DNA of 64,000 nucleotides from Paraburkholderia sp. ZP32-5 (lineage in GTDB: Bacteria > Pseudomonadota > Gammaproteobacteria > Burkholderiales > Burkholderiaceae), in NCBI RefSeq assembly GCF_021390495.1, contig NZ_JAJEJP010000003.1, positions 124,001 through 188,000 on the forward strand, read 5' to 3'. The notes beneath the pieces were generated by a model. That model saw only the letters and a program-made list of their open reading frames with translations, was not told where the DNA came from and did no database searches. The position numbers and the translations under genes were made by a program. Positions within the stretch are counted from its first letter, which is position 1. Every line of letters starts with the position of its first letter. Shown here one piece after another: positions 1 through 64,000 of the stretch.

Positions 1-1620
1 CATCGCGCACGCCGCGCTAATACGCCGGTTCGGGGCATCCAGCACGTCGCCAACCGTGTCCGCGCCGCGCGGCGCGCACTACGCGGGCTCGACGCAGCGT
101 TGCGCAGGGCCGCCACCTACCGGCATCCCGCGGGAAGGATCGTCCGGATCGAAACGCATATTTCGGTCGTGTATCTCGCCGGGCGCTTCGCCTACAAGAT
201 CATCAAACCCGTCGCGCCGGGCTTCGCGGATTTCACCCCTGCTGCAACACGCGAGCGCTGCTGCGAAGCGCAGCTCCGTCTGAACCGGCCGCTGGCGCGC
301 GGCCTTTACGTCGGCGTTCTGCCGATCACTCGCGCCGCCGGCACGCTGAAACTCGGTGGCGGCGGCACCCCGGTCGAGCACGCGGTCAGAATGCGCCGTT
401 TCGCCGAGGCGATGCTGTTTTCGAGTCTTGCGGCACACGGCATGCTTACGCCGCGCGACATCGACGGCGCGGCCGCGCGTCTCGCCGACTACTATCGCCG
501 CGCGCCGCGCGACGTGCCCGTGACCCGCTACGGCAGTGCCGCGTTGCTGCGCAGCCAGGTCGAGGCGATCAGCGCCCCGCTGGTTGCCGGCTACGGCCAC
601 CCGGCACTGCCCGGCATAGCGTCGTGGTGCGCGCAACAGCTGAACGATCTTGCGCCACTGATCGATCGACGCCGCGCCGACGGCTTCGTGCGTGGCTGCC
701 ATGGCGATCTGCATCTGGACAACGTGGTGCGCTGGCGCGGCGCGATTGCGATGTTCGACTGTATCGACTTCGACGATGCATTGCGCTGGATCGATGTCGC
801 CGCCGACATCGCTTTCCTCGTCATGGATCTGCGCGCGCGTGCCGGAGCACGCTTTGCCAACCGCTTGCTGAACCGTTGGCTCGAACTCTCGGGCGACTAT
901 GCGGCGCTTTCATTGATGCCGCTGTACGTGGCGTACCGGGCGCTGGTGCGGGCATGGGTTGCCTGCCTGAAAGCCGGCACGGCGGCGCGCGAAGGCGCCA
1001 CCGTGCCGCGGGACGCCGAACGCTACATCGAGATCGCACGGCAGCAGACGCGCAAGCCGGGTCCCGTGCTGCTGTTGTGTCATGGTTATTCCGGCTCGGG
1101 CAAATCGGTCGCGAGCCGCGCGCTCGCGGATCTGAGCGGCGCGGTGCGCATATCGAGCGATGCCGAACGCAAGCGCATGCAGCCGTCGCTCGATGCCAGG
1201 GCCGCGCTTGGCGCGCAACACTACACCGACGCGGCACGGCATGCGGTCTATGAACGCCTGCTGGACATCGCAGCCGGCGTGCTGCAAAGCGGCCATAGCG
1301 CAATCGTCGATGCGACCTTTCTCGAAGGGCGCCACCGTCGCGCGTTTTTCGCGCTCGCCGAACGGCTCGGCGTGCCGGCCCGCATTCTCGACTTTCGCGC
1401 CGAAACCGCGGTGCTTGCGCGACGCATCGAAGCGCGCGCGCAGGGTCCGCGTGATCTGTCCGACGCGAACACCGCGACGCTCAGGCGTCAACTGGACGAT
1501 GCGCAAGCGCTGACGTCCGCCGAACAGGCACGGACCGTGTCATTCGATACCGCGGTTCCAGTCGAAACGTTCGATACCCCCGCGTTCTGGCAGCCTGTCC
1601 TCGAGCTGATGCTTCGCTGA
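1..1620 (+). CDS. Phosphotransferase-like plus P-loop kinase two-domain protein (5' end probably outside the window)
   Basis: This protein joins an aminoglycoside-phosphotransferase-like domain to a P-loop kinase domain (the COG2187/COG0645 arrangement). Counting from the TTG at 100, the Brenner-type motif HGDLHLDN lies near residues 201-208 and is followed by an acidic DCIDFDD segment. The P-loop GYSGSGKS is near 329-336. The frame is open back to base 1 with no ATG or GTG, and the family usually has about 20 residues before the conserved RIETHIS segment, so the real start is probably at or beyond the window edge. The substrate is unknown. The gene runs toward DUF1488 and the exporter operon, which are on the other strand. 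Family assignment is firm; start and role are not. Confidence 0.8.
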   Translation, partial: HRARRANTPVRGIQHVANRVRAARRALRGLDAALRRAATYRHPAGRIVRIETHISVVYLAGRFAYKIIKPVAPGFADFTPAATRERCCEAQLRLNRPLARGLYVGVLPITRAAGTLKLGGGGTPVEHAVRMRRFAEAMLFSSLAAHGMLTPRDIDGAAARLADYYRRAPRDVPVTRYGSAALLRSQVEAISAPLVAGYGHPALPGIASWCAQQLNDLAPLIDRRRADGFVRGCHGDLHLDNVVRWRGAIAMFDCIDFDDALRWIDVAADIAFLVMDLRARAGARFANRLLNRWLELSGDYAALSLMPLYVAYRALVRAWVACLKAGTAAREGATVPRDAERYIEIARQQTRKPGPVLLLCHGYSGSGKSVASRALADLSGAVRISSDAERKRMQPSLDARAALGAQHYTDAARHAVYERLLDIAAGVLQSGHSAIVDATFLEGRHRRAFFALAERLGVPARILDFRAETAVLARRIEARAQGPRDLSDANTATLRRQLDDAQALTSAEQARTVSFDTAVPVETFDTPAFWQPVLELMLR

Positions 1621-1654
1621 AGGATTGGGCGCGGCGGCTTTGCGATTCAGGGAT

Positions 1655-1930
1655 TCAGGTACAGAACCTGAAAAAGCCGCTGTGCAGCAGCACGGGCTTC
1701 GCGCCGACTTCGTCGAGCAGGCGCTGCGCGGCCAGTTCGATCTCGAAGCGATGCGCGACGAACGCGCTGACGAGATCTTCCTCACGCAGCGAGTGGGCGC
1801 CGAAATGATCTTCGAGCGCTTCGGCCGTGATCGCGCACTGCACGGGGTGGTCGTCGACGAGCGCCGGAAACGCCAGCACCAGATCCCGCGCGCAATATTC
1901 GGGGAGGCTCGATGGAAACGAAATATGCAT
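1655..1930 (-). CDS. DUF1488 family small protein
   Basis: A 91-residue protein opening MHISFPSS, with the family pattern of a short N-terminal strand, then FPALVDDHPVQCAIT and EALEDHFGA. These are hallmarks of the DUF1488 family in beta- and gammaproteobacteria, whose function is not known. I chose the ATG at 1930 because GAAGAGG lies about 8 bases upstream; an in-frame ATG 33 bases earlier has no such site. An FNR-like box sits about 100 bases upstream at 2032-2045, so the gene probably belongs to the oxygen-controlled set of this region. It converges with the two-domain kinase gene. Confidence 0.75.
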   Translation of the reverse strand: MHISFPSSLPEYCARDLVLAFPALVDDHPVQCAITAEALEDHFGAHSLREEDLVSAFVAHRFEIELAAQRLLDEVGAKPVLLHSGFFRFCT

Positions 1931-2031
1931 GGTGACAACCTCTTCGGGCATGAAATGACGCACCGGTTGACCTTCGACGCATCGGAGGCTGTACGGCGTA
2001 CCCCAGCTTAGCCGTCCGCGATGCCGCGAAC

Positions 2032-2045
2032 TTGACGCACATCAA
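2032..2045. promoter_or_regulatory. FNR/ANR-type box upstream of the DUF1488 gene
   Basis: TTGACGCACATCAA matches the FNR consensus TTGAT-N4-ATCAA with one C for T. It lies 102 bases upstream of the DUF1488 start and between two minus-strand genes, so it most likely drives DUF1488. Binding is inferred from the motif and from the FNR-type regulator encoded at 18583. Confidence 0.7.
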
Positions 2046-2092
2046 GGCGGCGAATGCTCGCGGCAAGGGGGAAATGGCAAGCGGCACGGTAC

Positions 2093-3574
2093 TCACGGCT
2101 CGCGGATCAGCCCGCCGCCGAGCGCCGCATACAGCGCAACCGTGTCCTGGAGGCGCTGCGCGTTTGCCTCCAGCCACGCGATGCGAGCCTGATGATATTG
2201 GCCGTCCGCGATCAGAATCTGCAGGTAACCCACCGTGCCGGCCAGGTAAGAGGTTTTCAGCAGGCGCAGCGCGTCGGCCGCCGCCTGCACCGCGCGAGTC
2301 TGCGCATCGACGATTTGCGCATCGTGCTCCAGCGCGCGAAGCGTGTCGGCCACCTGTGCGAATGCCGCGAGCACGACCTCGCGATACGCGGCCTGAGATT
2401 CCTGGTAAGCGTCGATCGCCGCCTTGCGCTGAAACCACAACGCTCCGCCGTGAAAGAGCGGCGCCGTCACGCCCGCGGCGATGCTCCACACCTGCCCGCT
2501 GCCGTTGCCAAGCTCATGAAACACCATGCTGTCGACTCCGCCCGACGCCGACAAAGTAATCTGCGGGAAAAGCGCCGCGGTCGCGACGCCGACGTTCGCG
2601 CTCGCCGCATGCAGCACCGCTTCCGCCTGCAGAATATCGGGCCTGCGCCTGACCAGCGACGACGGCAGCGTGCGCGGCAGCAGCCCCGGCAACGCGATGT
2701 CCTGCAACGACAGCGCGGGCGCATTCCACTGCACCGGATACATGCCCGCCAGCAGCGCCAGCAGATGCTCGGTCTGCGCGCGCTTCTGTTCGAGCGCGGG
2801 CACCGAGGCCTCGAGCGTGGCCATCTGATTCTGCAGCGACAGCACCGCCGACCATGCGCTGGCCCCGGCCGTCACCTGCGCTTCGGTGATGCCGATCTGC
2901 TCACGCACGAGCCCGATCATTTCCTGCGTTGCGGCAATCTCGTCGCTATACGCGGCTCGCGCGATCATCGCGTTGACGACGTTCGCGGCGAGTGTCAGGT
3001 AAGTCGCGGCGAGCGCGTAGCGTTGCGCGTCGGTTTGCGCGGCCAGCGCCTCGACCGCCCGGCGCTCGCCGCCCCAGATGTCCAGCGTGTAGCTGATCGT
3101 GGCCGATAACGTGAACAGATTGAAAACCGTCGTCGGCGCCTCGATGCCGCTGCGCAACGGCGAGTAGCGCTGGCGGGACGCATTGGCCTCGCCGTCAACC
3201 TGCGGATAGAAGATGCCCGCGCCCGCGCGCAACAGATCGTCGCTGCGGCGCAGGCTCGCCTCGCCGCCCGCGAGTGTCGCGTTGCCGGTCAGGGTTTCGT
3301 CGACCGCGGCGTCGATCGCGGCGCTGCCGAATGCGGTCCACCAGTCCTCGCGCACGCCGGTGTCCGATGCAAGCGTCTGCACGCCGCCGGGTGCCGCGAA
3401 GCTGTGCTGCTCGGTCCTGACGTACCGGTCGACAGACGGCGCCGGCGGCCGGGAGAAGTCTGGCCCGACCATGCACGACGTCACGAGCGCGACACCAGGC
3501 GCAAGCGCGGCCCAGCGCGCGATGCGCCGGCATGCGGCGCCGAAGCGGCGTCTATTTCGCGGCAATGTACACAT
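2093..3574 (-). CDS. NodT/OprM-type outer-membrane efflux lipoprotein
   Basis: A 493-residue outer-membrane factor, the TolC-like exit duct of a tripartite exporter. The N-terminus has arginines, then a hydrophobic stretch ending in the lipobox LVTSC with the acylated cysteine at residue 34, and the mature start MVGPDFSRPP typical of NodT proteins. Two repeated outer-membrane-factor halves follow, with family words such as RRPDI and ALFPQITLS. It is the last gene of a minus-strand operon of permease, ATPase, membrane fusion protein and outer-membrane factor, and its start overlaps the fusion-protein gene by 23 bases. That order implies a dedicated exporter from cytoplasm or inner membrane to outside. 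The ATG at 3574 has only a weak Shine-Dalgarno sequence. Confidence 0.88.
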   Translation of the reverse strand: MCTLPRNRRRFGAACRRIARWAALAPGVALVTSCMVGPDFSRPPAPSVDRYVRTEQHSFAAPGGVQTLASDTGVREDWWTAFGSAAIDAAVDETLTGNATLAGGEASLRRSDDLLRAGAGIFYPQVDGEANASRQRYSPLRSGIEAPTTVFNLFTLSATISYTLDIWGGERRAVEALAAQTDAQRYALAATYLTLAANVVNAMIARAAYSDEIAATQEMIGLVREQIGITEAQVTAGASAWSAVLSLQNQMATLEASVPALEQKRAQTEHLLALLAGMYPVQWNAPALSLQDIALPGLLPRTLPSSLVRRRPDILQAEAVLHAASANVGVATAALFPQITLSASGGVDSMVFHELGNGSGQVWSIAAGVTAPLFHGGALWFQRKAAIDAYQESQAAYREVVLAAFAQVADTLRALEHDAQIVDAQTRAVQAAADALRLLKTSYLAGTVGYLQILIADGQYHQARIAWLEANAQRLQDTVALYAALGGGLIREP

Positions 3575-4633
3575 CGACGATCTGCCCCGGAAAAAGACGC
3601 GTGCCCTTTTGCGGCACGACGCGAAACAGCACGGGCAATACGCGAACATCGACGCGCTCCGTGCGCTGATCGGTCAGCTGGATCTTCGGCGTCACGTACG
3701 GCTGCACGCGCATGAACTGCAATTCGGCCTGCACCGAGGTGCCGCGAATGAACATCCGGGCTTTCGTGCCATGCAGATCCGGCAGGCGGCTGATCAGGAT
3801 TTCGTCGACATAGCAGCGCACCGCGAGCTGGTCCGACGGTGTGCCGAGCACGAGCGCGGGCGCGCTGCCCTGCGCATACGTGTCGTACACGCCTTGCGGC
3901 GACAGATAGGCGCCGAGCGCGGTATTCACCGACAGCACCACGCCGTCGGCGGGCGCGCGCAACGTGTAACGCTCGAGTTGCGCGCTGGCTGCCTCGGCCG
4001 CCTTGCGCAGCGCTTCGACCTGGCGCTCCTGATTGCGCACGTCGAACGACCATGCGCCCGCACGCGTGAGCCTGTACTGCCGCATCACGACGTCCAGATT
4101 CGCGCGCGCGACCGCCACGCCGTTAGCGGCGTTATCGAGCGTGTCGCGACTCACGCTTTTCGGATCGATGTCGTACGCGTGCTTCTGCTTGTCGAACTGA
4201 TCCTGCGCCATCTTCAGGCTCGCGCCCGCGGCGACCACCTGCGCACTGGCGACATTCAGCGTCTCGGGCCGCGGTTGCGCGCGCAATTCGTCGAGCAGCG
4301 ACTGCGCGGCCTCGGCTTGCGCGGCGAGCTGCGCGGCGGTGGCGGCCTGCACCGACGCATCGATCGTCAGCAGCGGCTGGCCGCGGCTCACTCGGTCGCC
4401 ATCGTGCACGAGGACTTGCGTGACGGCGCCCGACACGTCCGGATAAATATTGATGTTCGCGCCGGCAGGCTGATCGCTCTCGACGATGCCAGTCGCGTAG
4501 ACGCCCTGCGTGTACGGGTTCGATGCCGGCTCGAACACGGGCGGCTGCGGCGCCTGCTGGATCCCGTAGACCCACGCCGCTGCCACGCCGGCGATGAAGC
4601 CCGCGAACGACAGAATGAACAGCAGCTTGCGTT

Positions 4634-4637
<4 letters not shown>
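3552..4637 (-). CDS. HlyD/DevB-type membrane fusion protein
   Basis: A 361-residue periplasmic adaptor anchored by one N-terminal membrane helix (about residues 4-24). The body has the usual barrel-sandwich halves (ATGIVESDQPAG; LRAPADGVVLSV) flanking a coiled-coil hairpin rich in Ala, Gln and Glu. The start is GTG at 4637, which overlaps the stop of the ATPase gene (GTGA), so the two are translationally coupled. A longer open frame upstream is only antisense-like noise inside the ATPase gene. The protein links the ABC permease to the NodT channel. The DevB comparison rests on its ABC partners; substrates of such systems in proteobacteria are mostly unknown. Confidence 0.88.
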
Positions 4638-5332
<695 letters not shown>

Positions 5333-5334
5333 CG

Positions 5335-6471
5335 TCAGCCCCGGAAAATATCGAACGGCTCGATGCGCAGCACCCGGCGCACGCCGAGATAGCTCGACGA
5401 CGCGGCGATCACGACGACCATTGCGAACGCGAGCGCGAGGTTGCCGAACGTGATCATTGCCGCGTAGTCGGGGATGCGCAGCCGCGCGAGACTGATCGAC
5501 GCCGCGCACAGCCCCACGCCGAGGCCATAACCGGTCAACGCGGTGAAGGTGGCCTGGAACAGGATCATCGCGACGAGTTCATGACTTTTCGCCCCGATCG
5601 CCTTCAACGCGCCGAATTTCTCGAGGTTCTCCAGGATGAACGTGTAAAACGTCTGCCCGGAAATCGACAGCCCGACGATGAAGCTGATCGCGGTCATTAA
5701 CAGGATGTTGGTGCCGAGGCCCGTTTCGTATTTGTAGAAGCGCGCGATGCGCTGCATGAATTCGTTTCGGGTATAGGCGACGTATCCGAGCGACGCGACC
5801 ACGCGCTTGATACGCGGAATATCGGCCGCCGATTTCGGTTCGACCAGAATGTAGGAGGTGGTGTAGCGCGTCGTTGGAATGTATTCGACCGCCCGCTTGT
5901 ACGTCGTATAGAGCGTCGGGGTGCCGAACAGCCCGCTGCTCGCCACCGACGCGATGCCCACCACGACGCCGCGATGATCGTTGAGTTCGAAATCGGAGCC
6001 GAGCCGCGGATTGTGCAGTTTGACGAACTCGGCGTCGTCGATCGCGATGAAACCGTTTTCCGCGTAAATGTCTTCGATGCGGCCGGCCTTCATCTTCGGC
6101 CAGCCGAACAGGCTCGCATCGTCGAGACCGATCACCGTGACGGCCTGGTACGTGCCGTCGCGCAGGCGTACCAGCGCCGCGCCCGAATAGAGCGGTACCG
6201 CGTATTTGACGCCGTCGATGCTGCGCACTACATCGAGCACGTAATCGGGCATGCCGATGCTGCTCGCGATCGTCTGCACGGCCGGGTCCATCACCCACAT
6301 CTTCGCCCCTATGTTGATGACCGTCGACGACGACTTGTTCAGAATGCCCGCGAACAGCGAGGTCATTTCGATCATCAAGAAAACGGCGAACGTAATGCCG
6401 ACGATCAGCGCGGTGAACTTCGCGCTATCGTTGACGAGCAGTTTGAACGCGAGACGCAGTATTCCCTTCAT
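5335..6471 (-). CDS. ABC exporter permease, DevC/FtsX-MacB type
   Basis: A 378-residue membrane protein with one N-terminal helix (about residues 18-40), a large periplasmic domain, and three C-terminal helices (about 255-370). This is the FtsX/MacB core topology found in DevC. Supporting words are LLMTAISFIVGLSISGQ, the coupling segment LEKFGALKAIGAKS and the C-terminal RVLRIEPFDIFRG. It is the first gene of the four-gene exporter operon. An FNR-like box 108 bases upstream suggests induction at low oxygen. Export of a lipid, glycolipid or other amphiphile is plausible from family knowledge, but the substrate cannot be read from the sequence. Confidence 0.88.
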   Translation of the reverse strand: MKGILRLAFKLLVNDSAKFTALIVGITFAVFLMIEMTSLFAGILNKSSSTVINIGAKMWVMDPAVQTIASSIGMPDYVLDVVRSIDGVKYAVPLYSGAALVRLRDGTYQAVTVIGLDDASLFGWPKMKAGRIEDIYAENGFIAIDDAEFVKLHNPRLGSDFELNDHRGVVVGIASVASSGLFGTPTLYTTYKRAVEYIPTTRYTTSYILVEPKSAADIPRIKRVVASLGYVAYTRNEFMQRIARFYKYETGLGTNILLMTAISFIVGLSISGQTFYTFILENLEKFGALKAIGAKSHELVAMILFQATFTALTGYGLGVGLCAASISLARLRIPDYAAMITFGNLALAFAMVVVIAASSSYLGVRRVLRIEPFDIFRG

Positions 6472-6578
6472 GTGCGCGGTTCCTCGGGGATACGGAAGTG
6501 GGCGCGCGCCGTCATGGGTTGCCGTTCGACGGGCTATCCGGGCCCACTGCTATCTTCGTTCGTCACCGCGGCCCGGGA

Positions 6579-6592
6579 TTGACCTGAATCAA
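6579..6592. promoter_or_regulatory. FNR/ANR-type box upstream of the exporter operon
   Basis: TTGACCTGAATCAA, one base from the FNR consensus, lies 108 bases upstream of the permease ATG and downstream of the HPF-like gene, so the exporter operon is its natural target. Confidence 0.72.
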
Positions 6593-6616
6593 CGCCGCGC
6601 GACGACAGCAGGCGCG

Positions 6617-6931
6617 TTAGCGCGTGTGCCGATTCGCCGCCGCTATTTGAAGTTCCTTTTCCGCGAGATCGAACGCACCGCGAATCGCCGCCTCCGCGCT
6701 CGTCCCGGCGCAGTGCGCGATCGGCTTGAGATCGTGCGTAGGCGTAATCAGATCGAGCCGCACGTCGTAAAGGAAACCGGCGCGGTTGGGAGGCAACGCT
6801 TCAATCACGAGGTGGCAGTTCGCAATGAGATCGCCGAAGCGCGCGAGTCGAACCAGTTGCGCCCCGGCTTCGGCTTCGAGCGGCGCGGCGCCGGCAAAGC
6901 CCAGATACACAATCTGCATGCCGATGCCCAT
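6617..6931 (-). CDS. HPF/RaiA-like ribosome-associated protein
   Basis: A 104-residue protein resembling the S30AE family of ribosome hibernation and protection factors. The matches are the strand-helix pattern around LVRLARFGDLIANCHLVIEA, a middle YDVRLDLITPTHDLKPIAH and a C-terminal helix AAIRGAFDLAEKELQ. It is slightly divergent, so the family call is moderate. The ATG at 6931 is preceded by GGGGGAGG with 5-base spacing, which decides against the longer frame from 6988. An FNR-like box lies 94 bases upstream. Silencing of ribosomes during anoxic persistence would fit the neighbourhood; this is inference. Confidence 0.68.
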   Translation of the reverse strand: MGIGMQIVYLGFAGAAPLEAEAGAQLVRLARFGDLIANCHLVIEALPPNRAGFLYDVRLDLITPTHDLKPIAHCAGTSAEAAIRGAFDLAEKELQIAAANRHTR

Positions 6932-7024
6932 GATTGCCTCCCCCGTCCGGAACATTGCTCGGGCGCTTCCCGCACACATCGCCAGCAACCCGTCTACATC
7001 GTGTCCCTACCGGAAGTGCGGGCA

Positions 7025-7038
7025 TTGACATGCGTCAA
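7025..7038. promoter_or_regulatory. FNR/ANR-type box upstream of the HPF-like gene
   Basis: TTGACATGCGTCAA is a symmetric variant of the FNR site (TTGAC/GTCAA arms), 94 bases upstream of the HPF-like start. It lies just beyond the stop of the potassium-channel gene. Confidence 0.7.
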
Positions 7039-7060
7039 GCGTAATGAAAGGCAGTTGGAG

Positions 7061-7912
7061 CTATTGCCGGTTCGCGCGCGTGCCCGCATCCGCGTCGTCC
7101 TGTCGCGCGTGGCCTCCGATCGTCTCGCGCAATGCCTCCAGCTCGGCATGCATGCGGATGATCCTGTCGTTCAGATGCTTGATGTCGCGATGCATCTCGC
7201 GTCGCAGCGCCCTCTCGTCCTTGCCGATGAATGCCGCGGCAATGCTGGCGAAAACGAGCGACAACATGCCGTAACCGAGCAGCACGACGAATGCCGCGAA
7301 CACCCGCGATGCCGGCGTCGTCGGCGCAATATCGCCATACCCGACGGTCGCGCTGCTTTCGAACGCCAGCCAGAGCCCTTCCGCGTATGAATGCACACGA
7401 GGCTCGAGCCAATAGAATCCGGCGCCCGCCATCGCCAGCACGCATGCGCCGGCCAGCAATAGCCACATCAGCCGATTCGGCGCGAAAAAAGACCGCAGCG
7501 ACAGCACGATGCGCAACGCCACGATAGCCATGAACGACAAGCGCAGCAGCCATTCGACCGGTTGCCACGGTGGCGTGCCAAAGCCGCTGCTGAGCGCGGC
7601 GCCTGCCGCGATTGCGATGTCGAGCCAGTTATCGGCGAGCAGCGTCCTGGGGTGCCTGCTCAGATGGGCCAGCCAGGCAAGCGACGATGCAAAGCCGGCG
7701 GACACGCATAGGTACAGCGTGCGCGAGATCGCGACGGCCAATTGGCCGGGAACCGTCAGTTCGACATAGAAGGCTGGGATCGCGCAAAGACTCAGCGCGG
7801 GCAGTATCCAGCGCAGGCGGTGCCACGCGCGAACAGCCCGCGGGCTGTCGTGCGGCCTTACACCCGCCATGCCGTAACCGCCGAGGTCGTTTTGCATCGT
7901 GTGAGCCGCCAT
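7061..7912 (-). CDS. Voltage-gated-type potassium channel protein
   Basis: A 283-residue ion channel with several hydrophobic segments and the potassium selectivity filter TVGYGDI at residues 189-195, followed by the inner pore helix and a short helical cytoplasmic tail. The early hydrophobic segments suggest a degenerate voltage-sensor-like part ahead of the pore. The start is uncertain: ATGs at 7960, 7912 and 7897 are in frame. I chose 7912, which has GGAG about 10-13 bases upstream and leaves room for a promoter. An FNR-like box lies at 8027-8040. It probably helps control membrane potential in oxygen-limited cells; that role is inferred from context. Confidence 0.82.
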   Translation of the reverse strand: MAAHTMQNDLGGYGMAGVRPHDSPRAVRAWHRLRWILPALSLCAIPAFYVELTVPGQLAVAISRTLYLCVSAGFASSLAWLAHLSRHPRTLLADNWLDIAIAAGAALSSGFGTPPWQPVEWLLRLSFMAIVALRIVLSLRSFFAPNRLMWLLLAGACVLAMAGAGFYWLEPRVHSYAEGLWLAFESSATVGYGDIAPTTPASRVFAAFVVLLGYGMLSLVFASIAAAFIGKDERALRREMHRDIKHLNDRIIRMHAELEALRETIGGHARQDDADAGTRANRQ

Positions 7913-8026
7913 CGCGCGAAGCACTCCGCGCGGACCAGCATTTGCCTGACGCCGCGCCAACGCGGCAACACGTTGTCGGGCCGCGCCATCCTGTTTTGCA
8001 GGCTAGCCGAGGTCTGGCGGGATCCG

Positions 8027-8040
8027 TTGACATGGATCAG
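8027..8040. promoter_or_regulatory. FNR/ANR-type box upstream of the potassium channel gene
   Basis: TTGACATGGATCAG matches the consensus with two deviations (C at position 5, final G). It lies 115 bases upstream of the chosen channel start and directly after the stop of the small gene at 8044. Confidence 0.55.
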
Positions 8041-8043
8041 CAC

Positions 8044-8286
8044 CTAGAAGAAACGCGTGCACATTGCCGGGGCCTGCGCGACGGGCGGGAATACATCCCA
8101 GCATCCCTTGGCATGACGGAAGAACACGATCGACAGCGCTCCGGAAGAGATGGTCCCTTCGAGCCTGACGTAGCGCGCCCGCGTGAGCGCCATGCGGCCG
8201 GTGTGCACGACATGCGCGGGTGAAGCGCCAGTCGGAGCAAGCCATTTGTCGACCAGGGTTCGCAGGGGAATGATGGTGTCGTTCAT
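8044..8286 (-). CDS. Hypothetical 80-residue protein
   Basis: A small protein beginning MNDTIIPLRTLVDKWLAPT and ending in an aromatic CTRFF tail; no family recognised. It is supported as a gene by GAGGAG 6 bases upstream of its ATG and by fitting the layout of small, separately promoted genes in this region. The sequence is mixed, with no signal peptide or membrane helix. A degenerate half-matching FNR-like sequence (GTTATCTGAATCAG) lies about 80 bases upstream at 8366-8379. It may be a small response protein of the low-oxygen set; nothing more can be said. Confidence 0.6.
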   Translation of the reverse strand: MNDTIIPLRTLVDKWLAPTGASPAHVVHTGRMALTRARYVRLEGTISSGALSIVFFRHAKGCWDVFPPVAQAPAMCTRFF

Positions 8287-8659
8287 CGCCGTCTCCTCAA
8301 TCTCGCCGATCCCGACGCCGGACGCTCCGGCGTGCTGTCGAATTTATTATCGGCAATGGACTTCGTTATCTGAATCAGCGACGGCGGAAACGCGAGTAGT
8401 CCACCGAGCCTGACCGTAGGAATCGGCTTACGTCGCCTGAGCAATTCGATGACATCACTGGTGGTTCGTCGCGACAGGTCGAACAGGTGTCATGCCCCCC
8501 CGATTGATCTGAGTCAATCGCGCCCCTTCTCGTCCGCAACACACTGGCCGTGCATTCAAAGCACCTGTCGCGCAATGCGCGCGGACGATCGGCCCCCTTC
8601 CGCACCTGCCGCCGCGACGCGCCCGCCTCTGTTCATCCATCCCATCCAGCGAGGAGACC
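8287..8659. other. Intergenic promoter region between the small gene and acsA
   Basis: This 373-base stretch separates two diverging genes and contains no convincing coding frame. It holds the FNR-like box at 8504-8517 and a degenerate one at 8366-8379. The acsA ribosome-binding site GAGGAG is just before 8660. Confidence 0.6.
8504..8517. promoter_or_regulatory. FNR/ANR-type box upstream of acsA
   Basis: TTGATCTGAGTCAA differs from the FNR consensus at one base (G for A at position 10). It lies 142 bases upstream of the acsA ATG and 217 bases from the divergent small gene, so acsA is the likelier target. Confidence 0.7.
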
Positions 8660-10636
8660 ATGTCCACGATCGCCGCCAACCATCGCGAACCGGAAACGGC
8701 CGCACCGCCGCTGCTCACGGGCGCGACCATCGACGGGATGGCCGCCTACGAAGCGCTCGTCAACGAAGCTCGCACCGACCGGTCCGGATTCTGGGCACGG
8801 CTCGCGCGCGAGCATCTGAGCTGGCACCGGCCCTTCACGCGGGTGCTCGACGAATCGAACGCGCCTTTTTTCAAGTGGTTCGACGATGGTCTGCTGAACG
8901 CTTCGTATAACTGTCTCGATCGCCATCTGGATAACGGCAATGCCGACAAGACCGCGATCGTCTTCGAGGCCGACGACGGCACCGTGACGACCATCACCTA
9001 CCGGCAGTTGCATGCGCGCGTGTGCCGCGTCGCGAATGCGCTGCGCGCTCGCGGCGTTGCCCGCGGCGAGCGCGTGATGATCTATCTGCCGATGTCGATC
9101 GAAGGCGTTGTCGCGATGCAGGCCTGCGCGCGCATCGGCGCACTGCATTCGGTCGTGTTCGGCGGCTTCTCGGCGAAATCGCTGCACGAACGGATGGTCG
9201 ACGTCGGCGCGGTCGCCGTGATCACCGCGGATGAGCAGATGCGCGGCGGCAAGAGCCTGCCGCTGAAATCCATCGTCGACGAAGCGCTCGCGATGGACGG
9301 CACCGACGGCATTCACACGGTGATCGTCTATCAGCGCACCGGCGGTCCGATCCTGTGGGACGAGCCGCGCGACTGCTGGCTGCACGAGCTCGAAGCCGCC
9401 CAGCCCGACACCTGTGAGCCGGAGTGGGTCGAGGCCGAGCATCCGCTGTTCGTGCTGTACACGTCCGGTTCGACCGGCACCCCGAAGGGCGTGCAGCACA
9501 GCACGGCGGGCTATCTGCTGTGGGCGGCGGTGACGATGAAATGGACCTTCGATCTGCGCCCCGACGACATCTACTGGTGTACGGCCGACATCGGCTGGAT
9601 CACCGGTCACAGCTATATCTGCTACGGCCCGACCGCTGCCGGCGCCACCCAGGTGATTTTCGAGGGCGTGCCGACGTGGCCGAACGCGGGACGCTTCTGG
9701 GAGATGATCGCGCGCCACAAGGTCAGCATCTTCTATACGGCGCCCACCGCGATCCGCTCGCTGATCAAGGCCGCGGAACTCGACAGCGGCGTGCATCCAC
9801 GCCGCTTCGATCTGAGTTCGCTGCGTCTGCTCGGCACGGTCGGCGAGCCGATCAATCCGGCCGCGTGGGAGTGGTACGCGCGCGAAGTCGGCGGCGGACG
9901 CTGCCCGGTACTCGATACGTTCTGGCAAACGGAAACGGGCGGTCACATGATCACGCCGCTCCCGGGCGCGACACCGCTCGTCGCCGGATCGTGCACGCTG
10001 CCGCTGCCGGGCATCGAGGCCGCGATCGTCGACGAGACCGGCTGCGAACTGCCGAACGGCCAGGGTGGACTGCTCGTCATCAAGCAGCCGTGGCCGTCGA
10101 TGCTGCGCACCATCTGGGGCAATCCGCAGCGCTTTCGCAACGGCTACTACCCGGCGGAACTCGGCGGCCATCTCTATCTGGCGGGCGACGGCGCGATCCG
10201 TGATCCGCGGACCGGCTACTTCACGATCACCGGCCGCATCGACGATGTGCTGAACGTCTCCGGCCACCGGATGGGCACGATGGAAATCGAGTCCGCGCTC
10301 GCCGCGCATCCGCTGGTGGCGGAAGCGGCAGTGGTCGGCCGGCCGGACGAGACGATCGGCGAAGCGATCGTGGCGTTCGTCGTGCTCAAAGGTCAACGCC
10401 CGGAGAACGCGGACGCGAAGAAGGTCGCCGATCAGCTGCGCGCATGGGTCGCGAAGGAAATCGGGCCGATCGCCAAGCCAAAGGAAATCCGCTTCGGCGA
10501 CAGCATGCCGAAAACGCGCTCCGGCAAGGTCGTGCGGCGCCTGCTGCGCTCCGTCGCGAAGGGCGAGGCGCTCGCGCAGGACATGTCCACCGTCGAAAAC
10601 CCCACGGTGCTTCGGCAATTCGGCGAACACGCATAA
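8660..10636 (+). CDS. acsA: Acetyl-CoA synthetase
   Basis: A 658-residue AMP-forming acetate-CoA ligase, converting acetate, ATP and CoA to acetyl-CoA. Key motifs in order are the P-loop-like [12 protein letters not shown], the acetate-pocket segment TFWQTETGG with the tryptophan that favours short acyl groups, the hinge-region [13 protein letters not shown], and the C-terminal [11 protein letters not shown] with the catalytic and acetylatable lysine near 623. Length matches the family. GAGGAG precedes the ATG. An acetate-uptake gene follows in the same direction after a repeat-rich gap, so the pair forms an acetate assimilation unit, probably oxygen-regulated through the upstream FNR-like box. 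Confidence 0.94.
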
Positions 10637-10710
10637 GCGGCCTGTCGCCTGTTGCGACGCCCGGGCGGGCCGCGTCGATTTCCGGCCGGTCCGCGCCAAT
10701 GCTTCCCGAC

Positions 10711-10776
10711 GCTTTATTCAAGCTTTATTCAAGCTTTATTCAAGCTTCATTCAGGATTCGCTCACGATTCACTCAG
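10711..10776 (+). repeat. 11-bp tandem repeat array ahead of satP
   Basis: Three exact copies of GCTTTATTCAA (10711-10743) are followed by three degenerate copies (GCTTCATTCAG, GATTCGCTCAC, GATTCACTCAG), keeping an 11-base period up to the ribosome-binding site GGAG. The array lies between the acsA stop and the satP start. The spacing of about one helical turn, and the position in the leader, suggest either a variable-number repeat or repeated protein or RNA contacts. Confidence 0.85.
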
Positions 10777-10788
10777 GAGATGCTCACC

Positions 10789-11400
10789 ATGAAACCCACC
10801 GCACCCAATCCCGCATCGCTCGGCCTTGCCGCCTTCGCGCTGACGACCTGGCTGCTCAGCATGATCAACGCAGGCTGGTTCGCCAACGCGTCGCTCGGGC
10901 TCGTGCTGGCGGTCGCCTTTGCGTTCGGCGGCAGTACGCAGATCGTCGCCGGACTCATGGAAATTCCACGCGGCAATACGTTCGGCGCGACCGCGTTTCT
11001 CGGCTATGGCGCGTTCTGGTGGTCGTTCGCACTGTTCGTGCTGTTTCTGCACGATCAGGTGCCAGCCGCGTTCGTCGGCTGGTATCTGCTGCTGTGGGGT
11101 GTCTTCACGTTCTACATGTGGATCGCGACCTTCCGCTCGTCGCGCGCGCTGCAATGCGTGTTCCTCGCGCTGTGGGCAACGTTCTTTCTGCTGGCCGCGA
11201 GCGAATGGTCCGGTTCGGCTGCACTGCGCCACGCAGGAGGTTATGGCGGTCTGCTGACCGCGCTGCTGGCGTTCTATCTGTCGGCGGCCGAGATCATCAA
11301 CGAGTCGCTGGGCCGCACCGTGCTGCCGGTCGGCGCGAAACCGGTGGTCGTCGAAACGCAAACCGTCACGGCCGCTGTACTCACGCGCTTCGCGGATTGA
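10789..11400 (+). CDS. satP: Acetate/succinate transporter of the GPR1/FUN34/YaaH family
   Basis: A 203-residue six-helix membrane protein. The family signature NPASLGL sits at residues 7-13, followed by FALTTWLLS; an FGGSTQIVAGLMEIPRGNTF segment and alternating hydrophobic helices complete the fold. The family carries acetate and related short acids across the inner membrane. The ATG at 10789 has GGAG at proper distance; an in-frame ATG 9 bases earlier is less likely. Its position right after acsA means uptake and activation of acetate are encoded together. The 11-bp repeats lie just upstream. Confidence 0.9.
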   Translation: MKPTAPNPASLGLAAFALTTWLLSMINAGWFANASLGLVLAVAFAFGGSTQIVAGLMEIPRGNTFGATAFLGYGAFWWSFALFVLFLHDQVPAAFVGWYLLLWGVFTFYMWIATFRSSRALQCVFLALWATFFLLAASEWSGSAALRHAGGYGGLLTALLAFYLSAAEIINESLGRTVLPVGAKPVVVETQTVTAAVLTRFAD

Positions 11401-11444
11401 TATCCCGGATGGCCGCGCGCCCGACAGACGGACGGCGGCTCCCG

Positions 11445-11897
11445 TCATCGAGTGGCGGCCATCCATGCATGAAACTCGGCCTCGATGGCGACGATCGAAT
11501 GCGCGCAGGTCGAATACAGCAGTCCCGCATTGCCGTCGGTGTCGTACATGCCGCGACACATTGCCTTCAGCCGTATCAGCGTATGACCATCATCCGTCGG
11601 CCCTTTCGATGCCGCGAGATACACGAACCCGAACGAATGCGGCAACGCGGTTTCGATGACCGCGTCGTCCGCGCGAACGATCCGGCTTGCCGAACGGGTC
11701 CTGACGAACACTTTCGTAAGCGCCCATGCCGCTTCGCAATCGACCCCCGGCTCGCAACGCACGGCGGCCTGCTGTCGCGCTTCGTACACGGCCACTTCTT
11801 CATGACGGAAGGCCGCCTCGCGCGCGGGACTGGCGCAGCCGGCGACGCCCGCCGCGCAGAGCATGGAGAGGCAGAGTCGGGGCAGTGTGCGATTCAC
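11445..11897 (-). CDS. Hypothetical lipoprotein
   Basis: A 150-residue protein with a clear lipoprotein signal: basic start MNRTLPR, a hydrophobic core and the lipobox VAGC with the cysteine at about residue 21. The mature part contains several further cysteines (CEPGVDCE, MCRGMYD, YSTCAHS) that could form disulfides in the periplasm. No family is recognised. The start is GTG at 11897 with AAGGTG upstream. It lies 49 bases downstream of the flavodoxin gene on the same strand and may be co-transcribed with it. Confidence 0.7.
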   Translation of the reverse strand: MNRTLPRLCLSMLCAAGVAGCASPAREAAFRHEEVAVYEARQQAAVRCEPGVDCEAAWALTKVFVRTRSASRIVRADDAVIETALPHSFGFVYLAASKGPTDDGHTLIRLKAMCRGMYDTDGNAGLLYSTCAHSIVAIEAEFHAWMAATR

Positions 11898-11946
11898 GGT
11901 TGCACCTTCGGGGGAGTTGCGATGGCTGGCACCGCCAACCGCTCGG

Positions 11947-12471
11947 CTATGTCATCCACTCCAGTTCTCGCAGCACCGACATCCTGTGGCGGATCCGCTT
12001 CACGAAGACGTCGCGTTTCGCGCCGTCGACGCGCCGGTACAGATCGCGGGCCGTGATGGCGCACGTCGCGAACGGTGTCTTTTGCGCTGCTCGCGCCATC
12101 TGTTCGAGTGCCCGTTCGCTGCCGCTTATACCCAGACAGCAGAACAGCGCGAGATGCTGGATGCGCGTGCCGTGTTGTTCGAGCCACGTTTGTGCCGGTG
12201 CGCTCACGCCACCGGCCCAGACCGGTGCGCCGACGATCACCGCATCGTAAAAGGAAACGTCGAGCAGGGACGGCATGATCTCGACGCGTCGATGGCAAAG
12301 CGCATCGATCAGCGACCTGAAGTAGCCGCGCGCGCCCGTGCGCGAAACGCCGGCCTGCTCGCGGATCGGCTCGATGTCGGCATCCAGTTCGGACGCAAGC
12401 ATTTCGGCGACGCGTCGCGTTGTGCCGCTGCGCGTGTAGTAGACGACGAGAATCCTGCAATGTTCCGACAT
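11947..12471 (-). CDS. Flavodoxin-fold FMN protein
   Basis: A 174-residue flavodoxin-family protein. The N-terminal strand and phosphate-binding loop ILVVYYTRSGTTRRVAEML match the FMN-binding T-x-S-G-T pattern, and the loop VGAPVWAGGVSAP matches the second FMN contact. Such proteins carry electrons or act as NAD(P)H-quinone or protoporphyrinogen-type reductases. It is followed by the lipoprotein gene and preceded by a small unknown gene, all on the minus strand and pointing away from the universal-stress operon. The electron partner is not evident. Confidence 0.82.
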   Translation of the reverse strand: MSEHCRILVVYYTRSGTTRRVAEMLASELDADIEPIREQAGVSRTGARGYFRSLIDALCHRRVEIMPSLLDVSFYDAVIVGAPVWAGGVSAPAQTWLEQHGTRIQHLALFCCLGISGSERALEQMARAAQKTPFATCAITARDLYRRVDGAKRDVFVKRIRHRMSVLRELEWMT

Positions 12472-12518
12472 GCTTCATCTCCGCTGACGGGCATCTGGTA
12501 AAGGCCTGCCGATCCGCT

Positions 12519-12707
12519 TCACTGCCCGGACGACGGCGGCATCGATCGCACAGGGCAGCCCGTCTCCTGCCTGGCGTCGATCAGCACTTGCAGCACACGC
12601 GTGCCGGCGGTGCTGGCGAACGTCTCGTACGCCGCCAGCATGTCGGCCTGCCTGACAAGCGGCGCCGCTTCGTCAACCGGCACTGCGAATGCGCGCCGCC
12701 ACGCCAC
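12519..12707 (-). CDS. Hypothetical 62-residue protein
   Basis: A small protein with the central segment ADMLAAYETFASTAGTRVLQVLIDARQE; no family recognised. The frame starts with GTG at 12707 without a strong ribosome-binding site; an internal ATG at 12641 would give only 40 residues. Support comes from position: it lies directly downstream of the first of two FNR-like boxes (12794-12807), 87 bases away, as the other genes here do. It could head the transcript that continues into the flavodoxin and lipoprotein genes. Confidence 0.45.
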   Translation of the reverse strand: MAWRRAFAVPVDEAAPLVRQADMLAAYETFASTAGTRVLQVLIDARQETGCPVRSMPPSSGQ

Positions 12708-12793
12708 GCCCGCAAACGGCGGCGCGACTGCATGGAGCGTTCGCGCCTGTGCTGTTCGCTGTTCTCACTGTATGGGCGCATCGCTTGCCGGAA

Positions 12794-12807
12794 TTGACCT
12801 GCATCAA
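12794..12807. promoter_or_regulatory. FNR/ANR-type box 1 of a divergent promoter
   Basis: TTGACCTGCATCAA, one base off consensus, lies 87 bases upstream of the minus-strand small gene at 12707. A second box is centred 36 bases away. Confidence 0.72.
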
Positions 12808-12829
12808 GCGGCGCGCAACGTGACGACGC

Positions 12830-12843
12830 TTGATCTGCGTCAA
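12830..12843. promoter_or_regulatory. FNR/ANR-type box 2 of a divergent promoter
   Basis: TTGATCTGCGTCAA lies 94 bases upstream of the first gene of the universal-stress operon at 12937. Together with the box at 12794 it suggests that each divergent transcript has its own FNR site. Confidence 0.72.
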
Positions 12844-12936
12844 CGGGCGCCCCGGCCCGCACCATAGACTCGATGTCATCACGGGCCGCCGCCCGCGCTG
12901 CCTCTGTTCCCAACGTTCTGTCATGGAGCCCCGGCG

Positions 12937-13776
12937 ATGAGCTACAAAAGTATTGTTGTCCACCTCGATACGAGTGCTCGCTCGCATCAGCGCCTGGAAA
13001 TGGCGTTGCAGCTCGCTCACCGGTTTCACGCCAGGCTGACCGGGCTCTTTTCGACTTATGTGCCGCCACGCCATGCTTTCGTCGTCATGGCCGGCACCGC
13101 TGAGTACTACACCGCGCATGAGCGGCTGCGGCACGAGAAAGCCGCCGCGCTCGAGCGCCTGTTTCACGCCGAGATCGCGCGCGCGAAGGTCGGCGGTCAA
13201 TGGGTCGCGGTCGACGGCTATGCGAACGACGTCGTGCCTCCTTATGCGCGCCTCGCCGATCTGATCGTGCTCGGGCAGAGCGACCCGACCGATCCCGAAT
13301 CCTTCATCGCCGAACAGTTCGTCGAGCACATCGTGCTGTCGGCGGGACGGCCCGCGCTGCTGGTGCCATGCGCAGGCAGTGCGCCGTCGCCGGGCAAACA
13401 CGTGCTGATCGCCTGGGACGGCAGCCGCGAAGCGACCCGCGCGGTCCACGACGCGTTGCCGTTTCTCGAGCATGCCGCGAAAGTGACGCTGCTGACGGTC
13501 CACACCAGCGGCGATCAGCCGCCGCGCGCGCGGATTCCAGGCGCCGACATCGCGCTGACGATTGCCCGCCATGGCGTGAAAGTCGACGTGCGTGAGCTGA
13601 ACGTGGAGCACGGCGCATCAGTGGGCGACGTGCTGCTGTCGCAGGTGTCCGACCTCGGGTGCGACATGATCGTGATGGGCGCGTACGCGCATTCGCGGCT
13701 GCACGAAGTCATCCTGGGCGGTGCCACGCGCACGATGCTGCAATCGATGACCGTGCCGGTGCTGCTATCGCACTGA
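12937..13776 (+). CDS. Tandem-domain universal stress protein (UspA family)
   Basis: A 279-residue protein made of two UspA domains. Domain 1 begins [13 protein letters not shown] and domain 2 begins [15 protein letters not shown] near residue 150. The C-terminal nucleotide-binding loop reads [18 protein letters not shown]; the family G-x2-G-x9-G(S/T) pattern is altered to G-x2-A-x9-GG, so nucleotide binding may be changed. Universal stress proteins act in the cytoplasm in survival under starvation or anoxia. It is the first of three usp genes in a row, with spacings of 41 and minus 4 bases, behind an FNR-like box. Confidence 0.9.
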
Positions 13777-13817
13777 ACGCGCTGAATACCGCATCTGACG
13801 AATTTGAGGGGATCGCC

Positions 13818-14321
13818 ATGTTTCACCGGATACTGGTCGCGCTCGACGGCAGCGACACCGCCTCCCGGGCATTCGATGCCGCTCTGACACTCGCCGCCGA
13901 ATCGGGCGCCGAGCTGATGCCGCTCTATGTGATCGATGTGCCCATCCTTGCCTACGACGTGCCCGGTTTCGATCCGTGCGTGATTCAGGATGCCTTTATC
14001 GACGAAGGCAAAAACATCGTCGCCGAGGCGCAAGGCCGGCTGGCCTCGCGCGGCGTCAAGGGTACGCCGCGCGTCGAAGAAACCTCGGTGCCCGGTGAAG
14101 ATGTCGCCGGGCGCATCATCTCGGCGGCTGAGCACTGGCATGCCGATGCGATCGTGATGGGCACGCACGGACGCCGCGGCTTGCGGCGGCTGATGCTCGG
14201 CAGCGTCGCCGAACGGGTGCTGCGCGGCGCAAGCTGTCCGGTTCTGATGATTCCAGCCCGTGCCAGTGACGCCGCGGAACACCCGGCAGCCCGCGTAGCC
14301 AACGAAAAGGAGCTGACATGA
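13818..14321 (+). CDS. Single-domain universal stress protein
   Basis: A 167-residue UspA protein opening [19 protein letters not shown] with the intact ATP-type motif [15 protein letters not shown] (G-x2-G-x9-G-S), so this paralogue probably binds nucleotide. A C-terminal tail of about 17 residues exceeds the domain. GAGGGG precedes the ATG at 13818, which rules out the longer frame. Its stop overlaps the next usp start (ATGA), indicating coupled translation of two universal stress proteins of different architecture. Confidence 0.92.
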
Positions 14322-15145
14322 GCTACAAGACCTTACTCGTTCACCTCGACGATAGCGATCGCTGCCAGACACGGTTGGCGCTGGCCCTCGATCTGGCACG
14401 GCGCTGGGATGCGCATCTGATCGGTCTGTATCTCGTGTGCGAGGACTCCGCGAGGCCCCTGTTCAGCGTGGACGACGAGCTGATTTCCAGCCTCGCGGCG
14501 CAGACGGCCCGGCGACGCCAGCAGGCCCAGCGGGCATTTCTCGCCATGGCCGAGCGCGCCGGACAGGCAGTCGAATGGCGCGCTCCCGCCGGGCCTCCTG
14601 TCGAGGTGGCGACGCTGCATGCGCGGCACGCCGACCTGCTGATACTTGGCCAGCCCGATCCGCGCGATCCGGCTGCGTACGTGGACAGGCATTTCGTCGG
14701 CGACCTCGTGCTCGGTGCCGGCCGCCCGGCGCTCGTGATCCCGCACGCAGGCACCGTGCCGACGCTCGGCGAAAACGTGTTGATCGCATGGGATGGCAGC
14801 CGTGAAGCCTCGCGTGCGATCGCCGATGCGCTGCCGTTGCTCAAACGGGCACGCTTCGTCGGCGTCGACATCGTGAAGCATTCGGATAACTATGACGCCT
14901 CGTCTGGCGCAATCGATGTCGCCGCCTGGCTGGAGGCGCACGACATACGCGCGTCGTTCTCGACGACGCCGCGCCACGGCATCGCCGGTACGGGGGCCAC
15001 GCTACTCAACCGGGTGTCCGATCTGCACGCGGATCTTCTCGTGATGGGCGCGTATGGGCATTCGCGAGCGCGAGAGCGCGTGTGGGGCGGCGTAACGCGA
15101 ACGATGCTGGAATCGATGACCGTTCCCGTGTTGATGGCGCACTGA
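14318..15145 (+). CDS. Tandem-domain universal stress protein (UspA family)
   Basis: A 275-residue two-domain UspA protein, [13 protein letters not shown] at the start and [14 protein letters not shown] in the second domain. The C-terminal loop is [18 protein letters not shown], a G-x2-G-x9-GG form. It is closely similar in layout to the proteins at 12937 and 28103. It overlaps the preceding usp gene by 4 bases and ends the operon; a converging usp gene lies 163 bases downstream. Confidence 0.92.
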
Positions 15146-15308
15146 CTGAGCTAAGGCCGAAGGCCGCGCGGGGGCGATCGCGGCCGCGATGGCAGTTGGC
15201 ACGACAACTGCTGCTCCGTCGAGCAAGGTCGGTGCCGCGGTTTCTCAATAACAAGCTCAACAACAAACCGCCGCGGCGCGGCCCGTGGTGATATCGAGAC
15301 AGTCCGTC

Positions 15309-15770
15309 TCAGCGCCGCGCCTGCCCGGAGGCATCGTGTCGCACGACCAGCACAGGCTTATCCGTCGAACGAACCAGCGACTCCGCGACACTGCCGAGCA
15401 GAAAACGCTGCAGACCCTGTCTGCCGTGCGTGCCCATCACGATCAGGTCCGCGTCGATTTCGTCGGCGAGGCGCGCGAGCACGGTCGAAGCGCTTTCCGC
15501 ATACGCATCGATCGTGCGCACATTGCCGCGCACGCCGGTTTCGCGCAAAAGCACCCGGGCGCCCTCCAGCGCCGCGCTGACCTCGGGCCCAGTCATGTCC
15601 ACCGGCTCCGGATCCAAACCCGAACTGCCGTCCGCTGGCCATTTGCCGCGATCGACGACGCAGCAGGCTTCAACCACGGCGCCCGTGAGGCGCGCGAGTT
15701 CGAGCGCCTCGGCAAAGGCACGTTGCGCACTCGGACTGCCGTCGAGCGCAACCAGAATTCGTTCGTACAT
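15309..15770 (-). CDS. Single-domain universal stress protein
   Basis: A 153-residue UspA protein starting [19 protein letters not shown] with the intact nucleotide motif GTHGRQGLQRFLLGS. GGGAG lies 8 bases before the ATG at 15770. The gene faces the three-gene usp operon and has its own FNR-like box 91 bases upstream. It is monocistronic as far as can be seen. The function in the set is inferred to be persistence under oxygen limitation. Confidence 0.9.
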   Translation of the reverse strand: MYERILVALDGSPSAQRAFAEALELARLTGAVVEACCVVDRGKWPADGSSGLDPEPVDMTGPEVSAALEGARVLLRETGVRGNVRTIDAYAESASTVLARLADEIDADLIVMGTHGRQGLQRFLLGSVAESLVRSTDKPVLVVRHDASGQARR

Positions 15771-15860
15771 GATGGACTCCCGCTCAATGCGCGTGCGCGG
15801 CCCGAATGGGCGGCATCGCCTGGGTGCAACGACAGTGTGCGCGGCGCTCGGGCACGCGGC

Positions 15861-15874
15861 TTGATTCAGGTCAA
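15861..15874. promoter_or_regulatory. FNR/ANR-type box upstream of a usp gene
   Basis: TTGATTCAGGTCAA lies 91 bases upstream of the usp start at 15770 and 141 bases upstream of the divergent kinase gene at 16015. Confidence 0.7.
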
Positions 15875-16014
15875 CCGGTGCCTGGTCCGCGCCGACACGA
15901 CGGCGCAACGACGCCAGGATCGCGAGCAAACTTGCAGAATGACAACACTGCCGATACCGGTTCGGCGCGGTTACGCTGAATCCCATCGGCTGCTATAGCA
16001 AAACAGGACAAAAG

Positions 16015-17388
16015 ATGGACCAGATGCCGACATGCGGCCGCGCCGCGGCAACGACCCGGACAGATCGGCGGTCATTGCTGACCCGCGCCGCAATGCTGTG
16101 CCTGCTGACGTATGCGATCGTGGCCATCCTGACGCTGGCACTTGCGCGGGTCGTCGCGGGTCGTCCGGCGAACGGCCACGTCGCGACGATCATCCTCGCC
16201 GCCGGCATGGCGCTGGCCGCGCTGCTCGCGGTCTGCGTCTGGATTGCCGCTGCCTCAAGTCACGTGGGCCATCATGGCGAGGCGCGCATGATGGGCGTCA
16301 TCCGGTCGTCGATGGAGGCGATCATTACGATCGACGGCGCGCAGAACATCGTTTTCTTCAACCCGGCGGCGGAGCGGATTTTCGGCGTGACGGCGGCCGA
16401 GGCGATCGGCGGCCCGCTGTCACGGTTCGTGCCTCCACGCTTCCGGGCCGATCATGCGGCGCATGTCGCGCAATTCGGCGCCACCGGCATCTCCGAGACG
16501 CGCATGGGCGGGCAACGCGTGTTGCCGGGCCTGCGCGCAAACGGCGAGGAATTCCCGCTGGAAGCGTCGATTTCGCAGACTCAGGAAGACGAAGGCAAGC
16601 TCTACACGGTCATGCTGCGCGATGTCACCGAGCGGGTCAAAGCGGAAAACGCGCTGAAACAGTCGCGTGAGGAACTGCGCCAGCTATCGGCGAATCTGCA
16701 GAACGTACGGGAAGAGGAAAAGCAGCGCGTCGCGCGCGAACTGCATGACGATCTCGGCCAGCAGCTGGCCGCCTTGAAGATGGATCTGTCGACACTCGAA
16801 CAGACGTTGGCCGACCGGCATGACGAGACCGCGGCCGGCGAAGACGAGCTTGTCGACCAGTTGCGCGGCATGCGCCGGGTCATCGACTCGGCAGTGGCGG
16901 CACTGCGCCGGATCGCTGCCGATCTGCGCCCCGTGATGCTTGACGATCTCGGCCTCCCCGCTGCGATCGAATGGCTCGCCAACGATTTCACGAACCGCCA
17001 CGGCATCGAGGTCGTGCACCGGATCGAGCCGTCCGATATCGCTTATTCGCGGCAAAGCGCGACCGCCCTGTTTCGCATTGTTCAGGAAGCGCTGAACAAC
17101 GTCGCGCGCCACGCGCAAGCAACCGTCGTCGAACTGACACTGAATACGAACGGTCCGCACTGTCAGCTACGGATAGCGGATAATGGACGAGGTGTCGGAC
17201 ACGAGCGCGCAGCCGGCGGTCATGACAAACCGTTCGGCCTGATCGGCGTGCGTGAACGCGTGCACCGGCTCGGTGGGTCGATCCGGATCGACACCGCGGA
17301 AAGCGAAGGCTTCGCCATTACGGTCACGTTCCCATTGCAATCAATGCAGCAGGAAGAAATCGACCATGATCAAGGTGCTGCTGGCTGA
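16015..17388 (+). CDS. Membrane PAS-domain histidine kinase, NarX/UhpB-type core
   Basis: A 457-residue sensor kinase. Two membrane helices (about residues 22-47 and 57-80) with a short loop are followed by a PAS domain (about 96-210), a coiled linker, the HisKA_3 dimerisation box RVARELHDDLGQQL with His244, and a C-terminal HATPase (FGLIGVRERV). The PAS part carries a histidine (RADHAAHV) and an arginine (GGQRVLPG) in places comparable to the FixL haem ligand and its switch arginine, but many non-haem PAS domains share these. It overlaps the start of the response-regulator gene by 23 bases, so the two form a pair. Confidence 0.9.
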   Translation: MDQMPTCGRAAATTRTDRRSLLTRAAMLCLLTYAIVAILTLALARVVAGRPANGHVATIILAAGMALAALLAVCVWIAAASSHVGHHGEARMMGVIRSSMEAIITIDGAQNIVFFNPAAERIFGVTAAEAIGGPLSRFVPPRFRADHAAHVAQFGATGISETRMGGQRVLPGLRANGEEFPLEASISQTQEDEGKLYTVMLRDVTERVKAENALKQSREELRQLSANLQNVREEEKQRVARELHDDLGQQLAALKMDLSTLEQTLADRHDETAAGEDELVDQLRGMRRVIDSAVAALRRIAADLRPVMLDDLGLPAAIEWLANDFTNRHGIEVVHRIEPSDIAYSRQSATALFRIVQEALNNVARHAQATVVELTLNTNGPHCQLRIADNGRGVGHERAAGGHDKPFGLIGVRERVHRLGGSIRIDTAESEGFAITVTFPLQSMQQEEIDHDQGAAG

Positions 17389-18013
17389 CGACCACACGCT
17401 CGTGCGCGACGGGTTGCGCCATATCCTGCAGAAAGCGACCGGCTTCGACGTGGTGGGCGAAGCATCCGATAGCGTCACGACGATCGCACTGATCCGCTCG
17501 ACCGACGCGCAGGTGCTGGTGCTCGATCTGTCGATGCCCGGGCGCAACGGCATCGAACTCATCAGACAGATCAAGGACGAGAAACCCGCGCTGCGCATTC
17601 TCGTGCTGACGATGCATGACGAGCAGCAATATGCGGCTCGCGCGTTCAAGGCCGGCGCGTCCGGCTATCTGACCAAGGAAAGTGCGAGTGCGGAACTGGT
17701 CGGCGCCGTGACGAAGATTGCATCGGGCGGTGTCTTCGTCAGCCTCGCGATGGCCGAACGCTTCGCGCAGAACCTGAACGAACCGGTCGAGGCGCTGCCG
17801 CACCAGCGGTTGTCCGATCGCGAATTCGACGTGTTCCGACGCATCGTCGCCGGCCAGAGCATCACGGAGATCGCCAACGAACTGTGCGTCAGCGTGAAAA
17901 CGATCAGCACACACAAGACGCGCATTCTGGAAAAAATGCAGATGCCGCACGAGAACGGGCTCGTGCGCTATGCGATCCGTCACAAGCTGTTCGACGACGA
18001 AACCGATATCTAG
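17366..18013 (+). CDS. NarL/FixJ-family response regulator
   Basis: A 215-residue two-component regulator with a receiver domain (acidic pair D8-D9, phosphoacceptor D54, Lys in GYLTKES) and a C-terminal LuxR-type helix-turn-helix (LSDREFDVFRRIVAGQSITEIA, VKTISTHKTRI). The ATG at 17366 has AGGAAG upstream and lies inside the end of the kinase gene. It is the evident partner of that kinase and probably controls low-oxygen genes alongside the FNR-type regulator two genes downstream. Target promoters cannot be seen. Confidence 0.93.
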   Translation: MIKVLLADDHTLVRDGLRHILQKATGFDVVGEASDSVTTIALIRSTDAQVLVLDLSMPGRNGIELIRQIKDEKPALRILVLTMHDEQQYAARAFKAGASGYLTKESASAELVGAVTKIASGGVFVSLAMAERFAQNLNEPVEALPHQRLSDREFDVFRRIVAGQSITEIANELCVSVKTISTHKTRILEKMQMPHENGLVRYAIRHKLFDDETDI

Positions 18014-18158
18014 GCGCCCCGTTTCGCTTTCTCCACGCCCGTCGCCGCTGCGCTTCATTCCGCGCTCGGAACATTCCTACAGCCACTACCTGAACTCCTG
18101 GTTCCACTTAAGGTACGGCCGATATATTTTTGAGATACGGTCGCCAATACTGGTTGAC

Positions 18159-18566
18159 ATGGATACCGTCACACCAGCCCCCGTATCGAAAGTCTTTCTC
18201 GTCGACGACGCGACCGAAGTCAGGGTACGACTCGCGCGCCTGCTCGCGCTGATTCGCGGCGTGGAAATCGCCGGAGCGTGCGGCGGTGTCGGGGACACGC
18301 TCGGCCGCATCCTCGCGAGTCAGGCCCACGTCGTGGTACTGGACCCGTGCTTTGCCGGCGAGACGAATCTCCGATTGATCAAGGCACTGTCGCGCGCGCA
18401 GCCGTCGATTATCAGCATCGTGCTGACGAACCATGGCGCGACGGCATTTCGCCGTGCGTGCCAAGCGGCAGGCGCGGATTTCTTCTTCGACAAAACAGCC
18501 GAATTCGGGCTCGCCTGCCGAGCCATCGAAGCCATCACCCATGCGCGTCGTGCGCGTTTTGCGTAG
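18159..18566 (+). CDS. Receiver-only response regulator
   Basis: A 135-residue protein holding only a receiver domain. The acidic pair D16-D17 and a phosphoacceptor Asp in VVVLDPCF (D62) are present, as is the lysine in FFFDKTAEF. There is no output domain: the frame stops 9 residues after the last receiver helix. It sits between a complete kinase-regulator pair and the FNR-type regulator, so it may act as a phosphate sink or an adaptor for one of the two kinases here. The sequence just upstream is AT-rich, a likely separate promoter. Confidence 0.82.
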   Translation: MDTVTPAPVSKVFLVDDATEVRVRLARLLALIRGVEIAGACGGVGDTLGRILASQAHVVVLDPCFAGETNLRLIKALSRAQPSIISIVLTNHGATAFRRACQAAGADFFFDKTAEFGLACRAIEAITHARRARFA

Positions 18567-18582
18567 CCAACCGGAGACGATC

Positions 18583-19374
18583 ATGCAAGCTGCAGCTTCC
18601 TGCCAATCTCGCCATCCTTTGCCTCCTACCGTGGCCGTGATGCCGATTCGCGCAGTGCATTCCGGTGCCACGGCGAGCCGTGAGACGCGTGTCGCGTCGC
18701 GTTGCTCCACCTGCTCGATGCGCGCGGTCTGCATGCCGCCCGATCTGAGCGCGAGCGAACTCGCGAAACTCGATGCGATGATCTGCACCACGCGTCCAGT
18801 CAAACGTGGAGAGACGCTGTACCGAACGGGCGACACGTTTCAGAGCATCTACGCGGTGCGCGCGGGGTCGTTCAAGACCGTGGTCATGCATCGCGACGGC
18901 CGCGAGCACGTCACCGGCTTCCAGATTGCCGGCGACGCACTCGGTCTCGACGGCATAGGCGCGGGCAAGCAGAACTGCGACGCGATCGCGCTCGAAGATA
19001 GTGCGGTGTGCATCATTCCGTTCGCGCAGCTCGAGGCGGTCTGCCGCGACATGAAGCCGATGCAGCACCATATTTATCAGATGATGAGCAGCGAAATCGT
19101 GCGCGAATCGAGCCAGATGATGCTGCTCGGCACGATGACGGCGGAACAGCGGGTCGCGACGTTTCTGCTGAACCTGTCGAAGCGCTTCAAGGCACGCGGC
19201 TTCTCGGCTGTCGAATTCCATCTGCGCATGACCCGCGAGGAAATCGGCTGCTACCTTGGGATGAAGCTCGAAACGGTGAGCCGGATGTTCTCGAAGTTCC
19301 AGCGTGAGCATCTTGTCAATGCGAACGGGAAAACCATCCGTATCGTCGATGCGCAAGGCCTCGCGCAGGTCTGA
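18583..19374 (+). CDS. FNR/ANR-type oxygen-sensing regulator with [4Fe-4S] cysteines
   Basis: A 263-residue CRP/FNR-family activator. The N-terminal cysteines C41, C44 and C50 keep the C-x2-C-x5-C spacing of E. coli FNR (C20, C23, C29), and C143 in AVCIIPF matches C122; these four hold the oxygen-labile cluster. The cyclic-nucleotide-like barrel is followed by a helix-turn-helix whose recognition helix reads LETVSRMF, keeping the E--SR contacts that read TTGAT. The ATG at 18583 has GGAGA upstream. It is the natural regulator for the FNR-like boxes scattered through the first 30 kb. Confidence 0.93.
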   Translation: MQAAASCQSRHPLPPTVAVMPIRAVHSGATASRETRVASRCSTCSMRAVCMPPDLSASELAKLDAMICTTRPVKRGETLYRTGDTFQSIYAVRAGSFKTVVMHRDGREHVTGFQIAGDALGLDGIGAGKQNCDAIALEDSAVCIIPFAQLEAVCRDMKPMQHHIYQMMSSEIVRESSQMMLLGTMTAEQRVATFLLNLSKRFKARGFSAVEFHLRMTREEIGCYLGMKLETVSRMFSKFQREHLVNANGKTIRIVDAQGLAQV

Positions 19375-19445
19375 ACGCAGCGCCGAGGCCCGGTCGCGGG
19401 CCAGCGTGCCGGGAGCTCGCCAGCCGTCTCGAGACCCGCACAACG

Positions 19446-19459
19446 TTGACCTGCCTCAA
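19446..19459. promoter_or_regulatory. FNR/ANR-type box upstream of the nitroreductase gene
   Basis: TTGACCTGCCTCAA has two deviations from consensus (C at position 5, C at position 10). It lies 77 bases upstream of the nitroreductase ATG. Confidence 0.55.
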
Positions 19460-19536
19460 TCGCGCCGGGCTCCCGCGTGACACGATAAGGACACGAACCG
19501 CATCCGCGCGGCAAGGCCGCGACAGGAGACCTCCAG

Positions 19537-20568
19537 ATGAACGACACCGCGCCAAACGAAGCCTGGGACATCGGCGAGCCGCACTTCAGCGCCGCCACGC
19601 CGCTGGACCGGCAACTGCGCTTCGCGCTGCGCTATGCGGTGCTCGCGCCGTCGAACCACAACACGCAGCCGTGGAGCTTCATCGTCGATGGGGACACGGT
19701 GGAGGTCTGTGCCGACCGCACGCGTGCGCTCGCCGTCGTCGATCCGTTCGATCGCGAGCTGCTGATCGGTTGCGGCGCGGCGCTGTTCAATCTTCGCGTT
19801 GCGCTGCGCCGCTTCGGCCTCGCTTATGCGATCACGCTGTTTCCGTCGGAACTCGATCCCGATATCGTCGCGCTCGTGCAAGTATCACGCGATGCGAACG
19901 GCGACTCGCAGTTGCAGGCGCTCTTCGAAGCGCTGACGACGCGCGTCACGACGCGCGCGCCGTTTGTCGACGAACCGGTTGCCGCGTCGCTGCAACGCAA
20001 GCTGATCGATGCCTGCAACGCCGAGGGCGCAATAGCCTGCTGCGTGGAGCGCAAGTCCGGGCGTGAAGCGCTCGCTCAACTGGTCGTGGACGCGGATCAC
20101 GCGCAGTTCGCGGACCCGCGTTTCCGGCGCGAACTGGCTAGCTGGATTCATCCGCTACGGCACGACGACGGAATGCCGGCCTATGGTTCCGGTGTCGGCG
20201 CATTGCTCGATTTCACCGTGCCGCTCGTCACCTCCGTGGTCCGCGTATTCGATGCAGGCGCGGGGGTTCCCGCGACACACCGGCATCTTGTCGAGGGCTC
20301 ACCGCTGATGATGGGCATAGCGACGATGCGAGACGACCGGGAAGCATGGCTCGCCACCGGACAGGCGCTCGAACGGATGCTGCTGGTCGCGGCATCCGAG
20401 GGGCTTACCGCCTCCTATCTGAATCAGCCGATCGAAGTCGAACCGCTGCGTGAGCAGTTGAGGACGCTGCTGCACGTCGACGGAGTGCCGCAGCTTCTGC
20501 TGCGCATCGGACGCGGTCCAGGCGCGAGTCATACGCCGAGACGGCCATGGTCCGACGTGATGTCGTAA
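19537..20568 (+). CDS. Acg-like nitroreductase-fold FMN protein
   Basis: A 343-residue protein of the Acg/Rv2032-type nitroreductase group, larger than classical nitroreductases and containing two degenerate halves. Supporting segments are LRYAVLAPSNHNTQPWSFIV near the start, TRAPFVDEPV in the middle and the C-terminal GLTASYLNQPIEVEPLR. The mycobacterial homologue is a hypoxia (DosR) regulon member that binds FMN, and its enzymatic role is unclear. GGAGA precedes the ATG. An FNR-like box upstream links it to the low-oxygen set. Confidence 0.85.
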   Translation: MNDTAPNEAWDIGEPHFSAATPLDRQLRFALRYAVLAPSNHNTQPWSFIVDGDTVEVCADRTRALAVVDPFDRELLIGCGAALFNLRVALRRFGLAYAITLFPSELDPDIVALVQVSRDANGDSQLQALFEALTTRVTTRAPFVDEPVAASLQRKLIDACNAEGAIACCVERKSGREALAQLVVDADHAQFADPRFRRELASWIHPLRHDDGMPAYGSGVGALLDFTVPLVTSVVRVFDAGAGVPATHRHLVEGSPLMMGIATMRDDREAWLATGQALERMLLVAASEGLTASYLNQPIEVEPLREQLRTLLHVDGVPQLLLRIGRGPGASHTPRRPWSDVMS

Positions 20569-20778
20569 TACGCGACGTTGCGACCCCGGGCGTCGTAAGC
20601 CGACAGCCATGTAGGACTACTCCGACCGGCGCACCGAAATTCCTGGATGCGGTTCCGCCTGCGCCTATTGGCCACGCGTGCAATCCGACCAATACTGAAG
20701 ACATGCAATCCACCTCAATGAGGATCGCCCGCCACCGCACATTCGATGTGGTGGCCACGATCCGCCAGGAGACCCGCC

Positions 20779-21054
20779 ATGTCATACGCTGTTACTACCG
20801 CTGCACCGCATCACGCAAATCACGAGCACACAGCTGCGGGCGGCACGACGTGCCGGGCTGCCCAGCCTGACGAAACTTGCGCCGATGTCGAACGCCTTCT
20901 TGCCGTTGCGCGCGGCGCGGGCATGCTTGTCATGCTCGACGCGCAGATCGGCCGTGAAAGGTATCAAAGCGTAGCCGGATCGGTGGTGTCGCTGCAGCGC
21001 TTCGCAACGGCGCTTTGCCGGATGATGCTGACCGAGCAGCGCGCGGCCGGTTAA
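20779..21054 (+). CDS. Hypothetical 91-residue protein
   Basis: A small protein starting MSYAVTTAAPHHANHEHTAAGG, with a His-rich N-terminal part and a helical C-terminal part (DVERLLAVARGAGMLVMLDAQ). No family is recognised. The ATG at 20779 has AGGAGA upstream. It stands alone between the nitroreductase gene and the second kinase; no FNR-like box is visible in the 210 bases before it. The coding call rests on the ribosome-binding site and composition. Confidence 0.55.
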   Translation: MSYAVTTAAPHHANHEHTAAGGTTCRAAQPDETCADVERLLAVARGAGMLVMLDAQIGRERYQSVAGSVVSLQRFATALCRMMLTEQRAAG

Positions 21055-21242
21055 AGCTCCGATGCGGCGTCCCACGCCTTGCTCCGATTGCTTCGGTATC
21101 AGAGATAAAATGGGGGCATGCCGTGCTCCGGCGTTGATGGCAAGCACCCAGCCTACGTACACGCAGTGGAATAAGCTTCTCCGACCTGATATAACACAGT
21201 CACCTGCTACGGGCGAACCGCGCCCGAACGGCTGGAGGAGTG

Positions 21243-22364
21243 ATGGGTCGATCGAGTGGCGAGTCTTCCCGCTTCACCGGTGCGGCGTCGATCTCGGACG
21301 TTCCCGTCGAGGATCGCTATTTTCTGTTGATTGAAGCAGTTCAAGACTACGCAATCTTCATGCTGGACACCTCCGGTCGGGTGACCAGCTGGAATCCCTG
21401 CGCAAAGCGCATCAAAGGCTACACGCCCGAGGAAATCATCGGGCGGCATTTCTCCACCTTCTATACGCCGGAAGACATCGCGGCCGGCAAACCCGCTCGC
21501 GAACTCCATACCGCTACCATCGAAGGCCGCGTCGTCGACGAAGGCTGGCGGGTGCGCCGCGATGGCTCGCGGTTCTGGGCCAATGTCGTGATTTCCGCCG
21601 TGCACGACGCATCGGGCGAGTTGCTCGGATTCGCCAAGGTCACGCGCGACCTGACCGAAAGCGTGCGTCTCGCGGAACTCGAGCGTGCGAACGCGGTGTC
21701 GACCCAGGCGCAGATCGCCCGCGAAAACGAGCAGAAACGTATCGCCAGGGAACTCCACGACGATCTCGGACAACGGCTCACCGCGTTGAAAATGAGCGTC
21801 GCTCTGCTCGAAGCGAACCTCGAAGCGCAATCCGCCACCCAGCCTCTCGTGTCGCACACGCATGAACTGCAGATGCAGATCGACTGGATGGCGGGAGCGC
21901 TACGGCGTATCTCGGCAAATCTGCGCCCCCCGCTACTCGACGACCTCGGGCTCGCCGCCGCGCTTGACTGGCTGGCCGAGGACTTCACGAAACGCTATGG
22001 CGTGCAGGCGAACGTGCATCTGGAACCGGCCGAGCCGGAGTTCGGCGAGTTTGCCACGACGGCACTGTTCCGGATCGTGCAGGAAGCGCTGACCAACGTC
22101 GCGCGACATGCAAACGCGAGCCACGTGCGCGTCGAATTGACGTGCACGGGCCTGCTTCTTTCGCTCTATATCGAGGACGATGGCGTCGGTGCGGATCTGG
22201 ACCGGCCACCCGAAAAGCACTCGTTCGGTCTTCTGGGCATCCGCGAGCGCGTGAGACAGTTGCACGGCAACGTTACGTTTTCGAGCTCGCCCGGCAACGG
22301 CTTCAGGGTCTCGATACAGGTTCCAGTCGATACGCTCCGGCAGCGGCCGATTGCACCCGCTTGA
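21243..22364 (+). CDS. Soluble PAS-domain histidine kinase, NarX/UhpB-type core
   Basis: A 373-residue sensor kinase without membrane helices. A PAS domain (about residues 25-145, FLLIEAVQDYAIFMLD to KVTRDLTESVRLAE) is followed by the HisKA_3 box RIARELHDDLGQRL with His172 and the HATPase (LGLAAALDWLAEDF; FGLLGIRERVRQL). Its kinase core is plainly related to that at 16015. No response-regulator gene adjoins it, so it may talk to the regulator at 17366 or the receiver at 18159. GGAGG lies just before the start; GTG at 21240 is an alternative. Confidence 0.9.
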   Translation: MGRSSGESSRFTGAASISDVPVEDRYFLLIEAVQDYAIFMLDTSGRVTSWNPCAKRIKGYTPEEIIGRHFSTFYTPEDIAAGKPARELHTATIEGRVVDEGWRVRRDGSRFWANVVISAVHDASGELLGFAKVTRDLTESVRLAELERANAVSTQAQIARENEQKRIARELHDDLGQRLTALKMSVALLEANLEAQSATQPLVSHTHELQMQIDWMAGALRRISANLRPPLLDDLGLAAALDWLAEDFTKRYGVQANVHLEPAEPEFGEFATTALFRIVQEALTNVARHANASHVRVELTCTGLLLSLYIEDDGVGADLDRPPEKHSFGLLGIRERVRQLHGNVTFSSSPGNGFRVSIQVPVDTLRQRPIAPA

Positions 22365-22384
22365 TATCTCGCGCAGGTGGCGCA

Positions 22385-22855
22385 CTAAATCGCAATGGAT
22401 TCGCGCGCGCCCTCTTCGCGCATCAGCAACACCGGACAGTGCGAGAAACGCAGAACCTGTTCCGCGACGCTGCCGATCACGAGGCGCCGTGCGCCCCGGC
22501 GTCCATGCGTGCCCATCACGATCAGATCGGCGTGGACGAGGCGCGCATGGCGTAGCACGGCACTGGCCACGTCATCGGACAGACTGTTCGATTCGACCAT
22601 CTCGGCGCGGCATTGCACGTCGGCGGCGGCGCAAGCCCGTTCCGCATCCTCCAGCACCGAGCGACCGTCCTTGCGCACCGCATCGATGAACGTGATCGGA
22701 TCGTAATAGCCGCCATACGAAAACAGTGGTGTCTTGTCCACGACATAGACCGGATGCACGACGCCTTTTGTCACGGCGGCGAGCCGCACCACTTCTTTCA
22801 GTGCGCGTTTCGAAGAGCTGCTGCCATCGAGCGCGACGAGAATGTTCTGGTACAT
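22385..22855 (-). CDS. Single-domain universal stress protein
   Basis: A 156-residue UspA protein starting [19 protein letters not shown] with the full nucleotide motif GTHGRRGARRLVIGS. TGGAGA lies 6 bases before the ATG at 22855. It lies 75 bases downstream of the alcohol dehydrogenase gene on the same strand and may share its transcript; a degenerate FNR-like box lies in the gap. It converges with the kinase gene ending at 22364. Confidence 0.9.
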   Translation of the reverse strand: MYQNILVALDGSSSSKRALKEVVRLAAVTKGVVHPVYVVDKTPLFSYGGYYDPITFIDAVRKDGRSVLEDAERACAAADVQCRAEMVESNSLSDDVASAVLRHARLVHADLIVMGTHGRRGARRLVIGSVAEQVLRFSHCPVLLMREEGARESIAI

Positions 22856-22913
22856 GGCGATTCTCCAGATATGAGGGAATTCAAAGTCGATGGACTGCGA
22901 CGCGATACGCGCC

Positions 22914-22927
22914 TCGATCCCGGTCAA
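22914..22927. promoter_or_regulatory. Degenerate FNR-like box upstream of a usp gene
   Basis: TCGATCCCGGTCAA has two deviations from TTGAT-N4-ATCAA. It lies 58 bases upstream of the usp start at 22855 and next to the dehydrogenase stop. It is weak evidence on its own. Confidence 0.35.
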
Positions 22928-22930
22928 GCG

Positions 22931-23917
22931 TCACCGGATCGCGAGCACCGCCGCGCCAGTCAGCTTGCCGCTACGCAGATCATCGAGCGCGCGATTCGCA
23001 TCGCTCAACGCATAGGTCGTTGTTTCTAGCGCGAGACGGGTCCCATCCGCGATACGCATGAACGACAGCCCATCGTCACGCGTCAGATTCGCGACCGACA
23101 CGACGCGCCGCTCGCCCCACAGAAACGCGTACGGAAACGACGGAATGTCGCTCATATGGATGCCGCCGCAGACCACCACGCCGCCCTTCGCGACCGCGCG
23201 CAACGCCTGCGGCACGAGCGCGCCGACCGGCGCGAACAACAGCGCGGCGTCGAGTTCAGTGGGCGGCGTCTCGTCGCTGCCGCCGGCCCAGACGGCGCCA
23301 AGACGCAGCGCGAGTTGCTGGGCCGCGCGATCGCCGGGACGGGTGAACGCATACACGCTGCGCTGCTGGTGGCGCGCCACCTGCGCGACGATATGCGCGG
23401 CGGCGCCGAAACCGTAGATGCCGAGCCGTTGCGCGTCGCCGGCCATGCTCAGCGTGCGATAGCCGATCAGGCCGGCGCACAGCAGCGGCGCGGCGTCGAT
23501 GTCGGAGTACTGCGACGGCAAATGAAAGCAGTAGCGGCTATCGGCGACGGTGCGCTCGGCGTAGCCGCCGTCGATCGTGTAGCCGGTGAAAGCAGCGTCG
23601 TCACACAGGTTTTCGCGCGCCGACAGGCAGTAGCGGCAATGGCCGCAGGTGCGTCCGACCCACGGCACGCCGACCCGCTCGCCTACCTCGAAGCCCGTCA
23701 CGCCGTCGCCCAGCGCGGCCACCACGCCGACGATTTCATGGCCCGGAATCACCGGACGCTTCGGATGTTCGAGCTCACGATCGACCAGATGAAGATCGGT
23801 GCGGCACACGCCGCACGCGTGAACATCGATCAGGATCTGCCCGGCGCCGGGCCGCGGGTCCGGCATATCACGCTCGTGCAGCGTCGTGGAACTGCCGTCG
23901 AACACCATTGCTCGCAT
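22931..23917 (-). CDS. Zinc-dependent alcohol dehydrogenase
   Basis: A 328-residue medium-chain dehydrogenase. The catalytic-zinc segment CGVCRTDLHLVDRE and PGHEIVG, and the structural-zinc cysteines in CGHCRYCLSARENLC, are all present; the NAD(P) fold shows YGFGAAAHIV. It oxidises or reduces alcohols and aldehydes, and under low oxygen would regenerate NAD by reducing aldehydes (inference). The start at 23917 has GGAGAG upstream. It shares an intergenic region containing an FNR-like box with the divergent cytochrome c gene. Confidence 0.92.
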   Translation of the reverse strand: MRAMVFDGSSTTLHERDMPDPRPGAGQILIDVHACGVCRTDLHLVDRELEHPKRPVIPGHEIVGVVAALGDGVTGFEVGERVGVPWVGRTCGHCRYCLSARENLCDDAAFTGYTIDGGYAERTVADSRYCFHLPSQYSDIDAAPLLCAGLIGYRTLSMAGDAQRLGIYGFGAAAHIVAQVARHQQRSVYAFTRPGDRAAQQLALRLGAVWAGGSDETPPTELDAALLFAPVGALVPQALRAVAKGGVVVCGGIHMSDIPSFPYAFLWGERRVVSVANLTRDDGLSFMRIADGTRLALETTTYALSDANRALDDLRSGKLTGAAVLAIR

Positions 23918-24037
23918 CGTGCTCTCCTTTACCGGGGTTAGCGCCGGCCAGCCGGTTCGACGACTGCCGCGGGCGAGTGCTTTTCATCGACAGCATAGGA
24001 GCGACGCGCGCGCAGTCAAACACGCACCGTGGGCAGA

Positions 24038-24051
24038 TTGATCGAGGTCAA
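24038..24051. promoter_or_regulatory. FNR/ANR-type box between adh and the cytochrome c gene
   Basis: TTGATCGAGGTCAA lies 57 bases upstream of the cytochrome c start at 24109 and 120 bases upstream of the divergent dehydrogenase, so it could serve both. Confidence 0.7.
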
Positions 24052-24108
24052 TGAGCCCCGGTTCACGGCCCTTACACTGATCTTATTCCTTACGTAGGGG
24101 CGCCTGTC

Positions 24109-24444
24109 GTGATTGCACTGTTCCGAAACTGCCTGCTCGCAGGCGCGGCACTTGCGCTGAGCGCCGGTGTCGCCTATGGCGAGCCTGAACCGACCGCGCT
24201 CGTCGATCAGCAGCACTGCATGTTCTGCCATACGCGCGATGCGCCGTTTCTCGCTCCATCGTTCCAGCAGATTGCTGAACGTTACCGCGACGTGCCGAAC
24301 GCGCAGCGGATGCTCGAACACAAACTGCGGTTGGGCGGCAAGGCGCACTGGGGCGATATGCCGATGCCACCCGCGGTCGAGCGTGGCGGCCCGCTCTCGG
24401 CGGAAGACGCGCATACGCTAGTGCAATGGGTATTGAGTCAATGA
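24109..24444 (+). CDS. Periplasmic mono-haem cytochrome c
   Basis: A 111-residue class I cytochrome c. A signal peptide (LFRNCLLAGAALALSAGVAYG) is followed by the haem site CMFCH at residues 37-41 and a distal methionine region GDMPMPP. It carries electrons in the periplasm. The start is GTG at 24109 with AGGGG upstream. A cytochrome b561 is encoded 1.2 kb further on, in the opposite direction. The terminal oxidase or reductase that it serves is not in this window. Confidence 0.88.
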   Translation: MIALFRNCLLAGAALALSAGVAYGEPEPTALVDQQHCMFCHTRDAPFLAPSFQQIAERYRDVPNAQRMLEHKLRLGGKAHWGDMPMPPAVERGGPLSAEDAHTLVQWVLSQ

Positions 24445-24522
24445 GATGCCGATGACACTCGCCGCGCTTCGCGGTTGCCGCGCCTCGGCTAGAGAGAGTA
24501 CTTCACGTCCCGGAGAATTTTC

Positions 24523-24897
24523 ATGCGTCTCACCGTTCACCTCGACACGTTCGATCGTGTCCATCCCATGGCGTTCGCTATTCTCTGGCTCGACAAGGAC
24601 ACGCGGCAGTGGTCGCGCGAAGGCCACTTCGGGCTCGAACTGCCCGAATGGGGTGCATTGCATATGGATTGCGGCAACACGCTCGTATGCGCTCCACACA
24701 GCGCGGTGCCCGTGTGCGTGCTCGAAGGACTCGATCTGAACGAGGCGGAAGGACCGTTCGAAGGCGAGGTTGGGCGAGTGCAGTGGTGCGCGGTGCGCGG
24801 CAGCAATCTGACGACGGGCCACTGGCGTGTGCAATGCGTCGACACCGAGCGGAAAGAGCCCGAAAACGGCGTATTCGCCGCCGGAGACGAAGCGTGA
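24523..24897 (+). CDS. Hypothetical 124-residue protein
   Basis: An unrecognised soluble protein with the segment MRLTVHLDTFDRVHPMAFAILWLDKD and four scattered cysteines (MDCGNTLVC, VPVCVLE, VQCVD). CGGAGA precedes the ATG. It follows the cytochrome c gene by 78 bases and precedes another unknown gene by 64 bases in the same direction, so the three may form one transcript behind the FNR-like box at 24038. No signal peptide or membrane segment. Confidence 0.65.
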   Translation: MRLTVHLDTFDRVHPMAFAILWLDKDTRQWSREGHFGLELPEWGALHMDCGNTLVCAPHSAVPVCVLEGLDLNEAEGPFEGEVGRVQWCAVRGSNLTTGHWRVQCVDTERKEPENGVFAAGDEA

Positions 24898-24961
24898 GGC
24901 CGTCAAAGCCCGGCCTTGAACATGTCGTCGTGCGTCGTTATTGTCAGCGAGGTAATTTGCC

Positions 24962-25402
24962 ATGAGTCTCGTGTCCGATCTGGACGGTGTGCGGCACGCG
25001 TACGGACTATGCTTCGTGCGCGTGCCCTGGGCCTATTTTTCGCGACTGCCAGTCGATCGGCAATGGGGGGACGGCTGGGAGCGCGCTCCTTACGAACAGC
25101 ATGCCGGACCGCCCTACGACGACACCGCTCAGCAGATTCTGACCGTCGCCTACGATGGTCCACTGCTGACGCCCGATGCCGGATACGACGGCCGCGCGCT
25201 AAGCGCCAATGAAATAAATAGTGGTGCCGCGCCGTGGTTGCGCACGCAGAACTTCATCGGCAACGCGCCGGTGCATATTGCCGCCGGCGTAACGCTGGAA
25301 CGATTCGTCGAACTGGTCGAACTGGCGGGCGGCCACGTGTTTGCGCCGCTCGGGTGGGGAGCATTGCGGCTTGAGCCAGTGTTGGCGGCCGAAAAACAAT
25401 AA
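24962..25402 (+). CDS. Hypothetical 146-residue protein
   Basis: An unrecognised protein rich in aromatic residues, with segments such as VRVPWAYFSRLPVDRQWGDG and GHVFAPLGWGALRLEP. The ATG at 24962 is preceded by AGCGAGG. It is the third gene after the cytochrome c gene in the same orientation. No motif suggests a function, and no transmembrane segment or signal is seen. Confidence 0.62.
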   Translation: MSLVSDLDGVRHAYGLCFVRVPWAYFSRLPVDRQWGDGWERAPYEQHAGPPYDDTAQQILTVAYDGPLLTPDAGYDGRALSANEINSGAAPWLRTQNFIGNAPVHIAAGVTLERFVELVELAGGHVFAPLGWGALRLEPVLAAEKQ

Positions 25403-25417
25403 TCGCGCCGGGAAATC

Positions 25418-25585
25418 TTATGCCGCGGCCGGATCGCTGACGAGGTTGCGTCCGTTTTCCACACGTCCCGGCTGGCACCATGCCACCGCCATAGACGCGC
25501 CCAAGGAACATGCCGTGACGCTCAGGAAATCACGGCGTGGCCTCGCGCGGCCGCTGTTGCCCTGTCCTGCCGGGTCGGCCTCGTT
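25418..25585 (-). pseudogene. Possible remnant of a twin-arginine signal sequence
   Basis: On the minus strand a 56-codon open frame contains RPRRDFLSVTACSLGASMA, which has the twin arginines, F-L and hydrophobic stretch of a Tat signal (arginines near 25532-25537). There is no ATG or GTG between the upstream stop and this motif, and the frame ends 23 codons after the hydrophobic stretch. It may be a decayed exported protein gene downstream of the cytochrome b gene, or chance. Confidence 0.25.
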
Positions 25586-25630
25586 TTACCGCAATGGCTG
25601 GCGGCGTCAGCCAACTACCGCGTCCCTCGT

Positions 25631-26206
25631 TCAACTATCGCGTGCCGCGTCGCGCGACGGGCCGGCACCCGGCGCCATCCGCTGCATGACATGGTCTTTC
25701 AGAATGAAACGATGGAACAACGCGGCAAGAACGTGCATGACGATCAGCGCGAACAGCACCCACGCGAGGATGCCGTGGACATCGCCCATGGCGTGGCCGA
25801 ACGGCGAGCCTGTCGGGCTCAGCGACGGATAGGGCACGACACTCGCGAGCCGAACCTGCCAGCCGCGCGAGGACGCGTTGATCCAGCCAAGGAGCGGGAC
25901 GAGCAGTAAGCAGACGTAGAGAAGAAAATGGGTAACGCGCGAAGCGAAGCCGAGCAACGGCGGCAGGTCGTCCGGCGCGGGCTGGTGGGTCAGCCGCCAC
26001 ACGACGCGAAGCACCATGACGGCGATTAGCGCCGAGCCGACGCCGAGGTGCCAGGCAATCAGCCCGACCGGCTGCGTGTCTTTGTGGACGTCGGGCATCG
26101 TCCAGCCGATTACGAACTGCACAGCGATCAACAGGACCGTCAACCAGTGCAGCGTGCGCGCGACGATGCCGTATGCGGGCGCCCTGCCGTCATATAGTTT
26201 GATCAC
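25631..26206 (-). CDS. Cytochrome b561-type membrane protein
   Basis: A 191-residue inner-membrane dihaem cytochrome b. Four hydrophobic segments carry histidines in the expected places (RTLHWLTVLLIAVQFVIGW, IAWHLGVGSAL, VHGILAWVLF, VMHVLAALFHRF). The family moves electrons from quinol to periplasmic or other acceptors. The start is ATG at 26206. The upstream 430 bases are AT-rich in part, with the nearest FNR-like box facing the other gene. It could feed the small cytochrome c encoded nearby; this is inferred. Confidence 0.88.
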   Translation of the reverse strand: MIKLYDGRAPAYGIVARTLHWLTVLLIAVQFVIGWTMPDVHKDTQPVGLIAWHLGVGSALIAVMVLRVVWRLTHQPAPDDLPPLLGFASRVTHFLLYVCLLLVPLLGWINASSRGWQVRLASVVPYPSLSPTGSPFGHAMGDVHGILAWVLFALIVMHVLAALFHRFILKDHVMQRMAPGAGPSRDAARDS

Positions 26207-26638
26207 TCAGACTCCACGCGTTGTTCTGGCCAACCGGAATCGACCAGGCACATAAGTTTCAACTTTTGAACCAACGCCATCGATCCGGGCATTGGACAAG
26301 CCCTCGAGCGTAACGATATTTGCTTAAAAATTTCTGATGCCGGAAACCCGGCTCGCGGATATTCGTCCCAACAATTACTGTACTGCAAATATTTTTTGGC
26401 TGATAAGACTTCTTTTTCGGCCTTCCGCGTGCTACGCCTATGCCGCAGTCGCGGCTCGGTACTTCTCACCCGACCTGTTCCGGATCGCGCAGCGCAATAG
26501 TCCTTGCTGCCGCGACTCTCACGTTGCCGGCCCCCGGATACGCTCGCGCTTGATGCAGATCAACGGGCCTGGGCGTCAGCACGAGTGCAATGGCGACATG
26601 TACTGAACGATGACGGCAGCTCAACAGACATTGTCCCC
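26207..26638. other. Intergenic region with divergent promoters
   Basis: About 430 bases between the divergent cytochrome b561 and lipocalin genes. The part around 26310-26410 is clearly AT-richer than its surroundings. No convincing coding frame is seen; the only recognisable element is the FNR-like box at 26550-26563. Confidence 0.55.
26550..26563. promoter_or_regulatory. Consensus FNR/ANR box upstream of the lipocalin gene
   Basis: TTGATGCAGATCAA is the exact FNR consensus TTGAT-N4-ATCAA, the best match in the window. It lies 75 bases upstream of the lipocalin start and probably drives the series lipocalin, phasin-like, chaB, usp. Confidence 0.8.
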
Positions 26639-27220
26639 ATGCGGAATTCAATCGCGTGCCTCACAGCGTTCGTCACTTGCCTCGTCGGCTGCACGCACGC
26701 CCCGGCAGTGTCGCCGGAAGCGTCGGCGAAGCCCACTGCCTGTGTCGCGGGTGCGCCGATCGATCTGCAACGCTACATGGGAAAGTGGTTCGTGATCGCG
26801 GAAACGCCCTATCTTGGCGACAACGATTATGTCGGCAGTTACGACGAATGGACGTTGCGTCCCGACGGACAGATCACCGACGATTATCTCGGCCAGCGAA
26901 AATCTTTCGATCAGCCGGTCACAGGAAGCCGCTTCGTGGCAAAGGTCGTACGTGGAACGGGAAATACCACCTGGCGAATCGGCCTCATCTGGCCATTCGA
27001 AGTCGTGGTTATCACCGCATACGTCGATCCCGACTACCGCTACACCATCCGATGCATGGTCGACAGCAATATGGTGTGGGTGCTGTCGCGCAGCCCGACG
27101 ATAGACGAAGCGGCCTATCTGGATCTGATCGCTCGCGCGGCCGGGATGGGTTTCCGCGTCCAGCGAATCCGGCAGGTTCCACAAAATTCCGGGCAAGCCG
27201 GTCCATCTCAATCTCAGTAA
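26639..27220 (+). CDS. blc: Lipocalin-family outer-membrane lipoprotein (Blc-like)
   Basis: A 193-residue bacterial lipocalin. A lipoprotein signal with lipobox LVGC is followed by the lipocalin signature GKWFVIAETPYL and the family word DPDYRYTIRCMVD with VWVLSRSPTI. Blc-type proteins bind lysophospholipids and fatty acids at the outer membrane under stress. The ATG at 26639 lacks a strong ribosome-binding site. It heads a same-strand run with the phasin-like, chaB and usp genes behind a perfect FNR box. Confidence 0.85.
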   Translation: MRNSIACLTAFVTCLVGCTHAPAVSPEASAKPTACVAGAPIDLQRYMGKWFVIAETPYLGDNDYVGSYDEWTLRPDGQITDDYLGQRKSFDQPVTGSRFVAKVVRGTGNTTWRIGLIWPFEVVVITAYVDPDYRYTIRCMVDSNMVWVLSRSPTIDEAAYLDLIARAAGMGFRVQRIRQVPQNSGQAGPSQSQ

Positions 27221-27246
27221 GCGCGCTCGCGACCACGGAGGCATTC

Positions 27247-27700
27247 ATGTTGACCACATCCACTCCAAGCAATTTGCCGGCGATCTGGATAGCCTTCGCC
27301 AACGCGCAAACGCGCAAACGCGCAAACGCAACTCTGCATCGACTGGCTGGCACTGACACAGGAAACATGGGCACGTTGCGCGCTCACGCGCAATCCGCTC
27401 GAATTCATGTCGGCTGCGAGCCTGACCTTTCCCGAGTGCATGTCGAGCGCGATGCTTTACTGCAAAAACGTTTCGGACGTCGTCGATGCGTATCGGAAGC
27501 TCGCCGGTGGCGTCGCCCCTGGCCCAGACACCGCGCCGGCCATCTCCGCTCGCTCCCGCGAAATCGGCCCGGTGAGCGCAGCGCACTCGGCAGCCGGCTA
27601 TCCAGAGCGATTTTCACCACCGCGAGTACCGCCCGAGATGCCGATCGACGGCTCGGAAATCCACCGTTCGCCGCCGCTCAGGATGGACGACACGGAATAA
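27247..27700 (+). pseudogene. Phasin-like gene, frameshifted at an 8-bp repeat (possibly phase-variable)
   Basis: Translation should start at the ATG at 27247, which has a perfect GGAGG 5 bases upstream, and read MLTTSTPSNLPAIWIAFA. After the repeat tract at 27301-27330, the phasin-like continuation (LCIDWLALTQETWARC, LEFMSAASLTFPEC, MLYCKNVSDVV) lies in another frame. One unit more gives a 153-residue protein and two fewer give 145; with the present three units the start frame instead runs on to 27900. Phasins coat polyhydroxyalkanoate granules. The phasin call is moderate; the frame change at the repeat is seen directly. A sequencing error is the alternative. Confidence 0.6.
27301..27330 (+). 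repeat. 8-bp tandem repeat inside the phasin-like gene
   Basis: Three exact copies of AACGCGCA (27301-27324) plus six bases of a fourth. The unit is not a multiple of three, so gain or loss of a copy shifts the reading frame of the gene around it, as in contingency loci that vary by slipped-strand mispairing. Confidence 0.85.
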
Positions 27701-27811
27701 CCGCCCTCGTGAAGCTAACGCCCGATGTCGTGCCGGTCCTGTCCTTGCCTCGCGATATCGTTCGGATCCGCGCGCGCCACGCAAAGGCGAACTCTTCGAC
27801 CGGAGAACGAG

Positions 27812-28021
27812 ATGCCCTACGTCAGCAACGACGATCTGCCCGCATCGGTTCGGGATCATCTGCCATGGCACGCGCAGGACATCTATCGGGCTGCGTTTAA
27901 CGCCGCGTATCGGGAATACGCGGCCGGTGCGCGTCACGAAGAAATCGCGCACCGCGTGGCGTGGGCCGCGGTCAAGCGGTGTTATGTCAAAGACGGCGAC
28001 GAGTGGATCGAGCGGTGTTAA
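27812..28021 (+). CDS. chaB: ChaB family protein
   Basis: A 69-residue protein matching ChaB throughout: DLPASVRDHLPWHAQDIYRAAF, then ARHEEIAHRVAWAAVKR and a C-terminal KDGDEWI. In E. coli ChaB is linked to cation transport regulation, but its biochemical role is unsettled. The ATG at 27812 has CGGAGA upstream. It lies 111 bases after the phasin-like gene and 81 bases before a usp gene on the same strand. Confidence 0.9.
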   Translation: MPYVSNDDLPASVRDHLPWHAQDIYRAAFNAAYREYAAGARHEEIAHRVAWAAVKRCYVKDGDEWIERC

Positions 28022-28102
28022 TCAACGAAGCGACGCCCGCCTCGCTGAACTGAATCCGGTCACTCGCAAACACACAACTTGCATGCCGACGGAGCCGATG
28101 CG

Positions 28103-28942
28103 ATGAACTACCGCAACTTACTGGTCCATCTGGACGATAGCGAAGCCGCACGGCAGCGCCTGGATATCGCGGTGCGCATCGCCCGGCAGTTCGATGCGCA
28201 ACTGGTCGGGCTGGACATCGCGCCGGTTGCTGACGCTCATCTGCTGTCCGCGATACCGGGCGCGGCCGGATTGCACGCGGAAGTGATACGCCAGAACGAA
28301 CAGCGGCACGCGGCGCTGCGCGACCTCTTCGATGCGGCGTGCCGGCACGCGGAAGTCCCCGGTCAACTCCGGTGCTGCGACGCGAGCGACATACGAAGCA
28401 TCGTGCGGCACGCGCGTCTGGCCGACCTTGTCGTCGCCGGGCAGTCGGATCCGAACACGCCCGAAACCTACCTTCACGATCATGTCGGCGACCAGCTGTT
28501 GATGAGCAGCGGTCGCCCCGTGCTGTTCGTGCCCTACACCGGCGTTTTCCCCAGCGTCGGTAGCCGGATCCTGATTGCGTGGGATGGCAGCCGCGAGGCG
28601 ACCCGCGCCATTCACGACGCGCTGCCATTCATTTCCCGTGCGCAGCAGAACATCATCGTGACGGTGCACAAGCCGTTAGACGCGCCACTTGTGGCACGCA
28701 TCCCCGGTGCCGACATCGCACGCACGCTCGCCCGCCACGACGCTGTTATCGACGTGCTCGAACTCGAGGGCGCTACCGGCGAGCACGTGGGAAGCATGCT
28801 GCTGTCGTGCGCCCACACTCACGGCAGCGACCTTGTCGTTATGGGCGGCTACGGACACGCACGCTGGCAAGAAGCGGTGTGGGGCGGTGTGACCCGCACG
28901 TTCCTGCAATCGATGACTGTGCCGGTCCTGATGTCGAACTGA
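28103..28942 (+). CDS. Tandem-domain universal stress protein (UspA family)
   Basis: A 279-residue two-domain UspA protein. Domain 1 opens [19 protein letters not shown] and domain 2 [21 protein letters not shown]; the C-terminal loop is GGYGHARWQEAVWGGVTR. It is very similar to the protein at 12937, pointing to a duplication within the locus. GGAG lies 9 bases before the ATG at 28103. It ends the lipocalin run and converges with the Nramp-type gene. Confidence 0.92.
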   Translation: MNYRNLLVHLDDSEAARQRLDIAVRIARQFDAQLVGLDIAPVADAHLLSAIPGAAGLHAEVIRQNEQRHAALRDLFDAACRHAEVPGQLRCCDASDIRSIVRHARLADLVVAGQSDPNTPETYLHDHVGDQLLMSSGRPVLFVPYTGVFPSVGSRILIAWDGSREATRAIHDALPFISRAQQNIIVTVHKPLDAPLVARIPGADIARTLARHDAVIDVLELEGATGEHVGSMLLSCAHTHGSDLVVMGGYGHARWQEAVWGGVTRTFLQSMTVPVLMSN

Positions 28943-29013
28943 ATTTGCGCACGATCCGTCGTGTTCTCGAATATCGCCGTTGCGCTGACCGGCAGTTGAT
29001 CAATGACCACGCG

Positions 29014-30315
29014 CTAGTGCGGAACGAACGTCCAAAGCGCCGCGAAACCCATGACGGCGGTCGCGATCCATCCGAGTGTCCGCACCGGCCGGCTTGCGGT
29101 GAAAGGGCCCATTACCGACGACTTTGACACTAGCAGGATGATCACTACCATCAGCGGCACGGCGACTACGCCATTGATCACCGCACTCCAGAACAGCGCA
29201 CGCATGGGACTGATCGGCGAATACTGCAGCGCAAGTGCGATGAGTACGCTCGCCGCGATGATGCCGTAAAAGCCGCGCGCCTCAGCCACGCTGTGTTCGA
29301 GCCCTTCCTTCCAGCCCATCGACTCCGACAGCGCGTAGGCGCCCGAGCCCGCCAGTACCGGCACACCGATCAGGCCGACTGCGAAAATGCCGACGGCGAA
29401 CAGCAGATACGCAAAATCGCCTGCCAGCGGACGCAGCGCGCTGGCAGCCTGTGCCGCCGTTTCGATATGGGTCACGCCGGCGACGTGCAAGGTCACGCCG
29501 GTGGCGAGAATGATGAACCAGCCGGTGATGTCCGAATAGAACATGCCGCTCCATGTATCCCAGCGAATGCGGCGCAACTCCGTCGGGGCCGCGCGCGGAT
29601 CGCTCAAGAGCGGCGCGCTGCCGCGCTTGACCTGCATGTCCTCGACCTCTTCGGACGCCTGCCAGAAGAACAGGTAGGGGCTGATGGTGGTGCCGAACAC
29701 GCCGAGCACGACGGCCGCCGAAGACGCGTCGAGCCTGAACGCCGGCCATACCGTGCGCAGCGCAACTTGCCCCCACGGGACGTGAACCATGAAAACCACT
29801 GCCGCGTACGCAAGCAGCGAAAGCGTCAGCCACTTCAGGAAGAACACGTAGCGGTGATAAGGCACGAGTATCTGACAGAACACGCTCGCCAGTACGAAGA
29901 CTGCCGTCATCAGGTGGCGATCGATTCCGGTTACCAATTCGGCGGCTTCGCCCATCGCGGCCACATCGGCGGCGATGTTCAGCGTATTGGCGATCAGCAG
30001 CAACGTCACGACGCCGTAAAGCACAACGGGTGGAAACACCGCCTTGATGTTGGCCGCCAGCCCCTTGCCCGTCACCCGGCCAAGGTTGCCGCACATGGAC
30101 TGAACGGCCGCCATCAGAGGAAAGGCGAGCGGCATCGTCCACAGCATGCCGAGGCCAAACTGCGCACCCGCCTGCGAATACGTAGCGATGCCGCTGGGGT
30201 CGTCGTCCGCCACGCCGGTGATCAGCCCCGGCCCGACCCGGACGAGCGGATGCTCCTTCAGGCGGGAAAATAATTCCCGCAAGCTGCCAGGCTGTGTGCT
30301 GTCTTCGACCCGCAT
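29014..30315 (-). CDS. Nramp-related divalent metal transporter, atypical metal site
   Basis: A 433-residue protein with about eleven membrane helices and the Nramp/LeuT-type layout. In helix 1 the canonical DPGN is DPSG at residues 39-42 (DDDPSGIATYSQAG). In helix 6 the canonical MPH is absent (FGTTISPYLFFWQAS). Loss of the methionine ligand is known in Nramp-related magnesium carriers, so the ion may be magnesium or another hard cation rather than manganese or iron; this is inference. GAGGAG precedes the ATG at 30315. A box-like FNR site lies 239 bases upstream. Confidence 0.85.
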   Translation of the reverse strand: MRVEDSTQPGSLRELFSRLKEHPLVRVGPGLITGVADDDPSGIATYSQAGAQFGLGMLWTMPLAFPLMAAVQSMCGNLGRVTGKGLAANIKAVFPPVVLYGVVTLLLIANTLNIAADVAAMGEAAELVTGIDRHLMTAVFVLASVFCQILVPYHRYVFFLKWLTLSLLAYAAVVFMVHVPWGQVALRTVWPAFRLDASSAAVVLGVFGTTISPYLFFWQASEEVEDMQVKRGSAPLLSDPRAAPTELRRIRWDTWSGMFYSDITGWFIILATGVTLHVAGVTHIETAAQAASALRPLAGDFAYLLFAVGIFAVGLIGVPVLAGSGAYALSESMGWKEGLEHSVAEARGFYGIIAASVLIALALQYSPISPMRALFWSAVINGVVAVPLMVVIILLVSKSSVMGPFTASRPVRTLGWIATAVMGFAALWTFVPH

Positions 30316-30553
30316 CGGTTCTCCTCGGCAGAGATCAATTGGCGTTTCCCGCAAGTGCAAGCACTGGTGATCCGGTCGGCCCATGCTGCCCGTTCTGATG
30401 GTGACCGAAGTCATGCTTCGGCAGCCGAGCCTCCTCCACCACGGCAGAGTTGCCTGGCGGCTTTCATCGCGGATATCCTTGCGCGGCTGCCGGCCGATCA
30501 GGCGCGGCACGCGGCGACAGCACACAGAGTCGTTCGGAAGCGCGGTGAGGACT

Positions 30554-30567
30554 CTGATACAGATCAA
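30554..30567. promoter_or_regulatory. FNR-like box at the right edge of the regulon
   Basis: CTGATACAGATCAA has one mismatch to the FNR consensus. It lies 239 bases upstream of the Nramp-type gene and just before the dehydrogenase remnant. It is the last such box found in the window. Confidence 0.5.
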
Positions 30568-30579
30568 CAACGCGCGCAT

Positions 30580-30828
30580 TCATAGCCCGAAGGGCTCGGC
30601 AACGTCGCCGATGGGGCAATGGCTTTGACGGCAAATGATCCGGTCGATCACCGGCTTGATCCGGTGCTTGTCGATGAAGCGGATCATCTCTTCCTGGGCA
30701 TCGCGAGTACCGACCGGAATACCTCGAATGCTCGTGCCCTTGGCGAGGAACAGACCCGGATCGATGGCGTCGCCGAAGTCGAACAGGCCGATCGCCGCGA
30801 TGTCGCCGCCGAAAGCCAGCGCCTGACT
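30580..30828 (-). pseudogene. C-terminal remnant of an MDR-type dehydrogenase
   Basis: About 82 codons match only the C-terminal part of zinc-type alcohol dehydrogenases or quinone oxidoreductases: ALAFGGDIAAIGLFDF, FLAKGTSIRGIPVGTR and FIDKHRIKPVIDRI. The 5' two thirds are missing, and the last dozen or so residues diverge from the family. The similarity begins exactly where a plus-strand monooxygenase remnant begins, so one deletion probably removed the 5' parts of two divergent genes. Confidence 0.7.
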
Positions 30829-31062
30829 AGCGACACGCCATTCGATCACGCAGGCGCGTACTACCGCGTGCACGGCCACAAACCGCAGATCCGGCCGCTG
30901 CAACAATCGCATTTGCCGGTCTATTTCGGCGGCTCGTCGGATGCCGCAATCGAAGTGGCGGCCAGACATGCGGAAGTTTACGCGTTGTGGGGCGAATCGC
31001 TCGCGGCCGTCGAGGAGACAATCGCGAACAGCCGACACGGTTGCCGCTTGAATGCGCTGTGA
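30823..31062 (+). pseudogene. Internal remnant of an LLM-class flavin monooxygenase (SsuD-like)
   Basis: From about 30823 the frame reads LTSDTPFDHAGAYYRV, PLQQSHLPVYFGGSS and AARHAEVYALWGE, which match the middle of luciferase-like alkanesulfonate or related monooxygenases. The N-terminal barrel part and the C-terminal part are missing and the frame stops at 31062. An ATG-led longer frame from 30619 has no similarity before 30823. It abuts the dehydrogenase remnant, marking a deletion scar. Confidence 0.7.
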
Positions 31063-31150
31063 TGTCTCGCGCGCCGGCTGTTGAGGCCGGCGCGCGCACG
31101 CGCTGCTGCCGCGCCGGTGACCGTGACGCGTGCAAACGTGAATGCCGGCG

Positions 31151-32743
31151 TCAAACCGGTCGAGACGACATATCCGGCGCAGCCTCATCGGCGATCCGCC
31201 GTGCCGCGATGGCGCGCAACGCCGCACGATCGACCTTGTTCGTCGCCGCGAGCGGCAACGCATCGATGAACCACACCCGGCGCGGATGCTGAAATGCGGG
31301 CGCATGTTCGAGCGCAAAGCGCTTGACCTCCTGCTCGTCAAGCACGGCACCCGCTTTCACCACCACGAATACCACCGGTTTCGTGCCTTTGATGTCATCG
31401 GGAACGGGCACGACACACGCCTGTTCGATCGATGGATGCCGTTCAAGCATTCTCTCGACATCGCCTGGATAGATGTTTTCGCCGCCCGACACGAACATGT
31501 CGTCACGCCGGCCGACGAACGTATAGAAGCCGTCCGCATCGCGCTGGAACACGTCACCGGTCCGGTAATAGCCGTCAGGCGTAATCGGTGCAACCAGATC
31601 CGGGCGGTTGTGATAACCATTCATCAGCCCCGGGCTGCGCAACTGCAGTTCGCCTTCATTCGCCGGCACACTCGCTTCATCGACGAGCCGCAATTGCACC
31701 TGCGGATGCGCGACACCCACCGACAGCGGCGGCGCCGGCCGACCATCCGGATGCGGACCGAAAACAACCGGGCCGCCTTCCGTGGTCCCGTAGGCGTTGA
31801 TCACGCGCGCGTTCGGCAACAACGAACGCAGTTGCCCGAACAACGCGCCGCTGACGGGCGCCGAGCCCATCCGCACGACTCGCACCGACGACAGATCGCT
31901 GGCGGCCAATAGTTCGCGATGCTGCATCATCATCGCGATCATTGGCGGGACTGCCGTGAGCCACGTGCAATGCCATTGATCGATCGCGCGAATATAGCTC
32001 GTCGCTTCGAACTGCGGCAGCATCACCGTCGTCGCGCGGGCAGCGAGCGCGAGGAACGCCAGCGCCAACGCATTCATATGGAAAAGCGGCGCGGCGATCA
32101 ACACACGTTCGCCGGACAACGGTTGCGTGCTGAGTCGAGTTTCGACCACCCACAAATGACTTTGATGCGACAGCACGACGCCTTTCGGCCGGCCCGTCGA
32201 ACCCGACGTATACAGAATCAGCGCGGCCTCACGCGGCTCGGGCACGACTGCATCGAAGCGCAATCCGCGTGTATCGGCAACAAACGACGAAAAGGCCACC
32301 ACGTGAGCCGGCAACGAATCGACGCGATCGGCTGGCCGCGCATCGAACACCACGGCCGGCAGCGTCACAGGTAGATCCGCCACGCGCTTCGCGTCACAAA
32401 ACACCGCGCGCGCGCCGCTATCCGCGATCACGTCTGCGATTAATGCGCGCGGGAAACGAAAATTGACCGGGACCGCGACAAGCCCCGCGCGCATGATGCC
32501 AAGCACCGTCGCGACGTAATGCGCCGAATTCGCCGCAAGCACGGCGATCCGGTCGCCACGGCGGTATAGCCGCGTCAGCGCCACTGCAACGCCGTCCGCA
32601 AGTGCATCCAGTTCAGCGTAACGATAAGCAACTGGCTCCAGCGCGTCGTCGAGTTCGATCAAGGCGATCTCGCCGGCATCTGCGACCCTATCGCCGGGCA
32701 CATCGCGAGTAATCAACGCGCCAAGATTAAGCGGTGTGCTCAT
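31151..32743 (-). CDS. Acyl-CoA synthetase (AMP-forming ligase)
   Basis: A 530-residue class I adenylate-forming enzyme, activating a carboxylic acid to its CoA thioester. Motifs in order are [45 protein letters not shown], and a C-terminal LPLAATNKVDR with the catalytic lysine. Substrate range (fatty or aromatic acid) cannot be told. It is the last gene of an eight-gene minus-strand operon headed by a GntR-type regulator and overlaps the VOC gene by 4 bases, so its substrate is probably made from, or is, the compound imported by the operon's ABC transporter. Confidence 0.92.
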   Translation of the reverse strand: MSTPLNLGALITRDVPGDRVADAGEIALIELDDALEPVAYRYAELDALADGVAVALTRLYRRGDRIAVLAANSAHYVATVLGIMRAGLVAVPVNFRFPRALIADVIADSGARAVFCDAKRVADLPVTLPAVVFDARPADRVDSLPAHVVAFSSFVADTRGLRFDAVVPEPREAALILYTSGSTGRPKGVVLSHQSHLWVVETRLSTQPLSGERVLIAAPLFHMNALALAFLALAARATTVMLPQFEATSYIRAIDQWHCTWLTAVPPMIAMMMQHRELLAASDLSSVRVVRMGSAPVSGALFGQLRSLLPNARVINAYGTTEGGPVVFGPHPDGRPAPPLSVGVAHPQVQLRLVDEASVPANEGELQLRSPGLMNGYHNRPDLVAPITPDGYYRTGDVFQRDADGFYTFVGRRDDMFVSGGENIYPGDVERMLERHPSIEQACVVPVPDDIKGTKPVVFVVVKAGAVLDEQEVKRFALEHAPAFQHPRRVWFIDALPLAATNKVDRAALRAIAARRIADEAAPDMSSRPV

Positions 32744-33507
32744 TCGACAAACTCCAGCAACGTATCGAAGCGTGGCAATGCAACGACACTGCTGCGTTCA
32801 TTCAACGCAAACGGCAATTGCGCGTCGGCCGCGTAAGCACCGATGTCGCGCCACCGCGGTGTACGTATCGTGATCGCCGCAAAGCGCGGCGAACGCGGCG
32901 TCGCATGCAAGGCAAGCGCACCGAAATGCACATCGAAGTCCGCGCGGTTCCAGAACGCCAGCCGGAAACCCGCGGCGGGTTCACCGAGACGCGCATACGT
33001 GTGCTGGTCCGCATCAACGATATGGAGCGTATCCAGCGCATAGGCGCCGTTCGGATGCGCGCTCCATTCGTCACGGAACACGAATTCGGGCGTCAGGTGC
33101 TGGCAGAAATACACGCGCCCGCCGAATGCGGGATTGGGCTTGAGCCGAACCGTGACGAAACATGCGTCGCCAAGCCCGGCCACCGGTCGCGAAAACCGCT
33201 GTGGCGGTGTCGCGTCGAAACCAGCCGAATGCAACGCGTCGAATGTGCGCTGCGGATCGTCGCTCCGATACACGAGCCCTTCCGCGCCGAGCGGACTCGC
33301 GGCAATTTCTTCGCGCACCGTCGAGCCATCCGCCGGCAGACCAATCAGTTCGAGATAGTGCCCAGCGAAGACGATTGCGTGATTGATCGACCCGAGCGTG
33401 TGATAACCGCGCGGCGTCACCGTAAAGCCGAGTTGCCTGAATAGCGCCTCGGCCGCGTCGGTATCGAAACGCGTGTTGATGACGAGATGGTCGAGCGCAA
33501 GCGTCAT
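32740..33507 (-). CDS. VOC-superfamily (glyoxalase-like) protein
   Basis: A 255-residue protein of the vicinal-oxygen-chelate superfamily, with the opening strand LALDHLVINTRFDTDAAEALFRQLGF and a metal-ligand-like HAIVFAGHYLELIG. Length and the single clear glyoxalase-like half fit the PF13468 group. Family members include isomerases, dioxygenases and lyases, so the reaction is unknown. It overlaps its neighbours by 4 bases at each end (thioesterase upstream, ligase downstream), showing tight coupling in the catabolic operon. Confidence 0.8.
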   Translation of the reverse strand: MTLALDHLVINTRFDTDAAEALFRQLGFTVTPRGYHTLGSINHAIVFAGHYLELIGLPADGSTVREEIAASPLGAEGLVYRSDDPQRTFDALHSAGFDATPPQRFSRPVAGLGDACFVTVRLKPNPAFGGRVYFCQHLTPEFVFRDEWSAHPNGAYALDTLHIVDADQHTYARLGEPAAGFRLAFWNRADFDVHFGALALHATPRSPRFAAITIRTPRWRDIGAYAADAQLPFALNERSSVVALPRFDTLLEFVE

Positions 33508-33980
33508 GCTTTCCCCGGCTGCGCCCCAGCAGCGGGCGTGGAAGGCGCCGGGGGTGCCGCCGTTGCATACGCGCCGCGGCCGCTTGCGACGAGCTTGCCA
33601 TCCGCGTCATAGACATGCGCTTCTGCCGTCGACACCTGAGCGCCGAAACGGATGACCTTGCCCTTCACCCGCAAATCGCCCGGAAACGCCGCGCGATGGT
33701 AATCGACACGCAAGTCGATCGTCGGCACGCCGCGCCCCGTCTTCGACACCAGCGCCCAGTCCGCCGCGAGATCGACCAGCGCGGCCAGAACGCCACCGTG
33801 CGTGTAGCGCTTCTCAGGGTTGACGACCCACTCTTCGCGCCACGTCGCGATCAATTCGATCTCGCCTTGCGTCACCGACACGACCTTCAAACCCAGCCAC
33901 TCGTGAAACGGCGCGCGCCGCAGTCGCGCTTCGATATCGTGCGCGGCGGGCAATGCCGCTGCGTTTTCAGCTTCGCTCAT
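33504..33980 (-). CDS. PaaI-type hotdog thioesterase
   Basis: A 158-residue acyl-CoA thioesterase of the hotdog fold. Key segments are PFHEWLGLKVVSVTQGEIEL, RYTHGGVLAALVDLAADWAL (the HGG and acidic catalytic helix) and LRVDYHRAAFPGDL. Such enzymes hydrolyse aromatic or aliphatic acyl-CoA and rescue trapped CoA. The ATG at 33980 has GAGG 9 bases upstream. It lies 87 bases after the oxidoreductase gene and overlaps the VOC gene by 4 bases in the GntR-headed operon. Confidence 0.88.
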   Translation of the reverse strand: MSEAENAAALPAAHDIEARLRRAPFHEWLGLKVVSVTQGEIELIATWREEWVVNPEKRYTHGGVLAALVDLAADWALVSKTGRGVPTIDLRVDYHRAAFPGDLRVKGKVIRFGAQVSTAEAHVYDADGKLVASGRGAYATAAPPAPSTPAAGAQPGKA

Positions 33981-34067
33981 CTTGCTTACCTCGATACAAA
34001 TCAAATCGAATCAGATTCGGTCCGCGGATCGGTGCACATGCATCGATCCGCATGGATCATGCGTGCG

Positions 34068-35096
34068 TCACGGATTGACGACGACCTTGCCCAGCACCTC
34101 GCGGTCGCGAATCAGCCGCAGCCCTTCGGCGGCCTGTTCGAGCGGCAGTACACGGTCGATCGCCGGTGTCAGTTCGCCGCGCTCGATCTGCGACAGCAGT
34201 GCACGCAAGTTGTCGTCATAGAAGCTGTTCGATCCGATCACTTTGAGCTCGAAGCTCCAGATATAGCGCAGGTCTTCTTTCGGGTCGTGCCCCGCGGTCG
34301 CGCCACACACGAGCAGCGCGCCGCCGCGCTTCAGGCATTTCAGCGACGGCACCCACGTATCGCCACCGGTAAAGTTCACCACGACGTCGACCCCACCTTC
34401 GTAGTTGCGCCGCTGCGGCTTGCCATAGCGTTCGATCGCCCACTTCGAAAAATCGGTCGTCCGATAGTTGACGACGTGGTCCGCGCCCAGTGCCTTCAAC
34501 TGCGCGGCTTTGTCATCGCTGCCCGCGCAGGCGATCACTTCGGCGCCGAGTTGTTTTGCAAGCAGCAGCGATGCGGTTCCAACCCCGCCGCTCGCGCCGA
34601 GAATCAGCACGCGGTCGCCCGCTTTCACCGTTGCATGCGTGACCAGCATCCGGTGCGCGGTGCCGTAGGCCACCGGCAGCGCGGATGCCGCATCGAAACT
34701 GACCGCATCGGGCAGCGCAATCAGTTGCGCGGCCGACACGGCGCAGTACTCGGCCATGCCGCCGTCGAGCATTTCGCCCATCAAGCCCTTGTCGCGATTG
34801 AGCGGATTGACCAGCACGCGGTTACCGACGCGCCAGCCTTCGACACGCTCGCCCACTTCGACGATTTCACCGGCCATGTCCAGACCGATGACGACCGGCA
34901 GCGGCACCTTGATGCCGGGCATGCCCTTGACGGTGAATACGTCGTGGTAGTTGAACGAAGACGCGCGCACGCGAATGACGACGCCGTCCGGCGCCACCTT
35001 CGGCAACGGCTTGTCGACGACGACATGCAACTGGTCGAGATCACCGTGCGCGCCGAGCACGAGCGCCTTCATCGTCGACGGAAGAGAAACTGACAT
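34068..35096 (-). CDS. Zinc-independent MDR oxidoreductase
   Basis: A 342-residue medium-chain dehydrogenase/reductase resembling quinone oxidoreductases. The N-terminal RASSFNYHDVFTVKGMPG and GLDMAGEIVEVG, and the NAD(P) loop LILGASGGVGTAS, fit the family. The structural-zinc cysteine cluster is absent, so it is unlikely to be a classical zinc alcohol dehydrogenase. TGGAG precedes the ATG at 35096. It follows the substrate-binding protein gene by 34 bases. The substrate is probably an intermediate of the same unknown pathway. Confidence 0.88.
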   Translation of the reverse strand: MSVSLPSTMKALVLGAHGDLDQLHVVVDKPLPKVAPDGVVIRVRASSFNYHDVFTVKGMPGIKVPLPVVIGLDMAGEIVEVGERVEGWRVGNRVLVNPLNRDKGLMGEMLDGGMAEYCAVSAAQLIALPDAVSFDAASALPVAYGTAHRMLVTHATVKAGDRVLILGASGGVGTASLLLAKQLGAEVIACAGSDDKAAQLKALGADHVVNYRTTDFSKWAIERYGKPQRRNYEGGVDVVVNFTGGDTWVPSLKCLKRGGALLVCGATAGHDPKEDLRYIWSFELKVIGSNSFYDDNLRALLSQIERGELTPAIDRVLPLEQAAEGLRLIRDREVLGKVVVNP

Positions 35097-35130
35097 CAGA
35101 AAACTCCAGAGGGATTGAGCGGTGTGATAT

Positions 35131-36165
35131 TTATCGGATCGATTTCGACGCCGTATACGGACTGGTGTCGAACAGGTCCGCCGGCAGCGCGCCTTCAATG
35201 ACGCTGCCGTCGACAAAGATCTGGTGCTCGCGTTTGAGCGTCGCGATATCGATCGGCTCGAAGGTCACGCGGTTGATGTCCGACCAGCGAGCCGCATACG
35301 CGTCCGCATCGTTAGCCGGCAGGTTCGCGCTCCTCTGCAGAATCGCCGAGACGTCGCTGCGATGATCCGCGCCCCATTGCAGCGCGTCGCGCATGCCGGC
35401 AATCAGTTTGGGAACATCGTCACGATGCTTCGCCAGATAGTCCGCGCGCACCACGCTGACGCCGATGTACGGCGTAGCGTCGGATTTGGTCAGCTTCTTC
35501 CATTCGTCGCCGAACGTACCCAGCCGCTTCACCTTCAGCTCGCCGATCTGCGTGAGCGTGACCGAGCGCAGCGCGGCCGCGTCGACCTGCTTTTGCACGA
35601 GGAACTGCGCGAGCCGCGCTTCATTGCCGGGCACCAGCGAAAAATCGCCGCTCCTGATACCGTCGTTGCCCTGCAGCACCGCCGTTGCAATCGCGGCGAC
35701 CGAGCTGCCGGCCGGCGACATGCCGACGCGCTTGCCGCGTAAATCCGCAAGCGTGCGGATCGGCGAATCTCGCGGCGCGACGAATTCGACATCCGCGGGC
35801 TGCGTCGCGAGCACGATGCGCAGCGGCACCCCTTCCGCGGCGGAACTGAACACGGCCGCGGCAGGCGCGGCAAACGCGAAGTCGATCGCGTTCGCGGCGA
35901 GTGCGCGGTTCGGCGCGTTCACATCGGCAAAGCGGACGAATTGCACATCGAGACCGCGTTGCTGCAAGAACTTCCGTGCTTCGAGCACCGCGCCGAAGCC
36001 GAGACTGACGCCGCTCGTCCAGTAGCCGACGCGAATCGGGTCTGCGTTCGCGGGTTGAACCGCACCGAGCAGCATCGCCGCGACAGTGGCGGCGTACGAA
36101 GCCCGCTTGACCAGAGCGAATGTGGCCATATGGAAGATTTCGAATCTGAAGGAGCTACCACGCAT
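35131..36165 (-). CDS. NitT/TauT-type ABC substrate-binding protein
   Basis: A 344-residue periplasmic binding protein with a signal peptide ending in ANA before DPIRVGYW. Family words include FADVNAPNRALAANAIDFAFAAPAA and PIRTLADLRGKRVGMSPAGSS, as in SsuA, TauA and NMT1-like proteins. I chose the ATG at 36165 (GGGGA upstream); the ATG at 36129 would give a more usual signal peptide but has no ribosome-binding site. It works with the permease and ATPase just upstream. The ligand is unknown. Confidence 0.87.
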   Translation of the reverse strand: MRGSSFRFEIFHMATFALVKRASYAATVAAMLLGAVQPANADPIRVGYWTSGVSLGFGAVLEARKFLQQRGLDVQFVRFADVNAPNRALAANAIDFAFAAPAAAVFSSAAEGVPLRIVLATQPADVEFVAPRDSPIRTLADLRGKRVGMSPAGSSVAAIATAVLQGNDGIRSGDFSLVPGNEARLAQFLVQKQVDAAALRSVTLTQIGELKVKRLGTFGDEWKKLTKSDATPYIGVSVVRADYLAKHRDDVPKLIAGMRDALQWGADHRSDVSAILQRSANLPANDADAYAARWSDINRVTFEPIDIATLKREHQIFVDGSVIEGALPADLFDTSPYTASKSIR

Positions 36166-36185
36166 CTGCCTATTCCCCGTTATCG

Positions 36186-37034
36186 TCAAACCGTGTTTTT
36201 CCACCTGAAAAGATGCCGTTCGAGCGGCTTCAGCACACCAGCCTCGATCAGCAGCATCAATACGACCAGCGTGACCGTCCATGCGAACACCTGATCGGTC
36301 TGCACGAGATCCGCGGCCTGACGCAACCGATAGCCGATACCGTTAGACGAGCCGATCGTCTCCGCCACCAGCGATACGCGCCAGCCGAATCCGAACGCGA
36401 GCCGCGCCCCGGAGAAGAAATGCGGCAGGACGGTCGGCAGAAAGATCTTGCGCATGATCTGCGCCTGCGACATCCGGAAGCTGCGCGCGAGTTCGATATG
36501 CTGGCGCTCGACCGTCAATGCACCGCGCCACACGTTGGTGAGGATCAACGGCATCGCGGTCATGAATACGACGAACACGGTCGTCGAGTTCGAGATGCCG
36601 AACCAGATGATCGCGAATACCGCCCAGATCGCGGACGACACCGTATTGATGATCGACAGCAGCGGTTCGAAAAAGCGTGCCGCGCGCGGGTTCGCGCCAA
36701 GGACAATACCGAGCGGCGCACCGACGGCCGCCGAGAGTACGAAGCCGGCGAGCACGCGATAGAGCGTGATACCGAGATCGCTAAAGAACATGTCGGACTG
36801 CACGAGCTTCAACAGCGTCTGAGCGACCTTTGCGGGACCCGGCAGCACGAATCCGGGCATGCGCAGCGAAGCGAGCCACCAGACGGCAATCAGCAACGCA
36901 ACCAGCACGATGCGCTGTACCGCAAGCGACACCCACAACGACGGCGATCGCACCGGCGCCGACGCCGACTCAGCGGACTCTGGCGCGACACGGCCTCCCG
37001 CAAGCGTTCGAAAAGATTCAGTCGCACGCTTCAT
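36186..37034 (-). CDS. NitT/TauT-type ABC permease
   Basis: A 282-residue inner-membrane permease with about six helices. The binding-protein-dependent coupling loop is visible as ELARSFRMSQAQIMRKIFLPTVLPHFFSGARLAFGFGWR, in two parts that are typical of SsuC/TauC. The first 40 residues are a polar cytoplasmic extension. It overlaps the ATPase gene by 4 bases and precedes the binding-protein gene by 20 bases, so the three make one importer. Confidence 0.92.
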   Translation of the reverse strand: MKRATESFRTLAGGRVAPESAESASAPVRSPSLWVSLAVQRIVLVALLIAVWWLASLRMPGFVLPGPAKVAQTLLKLVQSDMFFSDLGITLYRVLAGFVLSAAVGAPLGIVLGANPRAARFFEPLLSIINTVSSAIWAVFAIIWFGISNSTTVFVVFMTAMPLILTNVWRGALTVERQHIELARSFRMSQAQIMRKIFLPTVLPHFFSGARLAFGFGWRVSLVAETIGSSNGIGYRLRQAADLVQTDQVFAWTVTLVVLMLLIEAGVLKPLERHLFRWKNTV

Positions 37035-37774
37035 ATCGTCATCCTTACGCGCCGGATCGTTTCCGCGACCGCCGCATCGACGGCGCTACGCGGACGCGGC
37101 AAATCTATGGTCACCACTTCTCGCACGCGTCCTGGCCGTGGCGCCAGCACGACGATTCGATCGGCGAGCACCACTGCTTCTTCGACGTCATGCGTGACGA
37201 ACAGCACGGTCAACTGCCGTAGCGCACGAATCCGCAACAGCTCCGCATGCATCTGTCCGCGTGTTTGCGGATCGAGCTTCGAAAACGGTTCGTCCATCAG
37301 CAGAATGCGCGGCTCGCCGACCAGACTGCGCGCAAGTGCGACGCGGCTGCGCATCCCGCCGGACAGCTCATGGGGATAGCGCTCGGCAAATGCGCCGAGG
37401 CCGACCATATCGAGCGCGGCGTCGGCACGCGCGCGGCGTTCTCGCGCGGACAGTCGCGGATGCGCGGCCTCGAGCCCGAACTCCGCATTCGCGCGAGCGC
37501 TGCGCCATGGCAGCAAGCGGTCTTCCTGAAACATATACGCGAGCGCCTGCGGCGCTTCGAGTTCCGTCGCACGCGCGCCGCCGAGCCGGACCTCGCCGTG
37601 ATCGGCCGCAAGCAGACCGGCCACGATATTGAGCAGCGTACTTTTGCCACAACCCGACGTGCCGAGCAGCGCGACGGTCTCGCCATCGGCGACGTCGAAC
37701 TCCACGCCGTCGAGCACCGGCAGCCCGCCATAGCGCTTGCCGACGCCGCGCACCGATACCGCGGCCGCGCTCAT
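37031..37774 (-). CDS. NitT/TauT-type ABC ATPase
   Basis: A 247-residue ATPase with Walker A GTSGCGKST, the Q-loop segment YMFQEDRLLPWR characteristic of the SsuB/TauB group, signature LSGGMRSR and Walker B ILLMDEPFSKLD. The signature has Met-Arg-Ser in place of the commoner Met-Gln-Gln. It overlaps the GntR gene upstream and the permease gene downstream by 4 bases each, so regulator and transporter are made from one transcript. Confidence 0.93.
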   Translation of the reverse strand: MSAAAVSVRGVGKRYGGLPVLDGVEFDVADGETVALLGTSGCGKSTLLNIVAGLLAADHGEVRLGGARATELEAPQALAYMFQEDRLLPWRSARANAEFGLEAAHPRLSARERRARADAALDMVGLGAFAERYPHELSGGMRSRVALARSLVGEPRILLMDEPFSKLDPQTRGQMHAELLRIRALRQLTVLFVTHDVEEAVVLADRIVVLAPRPGRVREVVTIDLPRPRSAVDAAVAETIRRVRMTI

Positions 37775-38514
37775 CGCCGCAACTCCGCGACAGTGAACAC
37801 CGGCAGCGATGCGCCCGCACTCGACAGGCTTGCGTACACCTTTTCCATCGTCATGGTCCGAAAGGTTTCGATATGCCGGCGCGCGATCATTTCCGCGCGG
37901 CGGCCGTCGTTCGCTTCGAACGCGTCGATCAACGCGTTGTGATCGTGTTTGATTTCGGGCTTGGTGCCTTGCACGCCGAAACCGAGCGCTACCAGCCGCG
38001 ACATTTCATCCATCAGATTCGCCAGCATCCGGTGCAGGCGCTCGTTGCCGCTCGCCCGTGCGATCGCCAGATGAAACTCGCGGTTCGCATCGAGAAATAC
38101 GTCGATCTGATCCGACAGCGCGCGCTCGGGATGCGGCACGCGGCAGGCGGCTTCGAGACGTCGCAACAATGCGACGTCGATGCGGCCGCATGCAAGCCGC
38201 GCGGCCATCGGTTCCAGTTGCACACGCAACTCGAACACCTCCTCGACGTCACGCAGTGTGATCGGCGCGACGCGATAACCCTGGCGCGGCATCGCGCGAA
38301 CAAATCCCTGATGCACGAGCCTCACCAACGCGACCCGGCAACTGCTTTTGCCGATACCGTAGGCGTCCATCAACTGGCCCTCGGTCAGCGTCGAGCCCGG
38401 CATGAAACGGCACGACAGCAGGTCGCGGCGAATCCGCTCATACGCATCCTGCCCTCGCGCACCTAGCGGTTCGTCCAGCGATGCGGATTCACTTGAAGCG
38501 GACTCGTCGATCAT
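37771..38514 (-). CDS. GntR-family (FadR/FCD) transcriptional regulator
   Basis: A 247-residue regulator with an N-terminal winged helix (DAYERIRRDLLSCRFMPGSTL, GKSSCRVALVRLVHQGFV) and a C-terminal FCD ligand domain with likely metal ligands in DANREFHLAI and the HDH segment. It heads the minus-strand catabolic operon. A 17-bp perfect palindrome lies only 14 bases upstream of its start and an identical-arm copy lies 109 bases further on toward the divergent operon, suggesting autoregulation and joint control. The effector is probably an operon substrate or CoA ester (inference). Confidence 0.92.
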   Translation of the reverse strand: MIDESASSESASLDEPLGARGQDAYERIRRDLLSCRFMPGSTLTEGQLMDAYGIGKSSCRVALVRLVHQGFVRAMPRQGYRVAPITLRDVEEVFELRVQLEPMAARLACGRIDVALLRRLEAACRVPHPERALSDQIDVFLDANREFHLAIARASGNERLHRMLANLMDEMSRLVALGFGVQGTKPEIKHDHNALIDAFEANDGRRAEMIARRHIETFRTMTMEKVYASLSSAGASLPVFTVAELRR

Positions 38515-38527
38515 CGTGGGTTGGTTG

Positions 38528-38544
38528 TCGTGAGCAGCTCACGA
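38528..38544. promoter_or_regulatory. Palindromic operator 1, likely GntR site
   Basis: TCGTGAGCAGCTCACGA is a perfect palindrome around its central base, 14 bases upstream of the gntR start. It has the same 8-base arms as the copy at 38637. Confidence 0.82.
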
Positions 38545-38636
38545 ACGGGTTGTCGATCAATCAGACAGCCATCGTAGCCGCCATACATGCGATGACTAAC
38601 CAATTAAAACAAACAACGATCTGCGCAATCGATATA

Positions 38637-38653
38637 TCGTGAGCCGCTCACGA
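38637..38653. promoter_or_regulatory. Palindromic operator 2, likely GntR site
   Basis: TCGTGAGCCGCTCACGA differs from operator 1 only in the central base. The centres are 109 bases apart. It lies 215 bases upstream of the divergent ATPase gene. The whole 38515-38868 gap contains these two sites, an AT-rich stretch near 38590-38640 and no convincing gene. Confidence 0.82.
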
Positions 38654-38868
38654 AAGCTCGTTTCGATGCTTTCCTTATCAATTTATGTTCGTAGCCGATG
38701 CGCATTGCACGCCGCTACAATCGGCAGCCTTAAACGGTCGGCGGCCCATCGCAAGGGCTCGAAATCGCCGGAGCACCACGCTTTTGCGGGGCGCATCCGG
38801 ATTCGGTGCGAGTCCACGGTTGGGCTCACCCGCCGCCGCCATTTCCGGGGAAGTCTTTGGTGACTTTG

Positions 38869-39660
38869 ATGACACACGCCGCCACTCGCGCAGAACCGCC
38901 GACACGGGCTTCACCCGCTACGCTGCAACTGTCCGACGTGTCGGTTGCGTATCGAACGCGTGGCGCCGACATTCACGCGTTGCATCACGCGAGCGTCACG
39001 ATCGGCGCCGGCGAATTCGTGTCGATCCTCGGTCCATCCGGTTGCGGCAAGTCGACGCTGCTGAAAGTCGCCGCTGGTCTACTGCAACCGACGCACGGCA
39101 CGGTCGAGTTGCGCAGCGCGGATACTTCGCATGCCGACGTCGGCGTCGCCTTTCAGAAGCCGTTGCTGCTGCCATGGAAAAGCGTGCGGGAAAACGTGCT
39201 GCTGCCAGTGCGTGCGGCAGGTTTGCCGCTCGAACGCTATCAGCCGCGTTGTGACCAGCTGCTCGAAATGATGGGGCTCGCCGCATTCGCCGAGAACTAC
39301 CCGCGCGAGCTTTCCGGCGGCATGCAACAACGCGTCGGGCTCGCACGAATGCTCGTCACCGATCCTTCGGTGTTGTTGATGGACGAGCCGTTTTCGGCGC
39401 TCGACGCGATGACGCGAGAAGCGTTGTCGCTCGAATTACAACGAATCTGGATGACCGACCGCAAGTCGGTTCTGTTCATTACGCACAGCATCCCCGAAGC
39501 GGTGTTCCTGTCGGACCGCGTGCTAGTGATGTCCGAGCGACCGGGGCAAATCGTCGAATCGCTCGATATCGATCTGCCGCGCCCGCGCGCGCTCGACACG
39601 ATGATCGCCCCCGCTTTCGTCGATGCGTGCAATCACCTGCGTCAGCGCTTTATCCAATGA
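38869..39660 (+). CDS. NitT/TauT-type ABC ATPase of the divergent operon
   Basis: A 263-residue ATPase with Walker A GPSGCGKST, the Q-loop segment VAFQKPLLLPWKSV, signature LSGGMQQR and Walker B VLLMDEPFSALD, followed by FITHSIPEA. I chose the ATG at 38869; an upstream in-frame ATG at 38806 would add a proline-rich stretch unlike the family. Its stop overlaps the permease start (ATGA). It heads the plus-strand operon opposite gntR and is probably controlled by the same palindromes. Confidence 0.92.
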   Translation: MTHAATRAEPPTRASPATLQLSDVSVAYRTRGADIHALHHASVTIGAGEFVSILGPSGCGKSTLLKVAAGLLQPTHGTVELRSADTSHADVGVAFQKPLLLPWKSVRENVLLPVRAAGLPLERYQPRCDQLLEMMGLAAFAENYPRELSGGMQQRVGLARMLVTDPSVLLMDEPFSALDAMTREALSLELQRIWMTDRKSVLFITHSIPEAVFLSDRVLVMSERPGQIVESLDIDLPRPRALDTMIAPAFVDACNHLRQRFIQ

Positions 39661-40451
39661 AAACGCTCTCTCGCCGTTTCGGCGCGCGCTTCTGGCTGCC
39701 ACCGCTGATTACGCTCGTGAGCGTGATCGGCGTATGGCAACTCGCGGTTGCCGTGCTGCATATTCCGCAGTACATCCTGCCGTTGCCGTCCGATGTATTC
39801 ACGGCGCTCGTGTCCGGTTTCGCGGACGGCACGCTGTGGCCGCATATCGGCTACACGCTGCTCGAAACCGCGGCCGGCTACGCGATCGGTTCACTGCTCG
39901 CGGTGCTGTTCGGCGCGCTGCTCGCGGAGTCCGCCACCTTCGAACGCTACGTCTATCCGCTTTTGACCGGCATCCAGGCGGTGCCGAAAGTGGCGCTCGC
40001 ACCGCTGATTCTCGTCTGGTTCGGCTTCGGCTTTGCATCGAAGCTCGTACTCGTGGTGCTGATCTGCTTCTTTCCGCTTTTTATCAACATGCTGGTCGGC
40101 ATCCGGCGCGTGGACCCGGAGTTGATCGACGCTTGCCGCGCGTTTCACGCGTCGCGTTCATTCATCTTTTTTCACGTGAAGCTGCCGTACGTGGCAGGCG
40201 ATATTTTCGCGGGCTTGCAGATCGGTGTGTCGCTTGCGCTGATCGGCGCGGTCGTCGGCGAATTCGTGTCGTCGCAACAAGGCCTCGGCTACCTCGTCCA
40301 GTCATCGGCCACCAATATGAGCATCCCGACGATGTACGCCGGCGTGTTGCTGCTCGCGGTCATCGGCATCGGCGGCTCGCAACTGGTGCGCACGGTTCAT
40401 CGGCACGTCGTGTTCTGGGAAGCGTCCACCGACGGCAATGCAGATGCCTGA
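39657..40451 (+). CDS. NitT/TauT-type ABC permease of the divergent operon
   Basis: A 264-residue permease with six predicted helices. The conserved coupling loop DACRAFHASRSFIFFHVKLP and the VPKVALAPLILVWFGFG segment are typical of SsuC/TauC/ThiX permeases. It starts inside the ATPase stop codon and is followed 43 bases later by a binding-protein gene. With those two it forms a second importer, distinct in sequence from the one on the minus strand. Confidence 0.92.
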   Translation: MKTLSRRFGARFWLPPLITLVSVIGVWQLAVAVLHIPQYILPLPSDVFTALVSGFADGTLWPHIGYTLLETAAGYAIGSLLAVLFGALLAESATFERYVYPLLTGIQAVPKVALAPLILVWFGFGFASKLVLVVLICFFPLFINMLVGIRRVDPELIDACRAFHASRSFIFFHVKLPYVAGDIFAGLQIGVSLALIGAVVGEFVSSQQGLGYLVQSSATNMSIPTMYAGVLLLAVIGIGGSQLVRTVHRHVVFWEASTDGNADA

Positions 40452-40494
40452 GCCGCATTGCCGTGTCTTTTAACGAGGTTAGCGAGGAGCGAAA

Positions 40495-41607
40495 TTGCAC
40501 AATCTTCACCTACGCGTTTGCCGATTCACACGCCGCCCCGTCACGACAGCCGTCGCAGGTGTCGCACTGCTTGCTGCGATGCATGCCGCGCCCGCGCTCG
40601 CCGTCGATTCGGTGACGGTCGCGCTCGCGATTCCGCCGACAGTGACCGACGGCGGCATCTGGACCATCGGTAACGAGCTTGGTATCTGGAAGAAGGAGAA
40701 CCTCGAAGTGAAGACGCTCACATTCGAGGGCGCCGGTGCGTTGGTGCCGCAAGTCGCGGCCGGCCACGCGACGATCGGCCTGCCGGTCGTCGACCCGATC
40801 CTCGCTGCGTACGCCGCGGGCCGCGGCGACCTGCCGGTGCGCTACTTCTACAACGCGACGCCTACCTACACGATGGAATTCGCGGTGCCGTCGAACTCGC
40901 CGATCAGGACGCTCGCGGATCTGAAGAACCGGAAGATCGGCGTTGGCGCGCTGACGTGGGGCACGATTCCGAGCACGCGCGCGGTGCTCAAGGAAGCCTC
41001 GCTCGCGAAAGGCGACTACGCGATCGTGCCGGTCGGCGTGCTCGGCTCCGGATTCCACGCGCTCAACACAGGGCAGATCGACGCGCTGAACTACAACAGT
41101 AGTTGGCATGACATGCTGGAGCTGTCGGGTACACCATTGCGGCGCATCGAATATCCGGCGCCGTTCGGACAGATGGCCGGCAATGGTTTCATCGCGAACA
41201 CGCAGGCATTGCAATCGAACCCGGATCTGTTTGCACGGTTCGGACGCGCTTATACCGAAGCGCAGGTTGCATGCTCGGCCAATCTGCAGCTTTGCGTCGA
41301 ATCGTTCTGGCGACAGCATCCGGAAGCACGCCCGACAAATGGCGATGCGGCCGGCAATCTGAAGAACGCGGAAGAACTCGTGCGCCGCAGGCTCGCGCGC
41401 GTCACGCTAACGGCTGATGGAAAGCCGCGCACGCCCGGCGAATTCGATCTGGCGATCATCCGCCAATACGTGAGCCGTATGGCCAACGACGGCGAATTCG
41501 CGTCGGCCAACGTGCCGATCGACACGCTGTTCACCAATCAGCTCGTACCGCAATTCAACCGCTTCGACGCAGACGCGATCCGCAACGCGGCGCGCGCCGC
41601 GCACTGA
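40495..41607 (+). CDS. NitT/TauT-type ABC substrate-binding protein of the divergent operon
   Basis: A 370-residue periplasmic binding protein with a signal peptide ending near PALAVDSVTV. Family segments include IWTIGNELGIWKKENL, PIRTLADLKNRKIGVGAL and ALNTGQIDALNYN. It is longer than the protein at 35131 and not a close copy of it. The start is TTG at 40495 with GAGGAG upstream. Two cysteines (VACSANLQLCVE) may form a disulfide. The ligand is unknown. Confidence 0.86.
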   Translation: MHNLHLRVCRFTRRPVTTAVAGVALLAAMHAAPALAVDSVTVALAIPPTVTDGGIWTIGNELGIWKKENLEVKTLTFEGAGALVPQVAAGHATIGLPVVDPILAAYAAGRGDLPVRYFYNATPTYTMEFAVPSNSPIRTLADLKNRKIGVGALTWGTIPSTRAVLKEASLAKGDYAIVPVGVLGSGFHALNTGQIDALNYNSSWHDMLELSGTPLRRIEYPAPFGQMAGNGFIANTQALQSNPDLFARFGRAYTEAQVACSANLQLCVESFWRQHPEARPTNGDAAGNLKNAEELVRRRLARVTLTADGKPRTPGEFDLAIIRQYVSRMANDGEFASANVPIDTLFTNQLVPQFNRFDADAIRNAARAAH

Positions 41608-41630
41608 AGGCGCCAACCGGACGACTATCC

Positions 41631-42962
41631 ATGACGACCGCCCATCCTGTCACGCCGACGCTGAGCTTCGAACCAGCGCATGCATTGATCGACGTGCCGC
41701 GCAGCATCCGCCTCGCCCATTTTTCCCCGCACGAATCCGTGCGGATTCGTGCGTCGCTCACGCGCGCGGATGGCACGCTGTGGCAGAGCCACGCGCACTT
41801 CACAGCCGGCCCCGATGGTTCGCTCGACCTCGATGACGCAGTGCCCGCCGAAGGCAGCAGTTATCGGCATGCTTCGGCAAGCGGTCTGATCTGGTCGCTC
41901 GAACTCGTGCGCGGCAGCGAGACGCCACGTGGTGACGAAGCCATCGACTCGCGCACGATCGAGTTCGAGGCGACCAGCGCATCGGGTGCGCGCGCGACTG
42001 CCACGCTCGTTCAGCAACTGGTCGCGGACGGTGTATCGCGCACGGAGATTCGCGCCGAAGGACTCGTGGGCACGTTGTTTCAACCGGCGGGCTCGGGCCC
42101 GCATCCGGTCGTCATCGTGCTGAACGGCTCGGGCGGCGGCATCAACGAGGCACGCGCGGCACTGCTGGCGGCACACGGCTTCGCTGCCTTCGCACTCGGC
42201 TATTTCCAGGCACCGGGGCGGCCCGACCATATCTCCGCGACGCCGCTCGAATACTTTGCAACGGCGATCGCGTGGTCGCGCATGAATCTCGCGCCAGCGC
42301 ACGGCTTCGTCGCGTTGCTGGGACAATCGCGCGGCGCGGAACTCGCGTTACTGCTCGGCGCGACATATGGCTCCGCAGTATCGGCTGTCGTCGGTTACGT
42401 GCCGAGTTCGGTCGTGCACGGCACGTTGCGCGCGGGGCGTCCTGGCGAACATCCGGCATCGCCGGCTTGGACGCTCGGCGGCCAGCGACTCGCCACCGTG
42501 TGGGATGACAATCGCACCGCCGACTGGGCGGCGTTCAACAGCACCGTCTCTCCGGTGCGGCAGGCCCCGTCGTTCGTGTCGGCGCTGCGCGATACGGATG
42601 CGGTGGAACGCAGCCGGATCCGTGTCGAGAACATCACGGGGCCGGTCCTGTTACTGTCCGGTACCGACGATGGCTTCTGGCCGTCTTCCACGATGGCTGA
42701 CGGCATTGTCGAGCGGATGCATGCGGCACGGCATCCGTATCCGGTCGCGCATCTGAAGTACGAAGGCGCGGGGCATTCAATCCACTTTCCGTTCGTGCCG
42801 ACCACGCGCATCGTCAAGCCGCATGCCGTGGCAAAGGTCGACCTGAGCGCCGGCGGCACGCCCGAAGCCAACGCGCGCGCGAACGAGGAGTCGTGGCCGA
42901 AGGTCGTTGAGTTTCTCCGGGCTGCTGTGGCGGCGGGCACGAGGGACGGCGAGGTTCGATAG
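41631..42962 (+). CDS. Acyl-CoA thioesterase/BAAT-family alpha/beta hydrolase
   Basis: A 443-residue protein with an N-terminal beta-sandwich (about residues 1-120) and an alpha/beta-hydrolase part, as in bile-acid-CoA:amino acid N-acyltransferases and acyl-CoA thioesterases. The nucleophile elbow is GQSRG with Ser233; the acid lies in GTDDGFW and the histidine in GAGHSIHFP. A serine nucleophile favours hydrolysis over amino-acid transfer, which uses cysteine. It lies 23 bases after the binding-protein gene and ends the divergent operon, adding a second possible CoA-ester hydrolase to the locus. Confidence 0.85.
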   Translation: MTTAHPVTPTLSFEPAHALIDVPRSIRLAHFSPHESVRIRASLTRADGTLWQSHAHFTAGPDGSLDLDDAVPAEGSSYRHASASGLIWSLELVRGSETPRGDEAIDSRTIEFEATSASGARATATLVQQLVADGVSRTEIRAEGLVGTLFQPAGSGPHPVVIVLNGSGGGINEARAALLAAHGFAAFALGYFQAPGRPDHISATPLEYFATAIAWSRMNLAPAHGFVALLGQSRGAELALLLGATYGSAVSAVVGYVPSSVVHGTLRAGRPGEHPASPAWTLGGQRLATVWDDNRTADWAAFNSTVSPVRQAPSFVSALRDTDAVERSRIRVENITGPVLLLSGTDDGFWPSSTMADGIVERMHAARHPYPVAHLKYEGAGHSIHFPFVPTTRIVKPHAVAKVDLSAGGTPEANARANEESWPKVVEFLRAAVAAGTRDGEVR

Positions 42963-43174
42963 CCGGGGATGCCGATTATGTAATCACGCACATTCAATAG
43001 CCGTGTTGCGAGATGGAGCACAGTTCGAGATGGCGATCGAAGCCGCGACAACCCGTTGATATGGCGATGAAATTTGAAGTCGCGCATGTCAAACCAGGAC
43101 GCGTCCTATGGTCTTGCGCAGTCTGCGTCGCTACCATCACCCCGTCTATTTCAACTTGCTTACACGGAGGCGAT

Positions 43175-43522
43175 ATGAGCCCGTTTTTTCTGATCGAGGC
43201 AGGCAAACTGCACGAGCGCGCAGGGCTGATTTGCAACAGCCACATGACCCTTTTCCCGACACGCTTTAAAGATTGGCTTCAGGCACTGATCTCGCCGCGT
43301 CGGCGTGCGCCCAAACAACAACTGCGCGCTGATAGCACCCTGGACGAGGCTGCGCTACCGAAGCGCATCACGCTCTCGCTGCATCTTCACCCCTCTGACA
43401 CCTCGGCGATGCGTGAAGCCGCTCGCAAGGTGGGCATGGGCGAGACAGAGTTCTGTGCTTTGGCGATTTATCGCGCTTCGCGTTCCGTCATTGAACCGGG
43501 CGCATGCTGCAAGATCGTTTGA
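43175..43522 (+). CDS. Hypothetical 115-residue protein
   Basis: An unrecognised protein starting MSPFFLIEAGKLHERAGLI. The last 50 residues (ALPKRITLSLHLHPSDTSAMREAARKVGMGETEFCALAIYRASRSV) resemble a short ribbon-helix-helix or plasmid-type helical domain in pattern only. GGAGG lies 4 bases before the ATG at 43175. The region around it is decayed mobile DNA, so this may be an orphan of a mobile element. Confidence 0.5.
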   Translation: MSPFFLIEAGKLHERAGLICNSHMTLFPTRFKDWLQALISPRRRAPKQQLRADSTLDEAALPKRITLSLHLHPSDTSAMREAARKVGMGETEFCALAIYRASRSVIEPGACCKIV

Positions 43523-44089
43523 GATTTACGTCCTTCGCGGCAAGCGGTTCTGTCGCGGCAAGATCGATCGGGCGATCAAGGACACGCCAGGGAACCACAA
43601 GTTGATCGATCGATGTAATTTGGCAGGACCATCGAAGTTCGTTGAACACATACGCCTCATTGCTCATCCCCAGACCATTCGGGGCTGTAGTCTCCCAGCG
43701 TCGGATGGCACATCTAGTCTCCCGAGCGCCGTTTGAACTCCACGTTGAAGCGGTCTCCGCGCAAGCTCAGTATTTCCACAGTGCGCACAGAGCGCCTTCA
43801 CCACTTCCATGCACAACCCGAACGGTCGGCTGCGGTGGATATCCGGCATCATCACAAACACGGGCTCAAGGTCGTACCCGTTGCCGTGATGCGCTGGATG
43901 CCACCGTCGCCGAATTCACGTATCGCGACGCTAGTGCGACGGACGTCCACCGACATCACACTCTCATAAGTCCCGCTCATTTTCGCTGCAACAGGCTGCT
44001 TTTGAGCAGTCGAGAAGCACTTGTTCGTATCAAGTTGAAGGTACGGCATCACTTGCCCCTAAGAAAGCCGATCGTTAAGGTGGCAAGTC
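43523..44089. other. Decayed DNA with no recognisable gene
   Basis: About 570 bases between the small unknown gene and the IS66 remnants. Frames on both strands are short and broken and none matches a family I know. Base composition is more even than in the flanking operons. It is probably a decayed part of the same mobile-element scar. Confidence 0.5.
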
Positions 44090-44358
44090 ATCGAAGCCGG
44101 TTCAAACTCCATTTCGATGGCTACCACATCGCCATCAATGGCTTCCTCAAGAAGGCTCATCTGCTCACTATTAACCCGGTCGCCACGCTAACCGAACTGC
44201 ATCGCGATCTCGTGTGATAGCTGGTCAATACGGGCGTGCCAATGTTGCACTCAGTTCCCTGTCCCACTCGTTGACTTCCCGGTCCTTACTGCACCTCGGC
44301 GGTCAACTGCACTGCGAAGGCACGTCACTGGTCCGGACTGAGGGATTCAAGATCCATG
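44090..44358 (-). pseudogene. tnpC: IS66-family transposase (TnpC) N-terminal remnant
   Basis: On the minus strand, MDLESLSPDQ then a stop then RAFAVQLTAEV matches the start of IS66 transposases. After frame changes, IDQLSHEIAM and SLLEEAIDGDVVAIEME follow in the expected order of the family's coiled-coil N-terminus. At least two in-frame stops and frameshifts show it is dead. The catalytic part is missing. Confidence 0.7.
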
Positions 44359-44466
44359 GGCAAGTTCTCATGCAAACCAGCCTGCCAACAACCGCACACC
44401 CGCGAAACGAAACTGCTGACCTCGTCATCAAACGGTGCGGATCACACTGTCATGGCCGATGCGCCG

Positions 44467-44754
44467 CTACGGTAGATCCAACACCAGGCCAGCCAATGTT
44501 CGTGCATCAGCGTACTGCCTAGACTCACAACCCTCGCGCGACCAAACGAATTGGCCTTGATTAAGGCGCCGCTCTGCTAGCCAGATACCGATCCCGTCAT
44601 GAACGAGCATCTTCACTCGATTAGCCCAGCTGTTGGCAAACAGATAAGCGTGATGCGGGTGCGCGGCGCTGAAACACCTTGCAGGCAGCCACGACCCTTG
44701 CCTTAAATTCCTCGCCATCGCGTCACTGGCGGCGTTCAGACGACATGCCTTCAT
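44467..44754 (-). pseudogene. tnpB: IS66-family TnpB remnant
   Basis: The minus-strand frame contains AAHPHHAYLFANSWANR, MLVHDGIGIWLAERRLNQG and TLAGLVLDLP, which match the TnpB accessory protein of IS66-type elements. The N-terminal third is replaced by unrelated sequence, and the usual C-terminal WQR end is cut by a stop. It lies directly upstream of the TnpC remnant, in the normal IS66 order. Confidence 0.75.
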
Positions 44755-44885
44755 CGACGGTAGCGTTCGCGTCTCCGTTTATTCGTTAGGTGGACACGAT
44801 ACGCTCGAAATCTTAGCGAACCTCGCGATCGATTGCCTCCCGCTTACGCTGATATCTCGCCTACGATTAAACAAAAGATGCGCAT

Positions 44886-44921
44886 AAAAAAGCACGGTTT
44901 GCCGTACCCAGCAAACCGTGC
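44886..44921 (-). terminator. Intrinsic terminator of the adhesin gene
   Basis: On the minus strand an 11-bp perfect stem (GCACGGTTTGC with its complement, 8-base loop) is followed by six T residues. It begins 66 bases beyond the adhesin stop codon. Confidence 0.85.
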
Positions 44922-44986
44922 AAGATGATCCGTTGTCGTGGCAACCTAAAGCTGTCTGTCACCCGATACGGATATCCACTCCATGC

Positions 44987-47900
44987 TTAGAACTCGTAGC
45001 CGACTTGAGCACGCACCCCAGCATCGCCCGTAGACGTCACCGATACCGCACCATTCATCAACCACTTGCCGTTCTGCGACCGATACGTCGCTCCGGCGGC
45101 CAACGCGCTGCCATTCTTGTAATTGCCAACACCGGCAGCAACGATCGTACGACCCGGGCCGGACGGCGTCATGTTCGGCATCGCCATCGCGGCCGCCACA
45201 CCTGCGTAGGCGTTTCTCGCCACCTGATTGATCGCGTGGTTCGCCTGATCAAAGCGCTGATCGGTGTAGTTATTGGCTTGCTGCACGCCTTGCGACAACA
45301 GACCATTGACTTGCCCCAGATTGACCGCATCGGTCGGCGCAGTACCTGCCGCAACATTAGTAATCTGACGCTCGTTACCAGCGGAACCCACCGACACGGA
45401 GTTATCGCGATCCGCAACCGAGCCCTGCCCCAGCGCGACGGCATTGTTACCCGTGGCGCTCGAATTGGAACCCAGCGCAGTGCTGTTTTCACCGGATGCA
45501 CTGGCATCGTTACCCGTAGCCGTACTACCGTTGCCCGTGGCTGCCGCGCCCGAACCGAGTACCGTGCTGTTGTCGCCCGAAGCAATTGCACCGGACCCGA
45601 CTGCCGTGCTACCCGAACCAGTACCAGGCAGTGCCGGATTGACCGGGCCCTCAGCATTGTTCACGATCTGCTCGCCCAAATAATTGACCTGGACGTTCAG
45701 TTGATCGTACTGGGTGAACAACTGCTTGTATTGCGTTTCGAACTGGTCCTGCAGCGCATACAACTGCCCGCCGTTGACCGCTTCCATGCTGTTTGCCGCC
45801 ACCAGACCGTTCGCCAGATTGCCGATCACCGTGCCATTAGTGCCGCCCAAGGTTGCGCGACCAAAGCTTAGATCGTCGTACACCAAAGCACCCAACGTTT
45901 GACCGGTCGGATCGACAAGACCTACCGCCTTCAACTGGGCAATGGTCACGGCGTCAGTGTTGTCGGTGCCGTTTGCGACACCTCGTACCACCCGTACGCC
46001 GTCGGTGCCTGCAACGTTGATCGCGCTACCACCAACTTCACTCCCGATCGCGATGTCGCCGTTCGCCGTGTTCTGCCGCACCAGACCGACTGAGCCGTTC
46101 ATCAGACCCGACAGGTTGGCAGTGTTTTCGGCGATGTCTGCGGTGTTCTTCGCGATGCTGCCTTCCGTGTCGGTTACACGGCCGTCAATGTCGGCAATCT
46201 TCGACGTGTTATTAGCAATGTCGGACTTATTCTGAGCGACATTCGTGTTGGTCTCCGCCAGTTGCGAGCCGTTCACTGCGTCCGAGCTGTTCGCGGCTAC
46301 ATTGCCGTCCGCGACACCCGTCAGCCTGCGCGCACCATCCGTGCCGGTGATATCCATCAACGTGCCGCCGGTGACCGACGCCACTGCGAGCGCGCGTGTA
46401 TCCGCGTCTTGCTTCACCAAGCCAACCTCACCGGTGGTTAGTTGATTCGCCAGATTCGTCACCGAACCTTCGACGTTCGAAACACGCCCGTCGATGTTGC
46501 TGATCGTCGACGTGTTTGCAGCAATGTCCGATGTGTTCTTCGCGATGCTGTCCTCAGCCGACAACATACGCGTGTTAGTTGCTGCCAGTTGCGAGCCATT
46601 AACCGCTTCCGAACTGCCAGCTTCCAGTCGACCATCCTTCACGCCGCTCAGCACACGTGCACCGTCGGCGCCAGTGAAGTCCACTAGTGCTCCACCGGCT
46701 GCCGAGGCCACCGTAATCGCCTTGGTGTCGGCATCCTGCTGCATCAATCCAAGCGAACCCGAGCCGAGTTGCTGAGTGAGGTTAGTCACGGAGTCTTTAA
46801 CGCTGCCGATTGCAGATGCATTGGTCTCGATATTGCTCTCCGCGTTGCCAATACGAGTATCCAGACTGCCAATTGCCGAGGTGTTGCCGGCAATATCAGT
46901 TGTGTTCTGCGCAATGTTGCTCTCAGCCGTACCGACACGAGTATCCAGACCGCCGATCGCCGACGTGTTGCCAGCAATATCAGCCGCATTCTGCGCAATG
47001 TTGCTCTCGGCAGACGACACACGATCGTTGGTCGCAGCCAGTTGGGAGCCGTTGACCGCTTCCTTGCTGTCGGAGTTCAACTGGCCGTCCGCAACGCCGC
47101 TCAGCGTACGCGCACCGTCCGTGCCAGTGAAGTCGATCGACGCGCCACCCGTGGCCGACGCCACCGTGATCGCCTGCGTATCCGCGTCCTGCTTCACCAG
47201 GCCGACCTTCGCGTCCAATTGTTGTGCCAAGTCCGTAACCGATCCCTCCACGTTTGCAATGGCAGTCGCGTTTCGCGTTGCATGGTCATCCAGGTTAGCG
47301 ATGGCATCACTCAAATTGTCAACAGTTTCGCCGCCAACCTGAAAACGCGGTGCAACAATCGAACCGGTTTTTGCATCATAGGTTGCCCCCCCGCCCAGTG
47401 CAGCCGCCGTCGCCACGCCGATCGAGTTCGACTTGGCCGCCTCCGAATCTAGCTGACTAACATTGACCGCGTCGGTCGCGGACGCTCCCGCCGCCACGTT
47501 TGTAACGCGACGTTCGTTGCTGGCGGAACCGACAGACACTTCGCCACTCGCAGCCGAAGCAAGCCCCGATACGGTGTTCGCACCGGGGTTGTAACCTGCC
47601 GCACCCAGATCTGCCGTCGTCGTCGATCCGCGGCCAAGTGCCACCGAGTTCGCGCTCGCCGCACTCGCGTTCTCTCCGATTGCTATTGCTCCCGTTGCTG
47701 ACACCGACGCACTGTGGCCAATCGATATACCCGAAATAGCTGCTGAGCTCACGTTTGCGTAGTAACCAATGGAAATGCCATATTTACCATCACTAACTGC
47801 GCTCCCCCCTAGTGCCGTTGCACCGCCGCCAGCAGCAGTCGAAAATTCTCCAAGAGCAACCGATCCACCGCCAGATGCCGTCGAGTTATAGCCAGTCGCG

Positions 47901-48232
47901 GTGCTGTATGTCCCAGTCGCACTCGCGAGTGCGCCCACAGCTACTGTGCCCACTGAGGACGCAAGTGCACTGGCCCCCACCGCTGTTGCGTCCGTTCCTG
48001 TCGCAGAAGCGGCGGTGGACGTTCCAGAACCAGCACCGTTCGTTGCTTGAACTGGCGTAGTAATTGTTGCTGCCGATCCGCCGCAAGGCATTCCGAAGAG
48101 AGCGAAAGTCACAGCGGCAGTTGCTGCCGCTACTCGCGCCTTACTGGCTTTTCCTCGAGTTACAGACAATTCCGACGCTGCAACCCACGACTGTGTAGAT
48201 TCATTCCAAACACAAATATAGGACTTATTCAT
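44987..48232 (-). CDS. Trimeric autotransporter adhesin (YadA-like)
   Basis: A surface adhesin of about 1,081 residues, secreted by type Vc. It starts with an extended signal peptide (MNKSYICVWNESTQSWVAA). A YadA-type head of collagen-like 14-residue repeats (AVGASALASS, ALGEFSTAAGG, IAIGENASA) follows, then a neck (RRVTNVAAGASATDAVNVSQL, in part). The stalk has three similar modules opening VGLVKQDADT or LGLMQQDADT, separated by coiled coils, and a fourth degenerate one. A second head-like block and neck, and the C-terminal membrane anchor ending QVGYEF, complete it. I chose the ATG at 48232. A terminator follows. Decayed mobile DNA flanks it on both sides. Confidence 0.93.
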   Translation of the reverse strand: MNKSYICVWNESTQSWVAASELSVTRGKASKARVAAATAAVTFALFGMPCGGSAATITTPVQATNGAGSGTSTAASATGTDATAVGASALASSVGTVAVGALASATGTYSTATGYNSTASGGGSVALGEFSTAAGGGATALGGSAVSDGKYGISIGYYANVSSAAISGISIGHSASVSATGAIAIGENASAASANSVALGRGSTTTADLGAAGYNPGANTVSGLASAASGEVSVGSASNERRVTNVAAGASATDAVNVSQLDSEAAKSNSIGVATAAALGGGATYDAKTGSIVAPRFQVGGETVDNLSDAIANLDDHATRNATAIANVEGSVTDLAQQLDAKVGLVKQDADTQAITVASATGGASIDFTGTDGARTLSGVADGQLNSDSKEAVNGSQLAATNDRVSSAESNIAQNAADIAGNTSAIGGLDTRVGTAESNIAQNTTDIAGNTSAIGSLDTRIGNAESNIETNASAIGSVKDSVTNLTQQLGSGSLGLMQQDADTKAITVASAAGGALVDFTGADGARVLSGVKDGRLEAGSSEAVNGSQLAATNTRMLSAEDSIAKNTSDIAANTSTISNIDGRVSNVEGSVTNLANQLTTGEVGLVKQDADTRALAVASVTGGTLMDITGTDGARRLTGVADGNVAANSSDAVNGSQLAETNTNVAQNKSDIANNTSKIADIDGRVTDTEGSIAKNTADIAENTANLSGLMNGSVGLVRQNTANGDIAIGSEVGGSAINVAGTDGVRVVRGVANGTDNTDAVTIAQLKAVGLVDPTGQTLGALVYDDLSFGRATLGGTNGTVIGNLANGLVAANSMEAVNGGQLYALQDQFETQYKQLFTQYDQLNVQVNYLGEQIVNNAEGPVNPALPGTGSGSTAVGSGAIASGDNSTVLGSGAAATGNGSTATGNDASASGENSTALGSNSSATGNNAVALGQGSVADRDNSVSVGSAGNERQITNVAAGTAPTDAVNLGQVNGLLSQGVQQANNYTDQRFDQANHAINQVARNAYAGVAAAMAMPNMTPSGPGRTIVAAGVGNYKNGSALAAGATYRSQNGKWLMNGAVSVTSTGDAGVRAQVGYEF

Positions 48233-48244
48233 AAAATCAACCAT

Positions 48245-49641
48245 CCATAAGGATTTTCGAGAAAATGTTTATTGATTGGCGATAGATTTAGTAAATCCAT
48301 ATTCTCAAAGAAATCGCCATCGATAAACATCGCGGGCTATCGGCCATCTGAATTCCGGTGACTTGCGGTTTCGAGACAACTGCCTCGGAATAAGACTGAT
48401 GGCGAAGAATCGGCTATGAACATGGAGACCAGCCTTTCGCGGCGTGATGCGTGTCAGGGTGCTATTCAGTCTTCGCCCTCGACTCTTACGGCAGCATGAA
48501 TTCGAAAAAGCCGATGTTAGTCATTTATTCAATACATATTGAGAATATGGTTGAACTATACGTGGCGAGTAATGCTCATCCAATGGGACCAGTCCGAAAA
48601 ATCACGGAATTTCCCGCCCGTAGCCCTTCGCTTCGTATCACTGTCAGATTCAATCGCCCAAGGGTTTCGTGCAGGATCCGCCAGCATCAAGAAGCAACTC
48701 GCGTCCACAAAACGAGCTAGCGCAGTTTGTCGAATACAAGGAAAGGTTTGTACAAGGGACCGACACATGAAGCGACGGCCGACTTTCCATCAAGCGTCGC
48801 CGTTAATGAGGCCTCGTTCGCGCGGACGCATCCCCATCAAGGCCGAACAGAAGAGTGTGCCCCGAGCTTGACCATACATCCCCGTTAGGATGGCTTCTTG
48901 AAGCAATGGTCACGAAAAGGCGAACATCTGGCGGTGGCCGTATCCATTCGCAGGGCGAGGAAAGCTGGCAGTTCTACCCGAACGACACGGAACAGATTAC
49001 GAAGATTGATGCTCCACGGTGAGCAGATCGCAATCTACCGCGCGAAACGCTATCACTACGCCTGGCACAGGCTCGTCGCGGCGGCACCAGACGTATCATC
49101 GCTCCGCAGACAGATTCGGCCTTCTTTGCGCCGTTGTCATCGAGCGCGTTACTGAAGATCACGGCGACATCCGTCGGCGCGTTCGGGATCAACATCCTGC
49201 TCAAGACGGGCGCGAGGCTCCATTTGGAAGGATGGTTCAAGATGGATGATCTCGCCGGTCAACAGGCGATGGTGTCACGGAACCCGGCAAGCCGGTCAAA
49301 TTCTTCGTCGGTGAGCCGTCGTTCCGGCATACCTTGAAACGGCGTGCGAACACATCAACGAGGTGCACCGCTACGCGCTGCTATTCGATTACACGGGCTA
49401 TCCAAAAGGGGGAGCACGGCCGCCCGCAAATTAGGCCCGCAAACCGGTACAACTTCTCTGAAGAAAAACGCTTTCAGCTCTCCAAGCGGATATTACGTAA
49501 TCTTCGCAGCCCAATGATCATCGTCAATTTAGTTGCAACGAAAGACTCCGACATCACCTTCCCTACTCATTTGCCACCAACGTCATCTGTCACATTCTCC
49601 ATGTGACTTCCATGCCGCATGTTCAAACAAGCTCGCGTTTT
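48245..49641. other. Long stretch without a recognisable gene
   Basis: About 1.4 kb between the adhesin start and the end of the hybrid kinase gene. The first 100 bases are AT-rich and should hold the adhesin promoter. Beyond, all frames are short; segments such as INEVHRYALLFDYTGYPK (plus strand, near 49353-49407) look like pieces of real proteins, but I cannot assign a family. It probably represents decayed genes. Confidence 0.5.
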
Positions 49642-52600
49642 TCACGCCCTCAAATCTCTCGCATCTTCGACAAGCATGTCGCGCAACGACTGTTTAAGCT
49701 CATCGAGCCTCCCGGACAACGGCGCCTCAAGATCGCCCCTGATATCGGCCTGCACGCGTGCACAAGCTTCCGCCAGATCACGATACCCGAACACGGCGAG
49801 CGCCCCGCGTATGGAATGCAACTGCGCAAGTACAGCGTCGACGTCCTGAATCGCTTCTGCTTCGTCAATCGCGGCAAGCGCTTCCTGTGTGGACGTCGTG
49901 AAGGTTTCGCGAAGATGCCGGGGCAACGCATTCGGGCCGAACTTTGCCTCGTCGGCGTTCGAAACCGTACTCAGCTCCACGCCCCGCCTCGAGGCAATGG
50001 CTGCCACGACGTCGTGGAGTTTCTGCAACGACAATGGCTTGATCATCACGCGTTCCATGCCCGCGGCTTCGCATCGTCGAAGTTCCTCATTCGTGGCGTG
50101 TGCGGTCACCGCCATGATCGGCAACTCGGGCCGCAGCTCATGCACGGCTTCGGCAAGCTGATAGCCGCTCAAGCCAGGCATGTTCAAGTCGGTCAGCAAT
50201 ACGTCCCACTCCTGGGTGTCAAGCAACTCCAGAGCGTGATGCCCATTCCAGGCGGCTTGCACATCGCAGCCTAGCGACGTCAGTTGTTCTGCTATCAAAA
50301 GCCGGTTTGCCGCATTGTCTTCGGCAACCAGAACTTTCAGGCGACGCATCGGCAGCGGAGTATCAGTCCGCGTCAAGAGATTCGTCGTGGTTGCCGGACC
50401 AGGCAGTGACTCGCCAAGCAGTGTCGCTCGCATGCTCGCGAAGAGACCGTTCAGGCTCAGGCACGAAGCGCTCACGATCTTGCCGGCACGGATGGCATGC
50501 GCGGGCCCTTCGGGGTAACCATCGACGACCCGTGTCGCTTCTTCGACCAGTCGATTCTCATCATCGGGCTGCCACTGCTCGCGCGAGCCCCAGATCACCA
50601 GCACGGCGGCCGACTCCAGTTCGGCTCCCGAGATCGCCGCCGGATGTCGATACGCGCTGACCTCCGCGCCCCATCGCGTGAGGTGCGGCAGCGCGAAATC
50701 GCACCATTCGTCCGCGGAGCTGAGAAACAGCACGGATTGACCGTCGAAGGGACGCCCGCTTTCGAGCTTCGTAGAACCCTTGCCTAGCGGCAGACAAACC
50801 GTGAAGCGACTGCCGACGTGGAGCGTGCTCGTTACGTCGATGCTTCCGTGCATCGCCCGAACCAGGCGCTGGCACAGCGCCAGTCCAAGACCGGTACCAC
50901 CGAAGCGCCGGTTGATCGATACATCAACCTGTGAGAACGCGCGGAACAACCGTTCGCGATGCTCGGTCGAGATGCCGATGCCAGTATCTTCAACTACGAA
51001 GCACAGCGTGTACGCCGCGTCGCTCGACTGTTCGATGTCCGCTACGAGAGTGACCTTGCCGTGCTGGGTAAATTTGATCGCGTTACTCAGCAGGTTATTG
51101 AGGATCTGGCCTACGCGCGTGGGGTCGCCCCGCATGGTCTGCCCGATCGCGAGATTCAGGCGCGCAAAGAGCCCTATGCCGCGTGCCCGGGCGACTGGTT
51201 CGAAGATCTTCAGCACGCGCTCTATGACTTCGAGGACATCGAATTCGATACTCTCGATCGTCATCTCTCCGGCTTCGATCTTGGAAAAATCGAGAATGTC
51301 GCTGATGACGGCGAGCAAGCCATCCGACGCCGAGCGCACGGTCGCAAGCCGGTCACGCTGCGAGCTCGACAGCGGCGAATTCGCAAGCAGTTCGAGATTG
51401 CCGAGGATGGCATTCAGCGGCGTACGGATTTCGTGGCTCATCGCGGCGAGGAACGCCGACTTGGCTTGATTGGCGGAGTCCGCGGCCAGCTTCGCTTCGC
51501 GCAGTTCACGCTGCAGCCGGCGATTCTCCGTCACGTCGGTAAAGGCGCCCACCAGCACGTCAATGCCCTTGAAGCGCGCGGCGGAGACGCTAGCGGCAAG
51601 TTCGATGCTCTCGCCGCTGCACGCAGGAAAAACGAAGTCCTGGCGTAACACGCCGTCGGTCTCGTTGATCGCGAGCGTGTGTTCGAACGCCGCGTAACGT
51701 ACAACCAGCGCGTCCGCCAACGCCTTGGCGTCACCGACGATACGAGAGCCCATCTCTTTCATCAACGGGCTATCCAGCAATCGCTCACCGCTTTTCCGCG
51801 AAACCAGCGCGAGCCCTACAGGTGCCGTATGAATGAGCGTGCGGCTCAAATCCTCGCTTTCAAAAACACGCGCGGAGTCGGCCAGCAAAGGAGCAAACAC
51901 GCGACTGCGGAACGCCAGCAGCAGTGTCCACACTACGACGAGAATGATGACCGTCGCGGCAGCCGCCGCGCTCACCTGAGCCAGCACACCCGCCGCCATG
52001 TCGCGCCACGAGAACACGTAGAGCAGCGTCCAGCCGGTATCGGCGATTGGCTCGCTGAGTACGAAATAGCCATTACGGTAAGCAATCGCCGCGCTGGACG
52101 ACGTGGAATGCGCCAGCGTGCGCTGCAGACCAGCCTGCTCCGCGGCGCGGCGCTTGTCGTCGTCTGAGCCCAGCCGCGCCACGATCTTGCCGTTTGGACC
52201 GGTCACGGCGTAGGTTCGATCTTCACCGCGTCCGACCAATGAGCTCAGCAAGGTCTGCGGATCGTATTCGATGGCGACCACGGCGAACGGTTCACCATTG
52301 CTGCGCGCCTGAGATACGAGACGCAGCCGCACTTTGCCGGTGATTGGATCGGTAGCTGGCGCTAGCCAGTAGACCGGTTGCAAGTAGCCGCCGGATCGGT
52401 CGTTGACCCGCGGCGTGAGCCTGGCAAAGTCCACCTTCAGCGACTCGATAAGTTCGCTCACGTGCGTGGGCGCACCAGCTGACAGGACCGGTGCGGGCAC
52501 AACGATCAATTCCTGATGCGGGCTATAGATATATCCGTCGACGTCGACGTTATTGCTGAGCGACGCGGAGGCATTACTCAACGCGAACTGTTGCGCGAGA

Positions 52601-52995
52601 GCGAGGTAGCGACGAACCAGCGCCGCGTCCTTGAGCGCACTGGTATCGGCGGCAAAGAGCACACCGGTCGGCATGGTCGGCCTCGGAATGACGAGCCGGT
52701 TGCCGTCTTGCAGGAACGCGTCGTAAGCCGCGCCGTCCGACATCTGCAGCGATGGCCACGACAGTTCGATGTAGCTGACAGTACGGCGCAGCGACGTCTC
52801 GGCTTCGTGCACCGCCGCCGCCACGCGAGTCCGGTCGTCCGCGACCTGGTGACGTTCGTCCGACATGAAATTGCGCACCGCGTAGATGCAGGTCACCGCG
52901 AACGTGAGGAACGCGACCAGCGTCACCACCACGCCGCCGCCCAATAGCAGCATGTCCTGATAACGCTGTAGACGTCGCAAAGGTGTCGTTGGCAC
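49642..52995 (-). CDS. Hybrid sensor kinase with receiver and Hpt domains (RcsC/BvgS-like)
   Basis: A 1,117-residue membrane sensor kinase. An N-terminal helix (about 17-40), a large periplasmic sensing part with a Cache-like look, and a second helix near 350 lead to a PAS-like segment. HisKA (MSHEIRTPLN, His521), HATPase (GTGLGLALCQRL), a degenerate receiver-like block (about 760-850), a true receiver with D936 (LLTDLNMPG) and an Hpt domain (QLHSIRGAL, His1060) follow. This allows a full His-Asp-His phosphorelay to a separate regulator. Two RcsB-like regulators are encoded divergently just upstream, and the adhesin gene lies downstream on the same strand. Confidence 0.92.
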   Translation of the reverse strand: MPTTPLRRLQRYQDMLLLGGGVVVTLVAFLTFAVTCIYAVRNFMSDERHQVADDRTRVAAAVHEAETSLRRTVSYIELSWPSLQMSDGAAYDAFLQDGNRLVIPRPTMPTGVLFAADTSALKDAALVRRYLALAQQFALSNASASLSNNVDVDGYIYSPHQELIVVPAPVLSAGAPTHVSELIESLKVDFARLTPRVNDRSGGYLQPVYWLAPATDPITGKVRLRLVSQARSNGEPFAVVAIEYDPQTLLSSLVGRGEDRTYAVTGPNGKIVARLGSDDDKRRAAEQAGLQRTLAHSTSSSAAIAYRNGYFVLSEPIADTGWTLLYVFSWRDMAAGVLAQVSAAAAATVIILVVVWTLLLAFRSRVFAPLLADSARVFESEDLSRTLIHTAPVGLALVSRKSGERLLDSPLMKEMGSRIVGDAKALADALVVRYAAFEHTLAINETDGVLRQDFVFPACSGESIELAASVSAARFKGIDVLVGAFTDVTENRRLQRELREAKLAADSANQAKSAFLAAMSHEIRTPLNAILGNLELLANSPLSSSQRDRLATVRSASDGLLAVISDILDFSKIEAGEMTIESIEFDVLEVIERVLKIFEPVARARGIGLFARLNLAIGQTMRGDPTRVGQILNNLLSNAIKFTQHGKVTLVADIEQSSDAAYTLCFVVEDTGIGISTEHRERLFRAFSQVDVSINRRFGGTGLGLALCQRLVRAMHGSIDVTSTLHVGSRFTVCLPLGKGSTKLESGRPFDGQSVLFLSSADEWCDFALPHLTRWGAEVSAYRHPAAISGAELESAAVLVIWGSREQWQPDDENRLVEEATRVVDGYPEGPAHAIRAGKIVSASCLSLNGLFASMRATLLGESLPGPATTTNLLTRTDTPLPMRRLKVLVAEDNAANRLLIAEQLTSLGCDVQAAWNGHHALELLDTQEWDVLLTDLNMPGLSGYQLAEAVHELRPELPIMAVTAHATNEELRRCEAAGMERVMIKPLSLQKLHDVVAAIASRRGVELSTVSNADEAKFGPNALPRHLRETFTTSTQEALAAIDEAEAIQDVDAVLAQLHSIRGALAVFGYRDLAEACARVQADIRGDLEAPLSGRLDELKQSLRDMLVEDARDLRA

Positions 52996-53202
52996 TCGGT
53001 ATCCCCTGTCTCATGTGAACGATTGCGCGATTCTACGCACGCGCCCGAAGCTAAACGCTAAACGAACGGATTCGGACATGTCCCATCTATTTCCGGGGGA
53101 AATACGGACCGGTCCTGGAGGCACTCCGCGCGCGCCCGCGTAGAGTACTCGAATTAATCGGAGGACATCTCAGAGTCCGAATCAGATTACAGGGGAGCCC
53201 GA

Positions 53203-53922
53203 ATGCGAATCAACATTGCAGTGGCCGATAGCCACCCGGCAGTGCTAGTCGGCGTCGAACGCGTGCTATCGAAGTTCGAGCAATTCAACATTACAGGAAC
53301 CGCGCGCAACGTCGGTGAGCTGGAGGCATTGCTCGCGGCAAAGCACTGCGACGTGCTGGTCACTGACTATCTCGCAGCAGCACACTCACGTCGCGACAAG
53401 CTGGCATTTCTTGGCAATATCCAGCGCCTTTATCCGGCGCTGCAGATCGTGCTCTTCACCATCGGCAATCAACCGGCTGTGGAGCGCGCGGCGCTCAATA
53501 TCGGCATTCGCTCGATCGTCAGAAAAACGGACGAAGAGGAAATGTTGGTTGAAGCGGTGCGCGCCGCGAGTCATCAGATTCCGGCTCGTGTACTCGCCCC
53601 GCCGGACTCCGAGCACTCTCATACGGTCAATCCGGCCATCGCAAGCGACCGGGCCGTACCGCACGCTGTTTCGCCTTTCTCGAGTCTCACCCCACGCGAG
53701 TTCGAAGTGCTGCGCCTTTACGCGTCTGGACTCACCGTGACCCAGATTGCGCAGCATCTGAATCAGGCGCGTCAGACAGTCAGCGCGCAGAAGCTCAGTG
53801 CGATGCGCAAATGCGGAGTGGCACGCGACGTCGACCTGTTCCGGCTCGTCTATGAAAACCCACTATCGCTGCGTCTCGACGATTCGCACTCGACTGGTTT
53901 GATGCCAGCCGGTCAGAACTGA
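53203..53922 (+). CDS. RcsB-like response regulator 1
   Basis: A 239-residue LuxR/NarL-type regulator closest in pattern to RcsB. The receiver has the phosphoacceptor D55 (VLVTDYLAA), but the second acidic residue of the usual pair is Ser-His (AVADSHPAV), so phosphorylation may be altered. The helix-turn-helix reads LTPREFEVLRLYASG and TQIAQHLNQARQTVSAQK, the last part being RcsB-like. GGGGAG precedes the ATG. It is divergent from the hybrid kinase and followed by a second such regulator. Confidence 0.9.
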   Translation: MRINIAVADSHPAVLVGVERVLSKFEQFNITGTARNVGELEALLAAKHCDVLVTDYLAAAHSRRDKLAFLGNIQRLYPALQIVLFTIGNQPAVERAALNIGIRSIVRKTDEEEMLVEAVRAASHQIPARVLAPPDSEHSHTVNPAIASDRAVPHAVSPFSSLTPREFEVLRLYASGLTVTQIAQHLNQARQTVSAQKLSAMRKCGVARDVDLFRLVYENPLSLRLDDSHSTGLMPAGQN

Positions 53923-54269
53923 TCTCTCACACGTCCCGCTGCCGGGAAATCAATCCGCGCAGCACTGCCTGATCGACGCAAGTCCTGTCGATCGACTCAT
54001 CTCCCGCCAGTTTGCGCGTCGTCGTTTGCTCCAGTCGGCCCGCTCCCGACCTCCCACCGCAGTTGCCGCCTATTCCCGCGGATCGCCCTTCAAGCCGCTC
54101 ACCCTGAGCGGCATCCGGATGCCAATCCGCAGAAATACGACTATGCGGCGCCCCGGCTTCTGACAATGATCAACTAGCGTTAAACGGAATCGTTTTCGGT
54201 GAAAGACTTAAAGCTTCGAACTATACTTATCTCAATATTCCATTTACAAATACCCATCTGGGGTCTTCC
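53923..54269. other. Intergenic gap between the two RcsB-like genes
   Basis: About 350 bases with no convincing frame. The last 90 bases are AT-rich and lead into the second regulator gene, which therefore probably has its own promoter. Confidence 0.5.
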
Positions 54270-54938
54270 ATGCAAATCAACGTCGTGCTCGCCGACGACC
54301 ACCCGGCACTTCTCGCCGGTGTAAAGTACGCGCTCGATCCAGCAAAAACCATAAAAGTTACTGGAACGGCACAGAACTCCAGCGAGATCGTTGAGCTGCT
54401 CGAATCCGTCCCCTGCGACGTGCTCGTGGCCGATTACGCGATGCCCAACGGCGCGTACGGGGACGGCATCCCACTTTTCTCCTATCTGCGACGGCGCTAC
54501 CCGGAATTGAAGATCGTCGTCTTCACGATGGTCGACAACCCCGCTATCGTGCGTGAGGTCTCCCGTCTTGGCGTGCACTCGCTGATAAACAAGGCGGACG
54601 ATCTCAGCCAGCTGATCTCCGCGATTCACGCCGTTTACGCACACGCCACGTACTATCCGAGCGAAGGAAATTACCCGACTCCGAAGAGCGAACGAGTGGA
54701 GTTGTCCAAGCGGGAAGTTGAAGTCGTTCGACTTTATGTTTCGGGGATGTCGATTGGCGAGATCGCCCAAAAACTCAATCGCAGCAAGCAGACAATCAGT
54801 TCCCAGAAAGTCACCGCAATGAAGAAGCTCGGCATCGAGCGCGATGCCGACCTGTTCCGCTATGCCTGGGAAGCGGGTCTGGGTGGCTCGACCGCCACGT
54901 CCGCAGCCGATCAGCCTTCGTCGGATCACAACAGCTGA
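54270..54938 (+). CDS. RcsB-like response regulator 2
   Basis: A 222-residue RcsB-type regulator. The acidic pair ADDHPALL and phosphoacceptor D55 (VLVADYAMP) are intact, followed by the RcsB-like YGDGIPLFSYLRRRYPELK and the DNA-binding part LSKREVEVVRLYVSGMSIGEIAQ with RSKQTISSQK. It therefore looks the more canonical of the two. GGGG lies before the ATG. It is the likeliest phosphate acceptor of the hybrid kinase at 49642. Confidence 0.92.
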   Translation: MQINVVLADDHPALLAGVKYALDPAKTIKVTGTAQNSSEIVELLESVPCDVLVADYAMPNGAYGDGIPLFSYLRRRYPELKIVVFTMVDNPAIVREVSRLGVHSLINKADDLSQLISAIHAVYAHATYYPSEGNYPTPKSERVELSKREVEVVRLYVSGMSIGEIAQKLNRSKQTISSQKVTAMKKLGIERDADLFRYAWEAGLGGSTATSAADQPSSDHNS

Positions 54939-55045
54939 GATAACTCGCCTTCTTTTCCCTTCATTGCGCTTAGCTCCCTGCCACAAAGGTGACACGTTTT
55001 TCTCCTGAATCGCAGTAGCGTGCGCCTCTCTTTCATTCCGATCTT

Positions 55046-55369
55046 TCAGATCGAAGGCCCAGTAAACCGCAAGCCGATAACGCCGGTAAGCGCGAGGCCA
55101 AGAAAGAACAACCGCATCCAGCCCGCCCCCTCCTGAAAGCAGATCATGCCGATCGCGACCAACCCGATCGTGCCTATACCGGTCCAGATCGCGTAAGCGG
55201 TGCCGATCGGCAGAGACGAAAGCGAACGTGCCAATAAATAGATGCTGCCCAATCCCGCACCGATTGCGATGAGGCTCGGCATGAGCCGTGTCCATCCGGC
55301 GCTCAGCTTCAGAGAAACGCCCATAACGATCTCCAGCATCGCGGCAAAAAGCAACATTGCCCAGGCCAT
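55046..55369 (-). CDS. Small multidrug resistance (SMR) exporter, Gdx/SugE-like
   Basis: A 107-residue four-helix protein. The essential membrane glutamate is E13 (AAMLEIVMGVSLK), and the helix-3 region SLPIGTAYAIWTGIGTIG is typical of SMR proteins, with a pattern nearer guanidinium exporters than QacE. The ATG at 55369 begins 5 bases after the GST stop, so it is in an operon with that gene, ahead of which MarR-type boxes lie. The exported compound cannot be fixed from sequence. Confidence 0.88.
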   Translation of the reverse strand: MAWAMLLFAAMLEIVMGVSLKLSAGWTRLMPSLIAIGAGLGSIYLLARSLSSLPIGTAYAIWTGIGTIGLVAIGMICFQEGAGWMRLFFLGLALTGVIGLRFTGPSI

Positions 55370-55373
55370 GTCG

Positions 55374-56042
55374 TTAATTCTCCGCTGCGCTGGATTGCTC
55401 AACGACGATCGTCGATGCGGCCCTGCTTGCAGCGAGACCTTCAATCACGGCTGGGCGAGCACCGATCACCTTGAGCCAACGCTCTACATGGGGAAATTTC
55501 GACACGTCGACGTCGAGTTCCTCGAAGGTACGTAGCCAGGTGAAAGCGGCAATATCGGCAATCGTATAGTCGGGCAACGCGACGAATTCCGACTCGCCCA
55601 GGCGTTGATTTACCACGCCGTAAAGACGCAATGTCTCTTTGCGATAGCGCGTAATGGCCTCCTGGTTGGTAGCGCCGGACACGTGCAGAAACCACCACAA
55701 CTGACCGAGCATTGGGCCAATACCGCCGATCTGAAAAGACAGCCACTGCTGAACCGTGCTCTGTTGCCAGGGGTAAACCGGCCATAGACAACCGGTCTTC
55801 GACGAAAGATAAGTCAGGATCGCACCAGACTCGAAGACCGTGAAGTTTGCTTCATGATCAACCACAGCGGGAATCTTCCCGTTCGGATTGATCTTCAGAT
55901 AGTCCGGCCGGTGCTGGTCCCCTTTCGACAGATCGAGATTCACCTGACGCGCGGCAATGCCCGCTTCTTTCAGGAAGATGCTGACTTTCTGTCCGTTGGG
56001 CGTATTCGCGGTGTACAGGGTAATGCTATCGGTGCTTGACAT
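55374..56042 (-). CDS. Glutathione S-transferase (YfcG/Ure2-like)
   Basis: A 222-residue glutathione S-transferase. The thioredoxin-like half shows LYTANTPNGQKVSIFLKEAG and the cis-proline and glutathione contacts NPNGKIPAVVD and FESGAILTYLS. The all-helical half follows (YTIADIAAFTWL). The TPNGQK pattern is that of the nu-class. AAGGAG lies 6 bases before the ATG at 56042. Two MarR-type boxes lie 25-60 bases upstream, implying induction by a compound that it may detoxify with the SMR exporter. Confidence 0.9.
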   Translation of the reverse strand: MSSTDSITLYTANTPNGQKVSIFLKEAGIAARQVNLDLSKGDQHRPDYLKINPNGKIPAVVDHEANFTVFESGAILTYLSSKTGCLWPVYPWQQSTVQQWLSFQIGGIGPMLGQLWWFLHVSGATNQEAITRYRKETLRLYGVVNQRLGESEFVALPDYTIADIAAFTWLRTFEELDVDVSKFPHVERWLKVIGARPAVIEGLAASRAASTIVVEQSSAAEN

Positions 56043-56066
56043 AGGGCTCCTTGCGACCTTCGCATG

Positions 56067-56080
56067 ATTGCAATTACAAT
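56067..56080. promoter_or_regulatory. MarR-type box A1
   Basis: ATTGCAATTACAAT is one base off the palindrome ATTGCAATTGCAAT. It lies 25 bases upstream of the GST start; its centre is 21 bases (two helical turns) from box A2. Confidence 0.75.
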
Positions 56081-56108
56081 CCATACGATTGCAATTGCAA
56101 TCGTATGG
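56081..56108. promoter_or_regulatory. MarR-type box A2 within a 28-bp perfect palindrome
   Basis: The core ATTGCAATTGCAAT (56088-56101) is extended on each side by seven further complementary bases (CCATACG on the left), making all 28 bases a perfect inverted repeat. It lies in the divergent gap between the GST gene and the aceE-like half gene. Confidence 0.85.
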
Positions 56109-56154
56109 CCAAAATTTGGCTTTTGCAAGTCGCTAAACGACCCCAGGCATCGAT

Positions 56155-57306
56155 ATGACTTCAGCGCAACTTCGCCCTCCGTCTTTCTCGAGCGCAACAC
56201 GCGATGCGGCGCGTGCCTGCCTTGACGCGCTCGATGCTACGGAGAACAACCTCACACGCAATGCTCTCTCGCCGTTTCGCGCCGTCGCTGCTATCGCAGA
56301 TAGCCTTGGCGGCAATAGTCCGGTGTCGCAACAGATCACCATCGTGAGGGCGCATCAGAGCCGCGAGTTGCATCGCACACTCCCCGAGGCGCCCGCCGAT
56401 TCGACGCTGCCCAGCGCATGGCCGCTATGGTTTCAAAGCGACCGTCACGCGTTCGAAAAGCCACTGCTGCATCTGTTTGCGTCGGAAACGCTCGATAGAC
56501 TGCAGATGCTGTCGTTCGAATCCGCCGAACGCGGCATCTTGTGCAATGACGCCGAAACGCGGCCATCAACGTGGTGCAAGGGTGTGCAACCCGCGCTTCC
56601 TCTATGGCTCGCTTCGCATCCGCACTGCACGCCCTACGACCCCGCTTCCGCCGACGAAGCGCGCGCCATTCTGCGATCGGCGCTGCAGTCGCTCTATATT
56701 GAACACAAGGCCGGTTTCTACTATCTGGCGACGCACGACGATATGCACGCCGACATCGGCCCGTTGCATCGTGCGGACGCGGAAAATGCGATCAAAGGAA
56801 TGTATCGTCTGAAGCTCGCGCCGGATATGAACATCGGCGGAGATCGGGGAATAGCACCGAGCGTTCGCCTGTGCGGCGCTGGTCATACGCTACAGCGCGT
56901 GCTCGATGCTGCGAGGTTACTCGCGCAGGACTGGGGGATCGGGGCGGAAGTCTGGAGTTGTCCGAGCTATACACGTCTTGCGCGCGAAGGGCACGCTGCC
57001 GCGCGACATAACATGCTTCATCCGGAATGCCCACCGCAACGGTCCCACGTCAGCGAATGTCTGGGCAGCAGTACGACCCCGGTAATCGCCGTGACCGGCT
57101 ACGCACAGCACGTTGCCGCGCAGATCGCGCCATTTGTACCAGCGCGATTCGCAGCACTCGGTGCTGCTCCGCGGCGCGCGGCAGCAGGGGCAGATTTTCT
57201 CTCCGCGCAATGGATCGCCGTGACAGCGCTGAAATCACTCGTCGACGACAGCGTATTGTCCGCATCGACATTAGAAGCTGCGCTGCACGCCTACGCATTG
57301 ATTTAG
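56155..57306 (+). CDS. Stand-alone protein resembling the C-terminal half of pyruvate dehydrogenase E1
   Basis: A 383-residue protein whose residues from about 140 on match only the C-terminal half of AceE. SHPHCTPYDPASADEARAI parallels IPNCVSYDPTFSYELAVI of the full aceE product encoded next door; IEHKAGFYYLAT parallels VEQEDIYYYITL; AIKGMYRL and RHNMLHPE also align. The ThDP-binding domain with GDG is absent and no residue run replaces it, so it cannot be a complete E1. The N-terminal 130 residues are not recognised. It is an intact frame, not evident decay, and sits behind a 28-bp palindrome. Confidence 0.75.
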   Translation: MTSAQLRPPSFSSATRDAARACLDALDATENNLTRNALSPFRAVAAIADSLGGNSPVSQQITIVRAHQSRELHRTLPEAPADSTLPSAWPLWFQSDRHAFEKPLLHLFASETLDRLQMLSFESAERGILCNDAETRPSTWCKGVQPALPLWLASHPHCTPYDPASADEARAILRSALQSLYIEHKAGFYYLATHDDMHADIGPLHRADAENAIKGMYRLKLAPDMNIGGDRGIAPSVRLCGAGHTLQRVLDAARLLAQDWGIGAEVWSCPSYTRLAREGHAAARHNMLHPECPPQRSHVSECLGSSTTPVIAVTGYAQHVAAQIAPFVPARFAALGAAPRRAAAGADFLSAQWIAVTALKSLVDDSVLSASTLEAALHAYALI

Positions 57307-57322
57307 ACGCGAGCGGCGGGCC

Positions 57323-57775
57323 TCATTTGGACGAAGCCGATTCGCGCGCGGCGGCACCTGCCCGATCGAGTGCTTGCGCGAACACGCGCCTTCCATCCGC
57401 ATCGAATTGCGCAAGGAACAATTCGGCCACGGTAGATTCATAGACCTTCCACATTTTCTTGCGCAGCGTGCGTCCCTTGGCGGTAATCGATGCGTAAGCC
57501 GCACGCCCATCGTCAGCGGAACGGGCACGGGTGACGAGCCCTTCTTCCTCCAGCCGATCGACCAGCCTCGTGAGGTTATAGCGCTCGATGGCCAGCACAT
57601 CCGCCAGTTCGTGCATTCGCCGCGTGCCGCCCGGACCGCTTTCCAGTCCCCACAGCAAGTCATACCACGCATAGATAGGCAAACCGCCCTCCGCCAGCCG
57701 CCTCTCGACTTCCCGAATCATCAGCCGGTGCGCGCGTACAAACGAGAACCACAGATCAGGCTCATCTCTGGACAT
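57323..57775 (-). CDS. MarR-family transcriptional regulator
   Basis: A 150-residue winged-helix regulator with the MarR pattern: YAWYDLLWGLESGPGGTRRMHELAD, then the recognition helix ERYNLTRLVDRLEEEGLV and the wing SADDGRAAYASITAKGR. Its start lies 22 bases from one ATTGCA-type box and about 70 from another, indicating autoregulation. It separates the aceE-like half gene from the divergent aceE. The same box in the GST promoter suggests it controls the whole cluster. Confidence 0.92.
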   Translation of the reverse strand: MSRDEPDLWFSFVRAHRLMIREVERRLAEGGLPIYAWYDLLWGLESGPGGTRRMHELADVLAIERYNLTRLVDRLEEEGLVTRARSADDGRAAYASITAKGRTLRKKMWKVYESTVAELFLAQFDADGRRVFAQALDRAGAAARESASSK

Positions 57776-57796
57776 ATCGGAACACTCCTCGAAGTA

Positions 57797-57810
57797 ATTG
57801 CAGTTGCAAT
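57797..57810. promoter_or_regulatory. MarR-type box B1
   Basis: ATTGCAGTTGCAAT, one base from the ATTGCAATTGCAAT palindrome, lies 22 bases upstream of the marR start. Confidence 0.78.
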
Positions 57811-57844
57811 TCTACTCCATGAAGCTACAATGGCCGCCACAACG

Positions 57845-57858
57845 ATTGCAATTGCAAT
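57845..57858. promoter_or_regulatory. MarR-type box B2
   Basis: ATTGCAATTGCAAT, a perfect palindrome identical to box A2's core, lies 87 bases upstream of the aceE start. Its centre is 48 bases from box B1. Confidence 0.82.
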
Positions 57859-57944
57859 TGATGCATACGATTTGCGTGGACATCCATCGTTTTGCCGTAG
57901 TCCGTGCAAGAGATCCATCCGCTACCTGTTCTGGAGATGCGCCA

Positions 57945-60629
<2,685 letters not shown>

Positions 60630-60710
60630 ATACCGGCGGGCAATTGCGTTCTCAATGAACTCATTGCCCGCTACACCTGCTTCTGCCACTCTCTCGCTGA
60701 ATCGCACATC

Positions 60711-61334
60711 ATGCGTCTCTTGAACGTCGTCTCTTCCCCTCGCGGTGAGAAGTCCGCGTCGATCGCCGTTGCCAGTGCCTTTATCGCCGCGTACGGCAAC
60801 ACCGTCAATTCGGTCGAAGTCGATACGCTAAACGTCTGGGAAGAAGATCTGCCCGAATTCGACAGCGACACAATCGGTGCAAAGTACAAAGGTGTGTCGA
60901 AAGATCCTCTCGATAGCAGCGAACTGTCGGCATGGCTTCGAATAGAGTCCCTTGTGGCGCGCTTTCGGGAAGCGGACCGGATCGTCATCGGTGTGCCGAT
61001 GTGGAATTTCGGCTATCCGTACAAGCTCAAACAGTTGATCGATCTGGTCAGTCAGCGGAACAAGCTGTTCACTTTCGACGGCAAGGCATACGGTCCGATG
61101 CTGAAGATTCCGCGGGCGCTGGTCATTCACGTTCGCGGACAAAGCGACGATACGGTCACGAGCATCGGCAATCCCGGCTTCAAATATCAGGCGGATTACC
61201 TCGCATTCTGGCTGAAGTTCATTGGCGTGGAGGACGTCAAAAGCCTCGTGATCGAACACACGTGGGACGCGAGAGCGCCGGAAACGATCGAGCGCGGGAA
61301 AGCCGAGGCGATCGCGTTAGCGTCGGCTTTTTGA
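60711..61334 (+). CDS. azoR: FMN-dependent NADH-azoreductase-like oxidoreductase
   Basis: A 207-residue flavodoxin-like oxidoreductase of the AzoR/NQO group. The phosphate-binding start VVSSPRGEKSASIAV, the GVPMWNFGYPYKLKQLIDL segment and the C-terminal YLAFWLKFIGV are characteristic. It reduces quinones or azo compounds by two electrons using NADH. It follows aceE by 81 bases on the same strand and may belong to the MarR-controlled set with the GST and SMR exporter, which would fit a response to electrophiles or quinones (inference). Confidence 0.88.
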   Translation: MRLLNVVSSPRGEKSASIAVASAFIAAYGNTVNSVEVDTLNVWEEDLPEFDSDTIGAKYKGVSKDPLDSSELSAWLRIESLVARFREADRIVIGVPMWNFGYPYKLKQLIDLVSQRNKLFTFDGKAYGPMLKIPRALVIHVRGQSDDTVTSIGNPGFKYQADYLAFWLKFIGVEDVKSLVIEHTWDARAPETIERGKAEAIALASAF

Positions 61335-61411
61335 TCTTCGGGAACGCCGGCAACAAGCGTGAACTCAACGTTGCACCTACAACTCGTAGGCCTCGTCCCC
61401 ATGAGGTTGGA

Positions 61412-61876
61412 ATGGATCCGGCGATTAACAAACCCGCGCTAAAAGATCGGCAACACGGCCCCGTCGCGGCAACCATCGGCGTGGTCCTCAGAAACGATCA
61501 AGTGTTGCTGGTCCGCCGCCGCAATCCGCCTGATGCCGGCTTGTGGGGTTTTCCAGGCGGCAAGATCAATCGCGGCGAATCGATCACGGCGGCAGCCACA
61601 CGCGAAATTCACGAGGAAACCGCGATCACGACCGAAGCCGTGAAGATATTCACCGCGGTCGACGTGCTCGACGCCGACGAAGCGGGCAATTTGCGCCACC
61701 ACTTCGTGCTGATCGCCGTGTTATGCCGCTGGATAGCTGGCGAACCGCTAGCGGGCGACGACGCGCTCGATGCTCGCTGGTGGGATCTGAACGCGCTCGA
61801 CGAAGCTGGACTCGTCATGAGTTTCGGCGTGATCGACGTGTTACGCGAAGCTAACAAGTTGCTCAACTCGCGCTGA
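61412..61876 (+). CDS. NUDIX hydrolase
   Basis: A 154-residue pyrophosphohydrolase. The NUDIX box begins GGKINRGESITAA and ends REIHEETAI, keeping the G-x5-E-x7-R-E-U-x-E-E pattern (the following G is A). Preceding VLLVRRRNPPDAGLWGFP is typical of the ADP-sugar or nucleotide-type members. The substrate is unknown. The ATG at 61412 has GAGG upstream. It follows azoR by 77 bases on the same strand. Confidence 0.88.
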   Translation: MDPAINKPALKDRQHGPVAATIGVVLRNDQVLLVRRRNPPDAGLWGFPGGKINRGESITAAATREIHEETAITTEAVKIFTAVDVLDADEAGNLRHHFVLIAVLCRWIAGEPLAGDDALDARWWDLNALDEAGLVMSFGVIDVLREANKLLNSR

Positions 61877-61921
61877 TACCGATTCGATTTGCCGTCGTTC
61901 ACCACCGCTATAAAACACCAG

Positions 61922-62293
61922 TCATTCGGGCATGGACAAGCCGTTGCTCCCAGCCCTCGCCGTATTGCGCCGTTTGAGCCGCAACACGTCCCGCGAAAGA
62001 AACCGCACGATAACTGCTACCCACGATTTCGCAGGTGACGGTGGCAACACCAGGCCGGTCACGGCAGTCACACCCGGAGCGTAAATCTCCACATAACCGC
62101 CACGAGGAAAAACGTGACAATCCCCTTCTTCCAGCAAACGCGATACAACCGGCACTGAATCGGCAAGCCAGTCCAACGAGCCATCCCGATAGCGAATTTT
62201 CAAACGCCCATCCAGCGCCACGATGGCGCTGCCCCGCTTCAGGCGCAGAATGTGGAGCTGTTTAGGATGGTACCGCCGCTGTTGCTGTTCCAT
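61922..62293 (-). CDS. DUF2917-like cupin-type small protein
   Basis: A 123-residue protein whose layout (ILRLKRGSAIVALDGRLKIRYRDG, LLEEGDCHVFPRGGYVEIYAPG) matches the short beta-rich DUF2917 group, often found near MocR-type or LysR-type regulators. Function unknown. I chose the ATG at 62293 (GGAAG upstream). It is divergent from the MocR-type regulator gene at 62474 and may be regulated by it. The last 20 residues are basic and variable. Confidence 0.62.
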   Translation of the reverse strand: MEQQQRRYHPKQLHILRLKRGSAIVALDGRLKIRYRDGSLDWLADSVPVVSRLLEEGDCHVFPRGGYVEIYAPGVTAVTGLVLPPSPAKSWVAVIVRFLSRDVLRLKRRNTARAGSNGLSMPE

Positions 62294-62473
62294 TTGGGTC
62301 GTCTTCCGATACGTGGCATGCATTCAAGCGTACCCGTCAGGAGCGACCGTGCGACAGACTCAACGCCGCACATTCTGTTGCGCAACAGGCAGAGCGAATT
62401 GCCGATTGTTCCGGTCGAAATCCGCGCTGACTGTATCTGGCGACTGCGCACGCTTTCGAGCACGATCAACGAA

Positions 62474-63949
62474 ATGCCGCTTTCCAACGACGACCCTCGC
62501 ACCAATCTGCCGATGCCCGACGAGCCGCTTTATGAGCGCCTCGCCGAACACTATCGCCGCGTCATTCAAGCGGGAACGCTGGCGCCGGGCGACCGCATGC
62601 CGTCCGTGCGCGCATTCATGAAGCAGCATCGCGTCAGCCTGTCGACCGCGCTTCAGACGCTTCGGCGTCTGGAAGACGCCGGCTGGCTGCTGGCGAAACC
62701 ACGCGCGGGTTACTTCGTGCGGCGGCCCGTCGTATCGAAGCTGGCGAGCGTTCAGGAACCCGCGGTCAACGCGTTGCCGCCCGGCGCGCAATTCGTGGGT
62801 TTGCACGAAACCATTTCGCGCGTGATCGAGCGTTCGCATGCGTTTCCCGACGCACTGAATCTCGGCGGCGCAACCGCCAACGCGCAGTTCTATCCCACGT
62901 CCCGCCTGCAAGCGCTGACGATGCGCCTGTTGCGACGGCGTCCCACGCTGCTGACCGAAGCGGGCGCACCTGGCGGCGCAATGGAATTCCGCCAGGCGAT
63001 GGCAAAACGCGCGCTCTCCTATGACGTCGTGGTGTCGCCCGACGAACTGATCGTGACGTCGGGCGGGATCGACGCGGTAAATCTCGCGCTGCGTGCAGTG
63101 GCGCAACCTGGCGACACCATCGCCATCGAATCGCCCGCATTCTTCGGCTTGCTGCAGATTCTGGAGAGCCTCGGCCTGCGCGCGCTCGAAATCCCCACGA
63201 GTCCCACGACCGGCATTTCGCTCGAAGCACTCGACGTAGCGTTGAGCGCGTATGACACGGTCAAGGCATTGGTCGTCGTACCGCATCTGCAGAATCCGCT
63301 CGGCAGCGTGATGCCGAACGAACGCAAGGCAGACCTCGTCAAACTGTGCGCGCGGCACGGCATTGTCATTATCGAAGACGATCCTTATCGCGACCTCGTC
63401 GAACCGGCCGACGCAGCGCGGCCAATCAAGTCGTGGGATCGCGACGGCAACGTCATCTATTGCCCGACGCTCAGCAAGGTCTTCGCGCCCGGCATTCGCC
63501 TGGGCTGGATATCGGCGGGCCGCTGGCACCATCGCGTGAAGATGCTGAAATTCGCGCAAAGCCGGCTTAGCGACACACTCCCGCAACTCGTTGCAGCCGA
63601 ATTCATCGACAGCGGTGAATTCGACCGGCACTTGCATCGTTTTCGGGAACGCTTGCGTGGCCAACGCGACGACATGTGCGATGCGATTGCGCGCTATTTC
63701 CCGCGAGACACGCGTTTAAGCCCACCCGACGGCGGCATGTTGCTGTGGGTTGGGCTGCCCGAAGGCGTGAGCTCGGAAAAGCTTTTCGAAGCGGCGCTCA
63801 CGCAAGGCATACGCGTGGCTCCCGGCAGCATCTTTTCCAATTCGAATCTGTTCGACTCTTTTATTCGCGTGAGTTGCCCGAAGCCATTCGATCACGACAT
63901 GGAAATGGCGATTCGCCGCCTCGGTCAACTCGTCGAAACGATTGCCTGA
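62474..63949 (+). CDS. MocR-type regulator (GntR helix-turn-helix plus aminotransferase-like domain)
   Basis: A 491-residue fusion. The N-terminal GntR winged helix (PLYERLAEHYRRVIQAGTL, RMPSVRAFMKQHRVS) is joined to a fold-type I aminotransferase domain: GAMEFRQAMAKR, TSGGIDAVNLAL, VPHLQNPLGS, EDDPYRDL, and the PLP lysine in CPTLSKVFAPGIRLGW. Such proteins sense PLP or amino compounds and control nearby genes. The frame is open upstream to 62252, but family proteins begin near PLYERLA, so I chose the ATG at 62474. It probably controls the divergent DUF2917-like gene or genes beyond the window. Confidence 0.9.
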   Translation: MPLSNDDPRTNLPMPDEPLYERLAEHYRRVIQAGTLAPGDRMPSVRAFMKQHRVSLSTALQTLRRLEDAGWLLAKPRAGYFVRRPVVSKLASVQEPAVNALPPGAQFVGLHETISRVIERSHAFPDALNLGGATANAQFYPTSRLQALTMRLLRRRPTLLTEAGAPGGAMEFRQAMAKRALSYDVVVSPDELIVTSGGIDAVNLALRAVAQPGDTIAIESPAFFGLLQILESLGLRALEIPTSPTTGISLEALDVALSAYDTVKALVVVPHLQNPLGSVMPNERKADLVKLCARHGIVIIEDDPYRDLVEPADAARPIKSWDRDGNVIYCPTLSKVFAPGIRLGWISAGRWHHRVKMLKFAQSRLSDTLPQLVAAEFIDSGEFDRHLHRFRERLRGQRDDMCDAIARYFPRDTRLSPPDGGMLLWVGLPEGVSSEKLFEAALTQGIRVAPGSIFSNSNLFDSFIRVSCPKPFDHDMEMAIRRLGQLVETIA

Positions 63950-64000
63950 GCGACGCGACGCACATCAGCTCGTTACGCGCTTTCTCGCGGAATCACCGTG

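Follow-up and report, generated by a model that had tools for sequence, protein, structure and literature searches.

Phase variation driven by simple sequence repeats (SSR) is best known from surface and restriction genes. Paraburkholderia sp. ZP32-5, whose genome carries the locus described here, belongs to the same bacterial family as Burkholderia mallei. Seven coding SSR indels are described in a B. mallei passage study, five of which involved 7-8 nt units and caused frameshifts (PMC1574311); coding SSR frameshifts have therefore been seen in this family. The B. mallei indels resemble the case reported below in their 7-8 nt units, their whole-unit changes and the frameshifts they cause in hypothetical or conserved-domain genes, but isolates of one strain were compared there, while here one genome is compared with other species (PMC1574311). 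A second likeness is to the translational SSR systems catalogued with PhasomeIt, in which a short array whose unit is not a multiple of three lies near the start codon and the number of units sets the reading frame (PMC5953494, PMC6321876). In a 2025 review, the criterion for phase variation is detectable switching in both directions (PMC11868660).

The window analyzed here is a stretch of 64,000 nt on a contig of 1.61 Mb, in a genome of 9,090,529 bases assembled into four contigs with 100% completeness. It contains a phasin-like gene between a lipocalin-family gene and a chaB-like gene. The two closest homologous loci are called L010 and L011.

26550-26563, + strand: putative FNR/ANR-like box TTGATGCAGATCAA, an exact match to TTGAYNNNNRTCAA, 76-89 nt before the ATG at 26639
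26639-27220, + strand: lipocalin-family gene (PF08212, E 3.6e-21 on the ORF 26504-27220)
27237-27241, + strand: GGAGG ribosome-binding site, read directly; GGAGGCATTCATG also occurs in L010 and L011
27247-27300, + strand: phasin-like gene, 5' part, sharing the frame of ATG 27247 and aligning with the intact L010 and L011
27301-27329, + strand: AACGCGCA array, three full units plus 5 nt, 16 nt longer than L010 and L011 at this site
27332-27700, + strand: remainder of the phasin-like gene, out of frame with ATG 27247, 122 open codons, stop at 27698-27700
27247-27900, + strand: reading frame of ATG 27247 as assembled, 217 codons and then the stop 27898-27900, inside chaB
27812-28021, + strand: chaB-like gene (PF06150, E 1.9e-21 on the ORF 27725-28021)

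The tandem repeat is exact, has a period of 8 and starts 54 nt past the ATG at 27247. Three full units are followed by AACGC, which corresponds to 3.62 copies; Tandem Repeats Finder delimited the array as 27297-27329, with 4.1 copies and 96% matches. The octamer unit is not a multiple of three. The remainder of the phasin-like gene is one base off the frame of the ATG, and no stop codon occurs within its 122 codons downstream of the array. The frame of the ATG overlaps the start of chaB (ATG 27812) by 89 nt. What the first-pass annotation had read from this DNA was confirmed, namely an ATG with a GGAGG (both kept in the two closest relatives), a phasin-like coding part in another frame (by one base) and a frame from the ATG that passes the phasin end and enters the chaB start region (stop 27898-27900, ATG 27812). 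Its count of three repeat units is correct for full units and is refined here by a fractional fourth. Its statement that the gene is off with three units agrees with the intact, array-free homologs; in this assembly the extra units put the gene out of frame. Because of the frameshift, the phasin-like protein is not expected to be made in the sequenced genome.

No other period-8 array of at least three copies was present in 864,000 sampled bases of the genome, made up of the window and 40 segments, each of 20 kb, drawn from three of the four contigs. Five order-5 Markov sequences of 864,000 bases each contained one such array in total (mean 0.2), and a 20 Mb order-5 Markov sequence contained none. 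The array is a true tandem expansion, above chance. The two-unit 16-mer was not found elsewhere in the 9.09 Mb genome, both of its matches overlapping inside the array; a backwards-pattern control also gave two matches, the reversed motif being a rotation of the array and presumably matching the same place. Since the 16-mer is unique and the 864 kb contained no other 8-mer array of at least three copies, the locus does not belong to a wider group of such switches.

Other repeats were noticed in the same genome. An exact 11-bp array of GCTTTATTCAA (3.36 copies) occupies 10711-10747 of the window, between an ORF ending at 10636, acyl-CoA synthetase-like by eye, and a downstream membrane-protein-like ORF. 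The highest copy number among periods 7, 8, 10 and 11 in the 864 kb sample belonged to a 7-bp array, GCAGGAA, with 5.4 copies (L051:16814-16851, contig C1 near 116.8 kb); it is overlapped only by ORFs of up to 137 aa and is probably intergenic. The window also contains an 84-bp tandem repeat at 46853-47008 (1.9 copies, 87% matches), and several 6- and 12-bp arrays, with CCGACA in up to 24 copies, lie at L040:15700-16461 (contig C3 near 275.7-276.5 kb).

The phasin-like gene was patchily distributed, being detected in 13 of 144 genomes of the genus including its own. A family-level search gave matches in five of the 398 genomes drawn, again including its own; one of these (G211, locus L030; E 2.4e-4) contained two internal stops and was dropped as not credible. 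No paralog of the same subfamily was found in the own genome, where the single match was the gene itself. A scan of genome contigs identified the two close relatives, L010 from Paraburkholderia sp. UYCP14C (about 53-54% identity to the phasin-like part of the window) and L011 from P. translucens (49% identity; the same locus as G136). Together with the more distant L016-L027, which are 27-45% identical to L010, they make up the 14 homologous loci outside the own genome. L003 and L005 are the same places as L016 and L017, the matches of 25-33 nt at L004, L006, L007 and L008 were dropped as not homologous, and the stops flagged inside L016 and L023 proved to be terminal. Four plasmid records matched near this locus at 60-80% identity and none of them covers the phasin-like gene; three cover the lipocalin gene and one, from Bosea, covers chaB. 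A further plasmid match has the same length as the L022 contig and was not counted as a separate locus.

All 14 homologous loci, from other Paraburkholderia genomes, had an open frame across the site of the array, and all 14 lacked the array itself, with period-8 runs of at most 13 nt in their first 200 nt versus 29 nt in the window. In the alignment with L010 and L011, the window was 16 nt longer exactly at the array. An identical frameshift fixed in all relatives, named beforehand as a finding that would speak against a switch, was therefore not what the comparison between species gave. Judged from the alignment, the two extra 8-nt units are a tandem expansion specific to this lineage, and they put the gene out of frame. 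L010 and L011 have period-8 runs of 13 and 11 nt at the array site, which may have seeded slippage. However, such a seed is ordinary and no special sign, because period-8 runs of 11-13 nt occur within the first 200 nt of every one of the 14 loci; in L023 that segment also contains a period-5 run of 13 nt.

We regard a recent slippage frameshift in the phasin-like gene, incidental rather than an evolved switch, as the likely explanation. Replication slippage would have added the two 8-nt units, which displace the bulk of the coding sequence from the frame of its own start. Translation from that start would then follow the 217-codon alternative frame into chaB. The tract would stay more mutable afterwards, and some cells may differ in unit number.

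The codons downstream of the array allow the age of the frameshift to be considered. For the 60 codons that follow the array, dN/dS was 0.19 for window-L010, 0.34 for window-L011 and 0.28 for L010-L011; in the last 61 codons the values were 0.46, 0.70 and 0.53, and over all codons 0.34, 0.51 and 0.43, respectively. In each segment the intact pair thus lay between the two window pairs. Changes at codon positions 1, 2 and 3 of the first 60 codons numbered 8, 7 and 20 for window-L010, 10, 10 and 21 for window-L011, and 7, 9 and 13 for L010-L011. The dS of the window pairs in this segment was 0.59-0.68; pairwise values of this kind cannot assign changes to one branch and have little power for very recent events. 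Had the frame been lost along the entire branch leading to the window, higher values would be expected for both window pairs. As the downstream dN/dS values of the window pairs are in line with that of L010-L011, the frameshift probably happened recently on the scale of these divergences; alternatively, the gene is often in frame and the change reversible. The window branch may have undergone some relaxation, as window-L011 gave the highest dN/dS over the whole, the core and the tail.

A relationship of the gene to phasins was supported by its homologs. The phasin-like part of the window and L010 had no match to TIGR01841 or PF09361 at E up to 10, and L011 reached 15.1 bits against TIGR01841, for which the cut-off is 30.2. 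Ten of the 14 homologs matched TIGR01841 (best E 6.9e-7) and seven matched PF09361 (best E 7.6e-6) at E up to 1, these being listings by E rather than by curated cut-off. A profile of the 14 homologs, in which the window part was not included, aligned with three phasins by hhalign over 68 columns with a probability of 85% and an E of 6.3e-6. The window gene thus shares with TIGR01841 and PF09361 phasins the weak matches of its homologs, but it belongs to a divergent subfamily. The label phasin-like is fair, and binding to PHA granules is putative. Two phasins above the TIGR01841 cut-off are encoded elsewhere in the genome.

Upstream, the lipocalin gene is probably the first in the same transcription unit as the phasin-like gene. 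Its start at 26639 was picked by eye, from a signal-peptide-like N terminus common to the lipocalin ORF of L011. By eye, L010 has a comparable reading frame behind its phasin-like gene, in the place that chaB takes here. FNR-like boxes with at most one mismatch numbered 21 in the window versus 3.99 expected, and 9 of the 21 were exact. Immediately before the phasin-like gene, L010 has exact FNR-like boxes at 4695 and 4760 and L011 has one at 4818, upstream of the ATG at 4929. In the window, only 26 nt separate the lipocalin stop from ATG 27247, as against 172 nt in L011, and no such box is present between them. The phasin-like gene probably depends on the lipocalin promoter. The first-pass annotation had placed the gene in an anoxia regulon; the enrichment of FNR-type boxes in the window agrees with this, but no such box lies directly upstream of the phasin-like gene.

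The nine exact boxes match the palindromic pattern TTGAYNNNNRTCAA and all fall between 2032 and 26563, so that the first 27 kb of the window is by sequence a dense FNR/ANR-type region. Plasmid pOLGA1 of P. phytofirmans OLGA172 (L009:4005-6913) carries a similar lipocalin gene; the annotation shows a TIGR01841 phasin about 1.8 kb away and nothing phasin-like immediately after the lipocalin gene.

An evolved switch, in which slipped-strand changes in the octamer array turn the phasin-like gene on and off reversibly, often within populations, is unlikely. In its favour, the unit length is not divisible by three and the array follows a conserved start by 54 nt, the codons downstream of it are still constrained, and such constraint would also be expected if the gene were often in frame. 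Relative to L010 and L011 not one but two units were gained, a hint of repeated mutability that slightly favours a contingency locus. With 3.62 copies the array passes the cut-off of at least three given for 6-9 nt units in Neisseria (PMC5953494) but falls below the five-copy cut-off for longer units (PMC6321876). Against a switch, the array is missing from all 14 homologous loci in other species, and the genome offers no rich repertoire, with only four arrays of at least three copies of period 7, 8, 10 or 11 in 864 kb. The present tract differs from the catalogued systems in that it was seen with a single unit number, in one genome, is not common to the homologs and lies in a gene that does not encode a surface structure (PMC5953494, PMC6321876). 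No phase-variable phasin was among the literature matches listed. Of the switching gene proposed at first pass, the out-of-frame state through octamer units stands; the switching itself stays a candidate reading, with the array absent from 14 of 14 loci and a copy number that satisfies one cut-off of two. We favour a recent, incidental loss-of-function allele over an evolved on-off switch. It is doubtful that a phase-varying phasin-like gene serves bet-hedging of low-oxygen storage physiology, with the run-on frame of the off state also modulating chaB.

One-way pseudogenisation differs from an incidental recent frameshift in fixation only. Under it, the species as a whole would carry the frameshifted allele, and the gene, dispensable given standard phasins, would be on its way to being lost; we consider this quite improbable. 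The upstream FNR-like boxes of L010 and L011 have no counterpart between the lipocalin gene and the window gene, and decay would account for both the missing upstream region and the frameshift, although the two do not prove it. The two TIGR01841 phasins and the patchy occurrence in 13 of 144 genomes point the same way. However, the 122 downstream codons are free of stops and their dN/dS lies in the range of the intact pair, and the lipocalin promoter may serve the gene.

An assembly or sequencing error in the unit number is very improbable. The assembly consists of four contigs with 100% completeness, base-calling errors do not usually add whole units, here 16 nt within a tract of 33 nt, and a tract so short lies within any read.

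Least probable of all is that the long alternative frame encodes a functional product or that its run-on regulates chaB translation: the frame runs 217 codons without a stop and reaches 89 nt past the chaB start, and over the downstream part it survives in only 189 of 2000 synonymous shuffles of the window (78 for L010 and 577 for L011), but third positions of the phasin-like frame take most of the interspecies changes in the first 60 codons (20/35 against L010, 21/41 against L011), and the corresponding frame is open in L011 and closed before the end in L010. On these comparisons the run-on frame is somewhat unusual yet not constrained.

If the gene did switch, SSR phase variation would extend to an intracellular storage-granule protein. 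With an incidental slippage frameshift as the likely explanation, the locus clearly illustrates an octamer array at a young stage, in which the relatives are intact without the array and one lineage has expanded the site and lost the frame.
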